This document shows positions 1 to 64,000 of a stretch of 64,000 bases of DNA, piece by piece; within the stretch, counting starts at the first letter, position 1; each line of letters begins with the position of its first letter. Below the pieces are notes generated by a model, which ran no database searches, was not told where the DNA came from, and saw only the letters and a list, made by a program, of their open reading frames with translations. The DNA comes from Myxococcota bacterium (GTDB lineage Bacteria; Myxococcota_A; Bradymonadia; UBA7976; UBA1532): positions 1 through 64,000 of the forward strand of contig CAUJDF010000039.1 of assembly GCA_963169045.1 (NCBI GenBank). The letters run 5' to 3'. The translations under genes were made by a program, and so were the position numbers.

Positions 1-93
1 TTTGTGGGGTTCCCGGTGGCGGCGTGCTCCTTGGATCCCGGGGGGGCGCGGGGGGGGGGGGCTGGGGGGGCCCGGCCGGGCGGCCGCCGCTCG
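1..93. other. Low-complexity G-rich window edge, sequence reliability doubtful
   Basis: The first ~90 bases hold G runs of 7, 12 and 7, broken only by a few other bases, and the frame through them encodes a Gly/Arg-rich peptide unlike any aminotransferase. From about position 94 the translation becomes clean class III aminotransferase sequence. This looks like a contig end or poor base-calling, so the true upstream part of the first gene cannot be read here. Confidence 0.55.
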
Positions 94-2772
94 GGCTTCG
101 GCGAGGACGCGGATCCGCTGCTCGCCATCGAGATCCAGTGCCTGCTCGAGGCCGAGGACGCGCTGAAGCAGGGCGACGTCTTCGCCTGCATCGTCGAGCC
201 CTTCCAGTGCGAGGGCGGGGACCGGGCCGCGACGCCGCGCTTCTTCCAGGCGCTGCGCTGCCTCACGCGCGGCTACGGCGTGCCCCTGGTGTTCGACGAG
301 GTGCAGACGGGCTTCGGCCTCTCGGGCTACGTCTTCTGGCACCAACGCCTGTGGATGCTCGACGAGAACGGCCGCCCCGACGCGCCCGACATCGTGACGT
401 GCGCCAAGCGGGCGCAGGTGGGCGTCGTCCTGTCGCGCTGGCCCGATCCGGCGCCCGGTCACGCCCACGGCGCCGGCCTCGTCCGCGGCCGCGTCCACCT
501 GGGCCTCGTCCACCCCTCGCTCGACCGCTCGGACCGCGTGAAGCAACGGCTGCAGCAGCTGCGCGCCCACTGGCCGACCATCGTCAAACGCCCGCGCGTA
601 TACGGCGATGCGGTCGCCTTCGACGTGGCCGACCCGATCATCGCCCGGCACCTGCTCGACCAGCGCTTCCACCGCGGCTACATGGTGTACCTGGCCGGCG
701 ATCGCACGCTGCGGTATCGCCTGCAGCGGGAGATGACCGACGCCGACATCGATCTGCTCTTCGACATCGTCGAAGAGTCGATCGGGGCGCTGGAAGAGCT
801 GGCCGGTGGACCCGGTGAGCACCTGGTCGACCGCATGAAGGCGGTGACGAACCCGGTGTGGAAGTCCCCATCGATGCCACCGTCGCGGGCGCTGCCCCAG
901 CCGACGCTCGAGGACCTGCTGGCGGAGCCGACGCCCGCCGAAGCGGACCGCGTGCTGCGGGTGCACGGCCAGCTCGCCGGCGCCGACCGGGCCGCGGGCG
1001 CGGCGTGGCTGGGTCTCCCGCCCGACGCGCGCGGCGCCGCGGGCCTGCCGGCGCTGAACGCCGCCGATCCCGTGGCGTTCGAGGCCGCCGTCGGCTACCC
1101 GCTGCTGCGCTTCGCCGCGGACGGGCTGGGCACCCGCATCCGCCGCGTGACGCTCGCCGAGTTCGACCGGCTGACCCACGCCACCGAGGCGCTCGAGGCC
1201 GACGCGTACGAGCCGGCGCGCCGCGACTCCCTCGGCTACCTGCGCTCGGTCGCGGCGACCGACGGCGGCGTGTTCCTCGTCGCCGAGGAGCCGGGGCCGC
1301 CCGGGCACGCCGACATCCTCGTGGGCATCGCCGCCGCCGGCCCGCTCGAGCGCTGGTGGATGCTCGACGGCCCGCGCCAGGACCCGAACCGCGGCCGCGA
1401 GAACACCCTCTACAGCGCCGACATCACGGTGGCGCGCTCCGCGCGCGCGCGCGGCGTCGGCTACCGGCTGCGCGTGGCGCAGATCCAGGAGGCGCTGGCG
1501 GAGCGATGGCCCGACGGCTCGCCGCGGTACGCGTTCATCACGGGCCGCAACCGCGTGGGCCACGCGGACGCGATGTGGGAGCTCAACCAGAAGGTGGGCG
1601 CCTACACGGTGGCCATCTACGCGGGCCAGTACGGCGAGATGGACGGCCTCTCGCGGTACTACCGCGTGCCGCTGCGCCGTCACGACCGGCGAGCCTTCGA
1701 CGTGGAGCGCCCCGACGACGCGGCGCTCGACGTCTCCTGCGGCGTGTTCCAGCCGACGGGCCCGGACCACCCGCTGCTGCGGCGCGCCCGGGCGCTCGGC
1801 ACGTTCGACGAGGCCGCGATCACCAAGCTCACCGTCAGCAACTTCATCACGCGCGGATACGCGCGCTACGGCGAGTACCTGCGGGCGCTGGCGCCGCGCG
1901 GCTGTCCGCACGCGTACCTGACGAGCGGCGCCGACGAGATGGTCGACAAGGCCATCCGCGTCCTGAAACACCGCCGCACGGAGGCGCGCTTCGCCGTGGC
2001 CCTCGAGGGCGGCTTCGCGGGCGTGATCACGGCGGCGGCCCGGTCGCTGACGGATCCGCGCCATCTGCCCGAAAACTCTCGGTATTTCGACTGGCCGCTC
2101 GCGCCACACCCGGGCGCTGGGCCGCAGAGGACGCTGGCGGCGCTCGACGCGTTCGTGGCGGCGCACGGCACGGAGTCGCTGATCGGTGTCTTCGTCGAGG
2201 CGGTCCAGGCCTGCACCGGCGAGGTGCTGAGCGACGCCGCGTGGGCCGCGCTGTGCGCGTGGCGCGACCGCACCGGCGTGCCGCTCGTGCTCTTCGAGAC
2301 GACCACCGGCGCGTGGCGCTCGGGGCGCGGCGCCTGGTGGCTCGACGGCGCCGCGGGTGACGCCGACATGGTGCTGTGGTGGAGCGGCGGCCAGATCGGC
2401 CACGTCTTCGCCGGGGACCGCGTCTGGGTCGACAAGCCGCTGACCTTCATCAGCACGTGGGACGGCGACGAGCTGTCCGCCACGCGTCTCGAGTGGCAGC
2501 TGTACGCGTGCGCCGGCGCGCCGGTGCCCGCGATCTCGGCGCGGCTCGACGCCCTGCTCGACGGCTTCGAGCCGGCGGGCCTCGGCCTGTACCGCGTCCT
2601 GCGTCTGGGCGCCGCGCGTGCCGACGCGATGGCCGCACGCCTGCTGGCCGAGGGCGTTCGTGTGGGCCGGCCCGCGCGCGACGTCGTCCTGATCAACCCG
2701 CCGACCACGGTGAGCGACGCGGAGGTGGACCGCCTCGCCGCCGCGCTCGCGCGGATCCGGGAGATCCAATGA
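4..2772 (+). CDS. Aminotransferase / GNAT acetyltransferase / degenerate aminotransferase fusion (5' partial)
   Basis: Three domains can be read. Residues ~32-280 are the C-terminal two thirds of a class III PLP aminotransferase closest in pattern to L-lysine 6-aminotransferase: the pyridine-binding Asp lies in VFDEVQTGFG (D98) and the Schiff-base Lys in TCAKRAQVG (K135). Residues ~350-570 are a GNAT acetyltransferase with a degenerate acetyl-CoA loop (ARARGVGYRL). Residues ~585-922 repeat the aminotransferase fold, but the Asp is Phe (VLFETTTG, F764) and the Lys is Ser (LWWSGGQIG, S794), so this copy should be inactive in transamination. The N-terminus of the first domain is missing because the window begins inside the gene. 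The stop overlaps the next ATG (ATGA), so the genes are coupled. Context suggests the acetylation and amine-transfer steps of lysine/beta-lysine metabolism; substrate is inferred. Confidence 0.8.
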   Translation: MGFPVAACSLDPGGARGGGAGGARPGGRRSGFGEDADPLLAIEIQCLLEAEDALKQGDVFACIVEPFQCEGGDRAATPRFFQALRCLTRGYGVPLVFDEVQTGFGLSGYVFWHQRLWMLDENGRPDAPDIVTCAKRAQVGVVLSRWPDPAPGHAHGAGLVRGRVHLGLVHPSLDRSDRVKQRLQQLRAHWPTIVKRPRVYGDAVAFDVADPIIARHLLDQRFHRGYMVYLAGDRTLRYRLQREMTDADIDLLFDIVEESIGALEELAGGPGEHLVDRMKAVTNPVWKSPSMPPSRALPQPTLEDLLAEPTPAEADRVLRVHGQLAGADRAAGAAWLGLPPDARGAAGLPALNAADPVAFEAAVGYPLLRFAADGLGTRIRRVTLAEFDRLTHATEALEADAYEPARRDSLGYLRSVAATDGGVFLVAEEPGPPGHADILVGIAAAGPLERWWMLDGPRQDPNRGRENTLYSADITVARSARARGVGYRLRVAQIQEALAERWPDGSPRYAFITGRNRVGHADAMWELNQKVGAYTVAIYAGQYGEMDGLSRYYRVPLRRHDRRAFDVERPDDAALDVSCGVFQPTGPDHPLLRRARALGTFDEAAITKLTVSNFITRGYARYGEYLRALAPRGCPHAYLTSGADEMVDKAIRVLKHRRTEARFAVALEGGFAGVITAAARSLTDPRHLPENSRYFDWPLAPHPGAGPQRTLAALDAFVAAHGTESLIGVFVEAVQACTGEVLSDAAWAALCAWRDRTGVPLVLFETTTGAWRSGRGAWWLDGAAGDADMVLWWSGGQIGHVFAGDRVWVDKPLTFISTWDGDELSATRLEWQLYACAGAPVPAISARLDALLDGFEPAGLGLYRVLRLGAARADAMAARLLAEGVRVGRPARDVVLINPPTTVSDAEVDRLAAALARIREIQ

Positions 2773-3818
2773 CCATCCGCCTTCTGGACCTCGGCGCCCG
2801 CGGCTACGCCGATCTCGGCCGCGCCCACGGCGACGCCTGGGGTCCCGACGCCTGCGCGCTGTTCGGCATCCGCTTCGGCCTGACGCGCAAGAAGAGCCCG
2901 ATCGGCGACGCGGCGCAGATCGCCGAGCTCGCGCGCCTGCACCTGCCCGTGCTGCGTCAGTACGACGCCGGGCTCTACGACGAGCTCCTCGGCCTCGCCG
3001 AGCGCGCCGGCCTCGAGCCCTGGCAGGTGCTCCTGCTCAACCATTACACGGACTTCCGAGACGTCCCGCCCGAGGCCATGGGCTGCAGCGTCCTGTATGC
3101 GCCGACGGCATCGGGGCCCGTCGCCGCCCAGACGTGGGACATGCACGGCACCGCCGAGCCCTTCGTCGGCCTGACGCGGTTCACGCCGCCCGACGGCCCG
3201 ACGGCGGTCGTCTTCACGCTGGCCGGCTGCCTGGCCCTCGCGGGCATGAACGCGGCGGGCGTCGCCGTGTGCATCAACAACCTGACGCCGAACGACGCCC
3301 GCATCGGGGTGAGCTGGCCGACGCTGGTGCGCCGGATGCTCCGCGCGACGACAGCGCGGGAGGCGCGCGCCCTGCTCGAGGCGGCGACGCTCGGCAGCGG
3401 CCACAACTACCTCATCGCCGACGACCATGAGGTCTTCAACGTCGAGGCCACCGCGCGGCTGACGCGCGTCACGCACTCGGACGCCGGCCGCGTATACTGG
3501 CACACCAACCACTACACGCACGCGGACCTGATTCCGCTCGAGCAGCCGCCGACGGCGGCGAGCACGTCGCGGCGCCGCTACGACCTGCTCACGACGCGCA
3601 TGGCGAAGGGTGCCCCGCGCACGATCGAAGAGGTGTGGGGCGTCCTCGGCATGCACGAAGGTTTCCCGGCGAGCATCTGCACGCACCTGACCGGCGACGA
3701 TCCCGACGCGAGCAAGACGTGCGGTGGTCTCGTCTGCGACGTGCGGGGGCGGCGTGTGCTGGCGGGGCGCGGTTGCATGCACGACCAGGAGTGGACGGTG
3801 GTGGAGGTGGGCCCGTGA
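2769..3818 (+). CDS. C45-type Ntn hydrolase (acyl-CoA:6-APA acyltransferase-like)
   Basis: This 349-aa protein matches the C45 / isopenicillin N acyltransferase-like family of N-terminal-nucleophile enzymes. Such proenzymes cut themselves at Gly-Cys; here the site is PEAMGCSVLYAP with Cys106 as the expected nucleophile, followed by the typical AQTWDMHG strand. A GHNYLIAD segment and a second Cys-rich end (GRGCMHDQEWTVVEV) complete the fold. The ATG overlaps the preceding stop as ATGA and its own stop overlaps the next GTG, so it is the second gene of a coupled run. The family hydrolyses or forms amides; in this neighbourhood removal of an N-acetyl group from an acetamido acid is a reasonable guess, standing where Bacillus has a peptidase-like deacetylase (YodQ). 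No signal peptide is visible, so it is probably cytoplasmic. Confidence 0.75.
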   Translation: MTIRLLDLGARGYADLGRAHGDAWGPDACALFGIRFGLTRKKSPIGDAAQIAELARLHLPVLRQYDAGLYDELLGLAERAGLEPWQVLLLNHYTDFRDVPPEAMGCSVLYAPTASGPVAAQTWDMHGTAEPFVGLTRFTPPDGPTAVVFTLAGCLALAGMNAAGVAVCINNLTPNDARIGVSWPTLVRRMLRATTAREARALLEAATLGSGHNYLIADDHEVFNVEATARLTRVTHSDAGRVYWHTNHYTHADLIPLEQPPTAASTSRRRYDLLTTRMAKGAPRTIEEVWGVLGMHEGFPASICTHLTGDDPDASKTCGGLVCDVRGRRVLAGRGCMHDQEWTVVEVGP

Positions 3819-5128
3819 GCGATCTCGAGGCGCGTCAGCGGCGCCACGTCTTCTATACGTGGAGCGCCCAGAGCGCGGCCAGGCCGGTGCCGATCACCGG
3901 CGGCAAGGGCGCCTGGTTCACCGACGAGCAAGGCGAGCGCTGGCTCGACTTCGAGAGCCAGGTCTTCAACTGCAACGCCGGCCATGGCGAGACGCGCATC
4001 AGCGAGGCCATCGCGCGCCAGGCGGCGACGCTGGCGTGCGCGCACCCGGCGGCGGTGTTCGAGGCCAAGGCGCAGCTCGGCGAGAAGCTCGCCGCGGTCA
4101 CGCCGCCCGGCCTCGACAAGTTCTTCTTGTGCCTCTCGGGCGCCGAGGCGAACGAAAACGCCTACAAGATCGCGCGAATGCTGACCGGCCGCTCCAAGGT
4201 GATCGCGCGCCGGCGCAGCTACCACGGCGCGTCGATGGGCGCGCTCTCGCTGACGGGCGATCCGCGGCGCTGGCCCGCCGAGCCCGGCCTCTGGGGCGTC
4301 CTGCGCACCGAGGACCCGTACTGCTACCGCTGCCCGATGGGCGCCTCGCCCGAGTCCTGCGGCACACGCTGCGCCGAGCACCTCGAGCACGTCATCCAGA
4401 TGGAGGGGCCGGAGCACATCGCGGCGGTGTTCCTCGAGGGCGTGACCGGGGCCAACGGCGGCTTCGTGCCGCCGCCCGACTACTGGCCGCGCATCCGCGC
4501 GATCTGCGACCGGCACGGCATCCTGCTCGTGGCCGACGAGGTCTTCACCGGCTTCGGCCGCACGGGGCGCTGGTTCGCCGTCGACCACTGGGGCGTCGTC
4601 CCCGACATGATCTCGATGGCGAAGGGAATCACCAGTGGTTACGCCCCTTTGGGGGCCGTCGCCCTGCGGAGCGACCACGCGCGCCGCTTCGACGACGAGA
4701 CGCTCTGGGCCGGTCTGACCTGCTACGCGCACCCCATTTCGTGCGCCGCCGCCGTCGCCGCGCTCGACGTCTACCGCGACGACGACCTGATCGGGAACGC
4801 CGCGCGGGTGGGGGAGGTCCTGAGCGCCGGGCTGGCCCGCCTCCGCGACAAGCACGCGGCGATCGGGGACGTCCGGTCGCTGGGCCTCTTCGGCACGATC
4901 GAGCTCGTGAAGGACCGCTCGACGCGCGAGCCCCTCGTGCCATACAACGGCAGCGCCGCGCCGGGCTCGCCGGCGGCAAAGCTGCGCCAGGGGCTGCTGA
5001 GGCGGCGCATCCACGCGTCGCTCCGCTGGAACTTCCTGTTCATCGCGCCCCCGCTGTGCATCACCGCCGCCGAGATCGAGCAGGGTCTCGCGGCCATCGA
5101 CGACGCGCTCACCGAGGCCTTTTCATGA
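3815..5128 (+). CDS. Class III PLP-dependent aminotransferase (YodT-like)
   Basis: A complete 437-aa class III aminotransferase. Visible family marks are the small-domain start GAWFTDEQGERWLDFES, the phosphate loop LSGAEANENAYKIAR, the Asp in LLVADEVFTGFGRTG and the PLP Lys in SMAKGITSGYAPLG (K270). A Cys-rich insert (YCYRCPMG...CGTRCAEH) is shared with the Bacillus YodT type. The GTG start is fixed by a GTGA overlap with the previous stop, and the stop overlaps the next ATG. The likely reaction is transfer of the 3-amino group of an (acetyl-)beta-amino acid to a 2-oxoacid, giving a 3-oxoacid that the adjacent CoA-transferase can activate. The reaction class is firm; the substrate is inferred from neighbours. 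Confidence 0.85.
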   Translation: MSDLEARQRRHVFYTWSAQSAARPVPITGGKGAWFTDEQGERWLDFESQVFNCNAGHGETRISEAIARQAATLACAHPAAVFEAKAQLGEKLAAVTPPGLDKFFLCLSGAEANENAYKIARMLTGRSKVIARRRSYHGASMGALSLTGDPRRWPAEPGLWGVLRTEDPYCYRCPMGASPESCGTRCAEHLEHVIQMEGPEHIAAVFLEGVTGANGGFVPPPDYWPRIRAICDRHGILLVADEVFTGFGRTGRWFAVDHWGVVPDMISMAKGITSGYAPLGAVALRSDHARRFDDETLWAGLTCYAHPISCAAAVAALDVYRDDDLIGNAARVGEVLSAGLARLRDKHAAIGDVRSLGLFGTIELVKDRSTREPLVPYNGSAAPGSPAAKLRQGLLRRRIHASLRWNFLFIAPPLCITAAEIEQGLAAIDDALTEAFS

Positions 5129-5835
5129 GCAGCAAGGTCTACGCGGACGCCGCCGCCGCCCTGCACGACGTCTTCGACGGCGCCGTGGTCATGGGTGGCG
5201 GCTTCGGCCTGTGCGCCAACGCAGAGAACTGCATCCGCGAGCTCGCGCGACGCGGGAACCGCAACCTGACGGTCGTCAGCAACAACTGCGGCAATCAGGG
5301 GCGCGGCCTCGCCGTCCTGCTGAAGCAGAAGCAGGTGCGGAAGGTGGTCGCCAGCTTCATCGGCGGCAACCCGGACCTGCAGGCGCAGCTGTTGGCCGGC
5401 GAGATCGAGGTCGAGCTGACGCCGCAGGGCACGCTCGCCGAGCGCATTCGCGCCGCCGGCGCCGGCATCCCGGCGTTCTTCACGCCCACTGGGGCGGGCA
5501 CGCTCGCCGCCGAGGGCAAGGAGACGCGCGAGTTCGACGGCCGCACGTACCTCATGGAGCGTGCGCTCCACGGCGACTACGCGATCATCCGCGCCTGGCA
5601 GGGCGACGCCTTCGGCAACCTGCGCTTCCGCGGGACGGGCCGGAACTTCAGCCCGCTGATGGCGATGGCGGCGAAGGTGACGGTGGCCGAGGTCGACGAG
5701 CTGGTGCCGATCGGTGCGCTCGGCCCCGACGACGTGCACCTGCCCGGGATCTTCGTGCAGCGGGTCTTCCAGGGCCGCGACTACGAGAACCCGATCGAGC
5801 ACCGCACGACGCGGCCCCGCCCCGCCGCCGTCTGA
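5125..5835 (+). CDS. 3-oxoacid CoA-transferase, subunit A
   Basis: This 236-aa protein is the alpha subunit of a family I CoA-transferase. The N-terminal glycine-rich loop VVMGGGFGLCANAENCIREL replaces the usual GGFGLCGIPENLI, and LTVVSNNCGNQGRGLAVLL, FIGGNPDLQAQ and PAFFTPTGAGT follow in the expected order. The family moves CoA from a donor such as succinyl-CoA or acetyl-CoA onto a 3-oxoacid. The ATG overlaps the stop of the aminotransferase (ATGA), making it the fourth gene of the coupled run. Its partner subunit lies immediately downstream but on the opposite strand, with 9 nt between the stops, which is unusual because A and B subunits are normally co-transcribed. Confidence 0.9.
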   Translation: MSSKVYADAAAALHDVFDGAVVMGGGFGLCANAENCIRELARRGNRNLTVVSNNCGNQGRGLAVLLKQKQVRKVVASFIGGNPDLQAQLLAGEIEVELTPQGTLAERIRAAGAGIPAFFTPTGAGTLAAEGKETREFDGRTYLMERALHGDYAIIRAWQGDAFGNLRFRGTGRNFSPLMAMAAKVTVAEVDELVPIGALGPDDVHLPGIFVQRVFQGRDYENPIEHRTTRPRPAAV

Positions 5836-5844
5836 GGCGATCGC

Positions 5845-6489
5845 TCAGTTCGCCGCGAGGGCGACCCGGACCGGGGCGCCCGTCGCGGCGACGACCTCTT
5901 CGACCGTGTGGCCGGGCGCGACGTCCACGAGCACGAAGCCCTCGGGGGTGACGTCGAGCGTGGCGAGGTCGGTGATCACGCGGTTCACGCAGCCGACGCC
6001 CGTCAGCGGCAACGCGCAGCGGTCGAGCAGCTTGGGCGCGCCCTCGGGCGACGTGTGCGTCATCAGGACAATGACCCGCCTGGCGCCGGTGGCCAGATCC
6101 ATCGCGCCGCCCATTCCGTTGACGCGCTTGCCGGGGATCATCCAGTTGGCGAGATCGCCGGTGGCGCTGACCTCCATGCCGCCGAGGATGGCCAGGTCGA
6201 CGTGCCCGCCGCGGATCATGGCGAAGCTGGTGGCGCTGTCGAAGAAGCTGCCGCCGGGGACGACGGTGACCGTCTCCTTGCCGGCGTTGATGACGAACGG
6301 GTCCTCCTCGCCCTCGTAAGGGTAGGGGCCCATGCCGAGCAGCCCGTTCTCGCTGTGGAGCCAGATCGTCATGCCGTCGGGCACGAAGTTGGCGACGAGC
6401 GTCGGGATGCCGATGCCCAGGTTGACGACGTCTCCGTCCCGCAGCTCGGCTGCCGCCCGCTGCGCCATCTCTTCGCGCGTCCTTGCCAT
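5845..6489 (-). CDS. 3-oxoacid CoA-transferase, subunit B
   Basis: A 214-aa beta subunit of the same CoA-transferase family. It carries the N-terminal [19 protein letters not shown] signature and the catalytic glutamate in [11 protein letters not shown] (Glu47), which forms the glutamyl-CoA thioester. The C-terminal [20 protein letters not shown] is also typical. It faces subunit A tail to tail, so the two halves of the enzyme come from separate promoters that would have to be balanced. The ATG at 6489 is followed by [13 protein letters not shown], the usual start of this family. Confidence 0.9.
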
Positions 6490-6515
6490 GGGCCCGTCTC
6501 TACCACCGTGCGGGG

Positions 6516-6544
6516 TGGAAATCCATGCATGCGGCGCCTATCCT
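6516..6544 (+). promoter_or_regulatory. Putative housekeeping promoter of queA
   Basis: TGGAAA (6516-6521), a 17-nt spacer and TATCCT (6539-6544) resemble a sigma-70 promoter. The queA ATG is only 9 nt after the -10 box, so the transcript would have a leader of 2-3 nt or none. Confidence 0.35.
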
Positions 6545-6553
6545 GCGCCGCTC

Positions 6554-7567
6554 ATGCGCCGGTCCGACTTCCGATTCGACCTCCCCGAGAGGCTGGTCGC
6601 GCAGCACCCGCCGGCGGTGCGCGGCGCCAGTCGACTGCTCGCGCTCGGCGGCGGCATCACGTCCTTCGCCGAGGGCGCGCGCGCCGCCTTCCGCGGCGAC
6701 GAGGTGCTCGTCGTCAACGACACGCGGGTCGTCCCGGCGCGCGTGCATGGCCACAAGGTCAGCGGCGGCGCGGTGGAGATGCTGGTGCTCGGCTCGCTGG
6801 GGACCGGCCGCATCACCGCGATCCTGAAGGGGAAACGGCTCTCGCCGGGCGTCCGGCTCACGCTGCCCGGCGCCGAGGCGACGCTGGGCGCTCGCCGCGA
6901 CGCCGGTCACGTCGCGATCTTCGAGGTGGACCTCGAAGGCGTCGACGACCTGTGGGCGTGGCTCGATCGAGTGGGCGAGATCCCGCTGCCGCCGTACATC
7001 CGGCGCGCGCCCGAGGGCGACGACCGCGAGCGTTATCAGACAGTGTTCGCGCGCGCGCCGGGCGCCGTCGCCGCGCCGACGGCGGGTCTGCACTTCACCG
7101 AAGCGCTGCTGGCGGAGCTGGGCGGCCGGGGCGTCGCCATCCACACGATCACGCTCCACGTCGGGCCGGGCACGTTCCTGCCGGTGCGCGAGGACGACGT
7201 CTCGCGGCACGTGATGCACGCCGAGGCGTTCGAGGTCCCCGCGGCGACGGCCGACGCGGTGCGCTCCGGGCGCCCGGTGGTGGCCGTCGGGACCACCGTC
7301 GTGCGCGCGCTCGAGGCCTGGGCGCGCGACCCGGCGGCGACCTCGACCGACCTCTTCATCACGCCCGGCTTCGGCTTCCGCGTCGTCGACGGGCTCGTCA
7401 CCAACTTCCATCTGCCCGAGAGCACGCTGCTGATGCTGGTCTGCGCGTTCGCGGGGCGGGAGCGTGTGCTCGCGGCGTACCGGCAGGCGGTCGACGCCGA
7501 GATGCGCTTCTACAGCTACGGCGACGCGATGCTGCTGCGCCGCCCCGGGGGCCGCTGGGACCGATGA
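6554..7567 (+). CDS. queA: tRNA preQ1(34) S-adenosylmethionine ribosyltransferase-isomerase
   Basis: QueA transfers and isomerises the ribosyl group of S-adenosylmethionine onto 7-aminomethyl-7-deazaguanine in tRNA, making epoxyqueuosine. The 337-aa product begins MRRSDFRFDLPERLVAQHP and contains the family blocks VLVVNDTRVVPARV, PLPPYIRR, YQTVFARAPGAVAAPTAGLHF and LVTNFHLPESTLLMLV. Length is normal for the family. The ATG at 6554 matches the conserved N-terminus and has no clear Shine-Dalgarno, in keeping with a near-leaderless transcript from the promoter just upstream. The stop overlaps the tgt ATG, so both queuosine steps are coupled. Confidence 0.95.
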   Translation: MRRSDFRFDLPERLVAQHPPAVRGASRLLALGGGITSFAEGARAAFRGDEVLVVNDTRVVPARVHGHKVSGGAVEMLVLGSLGTGRITAILKGKRLSPGVRLTLPGAEATLGARRDAGHVAIFEVDLEGVDDLWAWLDRVGEIPLPPYIRRAPEGDDRERYQTVFARAPGAVAAPTAGLHFTEALLAELGGRGVAIHTITLHVGPGTFLPVREDDVSRHVMHAEAFEVPAATADAVRSGRPVVAVGTTVVRALEAWARDPAATSTDLFITPGFGFRVVDGLVTNFHLPESTLLMLVCAFAGRERVLAAYRQAVDAEMRFYSYGDAMLLRRPGGRWDR

Positions 7568-8694
7568 ACCTCAACTTCCGGGTGGAAGCCCGCTGCCCCG
7601 ACACCGAGGCGCGCCTGACGCGCTTCCGCACGGCCCACGGCGAGATCGAGACGCCGATCTTCATGCCGGTCGGCACCGTCGGCTCGGTCAAGTCGATCAC
7701 CGCCCACGAGCTCGAGGCGGTCGGCGCGTCGATCATCCTCGGCAACACCTACCACCTGGCGGTGCGGCCGGGCATCGAGACGCTGCGCGCCCTCGGGGGC
7801 ATGCACACGATGGCGCACTGGCGGCGGTCGATCCTCACCGACAGCGGCGGCTTCCAGGTGTTGTCGCTGGCGAAGCTGCGCAAGATCACGGAGCAGGGGG
7901 TCGCGTTCCGCAATCATGTGGATGGCGGCCTGATGAACCTGACACCGGAGTACTCGATCGAGATTCAGGAGGCCATCGGCAGCGACATCATGATGTGCCT
8001 GGACCACCTCCCCCCAGTGGATTCGCCGCGCCGGGAGATGGAAGAGGCGATGGCCCGCACGACGCGCTGGGCGAAGCGTTGCCTGGTGGCGCGCAAGGCC
8101 GAAGACCGGGCGATCTTCGGCATCGTCCAGGGTGGCGTCGACCTCGAACTGCGAGCGCGCCACATCGACGAGCTCTGCAGCGAGTCGTTCGAGGGCTTCG
8201 CCCTGGGCGGTCTGAGCGTCGGCGAGTCGATGCCGCAGATGTACGACACCGTGGAGTTCGCCGCGCCCCGCCTGCCGGCGGGCAAGCCACGCTACCTCAT
8301 GGGCGTGGGCCGCCCCGTGGACATCATCGAGTCGGTGGCGCGCGGCGTCGACATGTTCGACTGCGTCTACCCGACGCGAAATGCGAGAAAGGGCAATGTT
8401 TTCGCGGACCTCGGTCGGCGGAACGTCAACGTCCGCAACGCGAGGTACAAGAACGAGCGGGGACCCATCGAAGAAGGGTGTCCCTGTTTCACCTGCCGAC
8501 ACTACGGCGTGGGCTACCTGAGACACCTGCTCATCAGTGGGGAGATGCTCTCGGGCCGCCTGCTCACGATCCACAACCTGTACGTGTATCTCGACCTGAT
8601 GCGTCGCGTCCGGCTCGCGCTGCGTCAGGGAAGCTTCGCCGCTTTCCTGCGCGCGTGGCGAGGCGGTGTTGCCATCGGGGAGGTCATCTGCTAA
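7564..8694 (+). CDS. tgt: Queuine/preQ1 tRNA-guanine transglycosylase
   Basis: This 376-aa enzyme exchanges guanine-34 in GUN-anticodon tRNAs for preQ1. The first active-site Asp is in LTDSGGFQ (D93), the nucleophilic Asp is in DMFDCVYPTRNAR (D266), and the zinc site is CPCFTC (C306, C308, C311) with a later His in LLTIHNLY (H337). The ATG overlaps the queA stop (ATGA). It sits in the widely conserved order queA-tgt-yajC-secD-secF, which supports every member of the run. Confidence 0.96.
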   Translation: MNLNFRVEARCPDTEARLTRFRTAHGEIETPIFMPVGTVGSVKSITAHELEAVGASIILGNTYHLAVRPGIETLRALGGMHTMAHWRRSILTDSGGFQVLSLAKLRKITEQGVAFRNHVDGGLMNLTPEYSIEIQEAIGSDIMMCLDHLPPVDSPRREMEEAMARTTRWAKRCLVARKAEDRAIFGIVQGGVDLELRARHIDELCSESFEGFALGGLSVGESMPQMYDTVEFAAPRLPAGKPRYLMGVGRPVDIIESVARGVDMFDCVYPTRNARKGNVFADLGRRNVNVRNARYKNERGPIEEGCPCFTCRHYGVGYLRHLLISGEMLSGRLLTIHNLYVYLDLMRRVRLALRQGSFAAFLRAWRGGVAIGEVIC

Positions 8695-8763
8695 AGCCTT
8701 GCGGCCCTTGACCACGGAACGTCACGCGTCGTCGCGTCCGAAGTGCGACGAAGGGAAAAGCAC

Positions 8764-9114
8764 GTGAACAACTGGATTCTGCTTGCGGTGGGGCAGGCGG
8801 ACGGCGCGGCCCCCGGCGGCCCTGGCGGCATGCTCGGCGGCATCCTGCCGATGCTGATCATCTTCGCCGTCTTCTACTTCTTGATCATCCGCCCGCAAGC
8901 GAAGCGCCAGAAAGAGCACCGCGGGATGCTCGAGCAGCTCAAGAAGGGCGACCGCGTCGTCACCAACGGCGGCCTCATCGGCACCGTCTGGTCGCTCGAC
9001 GACAAGGAGCTCACGCTCGAGATCGCCGAGAAGGTGAAGGTCAAGGTCCTCCGCAGCCAGGTCGCCGCGCTCTATCCGGCCACGAGCGGCGCCGCGCCCG
9101 AGTCGAAGGAATAG
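8764..9114 (+). CDS. yajC: Preprotein translocase accessory subunit YajC
   Basis: YajC is a small single-pass inner-membrane protein associated with SecDF. The 116-aa product has an Ala/Gly-rich N-terminus, one membrane segment (ILPMLIIFAVFYFLIIRPQ) and the hallmark RPQAKRQKEH followed by LKKGDRVVTNGGLIGTV. I chose the GTG at 8764 because GAAGGGAAAAG ends about 3 nt before it and the sequence from VNNWILL fits the family; a start at 8743 would add seven charged residues. It is followed 3 nt later by secD. Confidence 0.93.
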   Translation: MNNWILLAVGQADGAAPGGPGGMLGGILPMLIIFAVFYFLIIRPQAKRQKEHRGMLEQLKKGDRVVTNGGLIGTVWSLDDKELTLEIAEKVKVKVLRSQVAALYPATSGAAPESKE

Positions 9115-9117
9115 TCG

Positions 9118-10989
9118 ATGAACCGTGAGTGGAAGTGGAAGGTCCTCGGGGTCATCGGCCTCGTGGTCCTCGCCGTCTTGATGCTGGTGCCCACGATGGT
9201 GGGCACCAGGGGTGAAGAGTCGCCCCTTCCGGGCTGGTTCACCAAGGTGTTCAGCCAGCGCATCGTGCTGGGCCTCGACCTGCAGGGCGGCATCCACCTG
9301 CAGTACAAGGTCGACATCGAAGAGGCGCTGGTGCGCCGCACGGCGCAGCTCGCCGGCAACGTCGAGGCGAGCCTCCAGAAGGAGGCCGGCGTCACGGCGA
9401 AGGCCGCGCCCGCGGCGCTCGAGGGCGAGCTCGACGAGGTCACGCGCATCCAGGTGACGTTCCCCGACGCCGCCGCCGCCGAGAAGCTCGACCGCGACTT
9501 CGTCTCCCGCTTCGTGCCCGACTACACGCTGGAGCGTCGCGACGGCGCGACGGTCTTCCTCGAGATGCGCCAGGACGCCATCGACGCCTTCCGCACCGAT
9601 GCGCTCGACAAGGCGGTCGACACCATCGAGCGCCGCATCAACGAGTTCGGCGTCGCCGAGAGCAGCGTCACGAAGCGCGGCGAGAACGAGCTCGTCGTGC
9701 AGTTGCCCGGCGTGAAGGAAGAGGAGTTCGGCGCAGCGAAGGAGAAGCTGGGCCAGACCGGCCAGCTGCGGTTCCAGATCGAGGCCGATCCGCGCACCGC
9801 GCAGGCCTTCATGGCCAAGGTCGCCGGGCGGGCGCCCAAGGCCGACAGCTGGCCGGCGGAGCTCGATCCGAAGCTGCAGAACCACAAGGTGGCCAACCTC
9901 GGCTTCACCGTGCGCAGCACGAGCCGCGAGCTCCTCGACTACATGGCCCAGGGCCAGGCCGACGCCGCCGAGTACATCGTCGGCATCGAAGAGCTCTTCG
10001 TCGACCCGCGCAAGCCCAATCTCGACCAGATCCAGACGCTGACCCCCGAGCAGGAGAACTCGCTCAAGCGCCGCAAGGCGTACGACCCCGAGGCGTCGGT
10101 GGTGCCGGCGTACCAGCTCCACTACCTGCAGCTGAAGGCGGGCATGAGCGGCGACAAGGTCGTCGACGCGCGCGTCGGCTTCGACCAGTTCAACCGGCCC
10201 GAGGTCTACATGACCTTCGACCGCACGGACGCCGAGCGCTTCTTCGAGATGACCAAGGCGCACGTCAACGAGCGCATGGCGATCATGATCGACGAGATCG
10301 TCTACAGCGCACCGAACATCGAGGAGCCGATCCCGGGCGGCAACGTCCGCATCCGCCTCGGCGCCGTCGGCCAATCGGCCTTCAAGGAAGCGACGGCCCT
10401 CGTCGCCGTGCTGAAGAGCGGCGCGCTGCAGGCGCCCCTCCGAAAGATGTACGACAGCCAGATCGGGCCGACGCTCGGCTCCGACTCGGTCGAGGCCGGC
10501 AAGATGGCCGTCCTGGTCTCCTTCGTGATGGTCGTGATCTTCCTCGGCTTCTACTACAAGGCCGGCGGCATCATCGCCGACATCGGCCTCGCGGTGAACC
10601 TGCTGTTCACCGTGGCGCTCCTGGCCGCATTCGGCGCCACGCTGACGCTGCCGGGCCTCGGCGGCATCGCGCTCACCTTCGGTGCCGCCGTCGATGCGAA
10701 CGTGCTGATCAACGAGCGCATCCGCGAGGAGCTGCGGCGCGGCAAGAGCGTCCGCCAGGCGATCGCGCTTGGCTACGACCGCGCCTTCAGCGCCATCTTC
10801 GACGGCAATCTCACGATGGTGCTCGCGGCGCTGATCCTCTACCAGTTCGGCACGGGTCCCATTCGCGGCTTCGCCGTCACGCTGGCCATCGGCGTCATCT
10901 GCTCGATGTTCACCGCCGTCGTCGTGACGCGCGTGATCTTCGACTTCGTCTACGGTCGCGGCCCCGCGCCACACAAGATGAGCATCTGA
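9118..10989 (+). CDS. secD: Protein translocase subunit SecD
   Basis: SecD is an RND-type inner-membrane protein that uses the proton gradient to help complete Sec export. The 623-aa product has an N-terminal membrane segment (VIGLVVLAVLMLVPTMVG), the D1 motif RIVLGLDLQGGIHLQY, large periplasmic P1 domains, a second conserved block DSQIGPTLGSDSVEAGK, and five C-terminal membrane segments including LGFYYKAGGIIADIGLAVN and FGAAVDANVLINERIREE. Length is normal. It begins 3 nt after yajC and is followed by secF after 10 nt containing GAGGAGG. Confidence 0.97.
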   Translation: MNREWKWKVLGVIGLVVLAVLMLVPTMVGTRGEESPLPGWFTKVFSQRIVLGLDLQGGIHLQYKVDIEEALVRRTAQLAGNVEASLQKEAGVTAKAAPAALEGELDEVTRIQVTFPDAAAAEKLDRDFVSRFVPDYTLERRDGATVFLEMRQDAIDAFRTDALDKAVDTIERRINEFGVAESSVTKRGENELVVQLPGVKEEEFGAAKEKLGQTGQLRFQIEADPRTAQAFMAKVAGRAPKADSWPAELDPKLQNHKVANLGFTVRSTSRELLDYMAQGQADAAEYIVGIEELFVDPRKPNLDQIQTLTPEQENSLKRRKAYDPEASVVPAYQLHYLQLKAGMSGDKVVDARVGFDQFNRPEVYMTFDRTDAERFFEMTKAHVNERMAIMIDEIVYSAPNIEEPIPGGNVRIRLGAVGQSAFKEATALVAVLKSGALQAPLRKMYDSQIGPTLGSDSVEAGKMAVLVSFVMVVIFLGFYYKAGGIIADIGLAVNLLFTVALLAAFGATLTLPGLGGIALTFGAAVDANVLINERIREELRRGKSVRQAIALGYDRAFSAIFDGNLTMVLAALILYQFGTGPIRGFAVTLAIGVICSMFTAVVVTRVIFDFVYGRGPAPHKMSI

Positions 10990-10999
10990 GGAGGTCGCC

Positions 11000-12169
11000 A
11001 TGGAGTTCTTCAAGCCTGGCGTCCGGTACGACTTCATGGGGATCGCCCGCGTCTGCGGCATCCTCAGCATCGCGGGCGTGGTGCTCTCGTGGGGCCTCGT
11101 CTTCACCAAGGGCCTCAACTTCGGCATCGACTTCGCCGGCGGCACCGAGGCGCTGATCGCCTTCAATGAACCGATCGACGTCGGCGAGCTGCGCACCACC
11201 GTCGAAGGCACGGGCCTCGAGAAGCCCGAGGTCGTGACCTACGGCCTCAACAATGAGGGCCGGTACTTCGTCCGCAGCCAGACGCAGACGCTGCTGACCG
11301 AGGCCGACACCGCGAAGCTGAGGCAGGCGGTCGAGAAGGTCGGCGCCCCCACGCTCTGGGACACCAAGGACGAGACGGGCGAGGAGATCCGCTTTCAGTT
11401 CGACGGTGCGAAGGACGTCGCCGCGCTGCAGGCGGCGGTCGCCGAGTCGGGCGTCCCCAACGTGCAGGTGTCGCAGCAGAGCGGCGGCGCCAATCCGGTC
11501 TACGTGCTCAACGTGCCCGGCGTCCGCTCGAAGCTGACCGAGTCCATGAAGGCGGCGTACGGGGACAAGTTCAAGAGCATCGACCGCCTCGAGACCGTCG
11601 GCTCCGCCGTCGGTCGCGAGATGCGCGAGCAGGGCGCGTTGGCGCTCCTGTACGCGGTCATCGGCGTCGTGCTGTACATCGTGTTCCGCTTCGATGCGCG
11701 CTACGGCCCGGGCGCAGCGGCGGCGCTCGTCCACGACGTGAGCGTGACGATCGGCATCTACGCGCTGCTCGGCCTCGAGTTCAACCTGCCGATCGTGGCC
11801 GCGCTGCTCTCGCTCGTCGGCTACTCGATCAACGACACGGTGGTGGTCTACGACCGCATCCGGGAGAACGTGCAGGGTGGCGTCGGCAAGGACCTCACCG
11901 AGACGATCAACATCAGCGTGAGCGAGACGCTGGGCCGCACGATCAACACGTCGCTGGCGTCCTTCTTCGGCGTGCTCGCCATCTACATCTTCTGCGGCGG
12001 CACGGTGCAGAACTTCGCCTTCGCGATGATGGTCGGCATCATCATCGGCACCTACTCGTCGATCTACGTCGCGAACCCGCTCGTGCTCTTCACCGACCGG
12101 TACCTCGCCAGCCGCAGCGCCGGCGGGCCGACGAAGACGTCGACGCCTGCCCGCGCCAGCCGACCCTGA
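11000..12169 (+). CDS. secF: Protein translocase subunit SecF
   Basis: SecF pairs with SecD in the membrane. The 389-aa product shows the first membrane segment, the F1 block KGLNFGIDFAGGTEALI, a periplasmic domain, then AVGREMREQGALALLYAVIGVV and the membrane signatures VALLSLVGYSINDTVVVYDRIRE and TINTSLASFFGVLAIYIF. A good Shine-Dalgarno GAGGAGG ends about 5 nt before the ATG. The periplasmic domain is somewhat longer than in E. coli SecF. The C-terminus ends in a short Lys/Thr/Pro-rich tail. Confidence 0.96.
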   Translation: MEFFKPGVRYDFMGIARVCGILSIAGVVLSWGLVFTKGLNFGIDFAGGTEALIAFNEPIDVGELRTTVEGTGLEKPEVVTYGLNNEGRYFVRSQTQTLLTEADTAKLRQAVEKVGAPTLWDTKDETGEEIRFQFDGAKDVAALQAAVAESGVPNVQVSQQSGGANPVYVLNVPGVRSKLTESMKAAYGDKFKSIDRLETVGSAVGREMREQGALALLYAVIGVVLYIVFRFDARYGPGAAAALVHDVSVTIGIYALLGLEFNLPIVAALLSLVGYSINDTVVVYDRIRENVQGGVGKDLTETINISVSETLGRTINTSLASFFGVLAIYIFCGGTVQNFAFAMMVGIIIGTYSSIYVANPLVLFTDRYLASRSAGGPTKTSTPARASRP

Positions 12170-12188
12170 TCCTGCCTGCGGGGCGACG

Positions 12189-12464
12189 ATGAACGACGAC
12201 GACCGTCGCCTGCTCGGCGGCCGGCTGCGCGAGCGCCGACGGCCGCGTCGTTCGCCCTGGCTCCGCGTCATCGCGTACGCGGTGGCGCTCGCGCTCGTGA
12301 TTCACGTGATGTATCTGCTGAACGAACGCGGCTCGGCCATGCTGACGGCGATCTTCGGACGTCTGGCCGGAGAGGAAGCGAAGGCGCCGCCGTCCGCGCC
12401 GGCCACTGAGCCCGTCCCGATGCGCGAGATCGTGGTGCCGGCCTCGCCGAGCGCCGCGCCGTGA
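12189..12464 (+). CDS. Small single-pass membrane protein of unknown function
   Basis: A 91-aa protein with an Arg-rich N-terminus (RRLLGGRLRERRRPRRSP), one membrane segment near residues 26-45 (VIAYAVALALVIHVMYLLN) and a Pro/Ala-rich tail. By the positive-inside rule the tail should be outside the cytoplasm. I do not recognise a family. It follows secF by 19 nt and its stop overlaps the GTG of trmB, so it is probably transcribed with the Sec genes. Confidence 0.65.
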   Translation: MNDDDRRLLGGRLRERRRPRRSPWLRVIAYAVALALVIHVMYLLNERGSAMLTAIFGRLAGEEAKAPPSAPATEPVPMREIVVPASPSAAP

Positions 12465-13144
12465 GTCGCCTGCGGGGACCCATGCCGCCGGTGCCGGCGG
12501 TCGACGCGCCCTGGCCCATCCTCAACGCGCAGCTCTTCGGCGACGTGATGGCGGGCGGCTACCACCTGGCGCCGCGGCCCGAGGCGCTACCGCTCGACTG
12601 GACGGCCGTGTTCGGCCGCGAGGCGCCGCGCACGCTGGAGGTCGGTTTCAACCGGGGCCGCTTTCTGCGTGGGCTCGCCGATCGATGGGCGGACCACGAC
12701 CACGTCGGCATCGAGGTGCGGCGACGGTACGCCTGGACGGTCGCCCAGGAGATGCTCGCGGCCGAGGGGCCGCGCAACGCGGCGCTCATCTGGGGGGACG
12801 CCCGGTTGCTCGTCCCGGCGCTGTTCGGACCGGGTACGCTCGCGGGCGTGTTCATCAACTTCCCCGATCCGTGGTGGAAGCGGAAGCATGCCAAGCGTCG
12901 CCTCGTGGACGAGTCCTTCGCGGCCCAGCTGAGCGTTGCGCTTCGTCCCGGCGGGCGCATCTGGGTCAAGTCCGACGCCGCGCTGATCGCCGACGACATC
13001 GAGGGGGTGCTGCGCGGCGAGCCCCGCCTCGAGGGACCGACCGCTTTCGGCCAGGACGACCTGCCTCTCAGCTACCGCGAGCGCAAGTGCCTCGCGGCCG
13101 GCCTGCCCATCACGCGCTACTTCTTCACGCGTCGTCCCGAGTAG
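12461..13144 (+). CDS. trmB: tRNA (guanine-N7-)-methyltransferase
   Basis: TrmB makes m7G46 in tRNA using S-adenosylmethionine. The 227-aa product contains the SAM loop TLEVGFNRGRFL, the acidic block HVGIEVRRRYAW and the diagnostic INFPDPWWKRKHAKRRLVDE, ending with a typical FFTRRPE-like tail. The SAM loop has Asn in place of the usual G-x-G second Gly (VGFNRGRF), a mild variation. The GTG start overlaps the previous stop (GTGA). Confidence 0.92.
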   Translation: MSRLRGPMPPVPAVDAPWPILNAQLFGDVMAGGYHLAPRPEALPLDWTAVFGREAPRTLEVGFNRGRFLRGLADRWADHDHVGIEVRRRYAWTVAQEMLAAEGPRNAALIWGDARLLVPALFGPGTLAGVFINFPDPWWKRKHAKRRLVDESFAAQLSVALRPGGRIWVKSDAALIADDIEGVLRGEPRLEGPTAFGQDDLPLSYRERKCLAAGLPITRYFFTRRPE

Positions 13145-13164
13145 ACTGGTCCTTAGGGGTGCGT

Positions 13165-13179
13165 GCGCCACATCGGCGC
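13165..13179. terminator. Possible bidirectional terminator hairpin
   Basis: GCGCC-ACATC-GGCGC forms a short GC-rich hairpin in the 48-nt gap between the convergent trmB and the 82-aa membrane gene; GGTCC and GGACC flank it. No U-tract is present, so this is a weak call. Confidence 0.3.
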
Positions 13180-13192
13180 TCGGCCGGACCCT

Positions 13193-13441
13193 TCAGTCGA
13201 TGGCGAAGATGTCGACCTCCCGGACGGGTGTCCGCGCGAAGAAGTGCAGGGCGACCGCCGAGATCGCCGTGAGCACGAGGAACGTACCGAGCGTGATGAG
13301 GACGCGGTCGAGCACCCGTCGTCCACGGAAGGCGATCGCCGCGAGGGCCACCGCGAACAGCAGGTTCGCCCCCAGGAACAGGATCGCCAGATCGCGGTCG
13401 AGCGTCAGCGCGACGGCCCAGATGGGTCCGAGACTCCTCAA
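13193..13441 (-). CDS. Small two-helix membrane protein
   Basis: An 82-aa hydrophobic protein with two probable membrane helices (LAILFLGANLLFAVALAAIAF and LITLGTFLVLTAISAVALHFF) separated by a basic loop (RGRRVLDR). The TTG start is chosen because it overlaps the CPBP stop as TTGA, the same arrangement seen for other gene pairs here. I do not recognise a family. It is most likely co-expressed with the CPBP gene upstream. Confidence 0.6.
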   Translation of the reverse strand: MRSLGPIWAVALTLDRDLAILFLGANLLFAVALAAIAFRGRRVLDRVLITLGTFLVLTAISAVALHFFARTPVREVDIFAID

Positions 13442-13971
13442 GCGGGTTCCGTGCTGCGCGGACGCAGAAGGTAGTGGAAGTTGAAGTAGTTGATGGTGAA
13501 GTGGGCGAGCAGGGGGGCGAGCAGCGAGCCGCGCGCCTCGAACATCCAGCCGAACGCGAAGCCCATCACCATCGCCGCGATGGTCCAAGGGAGCAGGGAG
13601 CGTTGGGCCGGCAGGTGGGCCAACCCGAAGAGAACCGACGTGGCGACGAGGCCGAGCAGCGGTTGAAGGAAGCCGCGAAAGAACAGCTCCTCGGCCAGGG
13701 CGCTCGCGACGACGATGCCTGGCACCTCCCGGTGCCGGATGGGCCGGAGCACCTCGCGGAACTCGGCGTCGAGCCGCTGCGCCCAGCCGAAGCGCGCCGA
13801 CAAGATGCGGGTCAGCACGACCGTGAGCAGCCCGAAGCCGACGCCGAGCGCCACATCGACCGTCACGCCGCCCGGCGCGGAGTGAACGTAGAACAGCTCG
13901 CGCACCGAACCCCGGAAGACCGCTTGCAGGAGCAGCGTCGCCACCACCAGGACGGCGTACGAGATGAGCAT
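13438..13971 (-). CDS. CPBP family intramembrane metalloprotease (Abi)
   Basis: A 177-aa polytopic protein of the CAAX protease / bacteriocin-processing (CPBP) family. The glutamate pair is in ALAEELFFRG (E94, E95, EExxxR), the first His motif in FGLAHLP and the second in LLAHFTINYFNFH. These residues form the metal-type active site inside the membrane. A GTG at 13983 would add four residues; a TAACAT -10-like box lies at 13992-13997, so the transcript could begin almost at that GTG. Substrates of such proteins are rarely known. The small hydrophobic gene overlapping its stop may act with it. Confidence 0.85.
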   Translation of the reverse strand: MLISYAVLVVATLLLQAVFRGSVRELFYVHSAPGGVTVDVALGVGFGLLTVVLTRILSARFGWAQRLDAEFREVLRPIRHREVPGIVVASALAEELFFRGFLQPLLGLVATSVLFGLAHLPAQRSLLPWTIAAMVMGFAFGWMFEARGSLLAPLLAHFTINYFNFHYLLRPRSTEPA

Positions 13972-14055
13972 GGTGCGAGCCACGGCGCGGCATGTTACCA
14001 CCGTGATCCCGCCGGTGCACCCGCGCGGCCGAGGCGGCGCCGGACGTTTTGGGGT

Positions 14056-16200
14056 TTGCTGCTCACTCCGCTGCTGAGCGGATGCGGAGGCGCGGAGGAC
14101 GACGCCGTCCAGAACGACGCGGCGGTCGTCGATGCGTCGCCCGCCGACGCGGCCTTCTGCGTCGACGACGCCTACGGCCCCGGGACCGCCGAGCTTCCTT
14201 CGGCGCGGCTGCCCGCCGGGGTCCACTCGCTCGTCGCCTGCCCGGGGACGGAGGACTGGTTCGGGGTGGGGCTGGCGCCGGGCACCGACGTGCATGCCAC
14301 TGTGGACGCGGCGTCCGCGTTCTCCCTCACGGCCCGCGGGGTCGATGGCGCCCTTCTCGCCACGGGCGGCGCGGTCACGTTTCGCATCCCGCTGGGCGGC
14401 GCGGTGATCGGTGTCGGCGGGCGACACAATGCGGCGGTCGCGTACACCTTGACGCTGCGCGAGGCCGCCAGTCCGGGTCCCTGCGTGGCGGACGCCGCGG
14501 AGCCCGACGACACGCCCGCGGCCGCCGTCCCGCTCGGCGCCGGACGGCACGGCGGGCGAACGGTCTGCGCCGGGGACGTCGACTGGATCTCCGTCGAGGC
14601 CGCCGCGGCGGGTGAGCGGGTCGGCGTCGCGATCGAGGGGAGCGCGGTGCGGGCCGCGGCCTACGTCGAGGTGGGCGGCCGGCTGGTGCGCGCGCTCGAG
14701 GGCGCCGCGCTGGACCTCGTCGCGTGGGCCCCGCGGCAGACGATTCATGTCCGCATCGAGGGGTCCGACGCCGAGGCCGAAGCGCGCTACGCGGTCCGGG
14801 TGTCGAAGGTGCCCGCCGACGCACGCGTCGCGCGAGTCGCGGGGCGCGCCTTCGTCCCGCACCGTGCTCTCGGCCCGGACGGCCTCGCTCCCGCCGTGGA
14901 GCGGCCGGCCGCCGGTCTCCGCGTCGACGTCGTGCGCGCCGACACCGCAGTGCTCGTCGGTCTGGGCCTGGCGGACGAGACGGGCGCCTTCGCTGTCGAT
15001 TACGCCGCTGACGGCGAGAGCGATTACGACCTGCGCCTCGTCGCCGCGGTCGACGGTGCGGTCGCGCCGGTCACCGTGGGCCCGGAGGTGGCGACGCCGT
15101 GGGCCGTCGTCGTCCGCCGCCTCGCCGTCGACGGCGCTCACGGCGTCGAGGCGTCCGTGGCCGCGGACGAGCCTGTGGCGGCTGCGTTTCACGTCGCGCG
15201 GACGCTGGCGCACGGCCTTGGGCGGGTGGCCGAGGTGGCGCCCGCCCATCCGGCCCCCCCGCTTGCGGTCCGTTGGGCGCCGGGCACCGCCGCCCCCTGC
15301 CACACGTGCTTCGTGCCGGGATCGGCGCCGCGGATCGAGCTCTCGGGCCTGCTGCGCGATCCCGACGAGTGGGACGACGCCGTCGTCCTGCACGAGCTCG
15401 GGCACTACGTGTTGTCGGTCTTCAGCCGCGACGAGAGCCCGGGTGGTCGTCACGATGGCAGCCCGCTTCCGCCGCCGATCGCCTGGTCCGAAGGGTTCGC
15501 GACGTTCCACGCATCTTGGTCGCTCGGCACGTCGGCTCAGCTCGACGCGCGGGCCAGCGGCGTGTCGGTGCTGGACCTCGAGATGCTGGACGACGCTCGG
15601 GCGCACGGCACCACCGACGGGACGATGAGCGGCGACCTGTCCGAGCGACTCGTGGCCGCGGTCCTCTGGGATTTGGACGACGCCGCCGACGACGTGACCG
15701 ACGCCGACGCAGTCGAGCTCGACGACGTCTTCGCGCCGGTCTTCGGCGCGCTCGCCGAGGGCGACCACGATCGGGGCGCAGCCGGTCCCGACTTCGTCGA
15801 CTACCTCGACGGCCTGCGCTGCACGACGGACGCCTCTGGGTTCGCGGGCATCGAGGCGTTGCTCGTCGCGCGTGACTTTCCATACGACGGCGCGCCGGCC
15901 TGCGCGCGCCACAAGTCCTCGTCACCTTTGAAGATCTCCCGAAAGCTGGACGAGCTCTTGGTCGAGGCGTCGGCGTCGGGCCGTCTCGTCGTCTGGCGCG
16001 GCGACGAGCGCCTGGTGGCGATGGTGGCCCCGGGCCAGGTCGTGCGCTGGCGTCCGCCGGTCAGCGGTCCCGCGTTCGTCGGCGTCTCGCTCGAGGCGCC
16101 GGGCCGCCGCGATGTCGAGGCGTTCCCCTGGGAGCCGGTGAAGCCGCGGGTGTTGGCCACGCAGGTACGAGCGGGCGCGGTCGAGGCGAAGTGGCGCTGA
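14056..16200 (+). CDS. Secreted lipoprotein with HExxH zinc metallopeptidase motif
   Basis: About 714 aa. A short hydrophobic start ends in a lipobox (PLLSGC), then Asp/Ala-rich linker and beta-rich segments. The C-terminal half has HELGH (H446-H450) and, 29 residues on, WSEGFATF with Glu479, the gluzincin arrangement of M1/thermolysin-like peptidases. A CHTC pair lies before it. The start is uncertain: the only in-frame start is a TTG at 14056, which would give a signal peptide lacking the usual positive N-region. The in-frame codons just upstream encode RPRRRRTFWGLLL, and a one-base change in the TTTTGGGG run at 14047 would connect them to a GTG at 14002. Peptidase activity is inferred from the motif. 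Confidence 0.7.
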   Translation: MLLTPLLSGCGGAEDDAVQNDAAVVDASPADAAFCVDDAYGPGTAELPSARLPAGVHSLVACPGTEDWFGVGLAPGTDVHATVDAASAFSLTARGVDGALLATGGAVTFRIPLGGAVIGVGGRHNAAVAYTLTLREAASPGPCVADAAEPDDTPAAAVPLGAGRHGGRTVCAGDVDWISVEAAAAGERVGVAIEGSAVRAAAYVEVGGRLVRALEGAALDLVAWAPRQTIHVRIEGSDAEAEARYAVRVSKVPADARVARVAGRAFVPHRALGPDGLAPAVERPAAGLRVDVVRADTAVLVGLGLADETGAFAVDYAADGESDYDLRLVAAVDGAVAPVTVGPEVATPWAVVVRRLAVDGAHGVEASVAADEPVAAAFHVARTLAHGLGRVAEVAPAHPAPPLAVRWAPGTAAPCHTCFVPGSAPRIELSGLLRDPDEWDDAVVLHELGHYVLSVFSRDESPGGRHDGSPLPPPIAWSEGFATFHASWSLGTSAQLDARASGVSVLDLEMLDDARAHGTTDGTMSGDLSERLVAAVLWDLDDAADDVTDADAVELDDVFAPVFGALAEGDHDRGAAGPDFVDYLDGLRCTTDASGFAGIEALLVARDFPYDGAPACARHKSSSPLKISRKLDELLVEASASGRLVVWRGDERLVAMVAPGQVVRWRPPVSGPAFVGVSLEAPGRRDVEAFPWEPVKPRVLATQVRAGAVEAKWR

Positions 16201-16210
16201 GGCGCGCCGA

Positions 16211-16801
16211 TCAGCCGCCGCTGGCGAGCCACTCCAGGTAGCGGTGGATGCGCTCGTCGGTCCAGGGCTGGATGCCGACGAACCGCAGCCGGACCCGGCC
16301 CCGGGCGTCGACGACGTAGGTCTCGGGGAGCTTCTCGGTACCGTAGCGGTGCGCGCCGCTCTGCGTGGTGTCGAGCACGACACGCATCGCCGTCGGTTTG
16401 CCGGCGAAGAACGTATCGATGTCGGCCCACGACTGGTCGGCGCTCACCGCGAGGATCTCGAACGGCAACCCCTTCAGGTCGGCCGCGAGCTCCTCGAGGT
16501 CCGGGATCTCCTTGCGACATGGTGGGCACCACGTCGCCCAGAAGTTCACGAACACCACCTTCCCGCGCAGGTCCTCGAGCCTGACCGTCGTGCCGTCGCG
16601 GGCCTTGCCCTCGAGGGGCGGCGCGGGACGGTCGACGATCTGCGCGTCGAGCTGGCGGGCGAGGATGGCCTCGGGCGTCTCGCGGTCGCTTCGAAGCTGC
16701 AGCCACAGCGCGGCGAGGACTGCCGCGACGGCGCCGAGGAGCAACAACCACTGGGCCCCGCGGGCGGTGGGGCCCACCCGCGGGGAGGAGGGGGGGTTCA
16801 T
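16211..16801 (-). CDS. TlpA-type membrane-anchored thioredoxin
   Basis: A 196-aa protein with one N-terminal membrane helix (LLLLGAVAAVLAALWLQL) followed by a periplasmic thioredoxin fold. The active site is FWATWCPPCRKEIPDL (C92, C95), the WCPPC form of TlpA/ResA/CcmG reductases, with the cis-Pro in LPETYVVD. Such proteins reduce disulfides in apocytochromes or other envelope proteins. It starts 17 nt after the stop of the four-domain DsbA gene on the same strand, so the two thiol-disulfide genes are probably one operon. Confidence 0.9.
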   Translation of the reverse strand: MNPPSSPRVGPTARGAQWLLLLGAVAAVLAALWLQLRSDRETPEAILARQLDAQIVDRPAPPLEGKARDGTTVRLEDLRGKVVFVNFWATWCPPCRKEIPDLEELAADLKGLPFEILAVSADQSWADIDTFFAGKPTAMRVVLDTTQSGAHRYGTEKLPETYVVDARGRVRLRFVGIQPWTDERIHRYLEWLASGG

Positions 16802-16817
16802 CGGAGGGGCGACCCGC

Positions 16818-19388
16818 TTACTTCTTGAGGGCCTCGTCGATCAGCCGCTGGAAGCTCTCGAACGGCTGGGCACCGCGGAGCTTCTTGCCGTTGATGAAGA
16901 AGGTCGGGGTGCCCGACGCGCCGACGGTGCGCGCGGCCTCGATGTCGGCGTCGACCTGAGCCTTGAACTTGTTCGTGTCCAGGGCCTTCTTGAACTTGTC
17001 CATGTTCAGGCCGAGCTCCTGCGCGTACTTCTCGAGGTCCGGACGGGTGAGCGCCCGCTGGTTCGCGAAGAGCAGGTCGTGCATCTCCCAGAACTTGCCC
17101 TGCTCGCCGGCGGCGAGCGCCGCCTCGGACGCCAGGGGCGCGTCCTTGTGGAAGCTGAGGGGGTTGTGCTTGAAGACGACGCGCACGTCGTTGCCGTACT
17201 TGTCGGTGATCTGCTTGATGGTCGGGTTCACGCGGGCACAGAAGGGGCACTGGAACTCGCTGAACTCGACGATCGTGACCTTCGCCTTGGCCGGACCCTT
17301 GGCGTAGTCGTTCGGGCCGACCTTGACGTCGTAGACCTTGTTGTCGTCCTCGGGCGGCGCGCCGCCGGCGGCGACGGCGGGCTTGGTCGCGCCGTTCTTG
17401 ATGGTCTCTTCGTAGACCCGGGCGCGGGGCGTGCCCTTCGCGACGAGGTCCTGGGCCTTCTTGAGCTCGTCACCGATCAGCTTGTCGAAGCTCTCGAAAG
17501 GCTGAGCGCCCACGAGCTTGCGGCCGTTCACGAAGAAGTTCGGGGTGCCGCCGGCGCCGATCTGCTGGGCGAGCTTCTGGTCGGCGTCGATCTGCGCCTG
17601 GAACTTGTCGCTCTTCCAGTCCGCCTTGAACTTGGCGATGTTCAGCCCCAGCTCCTGGGCGTGCTTCTCGATCGTGGCGTCGTCGAGCGCCTGCTGGTTC
17701 TCGAAGAGCTTGTCGTGCATCTCCCAGAACTTGCCCTGGGCGCCGGCGGCGAGGGCCGCCTTCGAGGCCGAAGGGGCGTCCTTGTGGAACGGCAGCGGGT
17801 TGTGCTTGAAGACGATGCGCACGTCCTTGCCGTACTTGTCGGTGACCTGCTTGAGCGTCGGGCCGACGCGCTTGCAGAACGGGCACTGGAACTCGGAGAA
17901 CTCGACGATCGTCACGAGCGCGTCGTTCGGGCCCTTGACGGCGTCGGCCGACTCGACCGGCACCTTGTAGACGGTGGTGTCGTCGGCGGCCGGCTTGCGC
18001 TGGGGCGCCGCCGCCGCGGCCTTCGTCAGGCCCTTCTCCGTCAGCTTGTCGTAGACCTGCGCGAGCGGCGTGCCGGCCTTCACGAGGGCCTCGGCCTTGG
18101 TGATCTCCTCGTCGATCAGCTTCTTGAACGCGTCGAAGGGCTGCGCGCCGACGAGGTTGCGGCCGTTGACGAAGAAGTTCGGGGTGCCCTGCGCGCCGAG
18201 CCGGTTGGCGAGCTCCTGGTCGGCCTTCCAGAGGGCGTCGAGCTCGGTGCCGTCGAGGTCCGCCTTGAACTTGCCCATGTCGAGGCCGAGGCCCTGAGCG
18301 TACTGCTCGAGGTTCTCACGCTTGAGGGCCTTCTGGTTCTCGAAGAGCTTGTCGTGCATCTCCCAGAACTTGCCCTGCTTGCCGGCGGCGAGCGACGCCT
18401 TGGCGGCGAGCGGCGCGTCCTGGTGGAAGGCCAGGGGATTGTGCTTGAAGACGACCTTCACCTTGCCCGGGTAGGTGTCGAGGATCTGCTTGATCGTCGG
18501 ATTGACGCGGGAGCAGAAGGGGCACTGGAACTCGCTGAACTCGACGATCGTCACGAGCGCGTCCTGGGCGCCCTTGGTGTAGCTCTGGCCCACCGGCACC
18601 TTGTAGACATCCTTGCTCGTGTCGCCCTGGGCCGCCGGCTCGGCCTTCGCCGGCTCCTTGAAGTTCTTCTTCACCATCGCGGCGTAGAGCTCGTCCGCCT
18701 TGGTGCCGTCTTTCTGGGCCTGCTCGGCGGCCGCAAGCTGCGCGTCGATGACCTCCTTGAAGGAGTCGAACGGCCGCGCGCCGGTGACCTGGACGCCGTT
18801 GATGAAGAAGTTCGGGGTGCCGCGCGCGCCGACCTTCGCGGCCAGCGCCATGTCGGCCTCGACGTCCTTCTTGAACTTCCCGCCGTCGAGGTCGGCCTTG
18901 AACTTCGCCATGTCCAGGCCGATCTCGGTCGCGTACTTCTCGATGCTCTCGCGCTGGAGGGCCTTCGTGTCCTGGAAGAGCTTGTCGTGCATCTCCCAGA
19001 ACTTGCCCTGGGCGCCGGCGGCCAGGGCGGCCTCGGCGGCGAGCGGCGCGTCCTTGTGGAACGGCAGCGGGTTGTGCTTGAAGACGATCCGGACCTTGTC
19101 CTTGTAGGTGTCCTGGATCTGCTTGATCGTCGGGTTGACGCGCGAGCAGAACGGGCACTGGAACTCGCTGAACTCGACGATGGTGATCGGCGCGGTGGCC
19201 GGGCCCTTCGTATAGCTCGTCCCGACCGGGATGATGTCGCTGTCGCCCTTGGCGACCGCCTTGACGGCCTCGACGCCCTTCTTGTCGTCCGCGCCCTTGT
19301 CGTCCCCGCCACCGATCGTGGCGCGGCCGATCAGGAAGGCCGCGGCGGCGACGGCGATGAAGCCGAAGATCGCAGTTTCCTTCTTCAT
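16818..19388 (-). CDS. Four tandem DsbA-like thioredoxin domains in one polypeptide
   Basis: An 856-aa protein with an N-terminal membrane or signal segment (AIFGFIAVAAAAFLIG) and four consecutive DsbA/Trx domains of about 212 residues. Each starts with TIVEFSEFQCPFC; the CPFC cysteines are C78/C81, C289/C292, C502/C505 and C714/C717. Each has FKHNPL..H.DAP, GKFWEMHD and a cis-Pro loop GTPNFF(I/V)NG (GTPTFFING in the last). Linkers are Lys/Ala/Pro-rich. Family knowledge predicts thiol oxidation or disulfide shuffling outside the cytoplasm, with four active sites held together. All four keep both Cys and the cis-Pro, so none is obviously dead. The ATG at 19388 is preceded by AGAGG. Confidence 0.93.
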   Translation of the reverse strand: MKKETAIFGFIAVAAAAFLIGRATIGGGDDKGADDKKGVEAVKAVAKGDSDIIPVGTSYTKGPATAPITIVEFSEFQCPFCSRVNPTIKQIQDTYKDKVRIVFKHNPLPFHKDAPLAAEAALAAGAQGKFWEMHDKLFQDTKALQRESIEKYATEIGLDMAKFKADLDGGKFKKDVEADMALAAKVGARGTPNFFINGVQVTGARPFDSFKEVIDAQLAAAEQAQKDGTKADELYAAMVKKNFKEPAKAEPAAQGDTSKDVYKVPVGQSYTKGAQDALVTIVEFSEFQCPFCSRVNPTIKQILDTYPGKVKVVFKHNPLAFHQDAPLAAKASLAAGKQGKFWEMHDKLFENQKALKRENLEQYAQGLGLDMGKFKADLDGTELDALWKADQELANRLGAQGTPNFFVNGRNLVGAQPFDAFKKLIDEEITKAEALVKAGTPLAQVYDKLTEKGLTKAAAAAPQRKPAADDTTVYKVPVESADAVKGPNDALVTIVEFSEFQCPFCKRVGPTLKQVTDKYGKDVRIVFKHNPLPFHKDAPSASKAALAAGAQGKFWEMHDKLFENQQALDDATIEKHAQELGLNIAKFKADWKSDKFQAQIDADQKLAQQIGAGGTPNFFVNGRKLVGAQPFESFDKLIGDELKKAQDLVAKGTPRARVYEETIKNGATKPAVAAGGAPPEDDNKVYDVKVGPNDYAKGPAKAKVTIVEFSEFQCPFCARVNPTIKQITDKYGNDVRVVFKHNPLSFHKDAPLASEAALAAGEQGKFWEMHDLLFANQRALTRPDLEKYAQELGLNMDKFKKALDTNKFKAQVDADIEAARTVGASGTPTFFINGKKLRGAQPFESFQRLIDEALKK

Positions 19389-19489
19389 ACCTCTGTCCTC
19401 GGCGACGGAGCGTCCTCGCCCGTCGCGTTCCGGGGAATCGTTCCCACAGCGCGCACGTACCCACGCGGCACGCGCGCCGGTCGCGACAT

Positions 19490-19506
19490 CCGCCCAACTT
19501 GGGCGG
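19490..19506. promoter_or_regulatory. 17-bp perfect palindrome upstream of the tetra-DsbA gene
   Basis: CCGCCCAA-C-TTGGGCGG is a perfect dyad about 100 nt upstream of the tetra-DsbA start, in the only gap of the region. It has no following T-run, so an operator for a dimeric regulator is as likely as a terminator for the gene at 19578-20078. Confidence 0.35.
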
Positions 19507-19577
19507 TTCGCTGGCGTATCTCTTCGAATTCGTTGTTGAAAGTAGCCTGCCGGCGCGCACGGGGACGCCGGGCCGGC

Positions 19578-20078
19578 TCAGGCGACGCGCGAGGTGGATC
19601 GCGGTGGAGGCGTGGGGGGCGCGCTCGTTCGTTCGAGCAGCCGCGCCCGATAGGCGACCGGCGCGGCGCCGGGCAGCGTGCCGGCCGCGCGCGGTGGCAC
19701 GAGCGCGGCGGTGTCGGTCGTCGGCGCCAGGGGGGCGACCCAGCCTTCGAGACCGGCCGCCGGAACGCCGGGCTCACAGGATGGACCGGCCGTGAGGCAG
19801 CGCGGGCCCCGCGGCGCGGGCTCGGGGCTCGGCGGCGGCAAACGCAAGGCGGAGGCGCCTTCGCACCCGCCGTCGACGCAGGTCTCGAGCGCCGCCTCGT
19901 CATCGGCCCCACCCTCGAGACCGCAGTCCTCGCCGCACGCCGGATCGCGACCGTCCGTCCACGGGGCGACGCGCACGCCGCCCGCGGTCAGGCAGGTCCC
20001 GATGTCGGTCCGTGCCAGCGCCGGCGCCGCCCCGGTGATCACCACCAGGAACGCGCCCAGGACCAGGCCTCGGAGCAA
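19578..20078 (-). CDS. Secreted Cys-containing protein of unknown function
   Basis: A 166-aa protein with a clean signal peptide (MLRGLVLGAFLVVITGAAPALA, cleavage expected after ALA) and a mature part rich in Cys, Gly, Pro and acidic residues. About seven cysteines are spaced along the mature chain (IGTC, DPAC, EDC, ETC, GGC, PRC, SC), which suggests disulfides. No family is recognised. It lies upstream of the tetra-DsbA gene on the same strand with its own promoter; a disulfide-rich protein next to disulfide enzymes may be a substrate, but this is a guess. Confidence 0.6.
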   Translation of the reverse strand: MLRGLVLGAFLVVITGAAPALARTDIGTCLTAGGVRVAPWTDGRDPACGEDCGLEGGADDEAALETCVDGGCEGASALRLPPPSPEPAPRGPRCLTAGPSCEPGVPAAGLEGWVAPLAPTTDTAALVPPRAAGTLPGAAPVAYRARLLERTSAPPTPPPRSTSRVA

Positions 20079-20108
20079 GATCGACTCCCCGTCGCGAAAA
20101 GTGCCGAA

Positions 20109-20137
20109 TCCCTACCAGCCCGACAGGACGCCGTCAA
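20109..20137 (-). promoter_or_regulatory. Putative promoter of the Cys-rich secreted protein gene
   Basis: On the minus strand TTGACG (20137-20132), a 17-nt spacer and TAGGGA (20114-20109). The -35 box matches consensus at five of six positions; the -10 is weak. Expected leader about 20 nt. Confidence 0.35.
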
Positions 20138-20255
20138 CCCCGCCCGCCCTGCGCTGCGCCGTCGTCTCGCGCGCTCCCGTGGCGCTCGCGCGTCGCCTGG
20201 CCTATGCTGCATCCCGCGTGGGCGCCCGCCGGCAACGGCGCCCGGGAGAGACGCC

Positions 20256-21857
20256 TTGGCTCCGATTCCCGCGTCGCTGCTGCGCCTGTTCGCTCCCCTC
20301 GAAGGCCTGCTCACCGATCCCGCCGTGCGCCGGGTGTTCGTCGACGGCCCCGGGCGCGTCTTCGTCGAGCGGCATGGCCGGGTGGAGAGGCTCGACGCGG
20401 TCTTCGCGTCGGACGCCCTCGAGGCGGCTCTCGAGGGGCTCGCGCGCCGCGCCGGCAAGGTGTTCGACGCCGCGCGGCCCTCGCTCGAGGCCCGCCTGAA
20501 GGACGGCACGCGGTTCGTGGCGCTCCGGCCGCCGGCCGTGGCCGACGGCCCGGTGCTGGCGGTGGTCCGACCCGGCGGTCGGACGATCGACCTCGGCACG
20601 ATGGTGCGGCAGGGGGGACTGGCCGAGGACGCCGCGTCGCTCCTCGCGGCGGCCGTCGCGGCGGGCCTGAACATCGCAGTCGTGGGGCCGCCGGGCAGCG
20701 GGCGCACGAGCTTCACCGAGGCGCTGGCCTCGGCCATCCCCATCGAAGGCCGCATCGGCGTCCTCGAGGAGTTCCCGGAGCTGCGTCTGCCGGGGCGCGA
20801 GCCGGTCCGCCTCGTGCCGAGCCGTGGCGACGGGCAGGGGCGGGGCGGAGTCTCGGTCGGCGATCTCCTCTACTGCGCGGGTCGCCTCGGCCTCGACCGC
20901 CTTCTGCTCGGCACCGTCCGCTGGCAGGACGCCTGGGACGCCGCCTCCGTCCTGGCGCGGCGCGCAGTGCCCATCATCCTGACCCTGCCGGGGCTGACCG
21001 GCGTCGACGCCATCGCGCGCTTCGAGGCGGTCGCGCGCGCGGGCGCCGGACCGCGGGAGCGCGCCGTGCCCGGCCTGCTCGGCGCCGGCCTCGACCTGGT
21101 CGTGACGCTCGGTGGCCGTCCGGGCGCGCGGCGTGTCGTGGGCGTCGATCGCATCCGCCCCACGCCGGAGGGGCCGCGCCTGGTGCCGCTCTGGGTCGCC
21201 GATCCCGAGGCGCCCGGGCGCCTCGCCGTCGTCGATGCCAAGGAGATCGACGGGTTGCTGTCGGCTTGCCGCGCGTGGGGCCACGTCGTCGAGCCGTTCG
21301 TCGCGGCCGCGTCCATCGAGATCGACGATGAGAGCGAAGCGGACCTGGTCGAGGTCGTGACCGAGGCGAACGCGTCGCTGCCGCCCGGTGAGCTCATGGC
21401 CACGCAGGACGGCATGGCAGCGCTTCGGGTCGCCCCTTCGCCCGACGCCACGGTCGAGCGCCCGGCCCCCCGGCTCCCGCCGCCGCTGCCTGCGCGTGTG
21501 GACGCCGAGGGCGACGAGGACGAAGAGCTGACGATGATCACCGACGTCATCGAGCCCGCGCCCCGCGCCGAGGTGCTGTCGACGAAGACGTTCTCGCAGA
21601 TCCTGCGCACGATCGGCGCCGAGAGCGGCGAGAACACCGAGAGCCTCGATCGGCCCGACGAGGCGTGGTCCGGTCGCCGGGAGGCCGACGCCCGCCGCAC
21701 GAACGAGATGGAGGCGCCCGTCGATCCGGCGGGGACCGTCGAGCGCGACGAGTCGGCCTCCGAAGAGATCGACCTCGAGCCGGTCCTGCGGGGGTTGCTG
21801 ACGCGGCGCCGCGGCGACCGCAACACGGCCGTCCACTCCGACGACGATCCTGTCTAG
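20256..21857 (+). CDS. CpaF/TadA-like secretion ATPase homologue with degenerate catalytic motifs
   Basis: A 533-aa protein whose first ~330 residues follow the CpaF/TadA (type II/IV secretion ATPase) pattern: LFAPLEGLLTDPAVRRVFVDGPG, then GRVERLDAVFASDALEAAL and the nucleotide domain. The Walker A is GPPGSGRTS (144-152) with Arg150 replacing the catalytic Lys. The Walker B region LDRLLLGTVRW has Thr220 where CpaF has the Glu of VGEVRG, and the His box STLHAN is ILTLPGL. ATP hydrolysis is therefore doubtful. About 190 C-terminal residues are acidic, Pro-rich and probably disordered, ending in LRGLLTRRRGDRNTAVHSDDDPV. The TTG start has GGGAGAG 5 nt before it. It converges on the sct genes with 17 nt between stops. 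The likely role is structural or regulatory in an envelope complex. Confidence 0.75.
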   Translation: MAPIPASLLRLFAPLEGLLTDPAVRRVFVDGPGRVFVERHGRVERLDAVFASDALEAALEGLARRAGKVFDAARPSLEARLKDGTRFVALRPPAVADGPVLAVVRPGGRTIDLGTMVRQGGLAEDAASLLAAAVAAGLNIAVVGPPGSGRTSFTEALASAIPIEGRIGVLEEFPELRLPGREPVRLVPSRGDGQGRGGVSVGDLLYCAGRLGLDRLLLGTVRWQDAWDAASVLARRAVPIILTLPGLTGVDAIARFEAVARAGAGPRERAVPGLLGAGLDLVVTLGGRPGARRVVGVDRIRPTPEGPRLVPLWVADPEAPGRLAVVDAKEIDGLLSACRAWGHVVEPFVAAASIEIDDESEADLVEVVTEANASLPPGELMATQDGMAALRVAPSPDATVERPAPRLPPPLPARVDAEGDEDEELTMITDVIEPAPRAEVLSTKTFSQILRTIGAESGENTESLDRPDEAWSGRREADARRTNEMEAPVDPAGTVERDESASEEIDLEPVLRGLLTRRRGDRNTAVHSDDDPV

Positions 21858-21874
21858 CCTTGCGCCGCGGGGCG

Positions 21875-22819
21875 TCAGTCGCCCGCGCGCGTGATCTGCA
21901 CCGCGAGCTCGCCGTCGTCGTCGACGAGGACGCCCACCGCCACGGTGTGTCCGCCGGCGCGCAGGCGCACGACGGGCGGATTGGCGAGCGCCAGGGGCAC
22001 GACCTGGCCCGTGGCGAGCGCCGCGACCTCGCCGGCGGGCAGCACGAGCGTGCCCACTTCGACGGTGAGTGCGACGGGGAGCGTCTCGAGGCTGGGGAAC
22101 GCCATTTCGTCCTCCGGAGCGAGGCCGGTGGCCCGCAGGCGGCCCCCGGTCCATTCGAGCGTGTACAGGGCGCGGTCGGTGGCGACGAGGCGCAGGCGCC
22201 GCACCGGCAGCAGACTGCCGGGGCGGAGCGGCGACGCGTCGACGGCGACAGGGCCGGCCTCCACGCGGAGCGGCAGCGGCACCATCGTCGCCGCGCTCGC
22301 GGGCGGAGCCGCGCGCTCGTCGGGCAGCCACCAAACGGCGGCGCCCACCTGCCCGCCGATCTCGAGGCGCCAGGTGACGGCGGCGGCGCCCCCCGGCGGC
22401 ACGGGCCACGTGGGGTCGCCGCCATGGACCCACGCCAGGCGCGGCGCGGGCGCCGGCAGCAGGCCGCACCATGCGAGCGCGAGGTAGGCGAAGAGGCCCT
22501 CTTCCGCCGGGGTGAGCGGCGCCGGTCCCACGAGCGTCCCGGGACGGCCGACGAGGCGTTCGAGCGTGCCGGCGAGCAGGTGCGCGTCGACGCGGAGGCG
22601 ACCGACGGCGCCGTCGGGCCACACGAGGCCGGCCCAGGCCGCCGGCAGCATCGAAGTGTTTCGCGGCTCGGGGCGGACAGCGACCGGCAGTTCCAGCAGT
22701 CGCGCCCATGCCGCGGCGGCGGCGGCAGCGCAGTCGACGAGGGCGCGCCCCGTCCTCGAGGCGCGGGCCCGGGCGGCGGCGTCCGGCGCCGGCAGCGGTC
22801 GGGGCCAACCGCACGTCAC
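21875..22819 (-). CDS. sctQ: Type III secretion-like C-ring protein SctQ (SpoA domain)
   Basis: A 314-aa protein ending in a SpoA (FliM/FliN-type) domain: FPSLETLPVALTVEVGTLVLP, then LATGQVVPLALANPPVVRLRAGGHTVAVG and a final GELAVQITRAGD. The N-terminal two thirds are Ala/Pro-rich and divergent. In type III systems SctQ builds the cytoplasmic sorting platform with SctL and SctK. The GTG start overlaps the SctL stop (GTGA). It is the last gene of the operon in the window. The C-terminal domain call is good; that this is non-flagellar SctQ rather than a flagellar FliN relative rests on the lipoprotein SctJ and on the absence of flagellar structural genes nearby. Confidence 0.75.
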   Translation of the reverse strand: MTCGWPRPLPAPDAAARARASRTGRALVDCAAAAAAAWARLLELPVAVRPEPRNTSMLPAAWAGLVWPDGAVGRLRVDAHLLAGTLERLVGRPGTLVGPAPLTPAEEGLFAYLALAWCGLLPAPAPRLAWVHGGDPTWPVPPGGAAAVTWRLEIGGQVGAAVWWLPDERAAPPASAATMVPLPLRVEAGPVAVDASPLRPGSLLPVRRLRLVATDRALYTLEWTGGRLRATGLAPEDEMAFPSLETLPVALTVEVGTLVLPAGEVAALATGQVVPLALANPPVVRLRAGGHTVAVGVLVDDDGELAVQITRAGD

Positions 22820-23343
22820 GGCGGCTCCGGGGGGAGCAGGGCGGCGACGCGGGTGGCGGCGCGGGCGTCCACGCGGCCGGCCGGTCCCTCGAGGACGATG
22901 TCGCCCGGCTCGAGGTGCGCGTCCGCGTCGACCTCGACGCCGGGTGGCAGGCCGGCGGCGCGCAGGGCCGCTGCATCCTCCGGCGACAGGCGGAGGCGCA
23001 GCCAGGCGCCGGGCGGCGCGGCCACCCGCGCGACCTCGAGGAGACGGGCGGCGTCGCCGCGCAGCGACTCGCCCACGAGGCGCGCGGCGAGGGCCAGGGC
23101 GAGCTCCAGCGCCTCGGCGCGCAGGCGCCGCCGCAGCAGGGCGCCGAAGCGATCGAGGGCGTCCAGGCGGCGGCGGAGGCGCACGGTGGCGGCGGCCCGA
23201 GCGTCGGCCCGTGCGGCCTCGAGGGCGGCCTCCCACGCGCCCCGGATCCGGCGCGCCTCATCGAGCGCCGCCCGAACGGCAGGGTCGACGCGCCCACCGA
23301 CGGCGAGCGCGGCGGACGGCGGGATGGATGGCGGGCGTCTCAC
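22816..23343 (-). CDS. sctL: Type III secretion-like stator protein SctL (FliH/YscL family)
   Basis: A 175-aa protein of the FliH/YscL family that links the export ATPase to the C-ring. The long Ala/Arg/Glu helical region (ALDEARRIRGAWEAALEAAR to ALALAARLVGESL) is followed by the globular end with LRLSPEDAAALRA, VEVDADAHLEPGDIVLEG and PAGRVDAR, the diagnostic block of this family. The GTG start overlaps the upstream stop and its stop overlaps the sctQ start, both as GTGA. No export ATPase gene (SctN) is present in the window, so its partner must be elsewhere. Confidence 0.8.
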   Translation of the reverse strand: MRRPPSIPPSAALAVGGRVDPAVRAALDEARRIRGAWEAALEAARADARAAATVRLRRRLDALDRFGALLRRRLRAEALELALALAARLVGESLRGDAARLLEVARVAAPPGAWLRLRLSPEDAAALRAAGLPPGVEVDADAHLEPGDIVLEGPAGRVDARAATRVAALLPPEPP

Positions 23344-23798
23344 GGGGCCTCCGGCGGCGGAGGCGCGTGGCCCACCCACCGGGCGCGCGCGTCGGGCGCC
23401 ATCGAGACGAGATCGCGCCGGCGGCCGGGATCCGGCTCGGCCCAGACCGCGACCCACAGCCCGAGCGCCTCGAGATCCGGCGGCGGCGACGCGAACGTCC
23501 GAGCGTCGGCCACGCGGCGGCCCAGGCGCGCGAGCGCCTCGTCCGGGATCGGACGCGTCGCGCCCTGGGGTGTCCGTGCGCGGCGTTGCAGGCGTCGGAC
23601 GAAGCGGGCCGCCGGCGCGCTCGAGCCGGTGGTCGCCGGTGGCGGTCGGCGCGCGAGGATCGCGGCGAGGTCGGCGGCGACGCATGCCACCGCCCGCTCG
23701 AGCGGCTCGTGCAAGCGGCCCCCCGGCGCGCCATGGTGCGCGATCGCCGCCGCGAGGGCGGCCAGGCCGTCGGGGCCGAGCGGCGCGCCGGCGATCAC
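23340..23798 (-). CDS. Unknown protein in the sctK position
   Basis: A 152-aa Ala/Arg/Pro-rich protein lying between sctJ and sctL, where many type III loci place sctK, the variable pod adaptor. I see no motif that proves SctK identity; the segments LEALGLWVAVWAEPDPGRRR and FVRRLQRRART are the most distinctive. The GTG start at 23798 is set by a GTGA overlap with the SctJ stop. Function is inferred from position only. Confidence 0.5.
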   Translation of the reverse strand: MIAGAPLGPDGLAALAAAIAHHGAPGGRLHEPLERAVACVAADLAAILARRPPPATTGSSAPAARFVRRLQRRARTPQGATRPIPDEALARLGRRVADARTFASPPPDLEALGLWVAVWAEPDPGRRRDLVSMAPDARARWVGHAPPPPEAP

Positions 23799-24421
23799 CG
23801 CGCGGGGCTCCGCCGGAGGCGGCGCAGGCGGCTCAGCAAGACGCCGCACAGGGCGGCGAGCGCGGCAACCGCAGCGCCGGCGGCGACGAGCGCGGGGCGG
23901 CCCGTGCGCTCGGCGGGCACGGCGCGGGCCGCCGCCACGGAATGCAGATCGAGAGTGACGGGGCCTCCCTCGGCCGCGGCGAGGAGCGCGCGGAGACGAT
24001 CGCCGAGCTCGGGCGGCGCGTCGCCGCGGATGCGGACGACGGCGGCGCCGCCGGCGGGTCCCAGGACGACGCGCGCGTCGACCACGCCGGGCGTGCTGCG
24101 CAGCAGCTCGGCGAGCGCGCGGCCGCGACGGGCACGGTCGAGGACGGCGGCCTCGCTCGGCCCCACGACCAGGCGCGAGGGCGCCGGCTCCGCGTCCGTG
24201 CGCGGGAAGCCCGCCTCGCGCACGGCGCTCCACGCCGCCGCCAGCGCGCGACGGTCCACCTCGACGCGGAACCGCGCCGCGCCTTCGGCCACCTTGTGCC
24301 CCTCGAGACCAGCGCCGGCGAGCGCGACCACCACGTCGTTCGCCTCGGCCTCGTCGAGGTCGTGCAGCAGCGCCGCGTCGCAGCCGGCGAGCAGCAGGGC
24401 GGCGAGGACCATCGCCCTCAC
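23795..24421 (-). CDS. sctJ: Type III secretion-like inner-ring lipoprotein SctJ (YscJ/FliF family)
   Basis: A 208-aa lipoprotein. The signal peptide ends in a lipobox (LLLAGC, Cys14), then ring-building motif 1 with LHDLDEAEANDVVVALAGAG, the classic YscJ pattern, a second RBM (LRSTPGVVDARVVLGP) and a C-terminal membrane helix (LVAAGAAVAALAALCGVLLSRL) with a basic tail. Architecture and length fit SctJ rather than flagellar FliF, which is longer and not a lipoprotein. The GTG start overlaps the sigma-factor stop. It would form the inner-membrane ring of the export apparatus. Confidence 0.85.
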   Translation of the reverse strand: MRAMVLAALLLAGCDAALLHDLDEAEANDVVVALAGAGLEGHKVAEGAARFRVEVDRRALAAAWSAVREAGFPRTDAEPAPSRLVVGPSEAAVLDRARRGRALAELLRSTPGVVDARVVLGPAGGAAVVRIRGDAPPELGDRLRALLAAAEGGPVTLDLHSVAAARAVPAERTGRPALVAAGAAVAALAALCGVLLSRLRRLRRSPAR

Positions 24422-25080
24422 GGCCCGCCCCTCGGGTCGAGCAGGCGCCGCAACCGATCCAGGATCTGCCGGTGCCGCCGCGAGATGTACGAGCGAGTCA
24501 CGTCGCGCCGCCGCGCGAGTGCCGCGCCCGAGTCCCCGGTCTCTCGAAAGTCGTACACCGCCTCGATCAGCTCGCGGTCGTCGGGCGGGAGGCGCTGGAG
24601 GGCGCCGCGCAGCGCCTCGATCGACTCGTCGTCGGCCAGGCGCGCCTCGGCGTCGTCGGGCTGCTGCTCAACCGCGCCGAGCGCGGCTTCGGTGAGGAAG
24701 GCGGTGGCGAGCTGGGCGACGGCCGACGTCACAGCGGCCGCGTCGTCGGCGCGGGAGGGCGGCCCGTTGCCCGCCGGCTCCTCGACCACCTCGTGGGCGA
24801 TCGCCTGCCGCCGCAGGTCCTCGTAGGCGCGTCGCGTGAAGAGCCCCTGCGAACGCAGGCCGTCGAAGATCGCGCCCCGGACGCGGTGCCGCGCGAACGC
24901 CTCGAAGTGCACGCCGTGGCGCGGATCGTACTGGCGCGTGGCTTCGACGAGGCCGATGTGACCGAAGCCGACGAGGTCGTCGAAGGTGGGCCCGCCGGCG
25001 GGCAGCCGGCGGGCGATGCGGCGGGCCTCGGCGCGCACGAGGTCGAGCAGCTCGGGAGCGGGGTCGGCGTTGTGCGTCAC
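24418..25080 (-). CDS. FliA-like (sigma-28 group) RNA polymerase sigma factor
   Basis: A 220-aa sigma-70 family protein with region 2 (FDDLVGFGHIGLVEATRQYD, HGVHFEAFARHRVRGAIFDG) and region 4 (ALQRLPPDDRELIEAVYDF, then RDVTRSYISRRHRQILDRLR). The region 2 wording is closest to FliA/WhiG sigma factors. The middle, where region 3 lies, is acidic and divergent. It opens the operon sigma-sctJ-sctK position-sctL-sctQ, with GTGA overlap to sctJ, so the secretion parts and the factor that may transcribe them are made together. The GTG start at 25080 lies 31 nt after the glutamate dehydrogenase stop on the same strand, so read-through is possible. Confidence 0.85.
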   Translation of the reverse strand: MTHNADPAPELLDLVRAEARRIARRLPAGGPTFDDLVGFGHIGLVEATRQYDPRHGVHFEAFARHRVRGAIFDGLRSQGLFTRRAYEDLRRQAIAHEVVEEPAGNGPPSRADDAAAVTSAVAQLATAFLTEAALGAVEQQPDDAEARLADDESIEALRGALQRLPPDDRELIEAVYDFRETGDSGAALARRRDVTRSYISRRHRQILDRLRRLLDPRGGP

Positions 25081-25111
25081 GGCAGACGAATCGCCCCTCG
25101 CTCCCCGTCGA

Positions 25112-26431
25112 TCAGGGGAAGATGCCGCGCTCGCGGTAGACCGTCTGGATGCGGTCGAGCGCGTGCATGTAGGCCGCGGTGCGGTTGTCGACGTTCTTCT
25201 CCTGCGAGATGTGGCGCACGGTCGCGTAGGCGCGGCGCATCATCGTGTGCAGGCGGGCGTCGACCTCTTCGAGCGTCCACATCTCGGCGCGCTGGTTCTG
25301 CAGCCACTCGAAGTAGCTGACCGTCACGCCGCCGGCGTTCGCGAGGATGTCGGGCAGAAGGTCGATGCCCTTGCTCGCCAGGATCTCGTCGCCGTCGAGG
25401 TCGGTGGGGCCGTTGGCGCCCTCGACCACCAGCTTGCACTTCAGCAGCGGGGCCGTCTCGGCGGTGATCTGGTTCTCGAGCGCGGCGGGGATGACGATGT
25501 CGCACTCGGTGGCGAAGAACTGCTCCTTCTCGATCGGGTGGCCGCCGGGATAACCCTTCACGCCGCCGTTCTTCTGGACGTACTCGGCGAGGCGGCGCGG
25601 GTTGAGGCCCTCGGCGCTGGCGATGGCGCCGGTGTGGTCGTGCACCGCCACGAGCGTCGAGCCGAGGCGCGACAGGATGCGCGCCGCGTGCGAGCCCACC
25701 TTGCCGAAGCCCTGGACGGAGAAGGTGGAGCCGTCGAGCGAGAAGTTCGTTTCGCGCGCCCACTCGACGATGCAGTGCACGAGGCCCTGGCCGGTGGCCT
25801 TGTCGCGGCCCTGGGAGCCGCCCGACGTGATCGACTTGCCGGTCACGACGCCGCGAAGCGCGTTCTTGTCCTTCTGCGAGCCGGCGTTCATGAACGTGTC
25901 CATCATCCAGACCATGATCTGGCTGTCGGTGCCCATGTCCGGCGCGGGGATATCGTAGTTCGGGCCGATGTTCTGCCCGAGCGCGTGCGTGAAGCGGCGC
26001 GTGATGCGCTCGATCTCGGTGCGGCTGTGCTTCGACGGGTCGAACTTGATGCCGCCCTTGGCGCCACCGAAGGGGATCTCCATCAGGGCGCACTTCCAGG
26101 TCATCCACGAGGCGAGCGCCTTGCACTCGTTGAGATGGACCTCGGGATGGAAGCGGATGCCGCCCTTGTAGGGCCCCATGATGTTGTTGTGCTGGACCCG
26201 GTACCCCTTGAACAGCCGATAGCTGTTGTCGTCCATGCGGACCGGGAAGTTGATGATGAGCTCGTTCTTCGGCTGCAGCAGTATCGTGTGGATCTCGGAA
26301 TCGAGCCCGAGCGCCTTCGCCGCCTTGTCCAGCTGGGCCTGCGCGACGTCGTAGATGTCCTTCTTCTTGGACACTGGCTTCGCGTCTGCCTTGCGGTTCG
26401 CCTTCTTGTCTTCCTGGGCTTCGGCCATCAT
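25112..26431 (-). CDS. gdhA: Glutamate dehydrogenase (Glu/Leu/Phe/Val family)
   Basis: A 439-aa hexameric-type glutamate dehydrogenase interconverting glutamate and 2-oxoglutarate plus ammonia. Substrate and catalytic motifs are GPYKGGIRFHPEV, MEIPFGGAKGGIKFDP and PAPDMGTD; the Rossmann loop is VQGFGKVGSHAARIL and the end has VEGANGPTDLDGDEIL and LPDILANAGGVTVSYFEW. A Lys-rich 30-residue N-terminal extension (EAQEDKKANRKADAKP) is unusual. The ATG at 26431 is chosen because GAGGAG ends about 7 nt before it; a longer reading to 26467 lacks that site. Confidence 0.95.
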   Translation of the reverse strand: MMAEAQEDKKANRKADAKPVSKKKDIYDVAQAQLDKAAKALGLDSEIHTILLQPKNELIINFPVRMDDNSYRLFKGYRVQHNNIMGPYKGGIRFHPEVHLNECKALASWMTWKCALMEIPFGGAKGGIKFDPSKHSRTEIERITRRFTHALGQNIGPNYDIPAPDMGTDSQIMVWMMDTFMNAGSQKDKNALRGVVTGKSITSGGSQGRDKATGQGLVHCIVEWARETNFSLDGSTFSVQGFGKVGSHAARILSRLGSTLVAVHDHTGAIASAEGLNPRRLAEYVQKNGGVKGYPGGHPIEKEQFFATECDIVIPAALENQITAETAPLLKCKLVVEGANGPTDLDGDEILASKGIDLLPDILANAGGVTVSYFEWLQNQRAEMWTLEEVDARLHTMMRRAYATVRHISQEKNVDNRTAAYMHALDRIQTVYRERGIFP

Positions 26432-26479
26432 CGAGAGCTCCTCGTGCGGGTGGATGCCCGCTGCCATCGAACGCGCGCG

Positions 26480-26508
26480 ATCATGGACGCCCGGGGGGTC
26501 CGGCGCAA
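26480..26508 (-). promoter_or_regulatory. Putative promoter of glutamate dehydrogenase
   Basis: On the minus strand TTGCGC (26508-26503), 17 nt, CATGAT (26485-26480). Four of six -10 positions fit consensus. The expected leader is about 40 nt and carries the Shine-Dalgarno of gdhA. Confidence 0.35.
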
Positions 26509-26605
26509 GGGAAGCCGTGCCCTGCGCGCGCGCTCGTTGCCGGTGCTCGGGATGATCGACTGTGGCATAGTCGCCGCCAGAGGATCGGACGACGAGGCGT
26601 TTCGG

Positions 26606-26962
26606 TTGAGCACCATCAAGGGATCGGGTCCGGTCGGCGGACCACCGGGCGCGCTCCCCGTCGGATCGACCGACGAAGCGGCGCCCGGCGCACCGGCGGC
26701 CGCCACCGCCCCGGCCGCGGCGGCCGCGTCCCTCGACGCGGCGGCCGTGACGCGGGTCTTCGACGCGGTGGTCGCGCGGCTCGCGACGGGCGAGATCGGC
26801 GACCGCGCCTCCGCCGTGCGCGTCGTCGTCGCCGACGTGCTCGCCGAGCAGCTGTCCGGGCTCTCCGAAGCCACGCGAGCGGGCCTGGTCGATCGCATCG
26901 CCGCGGCGCTCGAAGACGATCCCGCGCTGGCCGCGCGCCTCGACCGCCTCCTGGGCCCGTGA
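26606..26962 (+). CDS. Small helical protein of unknown function
   Basis: A 118-aa protein: a Gly/Pro/Ala-rich N-terminal third (begins LSTIKGSGPVGGPPG) and a C-terminal helical domain from AAVTRVFDAVVARLATGE to AAALEDDPALAARLDRLLGP. The TTG start is supported by GAGG 8 nt upstream. A GG-N10-GC sigma-54-like element with a good -24 half (TGGCAT at 26563) and a poor -12 half lies 28 nt before the start. Its stop overlaps the next GTG. The helical C-terminus and closeness to the sct locus would suit a small regulator or chaperone, but I recognise no family. Confidence 0.6.
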   Translation: MSTIKGSGPVGGPPGALPVGSTDEAAPGAPAAATAPAAAAASLDAAAVTRVFDAVVARLATGEIGDRASAVRVVVADVLAEQLSGLSEATRAGLVDRIAAALEDDPALAARLDRLLGP

Positions 26963-28167
26963 GCGCCCGCGCCGCCTTCGCCGTCGTCCTCTGCGCCGCG
27001 GGCGTGTCGGCGGCGGCCACGCCGGTGCCGGTCGTGGTGGTGCCGGTGCGCCCGGCGACGACCCCGGAGGCGGCGGCGGTGGTCTGGTCGGCCCGCCGCG
27101 CCGTCGAGGGGCACGCGGCGCTGAGCGCGGTCGACGTCACCGAAGTGCTGTCGACGGGCGGCGGCGCCGAGACCGACGTCGACGCGGGGCGCGCCGCGCT
27201 GAAGGCGGCCCGTGGGGCGTTCGAGGCGCTCGAGGTGGACCGCGCGGCGCACGAGGGTGAGCGCGCCGTACGGCTCCTGCTGCGAAGTGGCGCCGACGAG
27301 GCGTCGGCGGTCGACGCGCTGCTGCTGCTGGCGCGCGTTCGCCAGGCCGTCCGCGACGAAGAAGGGACGGTCGGAGCGCTCCAGCGGGCCCTTCGCCTCG
27401 ATCCCGAGCTGAAGCTCGATCCCGAGTCCGCCTCGCCCTCGCTCGTACGCGCCCTCGAGCGCGCGCGGCGGCCGGCGGCCGGCGCGCCGGGCCGGCTCCG
27501 CGTCGACTCCGCGGACATCCCGGCGGCGGTCTCCATCGACGGCCACTTCCTCGGGGTGACGCCCGCGTTCATCGATCCGCTCGCCCCGGGCGCGCACCTG
27601 CTCGTCGTCGAGGCCGATGGACGGCGCCGCGAGGTGCGCCTGCTCGATGTGCCGTCCGGCGCGGGCCAGGCGGTGCGCGTGGATCTCGAGCCGGCGCCGC
27701 GGGCGTCGCTGTTCGAGCGGGTGACCGACCGCCTCCGCGACCAGCTCGACGCCGACACGGCCATGCCCGCGCTCGGCGACCTGAAGAGCCTCTTCTTCGC
27801 CGAGCAGGCGATCCTCGTCGACGTGCGGGACGGCGAGGCGCGCGCCGCGCTCTTCGACCTGCGCGCCGGTCAGCGCGTGCGGGCGGTCGAGGTGTCCGCG
27901 GCGTCGCCCGCGCGCTGCGGCGAAGAGATCGTGCGCCGCCTCTACGGCGATCTCGACGCGCGCGCGCCGGCCCTCGCCGACGTGCCCGTGCCGCCGCCCG
28001 CCACCGAGGGGGAGGGAGCCGGCCTCACCGACCAGTGGTGGTTCTGGCCGGCCGCCGGCGTCGCCGCCGCCGCCGCGGTCGCGATCCCCGTCTTGCTGCT
28101 TACGGGCGGCGCGGACGAGGGCCTGCCCCACCGCGACGACGCGGGCGCGGTCGTCATTCGCTTTTGA
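26959..28167 (+). CDS. Envelope protein with signal peptide, PEGA domain and C-terminal membrane helix
   Basis: A 402-aa protein. A signal peptide (AAFAVVLCAAGVSAAA) leads to a helical, possibly TPR-like region with EGTVGALQRALRLDPELKLD, then a PEGA domain (LRVDSADIPAAVSIDGHFLG, APGAHLLVVEADGRRREVRL), an alpha/beta region, and a C-terminal membrane helix (WWFWPAAGVAAAAAVAIPVLLLTG). PEGA domains are surface or periplasmic beta folds common in myxobacterial envelope proteins. The GTG overlaps the previous stop. It converges on the PEGA kinase gene with 3 nt between stops; the shared domain suggests a functional link but does not prove it. Confidence 0.75.
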   Translation: MSARAAFAVVLCAAGVSAAATPVPVVVVPVRPATTPEAAAVVWSARRAVEGHAALSAVDVTEVLSTGGGAETDVDAGRAALKAARGAFEALEVDRAAHEGERAVRLLLRSGADEASAVDALLLLARVRQAVRDEEGTVGALQRALRLDPELKLDPESASPSLVRALERARRPAAGAPGRLRVDSADIPAAVSIDGHFLGVTPAFIDPLAPGAHLLVVEADGRRREVRLLDVPSGAGQAVRVDLEPAPRASLFERVTDRLRDQLDADTAMPALGDLKSLFFAEQAILVDVRDGEARAALFDLRAGQRVRAVEVSAASPARCGEEIVRRLYGDLDARAPALADVPVPPPATEGEGAGLTDQWWFWPAAGVAAAAAVAIPVLLLTGGADEGLPHRDDAGAVVIRF

Positions 28168-28170
28168 GAC

Positions 28171-30705
28171 TCAGTTGCCGTCGGCGATGTGCTTCCGGAA
28201 GGTCGTCTGGCCGGCGACGATCGTGACGTCGAACTCGTGCGTGTAGCGGGGCTCTTCCTCGCGGACGAGGCGGACGTGGTATGTACCGGCGGGGAGGCGG
28301 TGGCCGAGCAGCGGCGTCCAGCCGAGGTCGCGGCCGGCGACCTCGACGCGGGCCGGTGGCTTGGCCAGGAGCTTGAGCGTGCCCTCGCCGGCGGGCGGCG
28401 CCTGGGTGGCGGGGGCCGCGGGCACGACCCGCGCTTCGGGCGCCGCGCTCGGCGGCGTCGGCGCCACGACGACGACGCGCGGCGCGCCGACGGGCGGCGT
28501 CGCCGAAGGGCAGTCTTCGCCGATGCAGCCGCCCTGGGGTCGTGGCGGGGTCGGAGGCGGCGTCCATCGGGCCACCGGCGGCGACGGGGGCGGCACGCCG
28601 GCCTTCGGCAGCGGGATGAACTCGGTGGCCGGGCCGGTCTCGTACTGCCCGAGCCGGCGCTCCACACGCTCGAAGCCGGCCTTCTCGGCGATGACGACCG
28701 CCTGGCCGCGGTTGTCGAGGTCGTTGAAGAAGACCGAGCTCTCGCCGAGATAGACGTCACGCCCGTCGGCCTGCCGCAGCGTGATGCGCGCGCCGCTCGG
28801 ATCGGTGACGAACTGCACCGAGACGCGCTCGGGGAACAGCCGGATCGGCTTGACGTTGACGACGACGCCGTCCCGGGCCTCGACGGTGCCCTTCCACGGG
28901 AGGAAGCCCGTCTTCTCGATGCGCAGCTCGCGCACGCCGGCGGGGAGGCCCGTGACCCGCGTCGGCGTCACGTCGGCCGCGAGCTGACCGTCGACGTAGA
29001 CCTGGGCGCCGCCCGGCTCCGTCTGCACGTTCAGGCCGGTGGTCGCCGAAACCTTCGCCACGGGCCGCAAGGTGACGACGAGGCGGTCCTGCGCGCGGGC
29101 CCGCAGCTCGAGCGTGCGCTCCACGGCCTCGAAGCCGGGCGCCGAGACGCGCACCCGGTGCGTGCCGGGCGGCAGGTCGGGCAGCTCCACCGGCGTCTCG
29201 TCGTCGTGCACGACCTTGCCGTCGAGCTCGATCAGGACCGCCTGCGGCGCCTTGCTCTCGACGACGAGCGACGCGCCGCGCGTGAACCAGAAGATGGCGA
29301 CGCCGGCGAGGCCGAGCGTGACGAGCGTGATGACCGCGAGCGCGACCATGCGGTTGCCGACGGCGGCGCTCCGGCGTCCGCCCGTCAGCGGGATCGGCTC
29401 GAGCGCGTCGATCGCGGGCACCGTGGGCACGGCGTTGCCCGGCGGGGCGCGGCGCGGCGGTTCGTCGGACGGCAGCCCGTTGAGGGGCGGCTTCGGCAGC
29501 GCGCGCTCCGGCGGGCGGGCCTGGTTCTGGAATGCGGGCGGGTCCGCGTTGAGCGCCGCGGCGGCCATCACCTGGGAGGGCGCGCGATCCCACACCGCCG
29601 TCTCGACCTCGTCGTCCTCCCAGGAGAGCGACGGGAGCTGCGGGCTGAACTGGACGGCGGGACGCTCGGGCTCGGCGGGCACCGCGGGCACCGGCACCGA
29701 GGCGCGCTTCGCTTCGGCGATGTTCCTGCGCGCGTACTCGCGGAACTCGGCCAGCTTGTGGGCCTCTTTGCGGATGTCGGCGTCGAAGGTGCGGCGCATG
29801 TAGGCCGCGAGGTCCTTGCGCGCGTAGAAGGTGCCGGACTGATAGAGGAACTTCTGCAGCGCGTCCTGCAGCTCGGCGGCGCTCTGGTAGCGCTCGTCCG
29901 GGTTGCGGGCGAGCACCTTCATCACGATGCGCTCGAGCTCCGGCGGGATGGGCCGGTTGAGCGTCGACGGGCGCCGGATCTCGGAGTTGCGCACCTTCTC
30001 GAGCACCGAGAAGTCGCTCTCGCCCTGGAAGCAGCGTTCGAGCGTGAGCAGCTCGAAGAACACCACACCGAGCGAGAAGAGATCTGACCGCTTGTCGATC
30101 GGCTTGCCCCGCACCTGCTCGGGGCTCATGTAGCCGAACTTGCCCTTGAGGATGCCCGACTGCGTCTTGCTGGCCTTGCCGGCGGCCTTGGCGATACCGA
30201 AGTCGATCAGCTTCACCTCGCCGTCGTAGCTGACGATGAGGTTCTGCGGCGACACGTCGCGGTGGACCAGGTGCAGCGGCTCGCCGCGCTCGCCCTTCTT
30301 GTTGTGGGCGTACTCGAGCGCCTCGCAGGCCTCCTTCACGATGTGGCAGCACATCGGGATGTCGAGGACCTCGCCGCGCTTGCGGGCGCGGTCGTACATC
30401 GCGCGCAGGTCCTTGCCCTGCACGAACTCCATCGCGATGAAGTAGGCGTTCTCCTTCTGGTCGCGACCGAGCTCGAAGATCTGCCCGATGTTCGCGTGGT
30501 TCAGCTGGACCGCGATCTTGGCTTCATCGATGAACATATCGATGAATTCCTGGTCCTCGGCGATGTTCGGGAGGACGCGCTTGATCGCGTACAGGCGCTC
30601 GAAGCCCTCGACACCATAGGAGACGGCCTTGAACACCTCGGCCATGCCGCCGATGTTCACGCGCTCGAACAGGTGGTAGTTGCCGAACTTGATCGGATCG
30701 CGCAC
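28171..30705 (-). CDS. Membrane serine/threonine protein kinase with extracytoplasmic PEGA repeats
   Basis: An 844-aa receptor-type kinase. The kinase domain (residues ~9-290) has the Gly-rich loop VNIGGMAEVFKA, the ATP Lys in YAIKRVLPN (K42), HRD as LVHRDVSPQN (D150), DFG as LIDFGIAKA (D168) and KFGYMSPEQVRG, so all catalytic residues are present. A Pro-rich juxtamembrane region leads to one membrane helix at ~452-474 (VALAVITLVTLGLAGVAIFWF). Outside are at least three PEGA-type repeats (VLIELDGKVVHDDETPVELP, AQVYVDGQLAADVTPTRVTG, RVEVAGRDLGWTPLLGHRLP) with a Pro-rich linker. It should sense or bind something at the envelope and signal inward. The GTG start lacks an evident Shine-Dalgarno. 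A promoter and overlapping dyad lie upstream. Confidence 0.92.
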   Translation of the reverse strand: MRDPIKFGNYHLFERVNIGGMAEVFKAVSYGVEGFERLYAIKRVLPNIAEDQEFIDMFIDEAKIAVQLNHANIGQIFELGRDQKENAYFIAMEFVQGKDLRAMYDRARKRGEVLDIPMCCHIVKEACEALEYAHNKKGERGEPLHLVHRDVSPQNLIVSYDGEVKLIDFGIAKAAGKASKTQSGILKGKFGYMSPEQVRGKPIDKRSDLFSLGVVFFELLTLERCFQGESDFSVLEKVRNSEIRRPSTLNRPIPPELERIVMKVLARNPDERYQSAAELQDALQKFLYQSGTFYARKDLAAYMRRTFDADIRKEAHKLAEFREYARRNIAEAKRASVPVPAVPAEPERPAVQFSPQLPSLSWEDDEVETAVWDRAPSQVMAAAALNADPPAFQNQARPPERALPKPPLNGLPSDEPPRRAPPGNAVPTVPAIDALEPIPLTGGRRSAAVGNRMVALAVITLVTLGLAGVAIFWFTRGASLVVESKAPQAVLIELDGKVVHDDETPVELPDLPPGTHRVRVSAPGFEAVERTLELRARAQDRLVVTLRPVAKVSATTGLNVQTEPGGAQVYVDGQLAADVTPTRVTGLPAGVRELRIEKTGFLPWKGTVEARDGVVVNVKPIRLFPERVSVQFVTDPSGARITLRQADGRDVYLGESSVFFNDLDNRGQAVVIAEKAGFERVERRLGQYETGPATEFIPLPKAGVPPPSPPVARWTPPPTPPRPQGGCIGEDCPSATPPVGAPRVVVVAPTPPSAAPEARVVPAAPATQAPPAGEGTLKLLAKPPARVEVAGRDLGWTPLLGHRLPAGTYHVRLVREEEPRYTHEFDVTIVAGQTTFRKHIADGN

Positions 30706-30759
30706 CGAGGCCAGCCCCTGCTCCCGACCCGCCGCACGCCTTCGCCGGGCCGCGGGGTG

Positions 30760-30773
30760 AGGTCGCTAGACCT
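30760..30773. promoter_or_regulatory. Inverted repeat overlapping the kinase -10 box
   Basis: AGGTC-GCTA-GACCT is a dyad that covers part of the -10 element and the expected start point of the kinase promoter. Its position suits a repressor operator. Confidence 0.3.
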
Positions 30774-30798
30774 TAGAAAATGGCTCGTGGCAAGTCAA
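30770..30798 (-). promoter_or_regulatory. Putative promoter of the PEGA kinase
   Basis: On the minus strand TTGACT (30798-30793), a 17-nt spacer and TAAGGT (30775-30770). The -35 box matches consensus at five of six positions. The leader to the GTG at 30705 would be about 57 nt. Confidence 0.5.
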
Positions 30799-30810
30799 CG
30801 CACGTGGACG

Positions 30811-30838
30811 GGGGCCGCCGGAGAGGACGGCGGACCCC
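30811..30838. other. GC-rich hairpin between kinase and sirtuin genes
   Basis: CCGCCG-GAGAGGA-CGGCGG, extended by outer GGGG/CCCC pairs, can fold as a stable stem-loop. It lies upstream of both divergent promoters and has no T-run. Role unknown. Confidence 0.3.
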
Positions 30839-30883
30839 GGCGCGACCCCGCTCCGGGCGGGCGGGCCCGCGACGCCCCGGTCG

Positions 30884-30912
30884 TTGAGGCGATCCCCGAG
30901 CTGGGCTATCCT
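30884..30912 (+). promoter_or_regulatory. Putative promoter of the sirtuin gene, leaderless arrangement
   Basis: TTGAGG (30884-30889), exactly 17 nt, TATCCT (30907-30912). The GTG start codon is 8 nt after the -10 box, so transcription should begin at or within a base or two of the start codon. Confidence 0.5.
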
Positions 30913-30920
30913 CGTGCGCT

Positions 30921-31703
30921 GTGCGCCCGGATTCGGGGGGAGTCGCGGGCGCGGGGGACTGGCCGTTGCGAGACTCGATCGAGACCGTCCGGGCCCGGCT
31001 CGCTGGCGCGCGGACGGTGGCGGCGTTGACCGGCGCGGGCATCTCGGCGGAGAGCGGCATCCCGACGTTCCGCGGCGAGCCCGACTCGCTGTGGGAAGAC
31101 CACCGGCCCGAGGACCTGGCCACGCCGGAGGCGTTCCGACGCGATCCCGCCCTGGTCTGGCGCTGGTACCTGTGGCGGCGCAGCGTCGTCGGCGTCGCAA
31201 AGCCGAATCCCGGTCACGCGGCCCTGGCGCGCCTGGCCGGCCGCTTCGACCACTTCACGCTCATCACGCAGAACGTCGACGGCCTGCACGAGAAGGCCGG
31301 CCACCCGTCGGACCTCGTGGAGCTCCACGGCAGCCTCTGGCGCACCCGCTGCCTCGGCTGCGGCCGCCGCCGCGAGGACCGTCGCTGCTACCCCGAGCAG
31401 TTCGAGCGGTTCCCGCCGGCCTGCGACCACTGCGGCGGGCTGCTGCGGCCCGACGTGGTGTGGTTCGGCGAGTCGCTCGACCACTCGCGCTTCGACCGCG
31501 CCGTCCGCGCCGCCGTCGCCAGCGACCTGTTCTTCGTGATCGGCACCAGCGGCGTCGTCCAGCCGGCGGCGAGCCTCGCCGGCCTCGCCCGTGAAAACGG
31601 ACACTTCGTCGTCGAGGTCAACCCCGACGCGACGCCGATCAGCATCGTCGCCGACGTCTGCCTGCGCGGCCCCTCCGGCGACATCCTGCCCCAGCTCTTC
31701 TGA
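30921..31703 (+). CDS. cobB: NAD-dependent sirtuin deacylase, class III (CobB/SIRT5 type)
   Basis: A 260-aa Sir2 protein. NAD-binding motifs are LTGAGISAESGIPTFRG and TQNVDGLHEKAG, the catalytic His is in ELHGSLW (H136), and the zinc is held by C144/C147 (CLGC) and C168/C171 (CDHC). The class III signature Tyr-x-x-Arg occurs as WYLWRR (Y83, R86); in E. coli CobB and human SIRT5 these residues bind succinyl or malonyl groups, so desuccinylase activity is likely besides deacetylation. The GTG at 30921 lies only 8 nt from a good -10 box, suggesting a leaderless transcript. It is transcribed alone. Confidence 0.93.
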   Translation: MRPDSGGVAGAGDWPLRDSIETVRARLAGARTVAALTGAGISAESGIPTFRGEPDSLWEDHRPEDLATPEAFRRDPALVWRWYLWRRSVVGVAKPNPGHAALARLAGRFDHFTLITQNVDGLHEKAGHPSDLVELHGSLWRTRCLGCGRRREDRRCYPEQFERFPPACDHCGGLLRPDVVWFGESLDHSRFDRAVRAAVASDLFFVIGTSGVVQPAASLAGLARENGHFVVEVNPDATPISIVADVCLRGPSGDILPQLF

Positions 31704-31726
31704 GACCGGCGACGCCCGGCGCCGAG

Positions 31727-31746
31727 CCCCGGACGGGCGTCCGGGG
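31727..31746. terminator. Terminator-like hairpin between convergent genes
   Basis: CCCCGGAC-GGGC-GTCCGGGG is a perfect 8-bp stem with a 4-nt loop in the 50-nt gap between the sirtuin and ABC permease stops. Symmetric position suits a bidirectional terminator; no U-tract follows. Confidence 0.5.
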
Positions 31747-31753
31747 GCGTTCG

Positions 31754-33235
31754 TCAGTTGGTGAGCGCTTCGGCGGGCTGCAGGCGCGCCGCCGCGTTCG
31801 CGGGGAAGAACGCCCCGACGACGCAGAAGAGGACGGCGAAGCCGACCGCGGCGCCCCACAGCCAGGCGGGGAACGCGAAGAAGGTCTCGGGCTTGTAGGG
31901 GAAGTCCGGCAGGCGGCCGCCGAGCAGGTCCGCCGCGCGCGTCGCGCCCCAGCCGGCGAGGGCGCCGAGACCGCCGCCGAAGAGTCCGATCAGCGTCGCC
32001 TCGCCCAGGATGAGCAGACGCACATCGCCGCGGCTGGCGCCGATGGCGCGCAGGACGCCGATCTCCCGCTTTCGCTGGAGGATGATCATGAAGAAGGTGT
32101 GGCTGATGTTCACCGCGGCGATGGCCACGATGATCACGGAGATCAGGGAGAAGACGAGCGTGATGACGTTGATCAGCATGCCCGCCTGTTCGGCCCGCTC
32201 CGTCTTGTCGGCCAGGTCGAAGCCCATCGCCTTCACCTTGGTGGCGATGGCGGGCACCCGCCCCTGATCGGCCGCCTCGAGGATGATCGAGTGGTACGTG
32301 GCCGCCGCCTCTTCGCCGGCGAACTGGGCGTTCAGCCGCTTGACGTAGCCGATGGGCAGGGTGACGCCGACGCTGATCGCCTTGTCGCTGAACCCGACGA
32401 GCTTCAGGCGGCGCGTGATCGGCTTCGCCTTCTTCGACTGGCCCAGGAACGACTTGCCGAACGTGACGTTGAGGCCGAAGCCGATCACGGCCTGCTTCGA
32501 GAGGCGCGGCATCTTGCCGGCGCCGCCGCTCATCGCGGTGGCGAGGCTGCCGTTGTAGAGCTCAAGCAGGTTGTTGCTGACGAGCACCGGGATGGGCGTC
32601 TCGCAGCGGCCCGTGTCCTCGGCGCAGTAGCTCTCGCCGGGGCAGGCGGGCGGGGTGGCGGGCGCGGCCTCCTCGTCCTTCGGGTCGACATAGGTGCAGG
32701 CCTGCCTCTCGCACTTGCCGGCCTGGCAGGTGCGCCCGTCGGGGCACGCCGCGCCGTCGCCGCATGCGATGTCGGCGTCCCAGTCGCGGAACTGCTCGGG
32801 CTGCTCGATCTCGGTGGCGACGACCTCCGGCTCGAGGCCGTCGGCGATGATCTCCGCCCAGACGTCGCGTCCGAACAGCCGCTTGCCGCCCCACCCGCGG
32901 GCCGGGAACGCGAACTTCATCTTCGGGAAGACGCCGGTGACGCCCTCGATCGCCGAGAGCTCCCTGGCGACCTGCGCGTCGAGCGGGCGTGTGCCGCCGA
33001 TGCCGAAGAGGCTGTCGCTCTCGGTGAGGCCCGTATCGAACTTCTTGCGCACCACCTCGACCTGGCCGGCCAGGAAGATGCGCCCGAGCACCACGTTCTT
33101 GATGCCTTCGCCGAGCCCGATGAAGAACACGAACGTCGAGATGCCGACGATGATGCCGAACCCGCTCATCAAGAAGTTCTTCTTGGAGCGGACGACGTTC
33201 TGGCCGACCAGCGAGACGAGGGCGCCGGGCTTCAA
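31754..33235 (-). CDS. ABC transporter permease, FtsX/MacB type, with Cys-rich periplasmic insert
   Basis: A 493-aa permease with the MacB/LolC layout: one N-terminal helix (LMSGFGIIVGISTFVFFIGL), a large periplasmic domain and three C-terminal helices with the FtsX signature ILQRKREIGVLRAIGASRGD. Within the periplasmic domain, residues ~158-211 hold eight cysteines (CGDGAACPDGRTCQAGKC and CPGESYCAEDTGRC) in a small disulfide-rich module not expected in this family. The TTG start overlaps the ATPase stop (TTGA) and GGGAGG lies about 5 nt upstream of it. With its ATPase it should drive mechanotransmission or export of an envelope substrate; the substrate is unknown. Confidence 0.88.
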   Translation of the reverse strand: MKPGALVSLVGQNVVRSKKNFLMSGFGIIVGISTFVFFIGLGEGIKNVVLGRIFLAGQVEVVRKKFDTGLTESDSLFGIGGTRPLDAQVARELSAIEGVTGVFPKMKFAFPARGWGGKRLFGRDVWAEIIADGLEPEVVATEIEQPEQFRDWDADIACGDGAACPDGRTCQAGKCERQACTYVDPKDEEAAPATPPACPGESYCAEDTGRCETPIPVLVSNNLLELYNGSLATAMSGGAGKMPRLSKQAVIGFGLNVTFGKSFLGQSKKAKPITRRLKLVGFSDKAISVGVTLPIGYVKRLNAQFAGEEAAATYHSIILEAADQGRVPAIATKVKAMGFDLADKTERAEQAGMLINVITLVFSLISVIIVAIAAVNISHTFFMIILQRKREIGVLRAIGASRGDVRLLILGEATLIGLFGGGLGALAGWGATRAADLLGGRLPDFPYKPETFFAFPAWLWGAAVGFAVLFCVVGAFFPANAAARLQPAEALTN

Positions 33236-33915
33236 TTCGTCCTCCCCGGGTCGACGATGCGGCCGTCCTCGATGTGGATGACGCGCCGGGCGGCGTCGGA
33301 CACGCGCTGCTCGTGGGTGATGATGACCACCGTGTAGCCCTCGGCGTTGAGCGCCTGGAACGTCTCGATGATCTGCCGCCCGGTCGTCGAGTCGAGGCTG
33401 CCGGTGGGCTCGTCGCACAGCAGCAGCTTCGGCTTGAAGAAGAGCGCGCGCGCGATGGCGACGCGCTGTTTCTGCCCGCCGGAGAGGTTGCGCGGCTTCT
33501 CGTCGACCTTGTGGCCGAGGCCGAGCGCCGTGAGCGCCTCGACCGCACGCGCCCGCGCATCGGACACCGGCGAGTCGCCGCGGACGAAGTGCGACGGCAG
33601 CATCACGTTCTCGACCGCGCTCAGGTGCTCGAGCAGGCCGAACTGCTGGAAGACGAAGCCGATGTGCAGGTTGCGGAAGCGCGCCAGGTCGCGGTCGGAC
33701 ATCCCGCCGAGGTCGCGACCGTCGACCTCGACGCGGCCCTCGTAGTTGCGGTCCAGGCCGCCGATCAGGTTGAGCAGCGTCGTCTTGCCCGAGCCCGACG
33801 TGCCGACGATGGCGGCGAGCTCGCCGGTGGCGATCTCGAGGTCGACGTCGCGCAGCGCGAGCTCGTCGGGACGGGCCGTGCGGTAGCGCTTGCGGACCTT
33901 GGCGAGCCTGATCAT
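33232..33915 (-). CDS. ABC transporter ATP-binding protein, LolD/MacB type
   Basis: A 227-aa ATPase with Walker A IVGTSGSGKTTLLN, Q-loop FVFQQFGLL, ABC signature NLSGGQKQRVAIARAL, Walker B LLLCDEPTGSLD and H-loop VVIITHEQ. The insertion FVFQQFGLLEHLSAVENVMLP is typical of the LolD/MacB/FtsE group that pairs with FtsX-type permeases. The permease starts within its stop codon, so the two form one unit. The start at 33915 (MIRLAKVRK) matches the family; an ATG at 33933 would add six residues. Confidence 0.92.
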   Translation of the reverse strand: MIRLAKVRKRYRTARPDELALRDVDLEIATGELAAIVGTSGSGKTTLLNLIGGLDRNYEGRVEVDGRDLGGMSDRDLARFRNLHIGFVFQQFGLLEHLSAVENVMLPSHFVRGDSPVSDARARAVEALTALGLGHKVDEKPRNLSGGQKQRVAIARALFFKPKLLLCDEPTGSLDSTTGRQIIETFQALNAEGYTVVIITHEQRVSDAARRVIHIEDGRIVDPGRTN

Positions 33916-34011
33916 GGGGCGCAGACCTAGCATCCGCGCGCCGGGGCTGTAAAGCCGCGCCTGCGCCTGCTATCGTCCGCCGCGTTCGCGACCCGGAAGG
34001 GAGTTGTGCAC

Positions 34012-34506
34012 ATGGCGCGTTCGTGGGGGTGGGCGGTGGTCGCGTCGCTGCTGGCGACGCCGGCGCTGGCGGATGAAGAGGCGGGGCCCTTCGAGCAGGG
34101 CAACTCCCGGCTGTCGATCATCCTGGGGACGGTGAACCAGGGCGGCGACACGGCGTGGGTGGTCGGCGCCGGCTATGGCTACTACATCACCGACGGCCTC
34201 GAGGTCGGGCTCGAGGCCGAGCACTGGTTCAACAGCGAACCGAGCGTGAGCAAGGTGAGCCCGCAGGCGCGCTACGTCCTGTGGATGGTCCCCGTGCTCA
34301 AGCCGTACGTCGGCGCGTTCTATCGGCACTGGTTCGTCAGCGACTTCGACGACGTCGACTCGATCGGCGCCCGCGGCGGCGTGTTCTGGGTCAGCGGCGG
34401 CGGCAGCTTCTTCGGCGTCGGCGCGGTCGTCGAGCAGGCGGTGTCGGGCTGCGAAGAGGAGTGCACCGACATCTACCCCGAAGTCGCGCTCTCCATCGCC
34501 TTCTGA
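34012..34506 (+). CDS. Small secreted beta-barrel outer-membrane protein
   Basis: A 164-aa protein with a signal peptide ([16 protein letters not shown]) and short amphipathic beta strands ending in an aromatic residue (EVALSIAF, last residue Phe), as in outer-membrane barrels. Repeated strand patterns such as [20 protein letters not shown] and [14 protein letters not shown] fit an eight-stranded barrel. One CEEEC pair near the end may form a disulfide. The ATG at 34012 has GGAAGGGAG 8 nt upstream. Specific function unknown. The threonine aldolase gene starts at its stop codon. Confidence 0.7.
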
Positions 34507-35534
34507 TGATGACGCCGGTCGACCTCCGCTCCGACACGGTCACGCGCCCGACGGCGGCGATGCGCGCCGCGATGGCCGCCGCGCTGGTGGGCGACGACGT
34601 GTTCGGCGAGGATCCCACCGTCGCCGCGCTCGAAGCGCGCGCCGCCGCGCTCGCCGGCCACGAGGCGGGCCTCTTCGTGCCCTCGGGCACGATGGGCAAC
34701 CAGATCGCCTTCCTGGCGCACACGCGGCCCGGTGACGAGGTCGTCGTCGGCGTCGGCGCCCACAGCGCCAACTCCGAAGGCGGCGGCGCGGCGGCGCTCG
34801 CCGGCGTTCAGTGCGTCGTCGCCGGCACGGACGGCCACTTCGGCGTCGACGAGCTGGCGCGGGTCGTCCGCGGCGACGATCCCAGCGGCCACGAGCCGCC
34901 CACGTCGCTCGTCATGGTCGAGAACACGCACAACCGCGCCGGCGGAGTGGTGCTCCCGTCCGAAAAAATGAACGAGATCGCAGGTTTCTGTCGGTCGCGG
35001 TCGCTGCGGCTCCACCTGGACGGGGCGCGGCTGTTCAACGCGGCGGTCGCCGCCGGCGAGCCGGTCGCCGCGTGGGCGGGGGTGGCCGACAGCGTGTCGC
35101 TCTGCCTCTCGAAGGGGCTCGGCGCGCCCGTCGGCTCGGTGCTCTGTGGCTCGCGCGCGTTCGTGAAGCGGGGGCATCGCTTTCGCAAGATGCTGGGCGG
35201 CGGCATGCGCCAGGCGGGCATCCTCGCCGCCGCCGGCCTGTACGCGCTCGACCACCACGTCGAGCGCCTCGCCGACGACCACCGCCGCGCCCGACGCCTC
35301 GCCGAGGGCCTCGCGCGCCTGCCCGGCGTCCGCCTCGACCTCGCGCGCGTGCAGACCAACATCGTGATCTTCGGCCTCGAGTCGCTGTCGCCGGCGGCGT
35401 TCTGCGCCGCGGTCGCCGACGAGGTGCGCGTCCTGCCGTTCGGTATCGGCGTGCGTGCCGTGCTGCACCTCGAGATCGGCGACGAGGACGTGGAGCGGGC
35501 CCTCGCGGCCTTCGCGCGCGTGCTGCAGCGATGA
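34506..35534 (+). CDS. ltaE: Low-specificity L-threonine aldolase
   Basis: A 342-aa fold-type I PLP enzyme that splits threonine or allo-threonine into glycine and acetaldehyde. Visible marks are [65 protein letters not shown] and the PLP Lys in [13 protein letters not shown]. Length is normal. Two in-frame ATGs (34506, 34509) follow the preceding stop, which shares a base with the first. The following gene overlaps its stop. Confidence 0.93.
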
Positions 35535-36643
35535 AGCGCGCGGCGCTGGTGGCGCTGCTGCTGGTCGCATGCGGTGGCGAGGCGCAGCGGGTGGAGCGCA
35601 TCGAGACCGACCGCGTGTACGCCGACGCCGAGCGTGCGTTCAGCCGCGGCGAGCCCCGCGCGGTCGAGCTCTTCGAGGCCTTCATCGCGCGCGCCGACGA
35701 TCCCGCCGACAAGGCGCTGGCGCTCTTCCGGCTCGCGCAGATCCACGAGAAGGCCGCGCGCTGGGACGAGGCCGACGCCGCCTATGTCCGCGTCGTCGAG
35801 ACCGGCGTCTACGAACGCGCCGCCCTCGCCGAGATGCGCCGCGGCGTCATCGCCGTCGAGCAGGGGCGCCCCGGCGGTGAGGCGCGACTGCGCGCGCTCG
35901 TCGAGGCCTATCCGGACTCGGCGGCGGCCGACAAGACGCTCCGCTGGCTGTCGGTGACGAGCGACCGGCGCTTCCCGGACGCCGCCGCCGACCGCGACCT
36001 CGTCGCGTGGATGCAGTCGCTCGTCGAGCGTTTCCCGGAGCGCAACGTGGCCGACAACGCCCAGTTCTGGACGGGCTGGGTGCAGGTCTTCCGCATCGGC
36101 GACCTCGGCGCGGCGCGGCGCACGCTGCGCGCGTTCGTGCAACGTTGGCCGGAGAGCCCGGTGCTCGATCCGGTGGTGTCGCTGCTCGCCGGCGTCCACC
36201 AGCTCACGGGCCAGTGGCGCCTCGCCGCCGACGCGTACGCGACCCTCCCGCGCCTGCACGCCACGGCGAAGTACTGGTTCGGCGAGTTCCGCACGCCGGC
36301 GCTCGACGACGCGGCGAACATGGTGGGCATGCTGCTCTACCACGGGGCCCGCGACCTCGAGGCCGCCGAGGCGGCGTGGCGCGACCTGCTCTCGCGGTTC
36401 GCGACCTCGCGCACGCGGGACGACGCGTGGTGGGGCCTCGCCAACATCGCGTTCGAGCGGGGTGACCGCGAAGAGGCGTCGCGGATGCTGCGCTCGCTGC
36501 TCGAGGACACCCCCGACAGCCGTTACGCGGAGCGGGCGCGCGCGCTGCTCGAGGGGCGCGACGAGCCGGGCCTGCGCGACCCGCCCAGCGAGGCCAGAGT
36601 GCGCTCGCCGCTGGCGAAACCCGACGCGAGCGGCAACCTTTGA
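35531..36643 (+). CDS. TPR-repeat lipoprotein
   Basis: A 370-aa lipoprotein (signal peptide with lipobox LLLVAC) followed by helical tetratricopeptide-like repeats, for example [40 protein letters not shown] and [20 protein letters not shown]. The pattern resembles periplasmic TPR lipoproteins that scaffold envelope complexes. The ATG overlaps the ltaE stop, and 19 nt with GGAGG separate it from the MCE-transport operon, so it may act with that system. Confidence 0.8.
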
Positions 36644-36662
36644 CGTCCAACGGAGGTCGAGG

Positions 36663-37385
36663 GTGATCCGCGTCGAGGGCGTGCACAAGTCGTTCGGCGG
36701 CGTGCCGGTGCTGAGCGACGTGAGCTTCGAGGTGCCGACGGGCGGCACGCTGGCGCTCGTGGGCCCGGGCGGCGCCGGCAAGTCGCTGCTGCTGAAGCTG
36801 ATCTGCGGCCTTCTGAAGCCGGACGCCGGGCGTGTCTTCATCGACGACGCCGAGGTCTCGGCGCTCGGCGAGACCGCGCTCATGCCCATCCGCGGGCGCA
36901 TCGGGATGATCTTCCAGAACTACGCGCTCTTCGACTACATGAACGTCGGAGCGAACGTGGGGTTCCCGCTGGCGCAACTGGGCACGGTCTCATCGAGTGA
37001 GGTTCGCGAGCGAGTGGCAAGGCGCCTGGCGGACGTGAACCTGCCGAACATCGAGCATCTGATGCCGCGCGAGCTGTCGGGCGGGATGAAGAAACGGGTG
37101 TGTCTGGCCCGCGCCACCATCCACGAGCCGCCGATCATGCTGTGCGACGATCCGACCGCGGGGCTCGATCCGGTGTCGACGAACCGCATCTTCCGCCTGC
37201 TCAAGCGATTGCAGCAGGACAACGGCGCGACGGCGCTCATCGTGAGCCACGAGGTGGAGTACCTGCGGCCGCTCTGCGACCAGGTGGTGATGATCTCGCG
37301 CGGCCGCGTCGTGCACCGCGGCGGGTGGGACGCGCGGGCGAACGACGAGGCGGCGCAGTTCCTGAGCGGGGAGGGCGTGGCGTGA
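36663..37385 (+). CDS. MCE/Mla-type lipid transporter ATPase, copy 1
   Basis: A 240-aa ABC ATPase of the MlaF type. Walker A is LVGPGGAGKSLLLKLICGLL, signature ELSGGMKKRVCLARA, Walker B IMLCDDPTAGLDPVS and H-loop LIVSHE. The Walker B Asp-Asp (DDP) replaces the usual Asp-Glu (DEP), so the catalytic base is altered in this copy while copy 2 (38907-39653) keeps DEP. It would energise lipid movement between the membranes with an MlaE permease. GTG start with GGAGG 6 nt upstream; the stop overlaps the next GTG. Confidence 0.88.
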   Translation: MIRVEGVHKSFGGVPVLSDVSFEVPTGGTLALVGPGGAGKSLLLKLICGLLKPDAGRVFIDDAEVSALGETALMPIRGRIGMIFQNYALFDYMNVGANVGFPLAQLGTVSSSEVRERVARRLADVNLPNIEHLMPRELSGGMKKRVCLARATIHEPPIMLCDDPTAGLDPVSTNRIFRLLKRLQQDNGATALIVSHEVEYLRPLCDQVVMISRGRVVHRGGWDARANDEAAQFLSGEGVA

Positions 37386-38152
37386 AGGCGCTCTTCGCCC
37401 GCCTCGGCGCGGTGTTCTTCGCGCTGTCGGAGCAGGTCGGCGGCCTCGCGATCTTCACCGGCGGCGTGGCGCGCCGCCTCTTCCCGCCGCGGCTGGACCG
37501 CTTCGAGACGCTGCGCAACTTCTACAAGGTCGGCGTCAAGTCGCTGCCCATCGTCGCCGTGACCGCCGCGTTCGCCGGCGCGACGGCGGTGATCCAGTCG
37601 GGCATGTACGTGGTCAAGTTCCGCGCGTACGAGGTCGTCGGCTGGGCCTTCGGGTACGCGGTCTTCCGCGAGATCGGCCCGCTGCTCATCGGCCTCATGT
37701 TCAGCGGGCGCGTCGGCGCCAACAACACCGCCGAGCTCGGCACGATGACCGTCACCGAGCAGGTGGACGCCCTGCGCGCGCTGGCCATCGACCCGATCGC
37801 CTACCTCGTCCTGCCGCGGGTGCTGGCGATGGTCGTGATGATGACCCTGCTCAACGCGATCGGGAATCTGTTCGCGTTCTTCGGCGGCGTCCTCACCGCG
37901 AAGTACCTCGTGGGCGTCGACCACTGGGTGTTCTGGAACTCGTTCATCGAGTACATCCGCCTCGCGGACTTCATGAACGGCATGGTCAAGGCCACGTCCT
38001 TCGGGCTCGCGATCGGGCTCGTGAGCTGCTACTTCGGGCTCGCCGTGCGCGGCGGGGCCACCGGCGTCGGTCGCGCGGTGAACGCGAGCGTGGTGGCCTC
38101 CGCCGTCGGTATCTTCGTGCTCGACTACTTCATGACGTACCTGCTGAAGTGA
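37382..38152 (+). CDS. MlaE-type lipid transporter permease, copy 1
   Basis: A 256-aa permease of the MlaE family. It has an amphipathic N-terminus, then FYKVGVKSLPIVAVTAAFAG, the family block FREIGPLLIGLMFSGRVGAN and GTMTVTEQVDALRALAIDP, with several membrane helices to the end. The GTG overlaps the ATPase stop (GTGA). It is one of two adjacent, clearly different permeases; sequence similarity between them is limited to the family blocks. Confidence 0.9.
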   Translation: MKALFARLGAVFFALSEQVGGLAIFTGGVARRLFPPRLDRFETLRNFYKVGVKSLPIVAVTAAFAGATAVIQSGMYVVKFRAYEVVGWAFGYAVFREIGPLLIGLMFSGRVGANNTAELGTMTVTEQVDALRALAIDPIAYLVLPRVLAMVVMMTLLNAIGNLFAFFGGVLTAKYLVGVDHWVFWNSFIEYIRLADFMNGMVKATSFGLAIGLVSCYFGLAVRGGATGVGRAVNASVVASAVGIFVLDYFMTYLLK

Positions 38153-38910
38153 TCGCGCTGCTGACCTTCGCCAAGGACCAGACGGTCGGCATCGCCCGGG
38201 TGCTCGGCCTGACGCTGTACTACATCGTCCGCGGGCGGACGGACCGGCGCGTCGTCCTCGAGCAGATGTGGGAGATCGGCAACCGCAGCGTGTTCTTCGT
38301 GATCGTCACGCTCGGCTTCCTCGGGGCGATCCTCATCTTCCAGACGTCGTTCCAGTCGCAGCGGCTCTTCGGCGACGTGTCGCTGGTGGGCCCGGCCTCG
38401 CTGCCGCTGCTCTGCCGCCAGCTGGGGCCGGCGCTGTGCGGGCTCATGGTGGCGACGCGCGTGGGCACCGGCATCGCGGCGGAGATCGGCAGCATGGTCG
38501 TCACCGAGCAGGTGGACGCGCTGCGCATGTCGAACGCCCAGCCCGTCGATTACCTCGTGAAACCGCGGTTCTACGCGTCGCTGGTCATGATCCCGGCGCT
38601 GTCGGTCATCGGGGTGTTCACCGCGTGGATGGCCGGCCTGCTCGTGTCGACGGCGGTCTACCACACCAACCCGTCGACCTACCTGAACTTCGGGATGGTG
38701 CGCGCGAGCGACGCGATCGAAGGCCTGGCGAAGGCCGTCGTGTTCGGCGCGACCATCCCCGTGATCGCGGCCCACAGCGGCCTCGAGGCCCGCGGCGGCA
38801 GCGAAGGCGTGGGCGCGGCGACCACCCAGGCCGTCGTGAACAGCAGCCTCGCCGTCATCGCGCTTGATTTCCTCATCGGCGGCATCGCGTTCGTGGTCAA
38901 GGCCGCATGA
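38149..38910 (+). CDS. MlaE-type lipid transporter permease, copy 2
   Basis: A 253-aa MlaE-family permease. Key blocks are VFFVIVTLGFLGAILIFQTS, LPLLCRQLGPALCGLMVATR and GSMVVTEQVDALRMSNAQP, with a C-terminal helix near VNSSLAVIALDFLIGGIAFV. The GTG start overlaps the first permease stop and the stop overlaps the next ATG. Together with copy 1 it could form a heterodimeric transmembrane core, where E. coli uses an MlaE homodimer. Confidence 0.9.
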   Translation: MIALLTFAKDQTVGIARVLGLTLYYIVRGRTDRRVVLEQMWEIGNRSVFFVIVTLGFLGAILIFQTSFQSQRLFGDVSLVGPASLPLLCRQLGPALCGLMVATRVGTGIAAEIGSMVVTEQVDALRMSNAQPVDYLVKPRFYASLVMIPALSVIGVFTAWMAGLLVSTAVYHTNPSTYLNFGMVRASDAIEGLAKAVVFGATIPVIAAHSGLEARGGSEGVGAATTQAVVNSSLAVIALDFLIGGIAFVVKAA

Positions 38911-39653
38911 GCATCGAGTTCCTCGACATCCACAAGGCGTTCGGCACCAATAAAGTGCTCGATGGTGTCACGTTGACCGTCGAGAAGGGCCAGATCGTCT
39001 TCATCATCGGCAAGAGCGGTGCCGGAAAGAGTGTACTTGTCAAGCACCTCGTCGGTCTCATCCAACAGGACGCCGGACGCATCCTCTTCGAGGGCGAAGA
39101 CATCACGCACTACACCGAGCGCGAGTTCTTCGCGCTGCGCAAGCGCTGCGCGATGGTGTTCCAGCACAGCACGTTGTTCGACAGCATGACGCTGCTCGAG
39201 AACGTGGCGCTGCCGATCCGCAAGCATAAAGGACTGAGCCACGGGGACAGCCTCGCCGCCGCCCGCGACAAGCTGGCGCTCGTCCAGATGCACGAGATGG
39301 CCGCCCGCTTTCCCGCCGACATCGGTGACGGCCTGCGCAAGCGGGTCGCCATCGCGCGCGCGCTCACGCTCGATCCGGAGTACGTCGTGTTCGACGAGCC
39401 GACGACCGGCCTCGATCCGGTGAGCGCCGTCCGGGTGGACCGCCTGATCCGGCAGATGAGCGACGACACCGGCGTCACCTCGATCGTGGTCAGCCACGAT
39501 CTGCGCAGCATCTTCGGCATCGCCGACCGGATCGTGATGCTCTATCAGGGCCGCATCCGGCTCGACGGCACGCCGGCCGACTTCCGCGGCAGCGACGACC
39601 CGGTGGTGCACCAGTTCGTGAACGGGCTCCCCGAGGGCCCGATGGAGCTTTGA
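38907..39653 (+). CDS. MlaF-type lipid transporter ATPase, copy 2
   Basis: A 248-aa ATPase with Walker A IIGKSGAGKSVLVKHLVGL, Q-loop MVFQHSTLFDSMT, a signature region that reads DIGDGLRKRVAIARALTLD (LSGG replaced by IGDGLRK) and Walker B VVFDEPTTGLDPVSAV. The altered signature motif here and the altered Walker B Glu in copy 1 are complementary, as in heterodimeric ABC transporters with one degenerate site. ATG overlaps the permease stop. Confidence 0.88.
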   Translation: MSIEFLDIHKAFGTNKVLDGVTLTVEKGQIVFIIGKSGAGKSVLVKHLVGLIQQDAGRILFEGEDITHYTEREFFALRKRCAMVFQHSTLFDSMTLLENVALPIRKHKGLSHGDSLAAARDKLALVQMHEMAARFPADIGDGLRKRVAIARALTLDPEYVVFDEPTTGLDPVSAVRVDRLIRQMSDDTGVTSIVVSHDLRSIFGIADRIVMLYQGRIRLDGTPADFRGSDDPVVHQFVNGLPEGPMEL

Positions 39654-40708
39654 TGTCTTCCGACCGCAACATGCAGGTCAAGGTCGGCGCCCTCATCCTG
39701 GTGGCGCTGGCGCTCCTGGTGGGCTTCGTCTTCGTGCTCGGCAGCTTCAGCGTCGGCAAGCAGCGCAGCTACTCCATCGAGCTGGCCGACTCCGGCTCGG
39801 TGCGCGTCGGGGCACCGGTGAAGATCGCCGGCGTCCAGGCGGGCCGCGTCGAGGAGGTCGAGTTCGTCGTCGCCCGCGACGCTCGCAAGAGCGAGCCGCG
39901 GCGGAAGGGCGAGGCCGCCATCAACGTCCGCCTGCGGATCTCCGTCGACGAGAAGATGGCCGCAACCGTGCGGAAGGACTCGGAATTCTTCATCACCACC
40001 CAGGGCGTGCTCGGCGAGAAGTACATCGAGATCGTGCCCGGGAGCGCGGCCTCGCCCGAATGGGAGGACGGGGCCTTCATCCGCGGCCACGACCCCGCGC
40101 GCATCGACCTCATCTTCGCGAAGGTCGACACCATCCTCGAGCGCGTCGAGGGAGCGCTCACGCCGGAGGAGGGCAAGGCCATCCGCCTCGCCGACCTCAT
40201 CGCCTCGCTGACGAGCCTCACGCAGCACGTGGACCAGTTCCTCGTCGAGAACCGGGACCGCCTCGACCGCGTGGTGGTCAACGTCGAAAGCACCACCGAG
40301 GAGGCGGCGCAGGTGGCCCGCTACCTGCGCGAGGGCCTCGGCTCCGGCGAGGACGTGCGCCAGATCGTGCAGAACGTCCAGCGCATCACCGCGTCCGTGG
40401 CGCGGCAGGTCGATCCGACGCTGGTCTCGGCGCGCAAGGTCCTCGGGCAGGCCGACGAGGCCATGGGCGTGATCAACGGCGTGCTGAAGCGCAACGAGCC
40501 GCACGTGGACGCAGCGATCGCGAACCTGGCACCGATCAGCGACGACGCCCGCAAGGTGATGCGCGACGCCGCGCACGTCGCGGGCAGCGTCAAGATGGGG
40601 CGCGGCACGGTGGGGCAGCTGATCGTGGACCAGGAGATCTACGACGACCTGAAGGAGCTGCTCCGCGACCTCAAGCGCCATCCCTGGAAGGTGCTGTGGC
40701 GAGAGTAG
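39653..40708 (+). CDS. MCE-domain periplasmic lipid-binding protein (MlaD type)
   Basis: A 351-aa protein with one N-terminal membrane helix (VGALILVALALLVGFVFVLG) and one MCE domain (DSGSVRVGAPVKIAGVQAGR, FITTQGVLGEKYIEIVPGS), followed by a long helical C-terminal region (VDQFLVENRDRLDRVVVNVE and later). MCE proteins form hexameric rings that carry phospholipids across the periplasm. The long helices may form the tube seen in MCE proteins of this length. The ATG shares one base with the upstream stop. It is the only MCE protein of the operon, although two ATPases and two permeases precede it. Confidence 0.9.
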   Translation: MSSDRNMQVKVGALILVALALLVGFVFVLGSFSVGKQRSYSIELADSGSVRVGAPVKIAGVQAGRVEEVEFVVARDARKSEPRRKGEAAINVRLRISVDEKMAATVRKDSEFFITTQGVLGEKYIEIVPGSAASPEWEDGAFIRGHDPARIDLIFAKVDTILERVEGALTPEEGKAIRLADLIASLTSLTQHVDQFLVENRDRLDRVVVNVESTTEEAAQVARYLREGLGSGEDVRQIVQNVQRITASVARQVDPTLVSARKVLGQADEAMGVINGVLKRNEPHVDAAIANLAPISDDARKVMRDAAHVAGSVKMGRGTVGQLIVDQEIYDDLKELLRDLKRHPWKVLWRE

Positions 40709-40742
40709 CGCGCCGGCCCGCCGGTGACGGGACGAGCGGCGG

Positions 40743-42848
40743 TCAGTCCGCGGCGACGGCGGCGTCGACCGCCTCGATCGCGGCCACCCGTCGCCCGTAG
40801 AGATCGGCCCAGGCGCTCGCGACGCGCGCGCGCAGGGCGTCGTCGGAGAGGGCTGCGAGCTCTTCCAGCGCCTCGGCCAGCGCGTCGCGGTCGACCTCGC
40901 CGTCCGCTTCCCAGGCAGGGCGACCGGTGAGCGCCGAGAAGGCGAGCACGGCCACCTCGAGCTCGTTGCCGCGGTCCGATGTCAAGACGAATCGGTAGAG
41001 GTGGATGAGGCCGAGCTGGGGCGGCGCGTCGGTGGTGAGCATCTCGGCGAGGTAGGCGGACAGCTCGCGGCTGGCGCGTCGCTGGACGCGCTCGTTGTAG
41101 CGGCCGAGCCGCTTCAGCACGAGCGCGGGCAGCGGCAGGTGCGGGCCGTCGATCTGGTGCTGGAGCTCGTGGCGCTCGGTGAGGGCGACGAGCGCCGGCG
41201 CCAGGTCGCCCCCGGCGCGTTTGAGCACTTCGGCGAGCAGCAGCCCGCAGCGTTCGGCCCCTTCGGGGCCGAAGAGGCCCGGGGCTTCGTCGGAGCAGCG
41301 CGGCGGATCGGCGCTCGCCAGCTCCGCGAGATCCACCTGGAAACCGTCGATCTCGCCCGTGGCGACGAGCGCGAACGGCTGCACGTCCCGGGAGAAGCCG
41401 AGGCGCGTGTCGTTGCCGCTCGGCACGTCGAGGCGGGTGACGTGGAGCGTCGCGAACGGGTCGCCGTCGGCCGCGAAGCGGCGCACGCGGTCGATGCGGT
41501 ACGGCCGCACGCGGAAGTGGCGCCGCAGGCCCTCGGCGGTCTGGAAGACGTAGGCGGTCGGGTCGAGGTAGTAGGGCAGGCCGGCACGACGGCTGGCCTC
41601 GTTGACGCCGGCGACGAGCGCGTTCCAGCGGCGTCCGGCGAGGCCGAGGTCGCTCGACTCGCGGGCCAGGGACTCGAGCGCCGAGGCGAGGCGGGCGTCG
41701 ATCGGGCGCGCGGCTTCGATCATCGCGCGGGCCGCGCCTTTCACCTCGACCATCGCCTGCGCGCTCGAGTCCTGCCGCACGCGGCGGTCCCAGCTGAGCC
41801 GCGCCGCGTCCCACGCGGGCAGCAGCTCGCCGAAGAGGACGTCGCCGGCGTCGTTCGGCGGCTGGAGCGGCCAGTCCACGCCCTTCTCGGGGGGGAGCGC
41901 GGCCCACGCCTGCGCGCCGAGCACGACGGCGAGCACGCCGCCGGCGACCCCGAAGGCGCGGCGCGGCCGCAGGCCCCGCGGCAGATCGGCCTCGGGCACT
42001 GGCGCGAAGAGGCCCTCGAAGAGGCCCTCGAAGGCCGCTGCGAGCAGCGAGAGCAGACCCCCGAGCACGAACAGGCCGCCCAGGAACACGAACCAACTCA
42101 CGCCGGCGCCGGCCATGAAGCCGCGAAGGAGCATCGTCCCGAGCAGCGCCGGCATGCCGTAGATCGCCGCGATGGCCAGGACGGGGTGCCCGTCGCTGGG
42201 CGGCCAGCGCAGGTGCAGCAGGCCCAGGAGCGCCATGATGCCCGGCCAGGCGGCGAGCAGCGCGAGGAAGACGAAGCCGACGTTGAGGCCCGCCGGCAGG
42301 TCGCCGTCGATCTGGCCGAGGACGCGGACGATCGTGGCGATGGGCGCCTCGCCGTGGGCCGGCCAGAGGTAGAACACGGCGGCCAGCAGCGCGGCGCCGC
42401 CCAGCACGAACCGGGACAGGCGCCGGGCGTGGGGCCGCGCCGCGAGGACCGTGCCCGCCGAGACCAGCGCCAGCGCGAGCAGGGCCCACTGCGGGCGGTC
42501 CGTGATGCTCTCCGGCAACGCCAGGATGTCCCACGCCGACGCGTCGGCGCCCAGCCGGATCACCAGCGTCGCGCCGAGCATCGCCGCGAGCACGAGGATC
42601 GCGAGCGAAGCGGCGCGTCGGCACACGTAACTTCCCAGAAACACGAGCGTTCCGGCGACGGCGGGCGCGAGGTAGGCCGCCAGGCCCGCCGGCGGCAGCT
42701 CGCCGGCGAGGTCCCAGAGGAACTGCGGGCGCTCGTCGATGACTTCGTAGGGGAGGAGCGTGATGAGGGCGACGAGGGGGCCGGCCCACCGGCATCGGGT
42801 ACGGAGCCGGGCGAGCGTGGCGTCGTAGAGGAACTCGTACTCGCTCAC
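40743..42848 (-). CDS. Polytopic membrane protein with C-terminal HExxH domain
   Basis: A 701-aa protein with about eight membrane helices in the first 320 residues (for example YLAPAVAGTLVFLGSYVC, WALLALALVSAGTVLAA, WFVFLGGLFVLGGLLSLLAA) and a soluble C-terminal domain of about 380 residues. That domain holds TERHELQHQID (H560, E561, H564) and, 31 residues on, SRELSAYLAE with Glu595, consistent with a gluzincin zinc site. No named family is recognised. The protein could be a membrane-bound metalloprotease or a pseudo-protease sensor. It starts 13 nt after the beta-propeller gene stop, so the two are probably co-transcribed. Confidence 0.7.
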   Translation of the reverse strand: MSEYEFLYDATLARLRTRCRWAGPLVALITLLPYEVIDERPQFLWDLAGELPPAGLAAYLAPAVAGTLVFLGSYVCRRAASLAILVLAAMLGATLVIRLGADASAWDILALPESITDRPQWALLALALVSAGTVLAARPHARRLSRFVLGGAALLAAVFYLWPAHGEAPIATIVRVLGQIDGDLPAGLNVGFVFLALLAAWPGIMALLGLLHLRWPPSDGHPVLAIAAIYGMPALLGTMLLRGFMAGAGVSWFVFLGGLFVLGGLLSLLAAAFEGLFEGLFAPVPEADLPRGLRPRRAFGVAGGVLAVVLGAQAWAALPPEKGVDWPLQPPNDAGDVLFGELLPAWDAARLSWDRRVRQDSSAQAMVEVKGAARAMIEAARPIDARLASALESLARESSDLGLAGRRWNALVAGVNEASRRAGLPYYLDPTAYVFQTAEGLRRHFRVRPYRIDRVRRFAADGDPFATLHVTRLDVPSGNDTRLGFSRDVQPFALVATGEIDGFQVDLAELASADPPRCSDEAPGLFGPEGAERCGLLLAEVLKRAGGDLAPALVALTERHELQHQIDGPHLPLPALVLKRLGRYNERVQRRASRELSAYLAEMLTTDAPPQLGLIHLYRFVLTSDRGNELEVAVLAFSALTGRPAWEADGEVDRDALAEALEELAALSDDALRARVASAWADLYGRRVAAIEAVDAAVAAD

Positions 42849-42861
42849 GGGCGCCCGCCGC

Positions 42862-44742
42862 TCACGGTGCGGCGGGCACCGACGCGATCACGCTGACGTT
42901 GCGGTCGAGCGGGAAGGCCGGGTCCCGGTCGAGCGACTCGAAGAAGATGCGCGCGCCGTCGTGGGAGAACTGCGGGTAGCGATCGCGGAAGGGGTTGTCG
43001 GTGAGGCGCGTCACCGCCCCGCCCGCCGCGGAAATGACCGCGATCTCCTCGTCGTCGTCGGCGCCGTTCGGGACGAGGTTGAAGGCGATGCGCTGGTCGT
43101 CGGGCGAGAACACCGGGGCGCTGGCGTCGCCGCTGACGTCGTGGACCGTCATCGTCGCCGCGTTGCCCCCTTCGACGTTGATGACGGCGAGGCCCCGGCC
43201 CTTCGGTCCGCGGTGGGCGGCGGCGAGGCGCTTGCCACCACGTCCGCCCCGCAGCCAGGACAGCGACTCGCCCTCGCCGACGGTGAGCAGCGCGACCGGG
43301 CTCGCGCCCGGATTGCCGAGATCGACGAGCCACAGCGTCTGCCGCGGCGCGTCGAACCGCTTGGGTCCCTGCGCGGCGGCGGTCGCAGCCGGCTCCTTGG
43401 CCGCGTTGGCCTGGCCCTCGGGGGCCGCCTCTTCGGTCTCGGCGGCGACACCTTTCGGGTCGTGCAGGACGACGAGCCGCCTGGCGTCGAGCCACGCGTG
43501 GCCACCGAACGCACCGCCCTCGGGTCCGGCGCGGAAGAGCTCCTGTCCGTCGGCCAGCGAGAGCACCAGCAGGTCCGTCGGGCAGCCGCTGTAGCAGCCA
43601 CGGTCCTCGAGGGCGACCGCGCCGCCGCCGGGCGCCACCACCGGGGTCGAGAAGCGGTGGACGGGATCGAGCTTCAGGCGCTTGGGCTCGCCGCCGGCGC
43701 CGACCACCGTCACCGTCTTCGCGCCGCCGAAGAGGTCCTCGACGAGCACGACCGGCGTGCCCTCGGGGGCCGCCGCCGGATAGCCGTAGACGTTGTATCC
43801 GGTCCAGAGCGCCTTCTTCTGGCCGTCGGGCTTGCGCCACTCGAGGCCCTCGAGGCCGGGGATGCGCCCCAGCTTGCCCGTCGCCGGCGACATGAACGGC
43901 GTCTCGGGCGACGTGCGCACGAGCACGCCCTCGGGGCCGGCGCCGCAGAGCGCGTCGTCGTCGGCCATGGTGCCGTGGTAGGTCACCTCGACCGCGCCCC
44001 GCTCCTTCGCGATGCGGTTCGGGCCGGCCGACTTGTAGGCGGACGCCGCCGCCTCGAGCGCGCGGGACCGCCCGGCGACGAACTCGCGCGCCCGCTTGAG
44101 CTGCTGCAGACGCTCGGGCGGGACGTTGCGGGGGTTCTCCTGGAAGAAGGCTTCGAGCTTGGGGTGGGACGCGAGCGCCACGAGCGCCGCGTCGAAGGTG
44201 CGCAGCGCCACCGAGGTGCCGAGGCCCTCGAGCGCGCGTTCCTTCGACTTGGCGCCCGACCAGCCCTGCACCGGGATCTCGGTGGCCGGGCCCGACTCGC
44301 CCACGTGCACGATCTGCACGATGCCCTCGGCGCGCGTCTCGAAGTAGCCCTCGTCGATCGGGTGCTCGATCACCTTGGGCTCGAACTTCGCCTGGATGAC
44401 GTAGCCGGCCTTCAGCGAACGGGCCGCCTCGACGGGGCTCGCCGCCTTCTCGAGCGCCGCGGTGACCGCCGGATCGCCGGCGCGCACCGGGTCGAAGCCG
44501 AGCTCGCGCAGCCAGTCGGCGATCTCGTCGGACGCCTTGGCTGCCGGCGCGGAGCCCTGCCACCACTGACCGTTCAGGTCGATGGCGACGAGGATGCGCG
44601 TGGGCTCGGCGGCGTTGCGGGTGCGCCAGAAGAGAAACCCGGCGCCGCCGAGGGCGACGACGAGCAAAAGGAGCGCCACCAGCCGGCCCTTGGGCTGGTA
44701 GTCGGCGGGATTCTCGTAGGGATCACGGGTGTTCGCGCTCAT
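42862..44742 (-). CDS. Membrane-anchored protein with TolB-like beta-propeller repeats
   Basis: A 626-aa protein: cytoplasmic N-terminus, one membrane helix (LVALLLLVVALGGAGFLFW), an alpha/beta region and C-terminal propeller repeats of the PD40/TolB kind (SGDASAPVFSPDDQRIAFNL and NPFRDRYPQFSHDGARIFFE). A CYSGCP pair may form a disulfide in the periplasm. I chose the ATG at 44742 (MSANTRDPYENP); an AT-rich TTATAT lies just upstream, so transcription may start near this codon. An ATG at 44751 would add three residues. TolB-like propellers bind envelope partners; the partner here is unknown. Confidence 0.75.
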   Translation of the reverse strand: MSANTRDPYENPADYQPKGRLVALLLLVVALGGAGFLFWRTRNAAEPTRILVAIDLNGQWWQGSAPAAKASDEIADWLRELGFDPVRAGDPAVTAALEKAASPVEAARSLKAGYVIQAKFEPKVIEHPIDEGYFETRAEGIVQIVHVGESGPATEIPVQGWSGAKSKERALEGLGTSVALRTFDAALVALASHPKLEAFFQENPRNVPPERLQQLKRAREFVAGRSRALEAAASAYKSAGPNRIAKERGAVEVTYHGTMADDDALCGAGPEGVLVRTSPETPFMSPATGKLGRIPGLEGLEWRKPDGQKKALWTGYNVYGYPAAAPEGTPVVLVEDLFGGAKTVTVVGAGGEPKRLKLDPVHRFSTPVVAPGGGAVALEDRGCYSGCPTDLLVLSLADGQELFRAGPEGGAFGGHAWLDARRLVVLHDPKGVAAETEEAAPEGQANAAKEPAATAAAQGPKRFDAPRQTLWLVDLGNPGASPVALLTVGEGESLSWLRGGRGGKRLAAAHRGPKGRGLAVINVEGGNAATMTVHDVSGDASAPVFSPDDQRIAFNLVPNGADDDEEIAVISAAGGAVTRLTDNPFRDRYPQFSHDGARIFFESLDRDPAFPLDRNVSVIASVPAAP

Positions 44743-44796
44743 CGGCCCCATATAACCCGAACACACATCGCCCCGGAAGAACGTTGCCACCGGCGC

Positions 44797-44826
44797 TTGT
44801 AGGGGAGCGGCCGGACCTTGTATACG
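44797..44826 (+). promoter_or_regulatory. Putative promoter of the SNase-like gene
   Basis: TTGTAG (44797-44802), 18 nt, TATACG (44821-44826). A Shine-Dalgarno GGAGGG follows at 44841, 5-6 nt before the ATG at 44852. Confidence 0.35.
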
Positions 44827-44851
44827 CGATACGTCACGGCGGAGGGACCGC

Positions 44852-45565
44852 ATGCTCGCACAAGCGCTGCTGATCCTGACATCCGGCCTGTTCCAGGTCG
44901 CCTTCTTCGACGGCGGTTTCGACATGCCGCCGTCGGCGGTGATCCTCGACGGCGAGCGCGTCGCGGTGTCGTGGAGCGACGGCGACAGCTTCGAGATTCT
45001 CGAGGGGCGCCTCAAGGACGGCAAGACCCGCCTCATGGGCTACAACTCGCTCGAGAGCTACGGCCCGGTGCACTCCTGGGGCGACTGGAAGGCCGAGGAG
45101 CTCTATGTCGTCCAGAAGCAGGGCTCGCAGTTCGTGCGCACCAAGGTGTGGAACTGCAAGTGGGGCCAGAAGAAGGACCACTACGACCGGCTGCTCATCG
45201 AGTGCGGCGACCTGACGGAGGCGATGCTCGCCGAGGGCTACGGCCACCTCATGGCCGTCGACGAGGAGCCGGTGCCGGCCCACGTCGAGATCCAGAAGAA
45301 GGCGATCGCCGAGAAGAAGGGCATGTGGGCCAAGGGCGTGCCCAAAGGCATCATCACGAGCCTGCACAGCGCGGACGAAGGCGGTGGCAAGAAGCCCTAC
45401 AACCGGCTCGCCGATCCGATGACGGGCAAGACGCGCAAGCGTGAGCACGGCGAGACGTACCGCCCGTGCCAGAAGGTCTGCCACGACGGATCGTGCCTCG
45501 TCTACGTGCCTTTCTCGATGCGCTACGGCGACGACAAGGCCGACTGCCTCTACGTCCGCCCCTGA
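44852..45565 (+). CDS. SNase-like (thermonuclease-fold) secreted protein
   Basis: A 237-aa protein with a short signal-like N-terminus ([19 protein letters not shown]) and a staphylococcal-nuclease OB fold: [63 protein letters not shown] and [14 protein letters not shown]. The Asp of the DGDS loop and the Glu of NSLES occupy the positions of SNase Asp and Glu ligands; the catalytic Arg residues are less certain. A C-terminal Cys-rich tail ([17 protein letters not shown] later) is an addition. It may be an active DNA/RNA nuclease or a binding protein. Confidence 0.8.
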
Positions 45566-45584
45566 CCGGCGGGCGGGGCGCCGG
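45566..45584. terminator. Terminator-like hairpin between convergent SNase and thiolase genes
   Basis: CCGGCG-GGCGGGG-CGCCGG forms a 6-bp GC stem in the 21-nt gap between the two stops. No U-tract is present. Confidence 0.4.
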
Positions 45585-45586
45585 CG

Positions 45587-46783
<1,197 letters not shown>

Positions 46784-46786
46784 CGG

Positions 46787-47395
46787 TCAGCCCTTCTTGC
46801 CGTGGTCGTGGTCGTGGTCGTCGTCTTCGTCGGCCATGGCGTCGAGCTCCTGGATGGCCGCCTCGAACGTCTCGTGCATGCCCTCGAGCTCTTCATCGGT
46901 GAGGGCGCGGGCGCGGTCGTCGGAGACGAGCTCGACCGGGTGCAGCTCCTGGTCGACCGGGTACAGCAGCCAGTACCGCTCGTCGCCGCTGTCGAGCTCG
47001 CTGATGATGAGGAAGTCCTCTTCGCCGTCGTCGGTCTCCGCCGAGATCTGGTCGATGTCGGTGAAGGCCTCCTCGGGGAGCTCGCCGTCGAGGGCGTAGC
47101 GGCCGCCGTAGCGGCGGGCCTTGACGCCGTACTCCTTCAGGGTGTCGTTGACCTCGCGGCGGAGCTCGTCGAGGCCCTCGGGCCCGAGCTCGTTCATGCT
47201 CGTCTCGCCGTCTTCGTTCTCGTCGACGGCGAACAGGCGGAGCGTCGGGTACGGGGGCGTCAGGAGGGCATAGTCCTTCCCGTCGACTTCGAGCTCGACG
47301 ACGACCTCCATCTCGAGGTCCTCGTTCGTCTCCTCGTCCGGCAGCTTCACCAGGCGGCGGGGCAGCAGCTCTTCGTCGTGCTCGTGGTCGCTCAT
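46787..47395 (-). CDS. Acidic DUF1292-like protein with His/Asp-rich tail
   Basis: A 202-aa highly acidic protein with two beta-strand units reminiscent of DUF1292/DUF3727: VVVELEVDGKDYALLTPPYP and DFLIISELDSGDERYWLLYP. The C-terminus DEDDDHDHDHGKKG could bind metal. It begins with MSDHEHDEELLPRR. Function unknown; family resemblance is tentative. It precedes the thiolase gene with 3 nt between them and has a recognisable promoter. Confidence 0.65.
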   Translation of the reverse strand: MSDHEHDEELLPRRLVKLPDEETNEDLEMEVVVELEVDGKDYALLTPPYPTLRLFAVDENEDGETSMNELGPEGLDELRREVNDTLKEYGVKARRYGGRYALDGELPEEAFTDIDQISAETDDGEEDFLIISELDSGDERYWLLYPVDQELHPVELVSDDRARALTDEELEGMHETFEAAIQELDAMADEDDDHDHDHGKKG

Positions 47396-47432
47396 CGGGT
47401 ACTCCAGGGGGACCGGGTGCTCGGTTGCGCGC

Positions 47433-47461
47433 ACTCTAAGGGGCCGCGCACGCACGGGCAA
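47433..47461 (-). promoter_or_regulatory. Putative promoter of the acidic protein-thiolase operon
   Basis: On the minus strand TTGCCC (47461-47456), 17 nt, TAGAGT (47438-47433). Expected leader about 30 nt with GGAG near the ATG at 47395. Confidence 0.4.
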
Positions 47462-47519
47462 TGCCAATTCGGCTATCATGCGTGCGCCGGTCGGGTCGCC
47501 CTGGGGTGAGGAGGCGCGC

Positions 47520-50351
47520 ATGGGGTGTTGGGGGCGGGTCGCGTGGACCCTGCTGCTGGTGATGACCCTCTGGGCCTGCGACGACGCCGGCGGCGGCGGC
47601 GATGAAGACGTCGCGCCGCCGGACGCCGCCGGCTCGCCGCCGGATGAGGGCCTTGCCGCGCCGGACGCGTCGTCGTCGCCGTGCGGTCCGGCGGGACGCT
47701 GCGGCGAGCCGCCGGACGCCGCGCCGCCGGACGCCGCGCCGCCGGACGCCGCGCCGCCGGACGCCGCGCCGCCGGACGCCGCGCTCCCCGACCAGGGACC
47801 GGCGCTCGACGCGGCGACGCCGCCCGCCGAGGTCCACGCCATCGAAACGCGGCTCGGCGCGCCGGCGACGGTCGCCGGGCTGGCCGACCGCGTCACCTGC
47901 GAGGCGCTGGACGCGGACGGCGTCCCGGTGCCCGGCGTGACGACGCGCTTCGAGGTCCGGCCGGCCGAGGGCTGGCGCCTCGCCGAGGGCGACCAGGCGT
48001 CGGTCGTCGGCGTGCTCGCAGGCACGTACGAGGTGGTGTGCGTCGCCGACGGCCTCGGCCTGCGCGACCCGACGCCCGCCCGCTGGGACGTGCTGGCGGG
48101 CGCCGCCGCCACCGTCCACGCGCGCGTGACGCCCGCGCTCGTCGCCGCCGGCGAGTCGGCCCGTGTCGACTGCGCCGCCGCCGACGCGGAGGGCAACCCG
48201 GTGGATGCGGCCGCGGCGACGGTCCTCGTCTCGCCCGTGGGCGCCGGCGTGTCCGTCGAGGGGCGCGAGGTGCGGCCGACCGCCGCCGGGCGCTACCGCG
48301 TCGACTGCGCGCTGCCCGGCGCGGTCCCCGAGGGCGCGGCCGCGCTGACGGTCGTGGCGGGGCCCCCTGCCGCGCTCGTCGCCGCCGTCGTCCCGGAACG
48401 CCCCGTCCACGACGTGGGCGCCGTCGTCGCGCTGCACCCGACCGTCACCGATGCCTACGGCAACACCATCGCCGGCGTCCAGCTCGAGTGGACGACCGCG
48501 CCGGCGCTCCCCGCGTTCGGCGAGGGCCGCTTCCGGCCGGCCGCCGAGGGGCGCTATCGGCTGAGCGTCCGCGTGGCCGGTCCCACCTTCGAGGACCGCG
48601 CCCTCGAGGCCGCCGCCGAGATCCTCGTCGACGCCGGCGGCCCCGCCGTGGGCTGCACCAGTCCGGCGCCGGGCGCGACGCTCGGCGGGCTCGGGCCGGT
48701 CGAGATCGAGGGCCAGGTCTCCGACGTCGCGGGCGTGCGCGAGGTGCGCGTGGACGGCCAGGTCGTGCCCGTCGGGCCCGATGGCCGCTTCGCGGCCCGG
48801 GTCCAGCCCGCGTGGGGACTCAACGTCCACGACGTGGTGGCGGTCGATGCTTTCGGCAATGAAAACAGCACCTTCTGCAGCTACTTCGCCGCCGAGCGCT
48901 ACCACCCCGAGGACGCCCCGCTGGCCGACGCGGTGCAGTTCCACCTCACGGGCCGCGCGGTCGACGACGGCGCACCCGACCGCCCGCTCCGCAGCCTCAC
49001 CGACCTGCTGCGGTCGGTGGTGAACTCGCCCGGCCTCGTCCAGACCCTCGACGAGTCGCTGCGCGCCCAGAACCCGATCGTGCCCAACGAGTGCCGCCAG
49101 CGAATCCTCGGGGCGTGCGTGTTCCGACTCGGCGCCGAGTACCGCGGCATGCGCATCCACGGCCCCAACGAGATGTCGATCGGCCTGGTCGACGGGGGTC
49201 TCCGGCTGCGGGCCCGCATCAACCGCCTCGACCTCGACGTCGACCTGCAGGGCACGATCTCGAGCGACGGTACCGTGTCCGCCGAGTACATCCTCGCCGA
49301 CCTCACCTTCGGCGTGTCGCTCGAGAACGGGCGGCCGCGGGTGCGGCGCATCGCGACGAACGCCGTCGAGGTCGGCCGCCTGGACAGCGACTTCGACGGC
49401 CTCAGCGGGGCGCTGCTCGATCTCGTCTTCTGGGCGTTCGAGAGCGTCATCCGCGACACGGTCACCGACACGCTGCGCGACTTCCTCGAGGACCAGGTCG
49501 ACGCGCTCCTCGGCGACGTGCTGGCGGGCCTCGACGTGTCGGCGTTCGGGACGGAGATCGAGATCCCGTCGCTCGGGGGCGGCGCGCCGATCGTGCTCGG
49601 CGTCGACGTGGGCCTGAACGCGATGGAGGTGAACGCCGAGCGGCTGCTGATGGGCCTGGGGACGACCGTCCGCGGGCCGGTCGTGGAGGGCGGCCCGTCG
49701 CCCGGTCCCCCCGAGGTGCCCGGGCCGCGCCGCGCCGTGCTGCGCCCGCAGGGGACGGTCGGCGGCGCCGTCTCGATCACGCTGATGAATCAGATCCTCC
49801 ACCGCCTGTGGCGCGCGGGGCTCTTCCGGCTGGACGACGCCGGCGGGCTGGTGGGCGACGGCGACGGCGCGCAGTTCGCCCTGCGCTTTCAGCTGCCGCC
49901 CGCCGTCGTGGGCGTCGAGGGCGGGGTGCGCCTCTTCCTCGGCCCCGGCGTCGGCACCATCGCGCTGCCGGAGCTCTTCGACGAGCCGCTGCAGGTCCGC
50001 ATGGCGGTCCAGGCCCACGTCGCGGTGGGCATCGTCGGCGGCAACTCCATCCGCTTCGGGGACGGGCAGGGCGGCGGCATCGTCATCGAGCGCCTGCACC
50101 TCGCGTTCGACGGGGCGTCGGTGAGCCAGGAGGCCCGCGCGACGCTCGAGGCCCGGCTCGTGCGGGTGATTCAGGCAGTGATCGACGGCGCGTTGAACGG
50201 CGCGCTGCCGGAGCTGCCGATCCCCGACTTCGAGCTGCCCGAGAGCCTCGCCCCCTACGGCATCGCGCCGGGGACGCGGCTCGGCCTGCGCAACCCGCAG
50301 TTCCGCCAGACCGAGAGCCACTGGATCCTCGACGGGGAGTTCCGCGAATGA
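47520..50351 (+). CDS. Large lipoprotein with Ig-like repeats and a lipid-binding-like C-terminal half
   Basis: A 943-aa lipoprotein (lipobox LWAC) with a low-complexity linker made of five PPDAA units, two or three Ig-like domains (ALVAAGESARVDCAAADAEG, PVHDVGAVVALHPTVTDAYG), a Ser/Gly bridge (GGPAVGCTSPAPGATLGGLG) and about 450 residues of alternating amphipathic beta and helix. In that half, MNQILHRLWRAGLFRLDD and LPELFDEPLQVRMAVQAHVA recall the BPI/TULIP lipid-binding fold; this is my inference. GAGGAGG lies 5 nt before the ATG. The next gene overlaps its stop and encodes a related protein. Confidence 0.7.
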   Translation: MGCWGRVAWTLLLVMTLWACDDAGGGGDEDVAPPDAAGSPPDEGLAAPDASSSPCGPAGRCGEPPDAAPPDAAPPDAAPPDAAPPDAALPDQGPALDAATPPAEVHAIETRLGAPATVAGLADRVTCEALDADGVPVPGVTTRFEVRPAEGWRLAEGDQASVVGVLAGTYEVVCVADGLGLRDPTPARWDVLAGAAATVHARVTPALVAAGESARVDCAAADAEGNPVDAAAATVLVSPVGAGVSVEGREVRPTAAGRYRVDCALPGAVPEGAAALTVVAGPPAALVAAVVPERPVHDVGAVVALHPTVTDAYGNTIAGVQLEWTTAPALPAFGEGRFRPAAEGRYRLSVRVAGPTFEDRALEAAAEILVDAGGPAVGCTSPAPGATLGGLGPVEIEGQVSDVAGVREVRVDGQVVPVGPDGRFAARVQPAWGLNVHDVVAVDAFGNENSTFCSYFAAERYHPEDAPLADAVQFHLTGRAVDDGAPDRPLRSLTDLLRSVVNSPGLVQTLDESLRAQNPIVPNECRQRILGACVFRLGAEYRGMRIHGPNEMSIGLVDGGLRLRARINRLDLDVDLQGTISSDGTVSAEYILADLTFGVSLENGRPRVRRIATNAVEVGRLDSDFDGLSGALLDLVFWAFESVIRDTVTDTLRDFLEDQVDALLGDVLAGLDVSAFGTEIEIPSLGGGAPIVLGVDVGLNAMEVNAERLLMGLGTTVRGPVVEGGPSPGPPEVPGPRRAVLRPQGTVGGAVSITLMNQILHRLWRAGLFRLDDAGGLVGDGDGAQFALRFQLPPAVVGVEGGVRLFLGPGVGTIALPELFDEPLQVRMAVQAHVAVGIVGGNSIRFGDGQGGGIVIERLHLAFDGASVSQEARATLEARLVRVIQAVIDGALNGALPELPIPDFELPESLAPYGIAPGTRLGLRNPQFRQTESHWILDGEFRE
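47709..47783 (+). repeat. 15-bp tandem repeat, five copies (PPDAA)
   Basis: Five near-identical 15-bp units (CCGCCGGACGCCGCG) encode a Pro-Pro-Asp-Ala-Ala linker between the lipid anchor and the folded part of the lipoprotein. The near-perfect DNA identity suggests recent slippage or unequal exchange. Confidence 0.85.
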
Positions 50352-52579
50352 GTCGCTCGATCCTGGTCCTCTCCACGGCACTCGTCCTCCTGGCCGGCTG
50401 CGGCGACGACTCGGCGTCGAACGGCGATCCCGAGGCGGACGCGGCGGCGCCCGATGCGGCCCCGATCGAGCCCGACGCGGCGCCGATTGATCCCGACGCG
50501 GCCTCGATCGAGCCCGATGCGGCTCCGATCGAGCCCGACGCGGCCCCGATCGAGCCCGATGCGGCCCCGCTCGAGGCCGCGTGGGTCGTCGTCGAGCTGG
50601 ACCCACGCCGCGGGTTGTACGACCTCGACGACGCGATCACTGCGAGCGCCACCGCCTACGACTTCGCCGGGCGCGTCATTCCCGGCGCGAAGGTGTCGTG
50701 GTCCGTCGAGCCGCCGGGCATCGCGACGATCGAGCCCTCCGGCGTGATGGCGCTGCTCGGCGAGGGGCAGGGCTTCGCCGTCGCCTGCGTCGCCGGTGGC
50801 AGCTGCGGGCGCGCGGCGTTCTATGTCGACGCGGCGCCACCCTCCCTGGTCGTCGAGGAGCCGGCGCGCGGCGCGCTCCTCGGCGGGGGCAACCAGCGCA
50901 CCATCCGCGTCCGCGGCGCGGCCGGCGATGGCGGCGGCCACGTTTCGGTGCGGGTGAACGGCGTGCCGGTCGATCTCGACGCCGACGGCAACTTCACCAT
51001 CGACGTCGAGGCCCGGTTCGGCGTGAACCGTCTCGAGGTCACGGCCGACGACGGCGTTCGCCGGCCGGCGGTGCGCGAGCTGCGCGAGGTCCTCTGGGCG
51101 CCGTCGTGGATCCCCACCGACGAGGCCGGCGCGACGATCCCCGGCGCGCTCGAGCTGCAGCTCGACCAGGCGCTGCTCGACCGCGACGGCCCGCTGGAGC
51201 TGCCCGACGGTGGCGGCGCCGTCGTGCTCGACGAGCTGGCGCTGGTGTTGGGCGCGCTGCTGCGTCTCGCCGATCCGGCGACGCTCCTCGGTGACCTGAG
51301 CTTCGGTGATGGCGACGCGATGTCGCTGCGAGCCGACGGGGCGCGCCTCGGCGAGCCCGACGTGGACTTGTACTTCGTGCCTGGGGGGATGGAGGTCTTC
51401 ATCCGCCTGCCCGACATGGAGATCTCGACCTCGGGGCACTTCGTCCTCGAGGGCGAGCGGATCGCGCTCGACGGCGCCCTTCACGCGAGCCTCGCGGCCT
51501 TCGCGCGGCTGCGCATGGGGCTCGACGGGCAGCTCCACGTGGAGGTCGACGACGTGTCGGTGGCGATCGAGGCGCTGGCGGGCGACTTCGTCGATCCCGC
51601 GGCCGACGCGCTGATCGGCACCTTCGGCAGCCGCTTGCGCGACGCGGCTGAGGCCCTCACCGGCGAGGCGGTGGAGGGCCTGCTGGGCGACGGACTCCCG
51701 GCGCTCGTGTCCGAGGGGCTCGTGTCGCTGCTGGGATCGATCGCCGAGGTGCCGATCGAGCTCGATCCAAACATCGAGGGGTTCACGCCGGTGACCCTGC
51801 GGCTGGCCCTCTCGCCGTCGGCGCTGGAGTTGCGGCGCCGGGCGTCGATGCGCCTGGCGCTCGACGCGCGAATCGGGCAGCAGGGCGCGGTGCGGGCGCC
51901 GCACGAGGATCCCGGCGTGCCGGAGCTCGCTCGGCCGGGCGCGCGCGGGCCGGGGCCGGGGTTGTCGGGCGGCGTCCGCCTCGAATTGATCAACGGCATC
52001 CTGCACGAGGTCTGGCGCGCGGGGCTGCTGCGCTTGTCGCCGCCCCTGCCGGAACAGCTGGCGGCATCGCTCGGCCGCGTCGACATCGACGGCGTGCTGC
52101 CGCCGGTGGTCGCGCCGGCGCCGCCGGGCAGCGCCTATCCGCTCGAGCTCCAGATCGGCGAGCTGCGCCTCGAGACCCACCCGATGATGGCCGAGGTCGG
52201 CGACGTGTACGCCATCAGCATCCGCGCGGGGCTGGGCATCCGGGTCGTCGGCGGACGCTTCGAGCTCGCGGTGTCGGAGGATCCCGACGTCTCCGCCGTC
52301 CTGCTCGCCCAGGCGGGCGTGCGCGCCGTGCTGCCGCCCGACGTGCTGGCGACGCTGCTCGAGGCCGTCGTCTGGCCGCAGCTGCAGGAGGCCCTGGCCG
52401 GCGGGCTCTCGCTGGGGTTCGACCCGGTCGAGGTGGACCCCGAGTCGCTCCAGCGCATCGCGCCGCGCCTCCAGGGGCTGACGGTGTCGACGCGGTTCGG
52501 GCTCGATCCCGCCTTCGAGGGGGATCACGTCGTCCTCGAAGGTGGGCTGGACGTGGAGCTGCAACTCGCACCCGAGTGA
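50348..52579 (+). CDS. Second large lipoprotein, related to the preceding one
   Basis: A 743-aa lipoprotein (lipobox LLAGC) with a linker of six PDAAPIE-type units, one Ig-like domain (VVVELDPRRGLYDLDDAITA, CVAGGSCGRAAFYVD), a bridging domain with VVEEPARGALLGGG and a C-terminal half that shares the LINGILHEVWRAGLLRLSPP block and overall order with the upstream protein. The ATG overlaps that gene's stop (ATGA), so both are made together. They look like a diverged tandem duplication acting at the outer membrane, perhaps in lipid handling; this is inference. Confidence 0.7.
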   Translation: MSRSILVLSTALVLLAGCGDDSASNGDPEADAAAPDAAPIEPDAAPIDPDAASIEPDAAPIEPDAAPIEPDAAPLEAAWVVVELDPRRGLYDLDDAITASATAYDFAGRVIPGAKVSWSVEPPGIATIEPSGVMALLGEGQGFAVACVAGGSCGRAAFYVDAAPPSLVVEEPARGALLGGGNQRTIRVRGAAGDGGGHVSVRVNGVPVDLDADGNFTIDVEARFGVNRLEVTADDGVRRPAVRELREVLWAPSWIPTDEAGATIPGALELQLDQALLDRDGPLELPDGGGAVVLDELALVLGALLRLADPATLLGDLSFGDGDAMSLRADGARLGEPDVDLYFVPGGMEVFIRLPDMEISTSGHFVLEGERIALDGALHASLAAFARLRMGLDGQLHVEVDDVSVAIEALAGDFVDPAADALIGTFGSRLRDAAEALTGEAVEGLLGDGLPALVSEGLVSLLGSIAEVPIELDPNIEGFTPVTLRLALSPSALELRRRASMRLALDARIGQQGAVRAPHEDPGVPELARPGARGPGPGLSGGVRLELINGILHEVWRAGLLRLSPPLPEQLAASLGRVDIDGVLPPVVAPAPPGSAYPLELQIGELRLETHPMMAEVGDVYAISIRAGLGIRVVGGRFELAVSEDPDVSAVLLAQAGVRAVLPPDVLATLLEAVVWPQLQEALAGGLSLGFDPVEVDPESLQRIAPRLQGLTVSTRFGLDPAFEGDHVVLEGGLDVELQLAPE
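50450..50575 (+). repeat. 21-bp tandem repeat, six copies (PDAAPIE)
   Basis: Six 21-bp units encode Pro-Asp-Ala-Ala-(Pro/Ser)-(Ile/Leu)-(Glu/Asp) in the linker after the lipobox. Units differ by a few synonymous or conservative changes and are unrelated in DNA to the 15-bp repeat of the upstream paralogue. Confidence 0.85.
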
Positions 52580-52596
52580 GCGGGCGGGGCGAATCA

Positions 52597-52615
52597 CCCC
52601 GACCCCGCCTCGGGG
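52597..52615 (+). terminator. Hairpin after the lipoprotein pair
   Basis: CCCCGA-CCCCGCC-TCGGGG forms a 6-bp stem 18 nt after the second lipoprotein stop, in front of the sigma-54-like promoter of the Lon gene. Plausible terminator separating the two units. Confidence 0.35.
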
Positions 52616-52630
52616 GGGCGCCGCGCCACG

Positions 52631-52646
52631 TGGCCCGGCGGTTGCT
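52631..52646 (+). promoter_or_regulatory. Sigma-54-type promoter of the Lon-family protease gene
   Basis: TGGCCCG-GCGG-TTGCT matches the -24/-12 consensus (TGGCACG-N4-TTGCA) with GG at 52632-52633 and GC at 52644-52645, exactly 10 nt apart. Transcription would start near 52657, giving a leader of about 29 nt with GGAG before the ATG at 52686. Confidence 0.6.
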
Positions 52647-52685
52647 TCGTCGAGGGCAAGGTGCCCCACGACGGAGCCAGGCCCC

Positions 52686-55121
52686 ATGAACCCCAGGCCC
52701 CGAACGGCGCAGCCGCTGCCCCCGTCGGCGCTGCACCGCGCTTGCGACCCGCGCGACCTTCCGTTCGAGACGACGCGAGACCTCGAGGACCTCGAGGGCG
52801 TGCTGGGGCAGGAGCGCGCGGTCGAAGCCCTGCGCTTCGCCCTGGGGATGCGTCACCCCCACTACAACCTCTTCGTGCTCGGCGCTCCGGGGACGGGGCG
52901 GCATCGGCTGGTGCGCCGGGTGGTGCAGGCCCACGCCGCCACGCAGCCGACGCCCGACGACTGGTGCTACGTCCACGATTTCGAGACCCCGGCGAAGCCC
53001 CGGGCGCTGCGCCTGCCGCCCGGGCAGGGCAACCGGCTGCGCGAGGACGTCGAGCGGCTGGTGGAGGCGCTCCACGCTGCGATCCGGACGGCCTTCGACA
53101 GCGAGGACTACCGTCAGAAGAGGGCGTCGCTCGAGAACGAGTACAAGCAGATGGCGGAGGAGGCGGTAGACCTCGTGCGCGAGGACGCCCGCCGCCGCGA
53201 CGTGGCCCTCGTCAACACGCCGGGCGGCGTGGCGCTTGCGCCGCTGCGGGACGGCGAGGTGATGACCGCCGACGAGGTCGACGCCCTCCCGGAGGACGAG
53301 CGCGCCCGAGTCGAAGCGTCGCTGCGCGACCTGCGCGAGCGCCTGCACCGGACGCTCCATCTTGCGCCGCAGTGGGAGCGGCGCCACCGCGAGCGCCTAC
53401 GCAACCTCGACCGCCTCGTCACGGCCGGATCGGTGGAGCACCTCGTCGCCGAGCTGCGCGCCCGCTGGGCGGCGCACCCGCCGGTGGTGGCGTACCTCGA
53501 CGCCGTGAAGGACGACGTGATCGAGCACTCCGAGCGCTTCCTGGAGCCGGGCGAGCGCCCGTCGCGCTCGTTCACGCTCGACGGGCAGGCCGTGGCGGAC
53601 GAAGAGGACGTCTGGCGACGCCGCTACGGCGTCAACGTGCTCGTCGACCACGAGAAGACACCCGGCGCGCCCATCGTCTGCGAGGCCAACCCGACGCTGC
53701 CCGCCCTCGGCGGCCGGATCGAGCACATGGCGCGGCTCGGGGCGCTCTTCACCGACTTCACCCTGATCCGGCCCGGCGCCCTGCATCGCGCCAACGGCGG
53801 CTACCTGATCCTCGACGCCGAGAAGGTGCTGACGCAGCCGTTTTCGTGGGAGCTGATCAAGCGAGTGTTGCGGGCGCGCGAGCACCGTATCGAAGGTCTG
53901 GCGCAGATGTTGAGCCCGGTGACGACGGTGTCATTGGAGCCCGAGCCCATTCCGATGGACCTCAAGGTCATCCTGGTGGGCACGAGGGAGGTGTATTACC
54001 TCCTCGAACGCCTCGATCCGGAGTTTGGGCTACTGTTCCAGGTACCGGCCGATACGGAAGAGCACCTGGATCGGGACGGCGCCTCGACGCTGCGCTTCGC
54101 GCGGTTCGTCGCCACGTTGGTACGCGAGGACGGGCTGAGGCCGTTCGACCGCGGGGCGGTCGCCCAGGTCATCTCGCGGGCGGCGCGGCTCGCGGGCGAC
54201 GCGACGAAGCTTTCGGCGCAGCAGGAGCGCATCACCGATCTGCTCCGGTCCGCGGACCACTACGCGGCGCAGGCGGGGTCTCCGGTCGTGGAGGCGCAGC
54301 ACGTCGCCCAGGCCATCGACGCGGATCGCCGCCGCCGCGAGCGCTTGCGCGACCGCGCGCTCGAGGAGACGTTGCGCGACCACGTGCGCATCGAGACCGA
54401 CGGCGCGCGGGTGGGCCAGGTCAACGGCCTCGTCGCCCTGTCGCTCGGCCGCGCCAGCTTCGGGCGGCCCGTGCGCATCACCGTGCGAACGTGGCTCGGC
54501 CGCGGCGGCGTGCGCGACATCGAGCGCGAGGTGGAGCTCGGCGGGCCGGTGCACGCGAAGGGCGTCCTCATCCTCTCGGGCTTCGTGGGGGCGCGTTACT
54601 GCCGCGATCGGCCGCTGGCGCTCGGCGCGAGCGTGGTCTTCGAGCAGTCCTACGGCCCGGTGGAGGGAGACAGCGCGTCGCTCGCCGAGACCTGCGCCCT
54701 CCTGTCGGCCGTCGGCGAGGTCCCGCTGCGCCAGGACGTCGCGATCACGGGCTCCGTCGACCAGCACGGCAACGTGCAGGCGGTGGGCGCGGTGAACGAG
54801 AAGATCGAGGGCTTCTTCGACCTCTGCCACGCGCGAGGGCTCACCGGGCGGCAGGGCGTCATCCTGCCGCGCGCCAACATCGAACACCTGATGCTGCGGG
54901 AGTCCGTGTGCCGCGCCGCCGTCGAGGGCCGGTTCCACGTCTGGGCGGTGGGCCACGTCGACGAGGCGCTGGCGCTGCTCGGCGGCGTCGAGGTGGGCGA
55001 GCGCGGCGCCGACGGCTGCTACCCGCGGGGCAGCTTCAACCAGCGCGTGGAGGCCCGCCTCTCCGAGTATGCCGCGCAGGCCCAGCGCTACGGCCAGGAC
55101 CGCGGCGGCGACCGCCGCTAG
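52686..55121 (+). CDS. Lon-family AAA+ ATP-dependent protease (Lon-like, YcbZ/LonB group)
   Basis: An 811-aa protease. The N-terminal AAA part has VLGQERAVEALRFALGMRH and the P-loop LGAPGTGRHRL, where Arg replaces Lys as is common in this Lon-like group. A helical insert follows, then the second ATPase part (IRPGALHRANGGYLILDAEK, DLKVILVGTREVYYLLE) and the C-terminal Lon protease domain with the Ser in VEGDSASLAETCALL and the Lys in AVNEKIEGFFDLC, a complete Ser-Lys dyad. It degrades damaged or specific proteins. A sigma-54-like promoter suggests conditional expression. Confidence 0.92.
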   Translation: MNPRPRTAQPLPPSALHRACDPRDLPFETTRDLEDLEGVLGQERAVEALRFALGMRHPHYNLFVLGAPGTGRHRLVRRVVQAHAATQPTPDDWCYVHDFETPAKPRALRLPPGQGNRLREDVERLVEALHAAIRTAFDSEDYRQKRASLENEYKQMAEEAVDLVREDARRRDVALVNTPGGVALAPLRDGEVMTADEVDALPEDERARVEASLRDLRERLHRTLHLAPQWERRHRERLRNLDRLVTAGSVEHLVAELRARWAAHPPVVAYLDAVKDDVIEHSERFLEPGERPSRSFTLDGQAVADEEDVWRRRYGVNVLVDHEKTPGAPIVCEANPTLPALGGRIEHMARLGALFTDFTLIRPGALHRANGGYLILDAEKVLTQPFSWELIKRVLRAREHRIEGLAQMLSPVTTVSLEPEPIPMDLKVILVGTREVYYLLERLDPEFGLLFQVPADTEEHLDRDGASTLRFARFVATLVREDGLRPFDRGAVAQVISRAARLAGDATKLSAQQERITDLLRSADHYAAQAGSPVVEAQHVAQAIDADRRRRERLRDRALEETLRDHVRIETDGARVGQVNGLVALSLGRASFGRPVRITVRTWLGRGGVRDIEREVELGGPVHAKGVLILSGFVGARYCRDRPLALGASVVFEQSYGPVEGDSASLAETCALLSAVGEVPLRQDVAITGSVDQHGNVQAVGAVNEKIEGFFDLCHARGLTGRQGVILPRANIEHLMLRESVCRAAVEGRFHVWAVGHVDEALALLGGVEVGERGADGCYPRGSFNQRVEARLSEYAAQAQRYGQDRGGDRR

Positions 55122-55122
55122 T

Positions 55123-55866
55123 CTAGAGCGCGACGTGCCCCAAGAGGGCGCCGACGCCGTAGGCCAGGCTGGCGGCGACGCCGCCCATCGCCAGCGTTTC
55201 GATGCCTCCGCGCCACGGCGACTGCTCGACGACGCGCGCCTTGAGCACGCCGACGACGAAGAACGCCGCCGCCGTCATGCAGGCGCTCCAGAGGAAGGGA
55301 CGCGTCACCGACTCGGGCGCGAAGAGCGCGCAGACGAACGCCAGCAGCGGGAAGGCGCCGACCGCCAGGAACGCGAAGAACGTCGCCAGGCCTGAACGCC
55401 AAGGCGGCGGGGTGTCGAGGCTGAGGCCGTGCTCCTCGCGCAGCATCGTCTCGATCCAGATGCGGCGATCGGCGGTGATCACATGGACCACGCGCTCGAG
55501 GTCCGCGCCGGAGAACCCTTTCGCCGCGAAGATCTGCCGGACCTCCTCGCGCTCGCCCTCCGGGACCGTGTCGATGTGGCGCTCTTCCATGCGCCGCGCC
55601 CGCTCGGTCGCGAGGCGCTCCGCGCGGGCGCCGAGGAAGTTGCCGAGCCCCATGGAGAAGCCGTCCGCGATCAGGTTCGCGAGGCCCATCACCACCACGA
55701 CGCCGGGAGACAGCCCCGCGCCCTGGACGCCGGCGACGACGGCGAAGGTCGTCACCGTGCCGTCCATCGCGCCATAGACGATGTCGCGCAAGTGTCCGTG
55801 CCCCCGGCCGCTTTCCAGGCGACGGCGGATGCCGGCGGCGCTGTGGTCGTGTTCGACGTGGTGCAT
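55123..55866 (-). CDS. VIT1/CCC1-family iron/manganese transporter
   Basis: A 247-aa membrane protein of the VIT family. It begins MHHVEHDHSAAG, then DIVYGAMDGTVTTFAVVAGV, GLANLIADGFSMGLGNFLGA, a cytoplasmic metal-binding domain (ERARRMEERHIDTVPEGERE, IETMLREEHGL) and three further helices ending YGVGALLGHVAL. The DxxDG-type first helix and the Glu/His-rich loop match the proton-coupled divalent metal carriers. It shares one base with the upstream TPR gene stop and converges on Lon with 1 nt between stops. Confidence 0.9.
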   Translation of the reverse strand: MHHVEHDHSAAGIRRRLESGRGHGHLRDIVYGAMDGTVTTFAVVAGVQGAGLSPGVVVVMGLANLIADGFSMGLGNFLGARAERLATERARRMEERHIDTVPEGEREEVRQIFAAKGFSGADLERVVHVITADRRIWIETMLREEHGLSLDTPPPWRSGLATFFAFLAVGAFPLLAFVCALFAPESVTRPFLWSACMTAAAFFVVGVLKARVVEQSPWRGGIETLAMGGVAASLAYGVGALLGHVAL

Positions 55867-57296
55867 CAGAGGGGCATCGGTCCGATCAGGCGGTCGAGGA
55901 CGTCGGCAGGCAGCGCGCGCTCTTCGGCCTCGGTGGGCCGGAGGTTCTCGGGCAGCGAGACGAGCTTGCGGATCGTCTCGGCGCGGTCGGGGTGGCGCGC
56001 CACCAGCCGCTCGCGGATCAACCACGCGACGGCGGGCTGACGCGTCTGCTTTCTCGCCGATGCGAAGACGACGCCGGCGACGAGGTGTCCGGGCTGGCGT
56101 TCGAGGACCTGCCGCGCTTCGAACTCCGCGTCGAAGAAGTCCTGGTTGCGCAGCGCCGTCACTGCGACGGCGAGGTGCGCCGGGTAGCGATCGGGGGCGA
56201 GACGCCGGGCGTCGTCGAAGGCGGTGCGCGCCTCGACGTCGGAGCGCATGCGCAGGCGCGCCACGCCGAGCAGGTACTGCGTATCGGGGTCGTCGGGCGC
56301 GCGGCCCGCGAGCACCTCGAGCGTCGTGAGCGCCTCCCGCAGCTTGCCCTCGCGCAGGTAGCTCAACGCCAGCTCGCGCGCCGCGGCGCGATCCTCGTTG
56401 CGCTCCTTGAGGTACGGCGTGAGCAGCTTCTGCGCCTCCGGCTGCCGGTTCGAGCGCACGAGCAGCGTGGCGATGCGGCGCGTGAGGTCGGGCGTGTCGT
56501 GGCCGAGCCTGCTGCGCAGCGCGCCGAGGTCGTTGAGCCCGTCGCCATAACGACCGATGGCCGCATAGAAGTCGCTCGAGAGGCTGTAGGGCGTGGGATC
56601 GGCCCCGCCGCGCACCGCGGCGTCGATGTATGCCTTCTCGGCGCGGTCGGGCTCGCCGAGCAGATACGAGAGCCAGCCCTCGCGCAGCGACGCGTCGGCG
56701 CGACCCGAGGCCTTGGCGGCGGCGTCGTAGGCGCCGCGGGCGGCGTTCGCGTAGTGCTTGAGCAGGTCGACCTTGGCCGCGTGGAACGGCCACTCGGGCC
56801 GGTCCGGGAAGCGCCGCTGCCCCTCGGCGACGAGCTGCTGGGCGCGCGACGCGAAGCCCAGCGCGAGGTGGAGCTCCGCGTCGAGCAGGGCGGTCTCGGC
56901 CAGGTTCGGGGCGCGTCGCTTCAGCTCCGCCAGCGACATCCACGCGTCCTGGAGGTCGCCCTGCAGCATCTGGAGGCGGATCAGCAGGACGCGGTGCGCC
57001 GGCTGGTCGGACTGGAGCTCCGTCAGGCGGCGCGCGTCCTCGGTGGCCGCCTCGAGCCTGCCCATGGCGACGCGCGCTCGGATGCGCCACATGAGCGTCG
57101 TGTGCGGGTCGGCGCCCTGCGTGTACGCCTGCTGGAACCACGCGTCGGCTTCGGCATAGCGCCCGAGCTCGAGCGCCTGCTGGCCCGACCTGAGCGCCGC
57201 CTCGCCCGGCGGCGGACCGGCGGGCGCGGGCGGGGAGTCGTCGCGACCGCAGGCGGCGAGCATCAGACAGAGGACCAGCTGCGGCAGACGGCGCAT
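55866..57296 (-). CDS. TPR-repeat lipoprotein (PEP-CTERM/XrtA TPR-like)
   Basis: A 476-aa lipoprotein with lipobox LMLAAC and about ten TPR units, for example ALELGRYAEADAWFQQAYTQ, AARELALSYLREGKLREALT and DPDTQYLLGVARLRMRSDVE. Repeats continue almost to the end. Such proteins scaffold envelope complexes; the exact one is unknown. The ATG lies 4 nt downstream of the preceding gene on this strand, and its stop shares one base with the VIT start. Confidence 0.78.
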   Translation of the reverse strand: MRRLPQLVLCLMLAACGRDDSPPAPAGPPPGEAALRSGQQALELGRYAEADAWFQQAYTQGADPHTTLMWRIRARVAMGRLEAATEDARRLTELQSDQPAHRVLLIRLQMLQGDLQDAWMSLAELKRRAPNLAETALLDAELHLALGFASRAQQLVAEGQRRFPDRPEWPFHAAKVDLLKHYANAARGAYDAAAKASGRADASLREGWLSYLLGEPDRAEKAYIDAAVRGGADPTPYSLSSDFYAAIGRYGDGLNDLGALRSRLGHDTPDLTRRIATLLVRSNRQPEAQKLLTPYLKERNEDRAAARELALSYLREGKLREALTTLEVLAGRAPDDPDTQYLLGVARLRMRSDVEARTAFDDARRLAPDRYPAHLAVAVTALRNQDFFDAEFEARQVLERQPGHLVAGVVFASARKQTRQPAVAWLIRERLVARHPDRAETIRKLVSLPENLRPTEAEERALPADVLDRLIGPMPL

Positions 57297-57300
57297 GGTT

Positions 57301-58200
57301 TCAGTCGTCCTTGCGCATCATCTTGAAGACGAGCACGACCGCGCCGGCGAAGAGCAGGAGCACGAACGCCACCACCGAGAGGCCCAAGGGGTCCTTCTTC
57401 TGGAAGGTGACGAACAACCACTCGCCGAGCGCGTACCCGCCCTCTTTCTCGACCGCCATGGTGTTGGTGCGGCGCAGGTTGGTCTGGCGCTCCGCCTCGG
57501 AGGCCTCGCGCCAGCGCTGCTCCGCCATGGGATCGGCGGCCACCTGCTCGAGCCACGCCTGGCTCCCCGTGCCCCGCGCGCGGTGCCGGTCGCGGAGGGC
57601 GGCGAGCTCTTCGGGCGAGACGGGGATGTAGGCCAGCGGGGCGCCGCGAGTCCCCGCCGCGGGGCGGTCGCCGGGCCGCGGCGCGCCGGGACCCGGGCCG
57701 TCGGGCGGGACGCCGTCGGCGGGCACCGGCGCGTCGTCCGCCGGCTTCTCCGCCGGACGGGCGAGCACCTCGCGCAGCGCCACGCTCGTGCGCCCGGCCT
57801 CGAAGCGCTCCGCGGAGGACGGCCTCACCTCGTCCGCGAGCGCCTCGCGGCTGCGGGCGGCGTCACGCACCTGCTTGCGCCGCGCGGCCTGGGCGGCGGC
57901 GCGAAGGCGGTCGAGGTTCTCGGCGCCGCCATGTTCGAGGAGCGCCAGCGCCCAATCGAGGACGAGCAGGTCGGTCACGACGTCGAGCGTGGGCCGGTCG
58001 GTGCGGCCCAGCGGACCGTGGAACGTCTCAGGCTGAATCGTGAGCAGCTCCTCGGCGGCGAGGTCGACGATGGCGTCACGCTCGGCCTCGAGGGCGCGCA
58101 GGCGTTCCTCCTCCTCCCGGCTGACGGGCTGCGCGAGCGCCGGCGCGGCGAGCGTCAGCAGCAGCAGCAGCACCGGGAGGAGCAGGGGACGCCTGTTCAC
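57301..58200 (-). CDS. Secreted/anchored protein with C-terminal membrane helix, unknown function
   Basis: A 299-aa protein: signal peptide (LLLPVLLLLLTLAAPALA), an acidic helical region (SREEEERLRALEAERDAIVD), a Pro/Gly/Ala-rich disordered middle, helical RQTNLRRTNTMAVEKEG and a C-terminal helix (LSVVAFVLLLFAGAVVLVFKM) with a short basic tail. It is therefore a type I membrane protein. No family recognised. The GTG start overlaps the zinc-ribbon stop (GTGA). Confidence 0.65.
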   Translation of the reverse strand: MNRRPLLLPVLLLLLTLAAPALAQPVSREEEERLRALEAERDAIVDLAAEELLTIQPETFHGPLGRTDRPTLDVVTDLLVLDWALALLEHGGAENLDRLRAAAQAARRKQVRDAARSREALADEVRPSSAERFEAGRTSVALREVLARPAEKPADDAPVPADGVPPDGPGPGAPRPGDRPAAGTRGAPLAYIPVSPEELAALRDRHRARGTGSQAWLEQVAADPMAEQRWREASEAERQTNLRRTNTMAVEKEGGYALGEWLFVTFQKKDPLGLSVVAFVLLLFAGAVVLVFKMMRKDD

Positions 58201-58496
58201 TTGAGCTTCTTGAAGAGGGCCTCCAGCTTCGAGCGCGCGTCCTCCGCCTCGTTGCGGTCGGCGTCGGTCGTCGACTTGAAGGTGAACGACATGCAGAAGT
58301 TCGCCTTCTCGCGGTCGCGCACGAAGTGTTCGACGTTCTCGCGGCACTCGTTGTGGTGGCCGGGGTCCCAGAAACGGCAGTTCTTGCAGACGTGGAGGTC
58401 GGCGTCGCACGACGGGCAGGAGTCGCGCCGCTGCACCTTCGTCGACATGTCGAGCTCGTGGCCGCACTTCCAGCACAGATACTTGGGATCTTCCAT
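58197..58496 (-). CDS. Small zinc-ribbon protein
   Basis: A 99-aa protein with three Cys pairs: LCWKCGHE, DSCPSCDAD and HVCKNCRFWDPGHHNEC, then a helical C-terminus (EDARSKLEALFKKLK). Two zinc ribbons are likely, with the CKNCRFW...HHNEC part possibly a third metal site. Function unknown. It opens the run zinc ribbon - 299-aa membrane protein - TPR lipoprotein - VIT transporter, with overlaps or gaps of at most 4 nt, so these four are one operon. Confidence 0.75.
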   Translation of the reverse strand: MEDPKYLCWKCGHELDMSTKVQRRDSCPSCDADLHVCKNCRFWDPGHHNECRENVEHFVRDREKANFCMSFTFKSTTDADRNEAEDARSKLEALFKKLK

Positions 58497-58579
58497 CGTC
58501 GCTCCTGGCGCTGGTGCCCGTCTTTACCAGAATGGGGGGGGCCCGGCCAGCGGCTTCGCGCCGCCCGGGCGCGTCGTCG

Positions 58580-58607
58580 TTGCCGACGGCGCGTCCGGGG
58601 CTAAGAT
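58580..58607 (+). promoter_or_regulatory. Putative promoter of the TPR protein gene
   Basis: TTGCCG (58580-58585), 16 nt, TAAGAT (58602-58607), four of six -10 positions to consensus. The leader to the ATG at 58638 would be about 24 nt. Confidence 0.3.
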
Positions 58608-58637
58608 GGCGATCGGTCGCGTACACTGAGGTTTGCG

Positions 58638-59240
58638 ATGCCGACCATCGACCCGCGGACGCTCAAATCGTCCATTCGCATCTATCGCGAGCTGGCGTCC
58701 CGGCAGCCCGACAATCCGCTGCACCACGAGCAGCTCGGTCGGCTGTATCTGCTCGCCGGCCGCCGGCAGCGCGGCCTCGGCGCCCTCGAGCAGGCGGCGC
58801 GGCTGCGGGCGGCGCGCGGCGATTACGCGACCGCCATTGAGATCGTACGCGACGTGCTGCGGGTCGAGCCTGTGCGCACCGAAGCGGCCCTGCTGCTCGC
58901 GCAGCTCTACGCGCAGGCCCCGCAGATGGCGGCGCGAGTGAGCGTGGCCGCCGCAGTCGCCGACGACCCGCTCGACGAGCTGGCGCGGCCCGACCACGAC
59001 CCGCCGCTCGACGCCTCGAGCCTCATCGCCGTCCACGACGTCGAGGACCTCGGCGTCGAGGTGCTCGAAGACGAGCCGCTCGCCTCGCCGCTGGCGCCGG
59101 CCCCCGATACGCGCGCCCACCGGGTATTGCGGCACGCGCTGACCGTGGGCAGCACCATCGACGCAACGATGACCGTCGACGTCATCGACGACGACGACAT
59201 CCTGCAGATCGTGGAGCTGATGCCCGACCCCGAGGACTGA
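58638..59240 (+). CDS. Cytoplasmic TPR-type protein
   Basis: A 200-aa protein without signal peptide. Residues ~8-95 form two or three TPR helices pairs (RTLKSSIRIYRELASRQPDN, HHEQLGRLYLLAGRRQRGLG, RGDYATAIEIVRDVLRVEPV). The remainder is acidic and probably extended (DASSLIAVHDVEDLGVEVLE), ending DDDDILQIVELMPDPED. It resembles N-terminal pieces of gliding/adventurous-motility TPR proteins in style only; no family is assigned. Its stop is 6 nt from the convergent typA stop. Confidence 0.65.
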   Translation: MPTIDPRTLKSSIRIYRELASRQPDNPLHHEQLGRLYLLAGRRQRGLGALEQAARLRAARGDYATAIEIVRDVLRVEPVRTEAALLLAQLYAQAPQMAARVSVAAAVADDPLDELARPDHDPPLDASSLIAVHDVEDLGVEVLEDEPLASPLAPAPDTRAHRVLRHALTVGSTIDATMTVDVIDDDDILQIVELMPDPED

Positions 59241-59246
59241 GGCGGG

Positions 59247-61073
<1,827 letters not shown>

Positions 61074-61145
61074 GGCGCGCCGGGATGCCATAGGCGGCGG
61101 CGAAACTGCAAGCGACTTCGGTGCGAACCGTCGCCTTCGGAGTCC

Positions 61146-61174
61146 TTGATCGGTCCTGCCCACGCGAATACGTT
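61146..61174 (+). promoter_or_regulatory. Putative promoter of the chitobiase-repeat lipoprotein gene
   Basis: TTGATC (61146-61151), 17 nt, TACGTT (61169-61174). Expected leader about 29 nt, containing GGGAGG 7 nt before the ATG. Confidence 0.35.
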
Positions 61175-61209
61175 GCCCCCGAGCGGGCCCGTGGGGCGGG
61201 AGGTGTGCG

Positions 61210-64000
61210 ATGGCGACGAAGGCGTTCCGTCTGGCGAGGATCGCCCTGGTTGCGGCATTCGCGGGCTGCGGGCCGCAGGGGGGCACGATCGAAGACGAAA
61301 TCCCGCCGACGAGCGCGGGCCGCGTGGTCATCGGCGAGGGGAAGGGCGTGCCGTTCGACGGTCTGCTGCTCGCGAGCAGCCGGACCGTGCAGGTCGTCCT
61401 CTCCGCCGATGAGCCCGCCGACATCCTCTATACGCTCGACGGCAGCGAGCCGACCCCGGACAACCGCAAGATCAGCGTCGGCGGCCGCAGCACCTTCTTC
61501 ATCGTCGACCGCGACACGAAGGTCCGCTGGCGCGCTCGCGACACCGCCGGCAATCTCGAGCCCGTCGCGCACGAAGGCGAGATCAAGTTCGACCGCGAGC
61601 CGCCGGTGCTGACGGTGGAACCGCGCGGCGGCACCTTCGCGGGCAAGGTGCGGGTGCGGGTCACGACCGACGAGCCGGCGAAGGTCCTCTGGGCCTTCGA
61701 CGACCGCTTCCCGTTCGAGGGCTCCGCGTTCACACAAGTGGGCGACTCGCCTGTGGAATTCGTCGTCGACCGCACCACGCGCGTCAACGTCCGCGCCATC
61801 GACCCCGCCGGCAACAGCGTGGTCACCGAGAGCCTGGCGTTCGAAGTGGACGCGCAGGCGCCCTCGACGCGGGCCGTGCCCCCGGGCGGGCGCTACTTCG
61901 GGCCCATCGACGTGGCGATCGTGAGCGACGACGGCGACGCGACCATCCGGTACACGACCGACGGCTCGGTCCCGACGACCGAGTCGCCGGTGTATGCCGG
62001 GCCGGTGCGGATCGAGGCCGACACGATCCTGCGGTTCCGCGGCGTCGACGCCGGCGGCAACTTCGAGGCGGTGCACATCGAGCGGTACACGGTGGGGCCG
62101 GCCACGCTGCGCTCGGGCACGACCGAAGGCAAGGACGTCTTCGCCGTGGGCGGCGCGCTCGGGCTCGCGGGCGCGCTGCTCGACGCCGCAGGGCCACTCT
62201 CGGGACGCGACGGCGCATCGGGCTTCGGCCGCGATTGGCAGGCCTGGGCCGCGGGCCGCACCGCCGCCGTGGCCTACCTGCTCCAGTCGGGCGTCGGCCT
62301 CCACGCGCTCTACTCGCCGGCGGTGCGCGCGCTCGCGGCTTCCGAGGCTGGCACGCCCGACGGCAACGGCAACGGGACCAACCTCGACGAGACCTTCGCG
62401 ACGCTGCTCGGGGGGCTCGCCGCGCGCACGGGCGCGACGCCGCCGGAGGGCCTCTTCCCGCTCTACGGCTTCTACGAGTTCGGACAGAGCCGGCTGATTC
62501 GCCCTCTCGAAACTCGAAATGATTCCAATGGTTTGCCGCCTTGGGCCGCCGACTTCCTCAAGGTTCGTTGGGAGGGGACCGGCGGACGCGGACGGGTGCT
62601 CACCGCCGACGCGCTCGCGGGCGGCCTGGCGGCGCTGACGGCGCAGGCGCGGTCGGCGACGGCGGGCGAGCACCTCGTGGCCGGCGGCTCGCTCGGGGCG
62701 GACGTGGCGCCCGTGGTGGCGCTTCGATGCGCTGGCTGCCATCGCGCGGGCGCCGTCGAGCCGCCGCTGACGACCCCGGCGCAGTGGCACAGGGCGGCCC
62801 TGGTGACGCCCGGCGCGCCGGGCGACAGCCCGCTGGTCGCGCTGCTGTCCGGCGCCGCCGCTCATCACGGCGACCGCGCGACGCCCGAGCAGGTGGCGAA
62901 GGTCTCGGCCTGGATCGCCGACGGCGCGAACGATGATCCCGAGGCCGAGATGAAGCCCGGCTTCGAGGCGGTCGAGGGCTTCTACGGCCTGCTCGCCGCC
63001 GCGCAGGCGGGCTGGGCGGTGGATCGCGTCGTCGAGAGCGGCGTCTTCGACGTCGCGACGTCGTCGCTCGGCGCGCTGGCTGAGGGGGAGGGGGTGCGCT
63101 TCACTGCCGCGCGCGTCGCGGTGACCGAGGCGGCGGCGGCGCCGGGGCTGCCCCGGCGCCCCGACCGCATCCGGCTCGAGGATCCCTCCTTCGACACGGG
63201 CCCCCACGCGCGGCTCCTGGCCGCCCTCGTCGATCTGCACCGCCTGTTCGCCGCGCGCGGGGATCTGGCGAACGCCGGGGTGCGCGCGCGCGTCGCCGCG
63301 CTCGCGCGCGCCGAAGCCAGCGCGCTGCTGGCGCTCGCCTGGGACGAGGGCGCGGGCGCCTTTCGCTCGGGCTGGCATCCGGCCGACGGCGCGGCGCCGG
63401 ACGTCGACGTGGCGGCCGCCGCCGATGCCGCCACCGCGCTGCTCGAGCTCGCGTCCGACGGCCCCGAGGGCCTCGACGCGGAGGAGGCCGCGACGCGCAC
63501 GATCGACTTCCTCGCCGGCGTGCGTGACGCGTCCGGCGCGTACGCCGGGCGGTGGTACCCCGATCGCGGCGCCGACGCGAGCGAGCGCCCCCGTCTCGAC
63601 GTCCAGCTCGCGGTGCTCGACGCGCTGGTCGCGCGCGCCGCCCTGGCCGGCGACGGCGCCGCCGGCGAGGACGCACGCGCCCTGTGGGCACACCTCGAGG
63701 CGGTGTGGTGGGACGACGCCACCGGCATCTGGCAAACGGCGCTCGGCGAGCCGGAGGCCACCTATGACACGGCCTTGGCGGCGCGCGTCGTGCGGACGCT
63801 CGCGCGCGGCGCCGCGGCGGGCGTGCTCGAGGGCGCCGGCGCGCGGCTCGCCCGCTTCCACGACGTCGTCGTTGCGCGTGGCCTGCGTCCGTCGGAGACG
63901 TGGCTGACCGGCGAGATCGGCAGCGCCGCCGACGCCGACGGCGACGGCGTGCCCAAGCCGTGGGGCGTCTCCCTCGGCAACGGCGTCGCGCCCGGCTTCG
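61210..64000 (+). CDS. Large lipoprotein with chitobiase-like repeats and a c-type heme motif (3' partial)
   Basis: At least 930 aa, open to the window end without a stop. The signal peptide ends in lipobox AFAGC (Cys20). Three repeats follow (~55-295) with the CHB/HEX C-terminal pattern DILYTLDGSEPTPDN, KVLWAFDDRFPFEG and IRYTTDGSVPTTESPVYAGP. A middle region includes a Tyr-rich stretch (EGLFPLYGFYEFGQSRL). At residues 507-511 CAGCH is a covalent heme c motif, followed by SPLVALLSGAAAHHGD and TPEQVAKVSAWIADG, the usual cytochrome c end, but the Met-Pro ligand loop is replaced by HHGD. The last ~350 residues are helical, of the six-hairpin toroid style. The ATG has GGGAGG 7 nt upstream. Role unknown; redox or substrate-binding outer-membrane protein is likely. 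Confidence 0.75.
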   Translation, partial: MATKAFRLARIALVAAFAGCGPQGGTIEDEIPPTSAGRVVIGEGKGVPFDGLLLASSRTVQVVLSADEPADILYTLDGSEPTPDNRKISVGGRSTFFIVDRDTKVRWRARDTAGNLEPVAHEGEIKFDREPPVLTVEPRGGTFAGKVRVRVTTDEPAKVLWAFDDRFPFEGSAFTQVGDSPVEFVVDRTTRVNVRAIDPAGNSVVTESLAFEVDAQAPSTRAVPPGGRYFGPIDVAIVSDDGDATIRYTTDGSVPTTESPVYAGPVRIEADTILRFRGVDAGGNFEAVHIERYTVGPATLRSGTTEGKDVFAVGGALGLAGALLDAAGPLSGRDGASGFGRDWQAWAAGRTAAVAYLLQSGVGLHALYSPAVRALAASEAGTPDGNGNGTNLDETFATLLGGLAARTGATPPEGLFPLYGFYEFGQSRLIRPLETRNDSNGLPPWAADFLKVRWEGTGGRGRVLTADALAGGLAALTAQARSATAGEHLVAGGSLGADVAPVVALRCAGCHRAGAVEPPLTTPAQWHRAALVTPGAPGDSPLVALLSGAAAHHGDRATPEQVAKVSAWIADGANDDPEAEMKPGFEAVEGFYGLLAAAQAGWAVDRVVESGVFDVATSSLGALAEGEGVRFTAARVAVTEAAAAPGLPRRPDRIRLEDPSFDTGPHARLLAALVDLHRLFAARGDLANAGVRARVAALARAEASALLALAWDEGAGAFRSGWHPADGAAPDVDVAAAADAATALLELASDGPEGLDAEEAATRTIDFLAGVRDASGAYAGRWYPDRGADASERPRLDVQLAVLDALVARAALAGDGAAGEDARALWAHLEAVWWDDATGIWQTALGEPEATYDTALAARVVRTLARGAAAGVLEGAGARLARFHDVVVARGLRPSETWLTGEIGSAADADGDGVPKPWGVSLGNGVAPGF

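Follow-up and report, generated by a model that had tools for sequence, protein, structure and literature searches.

Secretin-less and needle-less non-flagellar type III secretion systems (T3SS) were described for Myxococcota (Myxo NF-T3SS; PMC3459982). The T3SS* of Myxococcus xanthus acts together with the Kil Tad pilus (PMC12075869), and T3SS inner-membrane genes are upregulated during predation by Bradymonas (PMC7460792). The needle-less T3SS* of predatory Myxococcota is thus already published, and the system encoded in part in the window (the whole analyzed stretch of 64,000 nucleotides from a Myxococcota bacterium) is a variant of that group. SctJ, L, N, Q, R, S, T and V are common to the window system and to Myxo NF-T3SS/T3SS*; in both, no SctC-type secretin was found, and both are found in Myxococcota that also possess a Tad pilus system. 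However, the published systems form one cluster, whereas the window system is distributed over four loci.

Operon for inner-membrane ring and sorting platform

Five ORFs on the minus strand (25080-21875) represent sigma, sctJ, a small gene in the position of sctK, sctL and sctQ (Table 1). All four junctions consist of a GTGA overlap (coding strand), and the GC content by codon position is of coding type in 5/5 genes. Gene order and overlaps thus agree with a previous sequence-only reading, as does the absence of genes for SctN, export gate, secretin and needle from the operon neighbourhood. Its assignment as inner-ring and sorting-platform genes of a non-flagellar T3SS, led by a FliA-type sigma factor, is in accord with the family matches.

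Table 1 Window operon with its flanking genes, and further sct loci of the same genome
Feature	Location	Strand	Assignment and matches
CpaF/TadA-like protein	window, 20256..21857	+	convergent with sctQ; degenerate Walker A (GPPGSGRTS), HAN motif lost
sctQ	window, 21875..22819	-	C-ring/sorting-platform protein; C-terminal SPOA (FliMN_C) domain; TIGR02551 E 2e-14; Pfam FliMN_C E 1.5e-10
sctL	window, 22816..23343	-	FliH-like stator; Pfam FliH E 1.2e-6
K-position gene	window, 23340..23798	-	152 aa; SctK by position only
sctJ	window, 23795..24421	-	inner-membrane ring lipoprotein; TIGR02544 E 6e-15
sigma	window, 24418..25080	-	FliA/WhiG-type sigma-70 family factor, regions 2 and 4; GTG start; 220 aa
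gdh	window, 25112..26467	-	glutamate dehydrogenase-type, named from its own sequence; co-directional, 31 bp upstream of sigma
sctV	contig C94		at contig end; TIGR01399 E 4e-133
fliO-sctR-S-T and shortened, putative sctU	contig C58		FliO E 6e-8; SctR E 2e-47; SctS E 9e-11; SctT PF01311 4e-6
sctN	contig C38		TIGR02546 E 1.6e-126

SctJ carries a lipobox (LLLAGC) and one C-terminal transmembrane segment, both read from the sequence. The K-position protein yielded no family match in a Pfam and NCBIfam-type profile search, and its all-helical structure model (mean pLDDT 56) is too poor to be used; in three relatives the K and sctL frames are fused. The order sigma-sctJ-(K)-sctL-(sctQ) recurs in five further genomes of this family, which represent four other genera, and the arrangement therefore exceeds chance. 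As predicted from these genes, the operon provides the inner-membrane ring (SctJ) and the sorting platform (SctL, SctQ and possibly a reduced SctK), and is one of four scattered pieces.

Dispersed sct loci and missing axial parts

Searching the rest of the genome for sctN, sctV and sctRSTU, as the sequence-only reading had proposed, revealed three other loci (Table 1), which disproves that no further sct genes exist. The sct genes thus reside on four contigs rather than in one conserved cluster, each locus lying well inside its contig except for sctV. The core set of export gate and ATPase is complete (SctV, SctR, SctS, SctT and SctN) and is accompanied by the SctJ ring and by SctL and SctQ of the sorting platform.

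A flagellar origin of these genes was also examined, since the genome possesses a flagellar locus (contig C44; FliA, FlhF, FlhG, FlhA, FlhB, FliP/R, FliI, FliG, FliF and hook genes), and the sct genes could represent paralogues of its genes that supply the flagellum with spare parts. However, the sct genes form a second, separate set: SctN falls outside the flagellar clade (100/100) and groups with SctN of two other genomes (G006 and G009) at 100/100, the sigma factor likewise lies outside the flagellar clade, SctJ fits the short SctJ family and lacks the extra domains of FliF, SctV fits SctV better than FlhA, and none of the four sct loci contains flagellar genes. A role as flagellar spares is therefore mostly refuted by the SctN and sigma trees and is considered highly improbable.

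A dedicated SctC secretin was not found; secretin matches in the genome are partial, below cut-off and absent from the sct loci, and one of them (contig C37) belongs to a Tad cluster. No gene for the needle subunit SctF was seen upon inspection of the sct loci. Since the genome is a 109-contig draft (95 % completeness), an absent gene might be located in an assembly gap. SctI and SctF are small and fast-diverging proteins.

The shortened gene following sctT is putatively assigned to sctU on the basis of its position, its N-terminal motif, four retained transmembrane-like segments and the degenerate, NPTH-less C-domain of SctU in one sister genome. The profile comparison with SctU is weak on its own (E 0.007, probability 5.5 %), and the PF01312 profile retrieved only FlhB, and no SctU, across the genome. 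The NPTH autoprotease domain is missing from the protein; the literature searched yielded no match for a T3SS without the SctU switch domain. SctI was found in none of the 13 genomes of the family, as opposed to 16 of 48 genomes searched outside of it (including G021), and the GTGA overlap between sigma and sctJ leaves no space for sctI between them.

Taken together, the system probably represents a needle-less non-flagellar T3SS, the cluster of which was inherited, deprived of its axial parts and broken up, leaving an inner-membrane exporter dedicated to a single fixed class of substrates. The family would have inherited a sigma-sctI-sctJ-K-L-N cluster; the lineage would have lost the axial parts, comprising SctI as the rod and the switch domain of SctU, which times the transition from rod/needle to late substrates, and the cluster would have been split into separate loci. 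The remaining machine would be driven by proton-motive force and ATPase. With less support, the sigma factor, co-transcribed from gdh, may act on genes for exported substrates or on other targets, and not on those of the machine. Likewise with less support, the exporter may cooperate with the Tad pilus of this genome to kill in a contact-dependent manner, like T3SS* in M. xanthus. A role in predation is inferred.

The loss of sctI, the shortened SctU and the break-up of the cluster would also be expected of a decaying relic, i.e., a T3SS being lost piecemeal in the family with the operon lacking a present function. In line with such decay, two genomes (G008 and G012) contain sctJ and sctV with SctN of flagellar type only, G001 has sctV and sigma, and no non-flagellar T3SS genes were found in G003. 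However, all nine parts in the present genome (G000) are encoded by open, coding-biased and overlapping genes, and the four sct gene neighbourhoods together with the same losses are common to several divergent genera (proteins 40-70 % identical), which argues for retention in reduced form. Decay is therefore regarded as unlikely, and the reduced exporter is the preferred reading.

The CpaF-like gene is found convergent downstream of the operon in family relatives wherever the contig extends far enough. The Walker lysine of its product is replaced. This conserved neighbour may be a candidate member of the machine. One may speculate further on an axial-less one-state exporter without substrate switch, coupled to Tad via a catalytically dead CpaF-like protein and governed by a T3SS-specific, cross-phylum sigma family; in this combined form, the proposal is rather doubtful.

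Sigma factor and its association with gdh

The best NCBIfam match of the sigma factor is TIGR02479 (FliA/WhiG; E 1e-22, below its cut-off), in addition to Pfam sigma-70 regions 2 and 4. Superfamily and both regions are shared with FliA (sigma-28). However, phylogenetic analysis separates a clade of T3SS-linked sigma factors (14 rows, 100/99), including that of the window, from a clade of eight flagellar FliA of the same class (8 rows, 100/100), among them FliA from C44 of the same genome. The designation "FliA-like" thus holds with respect to type, the protein being a paralogue of FliA and not FliA itself.

The sequence-only reading had further envisaged an autoregulated switch. In such a switch, the sigma factor would transcribe the operon it belongs to as well as the remote sct loci, and export of an anti-sigma factor might serve as the gate, as in the case of FlgM. 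FliA logic is well established in flagella, and the sigma gene is the first in the sct part of the operon. However, promoters of sigma-28 type (TAAA-N15-GCCGATAA-like) were not detected upstream of the sigma operon, sctV, fliO/sctR or sctN, a result that is only indicative, since the recognition sequence of the window sigma factor itself may differ. Across the whole window, the pattern has 12 degenerate matches (4.6 expected), none of them at the sct operon or elsewhere upstream of sct genes; the excess is taken as an effect of composition or codon usage. Comparison by eye revealed no motif shared upstream of sctV, fliO and sctN among relatives, and no anti-sigma gene was seen at the locus. 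Considering also the position of sigma 31 bp behind the co-directional gdh and its persistence in relatives in which non-flagellar T3SS genes were not detected, the switch is not supported and appears improbable.

The gdh-sigma pair is conserved throughout the family as well as in its sister family, and among relatives sharing the operon order, gdh is located upstream wherever the contig extends far enough. In four genomes (G008, G012, G014 and G015), gdh-sigma occurs without adjoining sctJ, G014/G015 lacking sctJKLQ. Since sigma orthologues are also present in two genomes with no non-flagellar T3SS gene detected (G003 and G010), the sigma factor has no exclusive link to the machine. Thus, it could functionally belong with gdh and the central metabolism of nitrogen, or with a general stress regulon, with its adjacency to sct genes being due to history only, as would also agree with the lack of sigma-28-type sites at the sct loci. 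On the other hand, the same sigma family adjoins sctI/sctJ in other families and phyla without gdh there, and this alternative is entertained only tentatively.

Outside the family, sigma adjoins sctJ in G016, G018, G019, G021, G058 and G119 as well as at 19 further named loci, with sctI in between in 13 of those. The order sigma-sctI-sctJ extends over at least four phyla (Myxococcota, Bdellovibrionota, Schekmaniibacteriota and Eiseniibacteriota). Where sctJ occurs on its own in other classes of Myxococcota, neither sigma nor further sct genes were located within the stretch examined, except for G119. The recurring order suggests that environmental T3SS have long had a FliA-type sigma factor as a partner, which has largely gone undescribed; no mention of such a factor in non-flagellar T3SS operons was found in the literature searched.

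Comparison with described systems

In the sigma-sctI-sctJ clusters of Bdellovibrionota, Schekmaniibacteriota, Eiseniibacteriota and other Myxococcota MAGs, the same sigma family is encoded upstream of and co-directional with sctJ. These clusters retain sctI and, where visible, keep sctN and sctR/S together, in contrast to the window operon. In this lineage, with its natural loss of the rod and of the switch domain of SctU, the function as exporter is separated from the assembly of an injectisome, and relatives retaining both parts are readily available for comparison.

Such relatives are the Bradymonadia predators (Bradymonas, Persicimonas; PMC7460792, PMC11509652), which probably belong to the same class and in which sctV, sctR and sctJ-N are also separate. 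Unlike the window genome, the probable Bradymonadia predator genomes have retained sctI as well as a SctU with NPTH, and their related sigma gene is usually not adjacent to sctJ. Compared to Myxo NF-T3SS/T3SS*, the window genome differs in that SctI, present in the published short Myxo locus, was not found, SctU is devoid of NPTH, and the operon is led by a FliA-type sigma factor.

The sigma-led operon and its dispersed partners

The five ORFs of the operon lie where the sequence-only reading had placed them, with GTGA overlaps at all four junctions of sigma-sctJ-(K)-sctL-sctQ. Model searches assigned SctJ, SctL/FliH and SctQ by curated models and the sigma factor as FliA/WhiG-like, with a score under the cut-off of the FliA/WhiG family; the protein of the K position, a small ORF between sctJ and sctL, matched no family. 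In three relatives, K and sctL form a single open frame, which could represent a true fusion or a translational arrangement. A glutamate-dehydrogenase-type gene (gdh) lies 31 bp upstream of the sigma gene in the same direction, and a CpaF/TadA-like gene is convergent downstream. Conservation is family-wide: sigma-sctJ-(K)-sctL-(sctQ) recurs in five other genomes of the family, together with upstream gdh and the convergent gene where contigs permit. The window also encodes an 856-aa protein with four tandem DsbA/thioredoxin-like domains (CPFC motif in each); a similar gene is located near sigma in genomes G001 (L209) and G014 (L205).

Coordinates of the features (L, individual loci examined)
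Feature	Locus	Position	Strand	Remark
sigma-sctJ-(K)-sctL-sctQ	window	25080-21875	-	
CpaF/TadA-like protein	window	20256-21857	+	Walker A lysine replaced, HAN motif lost
DsbA/thioredoxin-like protein	window	16818-19388	-	
K-sctL single frame	L247	10623-11402		
K-sctL single frame	L251	11274-12017		
K-sctL single frame	L253	6300-7121		
SctU-like, without NPTH autoprotease domain	L016	13344-14024	+	likewise L128, L130, L131, L132
sctN with M16 peptidase genes	L017 (C38)	7817-12263	-	
sctV/HD-GYP, window genome	L006	249-3700		
sctV/HD-GYP, G011	L138	2060-5625		

The sequence-only reading named two findings that would speak against a partial T3SS locus, i.e., a complete flagellar set revealing flagellar paralogues or a lack of other sct genes; both were tested. 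The genome (9.0 Mb, 109 contigs, 95% complete; the window covers the first 64 kb of contig C39) harbours further sct genes: C94 encodes a second FHIPEP protein besides FlhA (best model SctV), C58 a second FliP-family protein in a run of overlapping genes (fliO-sctR-sctS-sctT) with a shortened SctU after it, and C38 a FliI/YscN ATPase (best model SctN). A separate flagellar locus on C44, its genes named in part from reading of the sequences, comprises FliA, FlhF/FlhG-type genes, FlhA, FlhB, FliP/R, FliI, FliG, FliF and hook genes. In a 29-row tree, SctN joins the ATPases of G009 and G006 (100/100) outside the flagellar clade (100/100). The flagellar set is thus a different one, and neither finding speaks against the locus; the sct genes have an ancestry separate from the flagellum.

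M16 peptidase genes flank sctN on both sides, and one also follows sctN in G009 (L223) and G006 (L224); the fliO-sctRSTU cluster likewise recurs among relatives. An HD-GYP response regulator is divergent from sctV in the window genome, in G011 and, from its upstream sequence, probably also in G009, suggesting a link to cyclic-di-GMP. Since sctJ-N, sctR and sctV are also widely separated on the single chromosome of three complete same-class genomes (G020, G041, G047), scattering is a feature of the class; judging by their published locus tags, the T3SS genes of Bradymonas are dispersed as well (PMC7460792). On the best reading, the operon is one locus of a reduced and probably needle-less non-flagellar T3SS. 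Decay of the T3SS, the main rival, appears weakened by genes that stay open, overlapping and jointly retained across divergent genera.

Absence of SctI and loss of the SctU switch domain

Homology search detected SctI in none of the 13 genomes of the family; the same search found it in most genomes of f6, another family of the class, and in G021. In other lineages (13 named loci as well as G021, G058 and G016) sctI sits exactly between sigma and sctJ, where the GTGA overlap in the window leaves no room for it. The gene after sctT encodes the typical basic N-terminal SctU motif (RLAAARRRGDVPRAPGY) and four TM-like windows, but no NPTH, in all five family members examined; NPTH is kept in G020, G041 and G047. 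In G011 (L128) a degenerate C-terminal domain, with GGAR at the expected NPTH site, matches the SctU C-domain (E 2e-4; 300 of 300 shuffles score lower). Because profile-profile comparison is weak on its own, the protein is identified as SctU from its motif, TM pattern and position and the G011 domain taken together. PF01312 matched only FlhB in the window genome, and no SctC-type secretin scored above its cut-off there.

An old but not universal sigma linkage

In a 42-row tree, the sigma factors of the window family and its sister family group together (14 rows, 100/99), and eight flagellar FliA, including the genome's own, form a separate group (100/100). The operon-type sigma lies near sctJ in G016, G018, G019, G021, G058 and G119, and, in a collection of named genomes, at 24 of the 80 best loci, of which 19 belong to genomes beyond the window family; by genome labels these come from Myxococcota, Bdellovibrionota, Candidatus Schekmaniibacteriota and Candidatus Eiseniibacteriota. 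MAGs of these four phyla show the order sigma-sctI-sctJ-K-L-N (L203, L204, L269, L285, L295, L298, L303, L309, L316, L322). At the rest of the best 80 loci, including every Planctomycetota one, sctJ is not near sigma; the link is therefore old and recurrent, but not universal.

The proposed autoregulated sigma switch is contradicted in its simple form by two observations: sigma adjoins gdh without adjacent sctJ in G008, G012, G014 and G015, and is retained in G003 and G010, in which no non-flagellar sct gene was found. No sigma-28/FliA-type promoter was detected upstream of the sct loci, the pattern being that of FliA and possibly not the site of the operon's sigma. Degenerate matches number 12 in the whole window versus 4.6 expected by shuffling, with none at the sct operon; this excess is probably a codon-usage effect. 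The sigma factor would control substrates rather than the machine itself.

The CpaF-like neighbour and known systems

The convergent CpaF-like protein lacks the HAN motif and carries GPPGSGRTS at Walker A versus GGTGAGKTT in the genome's own Tad CpaF, encoded with a secretin in a full Tad pilus cluster on C37. Its counterparts in G011 and G002 have other substitutions at the same sites, the lysine missing in each, and its sequence indicates a probable pseudo-ATPase. The protein, kept in the family, also has an acidic tail bearing the conserved motif KTFSQxLRxxG; in G014 a diverged gene at the equivalent position encodes the C-terminal motif, with no sctJKLQ next to it. As T3SS*, the needle-less system of Myxococcus xanthus, works together with the Tad pilus in predation (PMC12075869), a link of this protein to T3SS and Tad pilus may be suspected. 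The machine would export a single substrate class across the inner membrane, cooperate with the Tad pilus and serve predation.

The literature searched described neither the combination of four loci, a sigma-led operon, no rod and no SctU autoprotease, nor the order sigma-sctI-sctJ across phyla; secretin-less, needle-less T3SS as such are already known in Myxococcota (PMC3459982, PMC12075869, PMC11509652).
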